Source: Sedimentisphaerales bacterium (GTDB lineage Bacteria > Planctomycetota > Phycisphaerae > Sedimentisphaerales > SG8-4). From it: DNA of 6,141 bases. A program made the translations under genes and the position numbers. Each line of letters starts with the position of its first letter. Positions within the stretch are counted from its first letter, which is position 1. Below are positions 1 through 6,141 of the stretch, piece after piece. The notes beneath the pieces were generated by a model. It searched no databases, was not told where the DNA came from, and was given only the letters and a program-made list of their open reading frames with translations. Location: the NCBI GenBank assembly GCA_016932895.1, contig JAFGCA010000308.1, positions 1-6,141 on the forward strand, read 5' to 3'.

Positions 1-443
1 AGGCGTTCGAATTCGCGAAAGTCCGAGGTCAGATAGAGCCCGACGCCCGGCCCCCCCTGCGAGTAGACCGCGGCGGCCACAGCATATCGGTCCAGCTCCG
101 GCACCCATGTGATTCGCGGATCTTCAATGCCCCAGATCTCTTCCGGGTACTCGTCGGTTAAAGGAGCCAAGGCGGGACGGCCGTTGATATCCCACGATCC
201 GATTCCATCTGGCGAGCGCGCGGTGCAGAGGTGCGAAATGCCGCAATGGTCCTCCACTCGGACCAGCAACAACACCTCACCGTCCTTACCCAACCGAACC
301 GCTCCAGGGTTGAACACCGCATTTGCCGGATACGGCCAATCATCGGCTTGCAGGATGGGGTTCTTTGGGTGCCGCTTCAGCAGTCCAACGTGGTGCGGAT
401 GTTGCCTGGGGCGCCGAGGTGATCTCGTTTCCTTGTTTGCCAC
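1..443 (-). CDS. GH130 family glycoside phosphorylase/hydrolase, N-terminal part (runs off the window)
   Basis: Family GH130 enzymes split or phosphorolyse beta-linked mannosides, in characterised members releasing mannose 1-phosphate or mannose; they form a five-bladed beta-propeller. The 147 visible residues show the family's N-terminal pattern: KNPIL (27-31), a WPY-x-x-NAVFNPGAV stretch (36-49), LLLVRVED (58-65), a SPDG..W substrate-loop motif (77-84) and GIEDPRIT (105-112), which contains the conserved Asp of the family. The start is taken as GTG at 443: it is preceded by AAGGAGG with a 5-nt spacer, and an in-frame stop lies 21 nt upstream of the GTG. The first 20 or so residues are Pro/Arg/His-rich and probably not part of the fold. 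The gene overlaps the end of the upstream glycosyltransferase gene by 104 nt, which implies translational coupling. Substrate and phosphorylase versus hydrolase activity cannot be decided, since the phosphate-binding residues lie partly beyond the window. Family call is firm; specificity is open. Confidence 0.9.
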   Translation of the reverse strand, partial: MANKETRSPRRPRQHPHHVGLLKRHPKNPILQADDWPYPANAVFNPGAVRLGKDGEVLLLVRVEDHCGISHLCTARSPDGIGSWDINGRPALAPLTDEYPEEIWGIEDPRITWVPELDRYAVAAAVYSQGGPGVGLYLTSDFREFER

Positions 444-2751
444 ACCGTCCTCCTTCCGTCTTCACATCGATTCCTTCGAGTGTGTTTGCTTCTGTCTCGT
501 TATTCGTGTCGCGCAGTTCGTGCATGGCAAGCAGACTCAACAGCCAAACGATCGTAGACTCTGCGCCCTGGTTCAGGTTGACTCCATCGGGTCCAAGACC
601 GTCATGACAACCTCCGGTGCCGTAGTCGTAAAGCGCCTGGCGAAGATCGTTCCTTCCAAGGAACCAGTCGAATGCCCGCTGGGCGCTCTTCACCCACAGC
701 TTCTCCCCGGTGGCCGTGTACGCGGCCAGGCACGCATCAATCATGGTGTAGGCCTCTATGGGCTGTTGATCGAACCGTGCGCGTTCGGCCCCGCGCTTGA
801 ACCATCCGCGGTTGCCGACGGGAACGAAGTGTCCGTCCTCGCCGGTCTGTAACCGGTCCAGCCAGTGCAGTGCATCGAGGCCACGGGCAACGATCTCACT
901 GTCGCCCAGCCCTTTCCCCGCCACGATCAGCGCGTGCGGAACCCGCGCATTGGCGTACGTGAGGGCGTCTTCAGGCCAAACCCAATCTGCGGAGGCTTTG
1001 TCCCGAAACTCCCCTGCAAGCGCTTCGGCCAGGCACCGGCGTTGGCGCAGAAACAACGAGGCGCCGGGATAGCGCCGCAGGTAAATATCGACCGCCAGAA
1101 GCGCAAAGGCCCGCGCGCGCAGCGACCCGAACGACGACACGGCGGGCACTGCCTCGTCCAGCAGCCGACAGGCCAATCCCCGTTTGCCTTCGTCGGGAGC
1201 GTCCTGCACGACGTGGGACAAAGCCCATAAGGCGCGGGCGTGAACGTCTTCCGTGGCCACCTGCCTGCTCCAGCTTCGCGCGTAGTCCATGAAATTCATG
1301 AAGCGTTGGGTGTTCCGGTCGAACGCATAGAGCAGATAGCCAAGATAGATCGCCGACAGATGGCCCCAGTCCGCCGCGTCAGGAAAACGGCGTCCCGCTT
1401 TGACGGCGACCATCAACGCGCGCGCCTGATCGTCGGTGCTGTAGCCGTGGTCCCTGTCCGGCACGCTGAACGACGCGTGTTGCAGGATGCCCACGTCGTC
1501 GGTCAGCTCGATCAAGTGGCGGGGATCCAGCGCCGGCAGATTCTGAACGCGGTTTGCTTTCGACCGCAGAACCGAGCACGGCTTGGGGGTCAGCGCCCGA
1601 CGCAGCATAACCTCCTCGAACGTCTTGACGTAGGCGCGAGCCACCTCACGCCAGATCATGCCGCGCCCCTGTCGATAGGCGCGCTTTCTCATCGCGTGAC
1701 GCTCCGCTTCATTGTCGAGAAGATCGTTTACCGTTTCGGCTATGCCTTCCGCGCTTTGGAAGGGCACGAGTCTTCCCCGTTCGTCCGACAGCATATCGAC
1801 GGCGTACCAGTAAGGCGTGGAGACGCAGGCCTTCCCCGTGCCCATGGCGTATGCCAGCGTGCCCGAGACGATCTGCGCTTCGTGGAGGTACGGCGTGATG
1901 TAGATATCCGCGGCTCCCAGGTACTCACAGAGCTCCTCCAGCTCGACATACTGGTTCTTGAACGCGACGTGCTTCTCGATGCCCAGTTCACGGGTTCGCT
2001 TCTGCAGCAGAATCCGATATTCCTCGCCTCTTTCCCGCTTGATATGCGGGTGGGTTGTTCCCAACACGACGCACACCACATCCGGATGGTTGTCGACGAT
2101 GTGGGGAAGCGCCTCGATGACGTACTCGATGCCTTTATTGGGAGAGAGCAACCCGAAAGTCAGCAAGACACGGCATCCCTCCGCGTTCAACTTGTCCTTG
2201 TAGTAATTCGGATCGACAAACGGCATGTCCGGGATGCCATGGTGTATCAGCGTAATCTTGTCGGGCGGTACGCGGTAAATGTCGGCCAGAAACTCGCGCG
2301 CCTTGGGGCTCATCACAACCAGCCGATCGGAGACCGCGGTCAACTCGTTCATGACGGTTCGTTGTTCGGGCGATGGAGCCGCCAGAACCGTATGCAGCGT
2401 GGTCACGATAGGGGCTCGAATCTGACGCAGCATGGGCAGAAGGTATCGCCCCTCGGCGCCGCCGTAGATGCCGTATTCGTGCTGCACGCAAACCGCGTCA
2501 ACCTGGCTGATGTTGATATAGTCCGCAGCGAGATCATACTGATCGCGCTGCTGATCGGATATCTCGAAACGAACGGTCTCGGGGTAGGCATAGCCCCGCT
2601 CCGTATCGTTCATGGCGACGGCCAAGCATTCCACATCTTCGGCCTCACACATGACGGCGGTGCATAAATCCGTGGTAAAGGTCGCGATGCCGCACCGGCG
2701 AGGCAGGTAGTTGCCCACGAATGCCACTCTACGCATTGTGCCCTCGCTCAT
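340..2751 (-). CDS. GT4 glycosyltransferase fused to a C-terminal alpha-helical, toroid-like domain
   Basis: Residues about 6-385 form a GT-B glycosyltransferase of family 4. Visible marks are the N-terminal GNYLPRRCGIATFT loop (13-26), VQHEYGIYGG (89-98), TLHTVL (118-123), the interdomain strand with LLTFGLLSPNKGIEY (196-210), and the nucleotide-sugar site around HEAQIVSGTLAYAMGTGKA (290-308). Residues about 405-745 are a second domain rich in helices with regularly spaced acidic motifs: GYSTDDQARAL (435-445), EDVHARALWAL (501-511), WPEDALTYANARVPHAL (592-608), FDQQPIEAY (660-668) and LNQGAESTIVWL (726-737). This looks like an alpha/alpha-toroid carbohydrate-active domain. The last 55 or so residues look unstructured and overlap the next gene. 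There is no signal peptide, so it is cytoplasmic. ATG at 2751 is chosen for its AGGAG with a 7-nt spacer; Met6 is an alternative. It lies 28 nt after the upstream gene. Sugar donor and product are not readable; adjacency to GH130 suggests a mannose-containing glycan (inference). Confidence 0.88.
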   Translation of the reverse strand: MSEGTMRRVAFVGNYLPRRCGIATFTTDLCTAVMCEAEDVECLAVAMNDTERGYAYPETVRFEISDQQRDQYDLAADYINISQVDAVCVQHEYGIYGGAEGRYLLPMLRQIRAPIVTTLHTVLAAPSPEQRTVMNELTAVSDRLVVMSPKAREFLADIYRVPPDKITLIHHGIPDMPFVDPNYYKDKLNAEGCRVLLTFGLLSPNKGIEYVIEALPHIVDNHPDVVCVVLGTTHPHIKRERGEEYRILLQKRTRELGIEKHVAFKNQYVELEELCEYLGAADIYITPYLHEAQIVSGTLAYAMGTGKACVSTPYWYAVDMLSDERGRLVPFQSAEGIAETVNDLLDNEAERHAMRKRAYRQGRGMIWREVARAYVKTFEEVMLRRALTPKPCSVLRSKANRVQNLPALDPRHLIELTDDVGILQHASFSVPDRDHGYSTDDQARALMVAVKAGRRFPDAADWGHLSAIYLGYLLYAFDRNTQRFMNFMDYARSWSRQVATEDVHARALWALSHVVQDAPDEGKRGLACRLLDEAVPAVSSFGSLRARAFALLAVDIYLRRYPGASLFLRQRRCLAEALAGEFRDKASADWVWPEDALTYANARVPHALIVAGKGLGDSEIVARGLDALHWLDRLQTGEDGHFVPVGNRGWFKRGAERARFDQQPIEAYTMIDACLAAYTATGEKLWVKSAQRAFDWFLGRNDLRQALYDYGTGGCHDGLGPDGVNLNQGAESTIVWLLSLLAMHELRDTNNETEANTLEGIDVKTEGGRCGKQGNEITSAPQATSAPRWTAEAAPKEPHPASR
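449..455 (-). promoter_or_regulatory. Ribosome binding site of the GH130 gene, inside the upstream coding region
   Basis: On the minus strand the sequence AAGGAGG sits 5 nt before the GTG codon at 443-441. It is a near-perfect Shine-Dalgarno site, and it fixes the GH130 start although it lies within the 3' end of the glycosyltransferase gene. No ATG in the same frame lies nearby, and a TGA in this frame lies just upstream at about 464-462. Confidence 0.75.
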
Positions 2752-2779
2752 TCGTTTGCTCCTATCTCACTCATTTCGA

Positions 2780-3496
2780 TCACTTTTGCTCACTGTGTTC
2801 ATCCTTCTCCATCCCGCCGATGAGACGCTCGGTAGCGCTCAGAAGTTCGTCGACCTTCTTTTTCGAATCTTCCGCTTTGGAACGAACGGCAGCCATCGCC
2901 TCGGAAAGCGTGCGCCTCATGTCCGTGACGTCAGAATCGTAAGCATGGTCGGCGCCCAGAATTGCGCGCGCCTCCCCTAGGTGCTCCGACGCCTCTTCCA
3001 GGTGCCGGGCGGCGCGGTCCAGTTTCTCTCTTGCGCAAAGCCCCTGGGCCAGTGTCACCTGGACCTTCGCCAGCAGCAGTTTCGTTCTGGCTTCCATCCG
3101 CCGAACCCGGCGGGATAGCGCCTCCTGGGCCTTGCGTGCCGCCGACAGGGTGTTATCCGCCGCCGACTTGGCGTTCGATTCCAACTGTCGTTCCAGTTCC
3201 TGAAGCTGCCGCGACGCCAGCTCGGCCTGCTTCTTCACGCCCTCGGATGTCTCGTTCTTGAGCCTGTCCAGGTTCGCTCTGATCCGCTCGATCCTTCGCC
3301 GGCTTCGCTCGTAGGCAGCGGCCACGCCTTCCGACATGTGCTCGAGCAGCTCTTTCTGTTTTGCGCGCAACCGGTCCAACTCGTCTTCGATCCGCGCCCG
3401 CGCGATTTCGACATCCCGCTTCCCGCCGGAACGCCAGTAGGCGACGGCGGCAAGCCCCAGACTCACAAATGCGATGACCAACGAAACGATATTCAT
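2780..3496 (-). CDS. Membrane-anchored coiled-coil protein of unknown function
   Basis: I do not recognise a named family. Residues 3-20 form one hydrophobic segment followed by Trp-Arg and a basic stretch, which reads as an N-terminal membrane anchor (or uncleaved signal) with the rest on one side of the membrane. Residues about 28-150 are almost uninterrupted heptad-like helix, rich in Glu, Arg, Lys, Leu and Ala, with no Pro in the whole protein: a long coiled coil. Residues about 155-230 look like a further helical hairpin, including HLGEARAILG (172-181), a motif echoed in the upstream YfdX-family protein. The start ATG at 3496 is preceded by GAGGAGG with an 8-nt spacer. It begins 22 nt after the HPF-sigma gene and ends 28 nt before the glycosyltransferase gene, so it is inside the operon. 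A structural or scaffold role at the envelope is possible, but nothing in the sequence shows an activity. Confidence 0.82.
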   Translation of the reverse strand: MNIVSLVIAFVSLGLAAVAYWRSGGKRDVEIARARIEDELDRLRAKQKELLEHMSEGVAAAYERSRRRIERIRANLDRLKNETSEGVKKQAELASRQLQELERQLESNAKSAADNTLSAARKAQEALSRRVRRMEARTKLLLAKVQVTLAQGLCAREKLDRAARHLEEASEHLGEARAILGADHAYDSDVTDMRRTLSEAMAAVRSKAEDSKKKVDELLSATERLIGGMEKDEHSEQK

Positions 3497-3518
3497 GATT
3501 CCAACCTCCTCTCTTGTT

Positions 3519-4730
3519 TCAGCGACTTCTCTTTGACTCCCTTTCCCGATATCTATGTGATCTTCCTGCTGTCTCCATCACTCCTTCCCGCCCCTGTGCC
3601 GTTACCTTTGACTGGCGGGCAACAGCGTGGAGATGCTTCGCGTACGATTCCGCCCGCTCCGCCGACGGTCTTACCTTTTCGCCGGTTCCCGTCAACTCGG
3701 TGAGCACGCTGCGCAATCGTGCGCCAATCCGGGAAACGGCTGTCTCCACCGCCGCCCGTTCGCAGCCGAACGCATGCGCAACATCGTCCACGCTCATGCC
3801 TTCCAGAAAGTGCAGTTGAAAAATCTCCCGATCGGTATTCGGCCATTGACGCGATACACTCCGCAGAGCGGCCAGCATGTCCATCCGGGCAACCTCCGTC
3901 TCCGGTGACTCGGCATGCGGATCGGGGATAAGGTCCGCCAACGTTGTTTCATCAGGTTCCAGGTAGTTCTGGAGCAGGTTCAGAGCGAGTTCCTCTGGTT
4001 CCAGATCGTCGTCGCCGTTGGGCACCGCCTCCGGCGACGAATCCAGATCGACCGTAACGGAAATGCGCGCCTCCTCCGCATAAAGGCGCACAGCTTTGCG
4101 CGTTTCCCGGAAGGCAAGGGAAGAACACCAGCTATGGTAGTCCATCGATTCGGGCTTCAGCTCCGGGTTCCTCAATGCGTACTCGGCCACGCAGTCAACG
4201 ATGTCGTGCGGATCGATAGCGCCCCTGGGTATGGATCCGCCGCCGACATATTCGGTAAGCCGGCGCGAGACGAAGCCGAGCAGACACGCATAGTCCTGTT
4301 TCAAGACTTCAACAACCGCATCCTCGCGGCTCTGGGGGCCCTGGCGTGCGGGCAATGGGCCCTCGGTGAACGCAACCTCCCGCTCAGGGATTCTTTCGGC
4401 GCGGCGATGCTTCCATGTATGGTCCTTGCGGTATCTGGCCTTCAGACGCTTCAAGCGGCGCACCAGCGTATTGACGCCTTCGTCCAGGGCCGCAATGAGG
4501 CTCTCCGATTCTTTGCTCACGTGCAACACATCGGAAGGCACACGGAGATTCAGCGTGACTTCGTACGTCTTGTCCGACGCTCGCGAGTCCAGGCCGATCT
4601 GGAGATGAACGGCATCCCGCGGGAAATGCGCTAGATGCTTCTCCAGCTTCGCTATCTTCGGCCGGAGCTTCGCCGCGATCACGTCGTGGTCCTGCCCGGC
4701 TCGGTCGACGATGTTCCAGTTGATAATCAT
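3519..4730 (-). CDS. Fusion of a ribosome hibernation factor (HPF/RaiA) domain to a sigma-70/ECF-like module
   Basis: Residues 1-105 match the HPF/RaiA (S30AE, 'sigma-54 modulation') fold: a short beta strand, the helix HDVIAAKLRPKIAKLEKHL (15-33), strands around VHLQIGLDS (41-49) and YEVTLNLRVP (56-65), then the helix SLIAALDEGVNTLVRRLKRLKARYRK (77-102) with the basic end typical of ribosome-binding members. Such proteins occupy the mRNA/tRNA channel of the 30S subunit and silence ribosomes in stress. After a linker, residues about 137-215 resemble sigma region 2 (HDIVDCVAEYALR, 175-187, is like the DLVQE helix of ECF factors). Residues 282-345 resemble sigma region 4: a helix-turn-helix with DREIFQLHFLEGMSVDDVAHAFGC (300-323). 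An acidic stretch (228-280) separates them. The C-terminal tail (351-403) is basic. There is no signal peptide. The start at 4730 has only a weak GAGAG upstream. The sigma part is divergent, so DNA or polymerase binding is inferred, not certain. Confidence 0.85.
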   Translation of the reverse strand: MIINWNIVDRAGQDHDVIAAKLRPKIAKLEKHLAHFPRDAVHLQIGLDSRASDKTYEVTLNLRVPSDVLHVSKESESLIAALDEGVNTLVRRLKRLKARYRKDHTWKHRRAERIPEREVAFTEGPLPARQGPQSREDAVVEVLKQDYACLLGFVSRRLTEYVGGGSIPRGAIDPHDIVDCVAEYALRNPELKPESMDYHSWCSSLAFRETRKAVRLYAEEARISVTVDLDSSPEAVPNGDDDLEPEELALNLLQNYLEPDETTLADLIPDPHAESPETEVARMDMLAALRSVSRQWPNTDREIFQLHFLEGMSVDDVAHAFGCERAAVETAVSRIGARLRSVLTELTGTGEKVRPSAERAESYAKHLHAVARQSKVTAQGREGVMETAGRSHRYRERESKRSR

Positions 4731-4756
4731 AAGGTCTCTCGGCGCCGGTCGGCCCG

Positions 4757-4778
4757 CCGGGGCTCGGCTGAGCCCCGG
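4757..4778 (-). other. Perfect GC-rich inverted repeat (hairpin) between the YfdX-family gene and the HPF-sigma gene
   Basis: On the minus strand CCGGGGCTC and GAGCCCCGG pair perfectly over 9 bp around a 4-nt loop (AGCC). It sits 14 nt after the YfdX-family stop codon and 26 nt before the HPF-sigma start. A second perfect 14-bp palindrome (4775-4788) overlaps its 5' side, so alternative folds are possible. No T-run follows, so it is not a standard intrinsic terminator. It may stabilise the upstream transcript end, mark an RNA processing point or weaken readthrough into the downstream genes. No function is shown by sequence alone. Confidence 0.6.
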
Positions 4779-4792
4779 CCGCGGCCGGATGT

Positions 4793-5830
4793 TTACTTTT
4801 TCCTGGGCTGCTCGGCCTGTTCGCCTTCGCCCTCCTCAACCACGTGAGCCTGGCCCGGTTCTTCGCGGAACCAGCTCACGGCCCGCTCCCAGAACTCGCG
4901 GATCTTCTCCGCGGCGCCCTTTTCCTCGGTCTTGGGCATCAGCGCGGCGATATCGTCCTCAAGTTTCTGGACGCCCTTGGCCACCTCCTTGCCCAGCAGC
5001 GCCCGATAGGTGCCGAGATGGATCTGGGCGAGGCGCAGGTTGTCGCGCGCGGCTTCGTGCTTGCCCTCTTCGACCATGCGCTCGGCCAGTCGCAGGGCAT
5101 GCTGGACCTTGACCAGCGGGTCATCCGCCTCGTTCACAACCAGCTCGATGCCTCGCGTCTGTGCAAGGGCCAGTTGCGCAAGCGCATCCTCCGGCTTGTC
5201 AAGCAGGACCGCCGCGCGGTTGAGCTTCCGCTCGATGTAGCTCAGATCCGCGAGCACCGACGTGTGAATCACGTTGGCGTCCGCAAGACGGAGCCCTTTG
5301 AGAGCGGCATCCTCCTCTTTGGCGTCAACGATGGGTTCAACCACTTCCATGGCGATCATGCCGCGGTACAGGGGAATGCGGTCGTCCTGGACCTTGTCAA
5401 TGTCCCGGTAGACCTCCTTGCCCTTAGCGTCTTTCACGACCGTGGTCACCGTGGTGACGGGCAACAATTCCCTCACAACCTTCGTCAGGGCCTGGGCCTT
5501 CTCGATCTCCGGCTTTGCCGCATCCGGGTCCTGATCGAGCAGCCCTTTGACGCCTTCATTGACGTGGTTAACGATCCGCGACGTCAGGAGCGACACCTGG
5601 TGCAGATCCTGCGCGGACAACTTGCCTTCGGTCCGCCGCTCCACCGTTGTCTGATAGCGCTCGCCGCTGCCGGTTGTGATGGTTGACTGATCCCGCTGCT
5701 CGTCGACGTCCTTCGCCTTCTCCGCGGCTACGACCGTCGTCCCAGCAAACAGGACCAGCGCCAGCAGGGCGACAACGCCGACAATCGCCTTGCCTTCTTT
5801 GTTATGAAGAAGATTTCGAATCGTGTTCAT
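4793..5830 (-). CDS. Exported YfdX-family stress protein
   Basis: Residues 1-36 are a signal peptide: two Lys/Arg patches, a hydrophobic core (15-30) and a VVAA end that suggests cleavage before Glu37, so the protein should be periplasmic or surface-exposed (or anchored if uncleaved). The mature part is mostly amphipathic helix in two blocks: about 70-122, then a short beta-like segment (VTTVTTVVKDAKGKEVYRDI, 125-144) with RIPLYRGMIAMEVVEP (151-166), and a second helical block about 175-298 with HLGTYRALLG (271-280). This layout fits the YfdX family (Pfam YfdX), whose members are stress-linked helical proteins, seen for example beside Hsp20 in transmissible stress-tolerance loci; their molecular role is poorly defined. 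The tail (325-345) is Glu-rich and ends in basic residues. The start ATG at 5830 has AAAGGAGG with an 8-nt spacer. It lies 136 nt downstream of the hsp20-like gene. The family call rests on layout and remembered pattern, not a search. Confidence 0.72.
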   Translation of the reverse strand: MNTIRNLLHNKEGKAIVGVVALLALVLFAGTTVVAAEKAKDVDEQRDQSTITTGSGERYQTTVERRTEGKLSAQDLHQVSLLTSRIVNHVNEGVKGLLDQDPDAAKPEIEKAQALTKVVRELLPVTTVTTVVKDAKGKEVYRDIDKVQDDRIPLYRGMIAMEVVEPIVDAKEEDAALKGLRLADANVIHTSVLADLSYIERKLNRAAVLLDKPEDALAQLALAQTRGIELVVNEADDPLVKVQHALRLAERMVEEGKHEAARDNLRLAQIHLGTYRALLGKEVAKGVQKLEDDIAALMPKTEEKGAAEKIREFWERAVSWFREEPGQAHVVEEGEGEQAEQPRKK

Positions 5831-5857
5831 TGTCTGTTCCTCCTTTCGTTGAGTCCG

Positions 5858-5911
5858 TCAGATCTGTCGCATGTCTTCTTCAGGTTCAATCAACTGGTCG
5901 ATGTCTGCCAT
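5858..5911 (-). CDS. Possible 17-residue small protein between the hsp20-like and YfdX-family genes
   Basis: ATG at 5911 opens a 17-codon frame reading MADIDQLIEPEEDMRQI, acidic and with helix-like composition, ending in TGA 27 nt before the YfdX-family start. The nearest purine-rich stretch (AGAGGAA) is about 12 nt upstream, too far to be a good ribosome site. In the same frame further upstream there is ATG-ACC-TAG right after an excellent Shine-Dalgarno sequence, so this could be the remainder of a slightly longer small gene (about 26 codons) broken by an early TAG, a reinitiating leader, or chance. No homology is known to me. Confidence 0.25.
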   Translation of the reverse strand: MADIDQLIEPEEDMRQI

Positions 5912-5943
5912 CCGGTGCTGAGTTCCTCTCTAGGTCATATGCC

Positions 5944-5953
5944 ATCACCTCCT
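5944..5953 (-). promoter_or_regulatory. Extended Shine-Dalgarno sequence in the hsp20-YfdX gap
   Basis: AGGAGGTGAT on the minus strand matches ten consecutive bases complementary to the conserved 3' end of bacterial 16S rRNA. It lies 13 nt after the hsp20-like stop codon. Possible starts after it are the ATG at 5945 (overlapping the site, spacing too short; 19 codons) and the ATG at 5938, 9 nt after GGAGG, which reaches TAG after two codons. No full gene follows at the proper distance, so the site seems to serve a very short or broken frame. Confidence 0.5.
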
Positions 5954-5966
5954 CTTGGGATGCACA

Positions 5967-6141
5967 TCATTTGCCTTCGGTTGCCTTGGGAATCTCGATA
6001 TAGAGAACGCCCTTCTCGTTCTGCGTCGTCATCTTGTCGGCCTGCACGGGACTCGGAAGCGTGATCCTTCGCTGGAACTTTCCGCTCCTGCGTTCCTGCC
6101 GCAGCATTTTGCCTCCATCTTCTTCCCTGGACTCCGATTCA
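5967..6141 (-). CDS. Small heat-shock protein (Hsp20/alpha-crystallin family), C-terminal part
   Basis: Only the last 57 residues are in the window; the start is beyond 6141. They show the second half of an alpha-crystallin domain: a Glu-rich loop, ERRSGKFQRRITLPSPVQADK (16-36 of the visible part), then NEKGVLYIEIPK (41-52), the GVL strand-turn signature of the family. The IEI there belongs to the last strand, just before the PK, and the protein stops five residues later, so the usual flexible C-terminal extension with a separate I-x-I/V motif is absent or very short. Hsp20 proteins form ATP-independent oligomeric holdases that keep unfolding proteins soluble in the cytoplasm under heat and other stress. 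As the first visible gene, it probably lies near the promoter of this unit, which is outside the window. Stop TGA at 5969-5967. Confidence 0.93.
   Translation of the reverse strand, partial: ESESREEDGGKMLRQERRSGKFQRRITLPSPVQADKMTTQNEKGVLYIEIPKATEGK

Follow-up and report, generated by a model that had tools for sequence, protein, structure and literature searches.

An HPF–sigma fusion protein encoded among proteostasis genes, with a probable relative in the tLST island

Can a single protein chain tie the state of the ribosome to the initiation of transcription? The question is raised by a gene of a Sedimentisphaerales bacterium, in a 6,141-nucleotide stretch of contig JAFGCA010000308.1 (hereafter, the window), in which a ribosome hibernation domain appears to be joined to a sigma-factor-like module. 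If it does so, ribosome hibernation and transcription initiation would be directly linked in one chain; the fusion may thus let the control of stress genes respond to the state of the ribosome.

Domains of the fusion protein

A sequence-only reading of this DNA had reported one fusion frame at 3519..4730 without giving its strand; the frame is there, on the minus strand, and encodes 403 amino acids. We divide it as follows.

3519..4730, minus strand: HPF–sigma fusion coding sequence, 403 amino acids (reading frame, Pfam, relatives)
4428..4730, minus strand: HPF/RaiA (S30AE) domain, residues 1–101 (PF02482, E = 1e-8; Foldseek match to HPF 8uu7)
4326..4427, minus strand: linker, residues 102–135 (pLDDT below 50 at 103–106 and 108–127)
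4065..4325, minus strand: sigma region 2-like helices, residues 136–222 (TIGR02937 from residue 191; Foldseek matches to ECF factors; family profile against AlgU)
3906..3998, minus strand: region 3.2-like stretch, residues 245–275 (aligned to WhiG before region 4, E = 7.5e-8)
3693..3905, minus strand: sigma region 4, residues 276–346 (PF08281, E = 6.7e-7, residues 297–334)
3711..3767, minus strand: recognition-helix stretch of region 4, residues 322–340 (basic in the window clade)

The same reading had placed an HPF/RaiA domain at the N terminus and sigma regions 2 and 4 behind it, and had proposed a profile search. That search found both outer domains above their Pfam cut-offs: Ribosomal_S30AE (PF02482) at residues 20–100 (E = 1e-8, 36.2 bits versus 23.7) and the helix-turn-helix of Sigma70_r4_2 (PF08281) at residues 297–334 (E = 6.7e-7, 29.3 bits versus 25.7). 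Two NCBIfam models matched below their cut-offs, TIGR00741 (yfiA; E = 9.5e-9, 35.7 bits, equivalog cut-off 40.9) and TIGR02937 (sigma70-ECF; residues 191–341, E = 3.3e-8, 33.3 bits, cut-off 42.9). We regard the presence of an S30AE/HPF domain and a sigma module in one chain as virtually certain.

The claim for region 2 stands only on fold and profile matches, as residues 136–222 have no Pfam sigma region 2 match at E = 1. A profile of the window protein's own relatives does not begin to match solved sigma factors until profile position 205, but an 89-row family profile aligns an AlgU-type sigma factor from region 2 onward (E = 5e-13), and a relative from Agrobacterium passes the TIGR02937 cut-off (45.7 versus 42.9 bits) over residues 136–331, from region 2 to region 4. 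In a Foldseek search with the predicted chain (pLDDT 68.4, pTM 0.36), HPFs rank first (8uu7; E = 2.7e-5, TM 0.87 on the target), followed by ECF sigma factors, several in complex with an anti-sigma factor. These sigma matches, which include SigW (E = 5.3e-4) and Bartonella quintana RpoE (E = 2.5e-4, 217 columns, rmsd 16.3), span about 210–220 columns at a large rmsd of 12.6–27. The close-family profile also matches WhiG, beginning before region 4 (E = 7.5e-8); there, ‘..tladvipD..’ of the family is paired with ‘..LSLMDTLED..’ of WhiG, in a stretch that we take to be region 3.2-like.

HPF, RaiA and YfiA proteins (PF02482) stand alone or carry the C-terminal domain of long HPF, whereas in the window protein a sigma module follows the HPF domain. 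ECF sigma factors that have regulatory extensions, such as ECF41 and ECF56, likewise join sigma2 and sigma4 to an extra domain in one chain (PMC8999054), but the extra domain of the fusion is N-terminal and of a ribosome-binding type, and its region 3.2-like stretch resembles WhiG. The main text of that ECF review contains no word beginning with ‘ribosom’. In the open-access literature, by titles and the starts of abstracts, we found no paper on an HPF–sigma fusion, in agreement with the earlier statement that no characterized protein is known to have this layout. We know of no earlier single-chain link of ribosome hibernation to transcription initiation. Some relatives have automatic names that join ‘sigma24’ and ‘translation inhibitor’ (P0073 is a ‘sigma24 family protein/ribosome-associated translation i...’), so databases already hold both halves, which are named and, as far as we found, unstudied.

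Relatives, stress-gene clusters and Orf11

Among 5.8 billion proteins, we found 16 matches including that of the window itself. The existence of 15 further matching proteins (E = 2.7e-155 to 4.2e-57) indicates that the fusion is more than a chance event. Thirteen of the 15 cover at least 84% of the query and share its layout; the remaining two (P0005 and P0013) begin late. Counting the window protein, S30AE is detected in 14 of the 16 and region 4 in all 16 (E = 0.01). In surveys of the phylum at E = 1e-15, in two draws that share genomes and with the top 4 to 6 candidates per genome scored, the fusion came up in 2 of 387 genomes and in 1 of 288, and these counts take in the query genomes G002 and G001; as far as seen, the fusion is rare in the phylum. 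One candidate (L003) was dropped as a relative because only residues 300–401 of the fusion query matched. A scan of viral contigs yielded no fusion relative, and PADLOC had no match for the fusion, Orf11, YfdX or the glycosyltransferase. A separate S30AE frame of 120–129 amino acids is also present in all three genomes G001, G002 and G309, which makes the fusion an addition to stand-alone HPF.

The window protein matches 13 of 72,556 plasmid records, all alphaproteobacterial (26.5–28.3% identity), nine of which cover at least 80% of the query. With an Agrobacterium member as the query, 286 plasmid records match, 270 at a cover of at least 80%, mostly from Klebsiella (124), Enterobacter (74), Acinetobacter (30) and Escherichia (17). 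From near full-length matches we picked by hand the 89 rows of the family alignment (14 of 16, 16 from the best 120 of 137, and 59 of 99); its intermediate set consists of metagenome proteins, one of which (P0192) is named Gaiellaceae. These 89 members can be aligned although they fall into separate clades; S30AE is recognized in 59 of them, and region 4 in 74 (E = 0.01). The family tree is midpoint-rooted with 13 forks open, and carries the warning that the long alphaproteobacterial and window branches meet.

In the window, the gene order is Hsp20, YfdX, fusion, coiled-coil-like protein and glycosyltransferase.

5967..6141, minus strand: Hsp20 small heat shock protein, C-terminal part, cut by the window end (PF00011, E = 5.5e-12)
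5930..5952, minus strand: strong Shine–Dalgarno sequence, then a two-codon ATG-ACN-TAG mini-frame, in the Hsp20–yfdX gap (counterpart in L021)
4793..5830, minus strand: YfdX-family protein, 345 amino acids, upstream neighbour (PF10938, E = 1.1e-8)
2780..3496, minus strand: coiled-coil-like protein with an N-terminal hydrophobic segment (both by eye), downstream neighbour (all Pfam matches under the cut-off)
340..2751, minus strand: glycosyltransferase family 4 with a long C-terminal part (PF00534, E = 4.7e-20)

The coiled-coil-like frame (2780..3496, minus strand) starts 22 bases past the fusion stop. The family 4 glycosyltransferase and a frame at 3–443 (minus strand), which is cut by the window end and glycosidase-like by eye only, come after the stress genes.

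All 14 loci that we opened (the window, L001, L002, L010–L019 and L021; hand-picked, not random) have Hsp20, YfdX, ClpK, FtsH, DegP or GroEL within about 10 kb. Directly upstream of the fusion lies Hsp20 in L001 and DegP in L002. Alphaproteobacterial plasmids carry varying sets of PsiE, Hsp20, MarR, FtsH, ClpK, fusion, HdeD and YfdX; in plasmids of Burkholderia and Paraburkholderia, the set is Hsp20s, fusion, GroES, GroEL and DnaK. Locus L011 lies on the megaplasmid of Methylorubrum extorquens AM1, with the fusion frame reaching 13167. In L021 (genome G309), the order is four Hsp20 genes, DegP, a broken YfdX and the fusion, with a tRNA and a recombinase frame nearby, and this Hsp20–DegP–fusion cluster looks like a genomic island. 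The tRNA, the Recombinase-family frame and the broken yfdX lie at 179–252, 416–1135 and 5522–5889 of L021; an Rfam search of the window and L021 returned only that tRNA.

The mini-frame element of the window recurs at the matching place in L021 (5429–5451), between the DegP gene and yfdX. Its exact pattern occurs in 2 of 387 genomes, G309 (at that place) and G089 (inside a 927-amino-acid frame that is not one of the cluster genes), and the alignment of the window and L021 leaders scores 26, which does not exceed what shuffled DNA can reach (27 in the best of 300 shuffles). We therefore record the element as an observation only.

The stress-island setting is an addition to the sequence-only reading, as is kinship with orf11 of the tLST island. 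Orf11 very probably belongs to the same family as the window fusion. The link runs from the window to alphaproteobacterial proteins (9 of 13 plasmid records at 80% cover) and from these to Orf11 (25.7% identity over 89%); Orf11 and the window fusion also share a joint tree and the same two predicted folds. The sigma half of Orf11 is, however, degenerate, and Orf11 has no Pfam match even at E = 10 and no NCBIfam match. Orf11 of the tLST/LHR/TLPQC, which is probably ORF10 in Pseudomonas aeruginosa, sits between hdeD-GI and trx-GI, and orf11 DNA is matched in 152 of 5,426 complete Escherichia coli genomes (144 at a cover of at least 80%, counted as DNA cover rather than as frames). Through this kinship, a gene that had no explanation, in a mobile island known from E. 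coli and studied for tolerance of heat and chlorine, acquires a domain identity, and its role becomes directly testable.

In E. coli MG1655 lacZ::LHR, resistance to heat or chlorine depended on seven of the 13 tLST genes; orf11 was not among these seven, and its deletion left lipid oxidation unchanged, according to the available part of that study (PMC8407380). To that extent, both results argue against Orf11 switching the island on. In the available part of a proteome study, 11 LHR proteins were detected, one of them hypothetical (PMC7010813).

Recognition-helix charge and divergence of the parts

We scored the net charge of residues 322–340 in region 4. As controls we used ECF factors, with no PhyR among them, from genomes G001–G003 and G309 (23 frames, of which 18 were clean and five were dropped as not spanning the helix). 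The recognition helix is basic in all 14 window-clade members (mean, +2.1) and in 18 of 18 clean controls (mean, +3.3; +2.6 for all 23 frames), whereas it is non-basic in 73 of the 75 other members (two positive; mean, −2). The window-clade helix is less basic than that of the controls (p = 0.004), and the whole helix-turn-helix is slightly acidic in the window clade (mean, −1.6) compared with +1.8 in the clean controls. The HPF head is net basic in all 89 members.

Members outside the window clade resemble the PhyR anti-anti-sigma factors (PF22233/PF22029) in their sigma-like fold and in matches to PhyR models, and may resemble them in the non-basic helix; the fusion has an HPF domain where PhyR has its receiver domain, and no receiver model is among the families matched by the 89 members. 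Counting the window protein, its 16 relatives all match TIGR02937 at E = 0.001 and none matches the PhyR Pfam model at E = 0.01. This split suggests that the window clade may bind promoters and that tLST members may be ribosome-bound sigma mimics. For the window clade, we give continued promoter binding by the sigma head an even chance.

Divergence differs between the parts of the protein. Where measurable, the sigma parts are under constraint: among alphaproteobacterial and betaproteobacterial pairs, dN/dS is 0.15–0.24 in six of six for the sigma2 part (s2) and 0.21–0.45 in five of six for the sigma4 part (s4), the sixth pair having identical s4. The alphaproteobacterial values are blurred by mosaic exchange. 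Between the window and L021, silent sites of s2 and s4 are saturated. For E. coli versus Acinetobacter, values of 1.0 (HPF), 1.25 (s2) and 0.28 (s4) rest on a dS of 0.05–0.13. Between the Agrobacterium and Methylorubrum fusion genes (L010–L014), dS is 0.03 in HPF, 0.63 in sigma2, 0.00 around region 3.2 and 0.78 in sigma4. That HPF is nearly identical while sigma2 and sigma4 diverge silently points to an exchange of sigma parts.

A putative ribosome-gated regulator and its alternatives

We tentatively favour a stress regulator with two heads, encoded within clusters of protein-quality-control genes. Its HPF head is predicted, with good probability, to bind ribosomes; in the window clade, ribosome-gated sigma activity is a possibility that we hold with still less assurance than the regulator itself and whose direction we are unsure of. 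HPF domains sit in the mRNA and tRNA path of the small subunit, so an HPF-tethered sigma factor should be held by vacant ribosomes. The HPF head would dock on the decoding centre of idle 30S or 70S ribosomes, otherwise the site of mRNA and tRNA, and the window-clade sigma head would bind RNA polymerase together with a promoter, probably one belonging to the surrounding proteostasis genes. By taking up the fusion, idle ribosomes would silence its sigma activity, whereas the protein would stay free when ribosomes are engaged; transcription of the island would then track the fraction of working ribosomes. The gammaproteobacterial and betaproteobacterial tLST members, having lost the basic recognition helix, would more likely act as a sigma mimic or as a tether for RNA polymerase on the ribosome. 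The earlier proposal that ribosome state controls transcription appears compatible with the window clade, given its basic helix and region 3.2-like stretch, and weaker for the tLST relatives, because their helix is non-basic and orf11 is not among the resistance-lowering deletions in the available part of PMC8407380.

A broader joint reading is rather unlikely to hold in full. It combines a ribosome-to-RNA-polymerase switch in one molecule, in which the HPF head senses vacant ribosomes and determines how much of the on-board sigma is free, on mobile proteostasis islands; Orf11 in Enterobacteriaceae tLST as a ribosome-bound sigma mimic; and alphaproteobacterial islands in which the HPF head would stay constant while sigma2 and sigma4 are exchanged in mosaic fashion, much as interchangeable parts that confer specificity.

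Of the alternatives, a PhyR-like sigma mimic, in which the sigma-like half binds an anti-sigma factor or RNA polymerase rather than promoters and is brought to ribosomes by the HPF half, is somewhat unlikely for the family as a whole; it is likely for the gammaproteobacterial and betaproteobacterial tLST members and less so for the window clade. PhyR_sigma-like matches 26 of the 89 members, but sigma models match more (PF08281 in 74, TIGR02937 in 55), at similar best E values (8.9e-8 for PhyR_sigma-like and 1.4e-7 for PF08281), and a common fold proves no function. The Agrobacterium member passes the TIGR02937 cut-off although its recognition helix is of the non-basic group, which also argues against a simple loss of sigma function, and the annotations of the opened loci list no NepR-like gene.

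Next, and doubtful, is a protein that would act mainly in hibernation, with the sigma-derived half as a scaffold that pairs ribosomes or parks RNA polymerase beside them. Long HPF pairs ribosomes through its C-terminal domain. HPF is the best conserved part in the alphaproteobacterial set (mean pairwise identity 0.80 versus 0.51 for s4) and in the window set (0.60 versus 0.45), as such a role would favour, and no resistance phenotype is reported for the loss of orf11 in the available part of PMC8407380. In the betaproteobacterial, gammaproteobacterial and intermediate sets, however, HPF is no better conserved than s2 and s4, and a scaffold needs neither the basic recognition helix nor the region 3.2-like stretch, both of which are kept in the window clade.

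A chance or decaying fusion without function is very improbable: although the sigma half has drifted far outside the window clade and Orf11 escapes Pfam at E = 10, the 89 near full-length members span separate clades with both domains widely detected, s2 and s4 have dN/dS below 0.5 in the alphaproteobacterial and betaproteobacterial pairs measured, and orf11 persists at a DNA cover of at least 80% in the 144 E. coli genomes.
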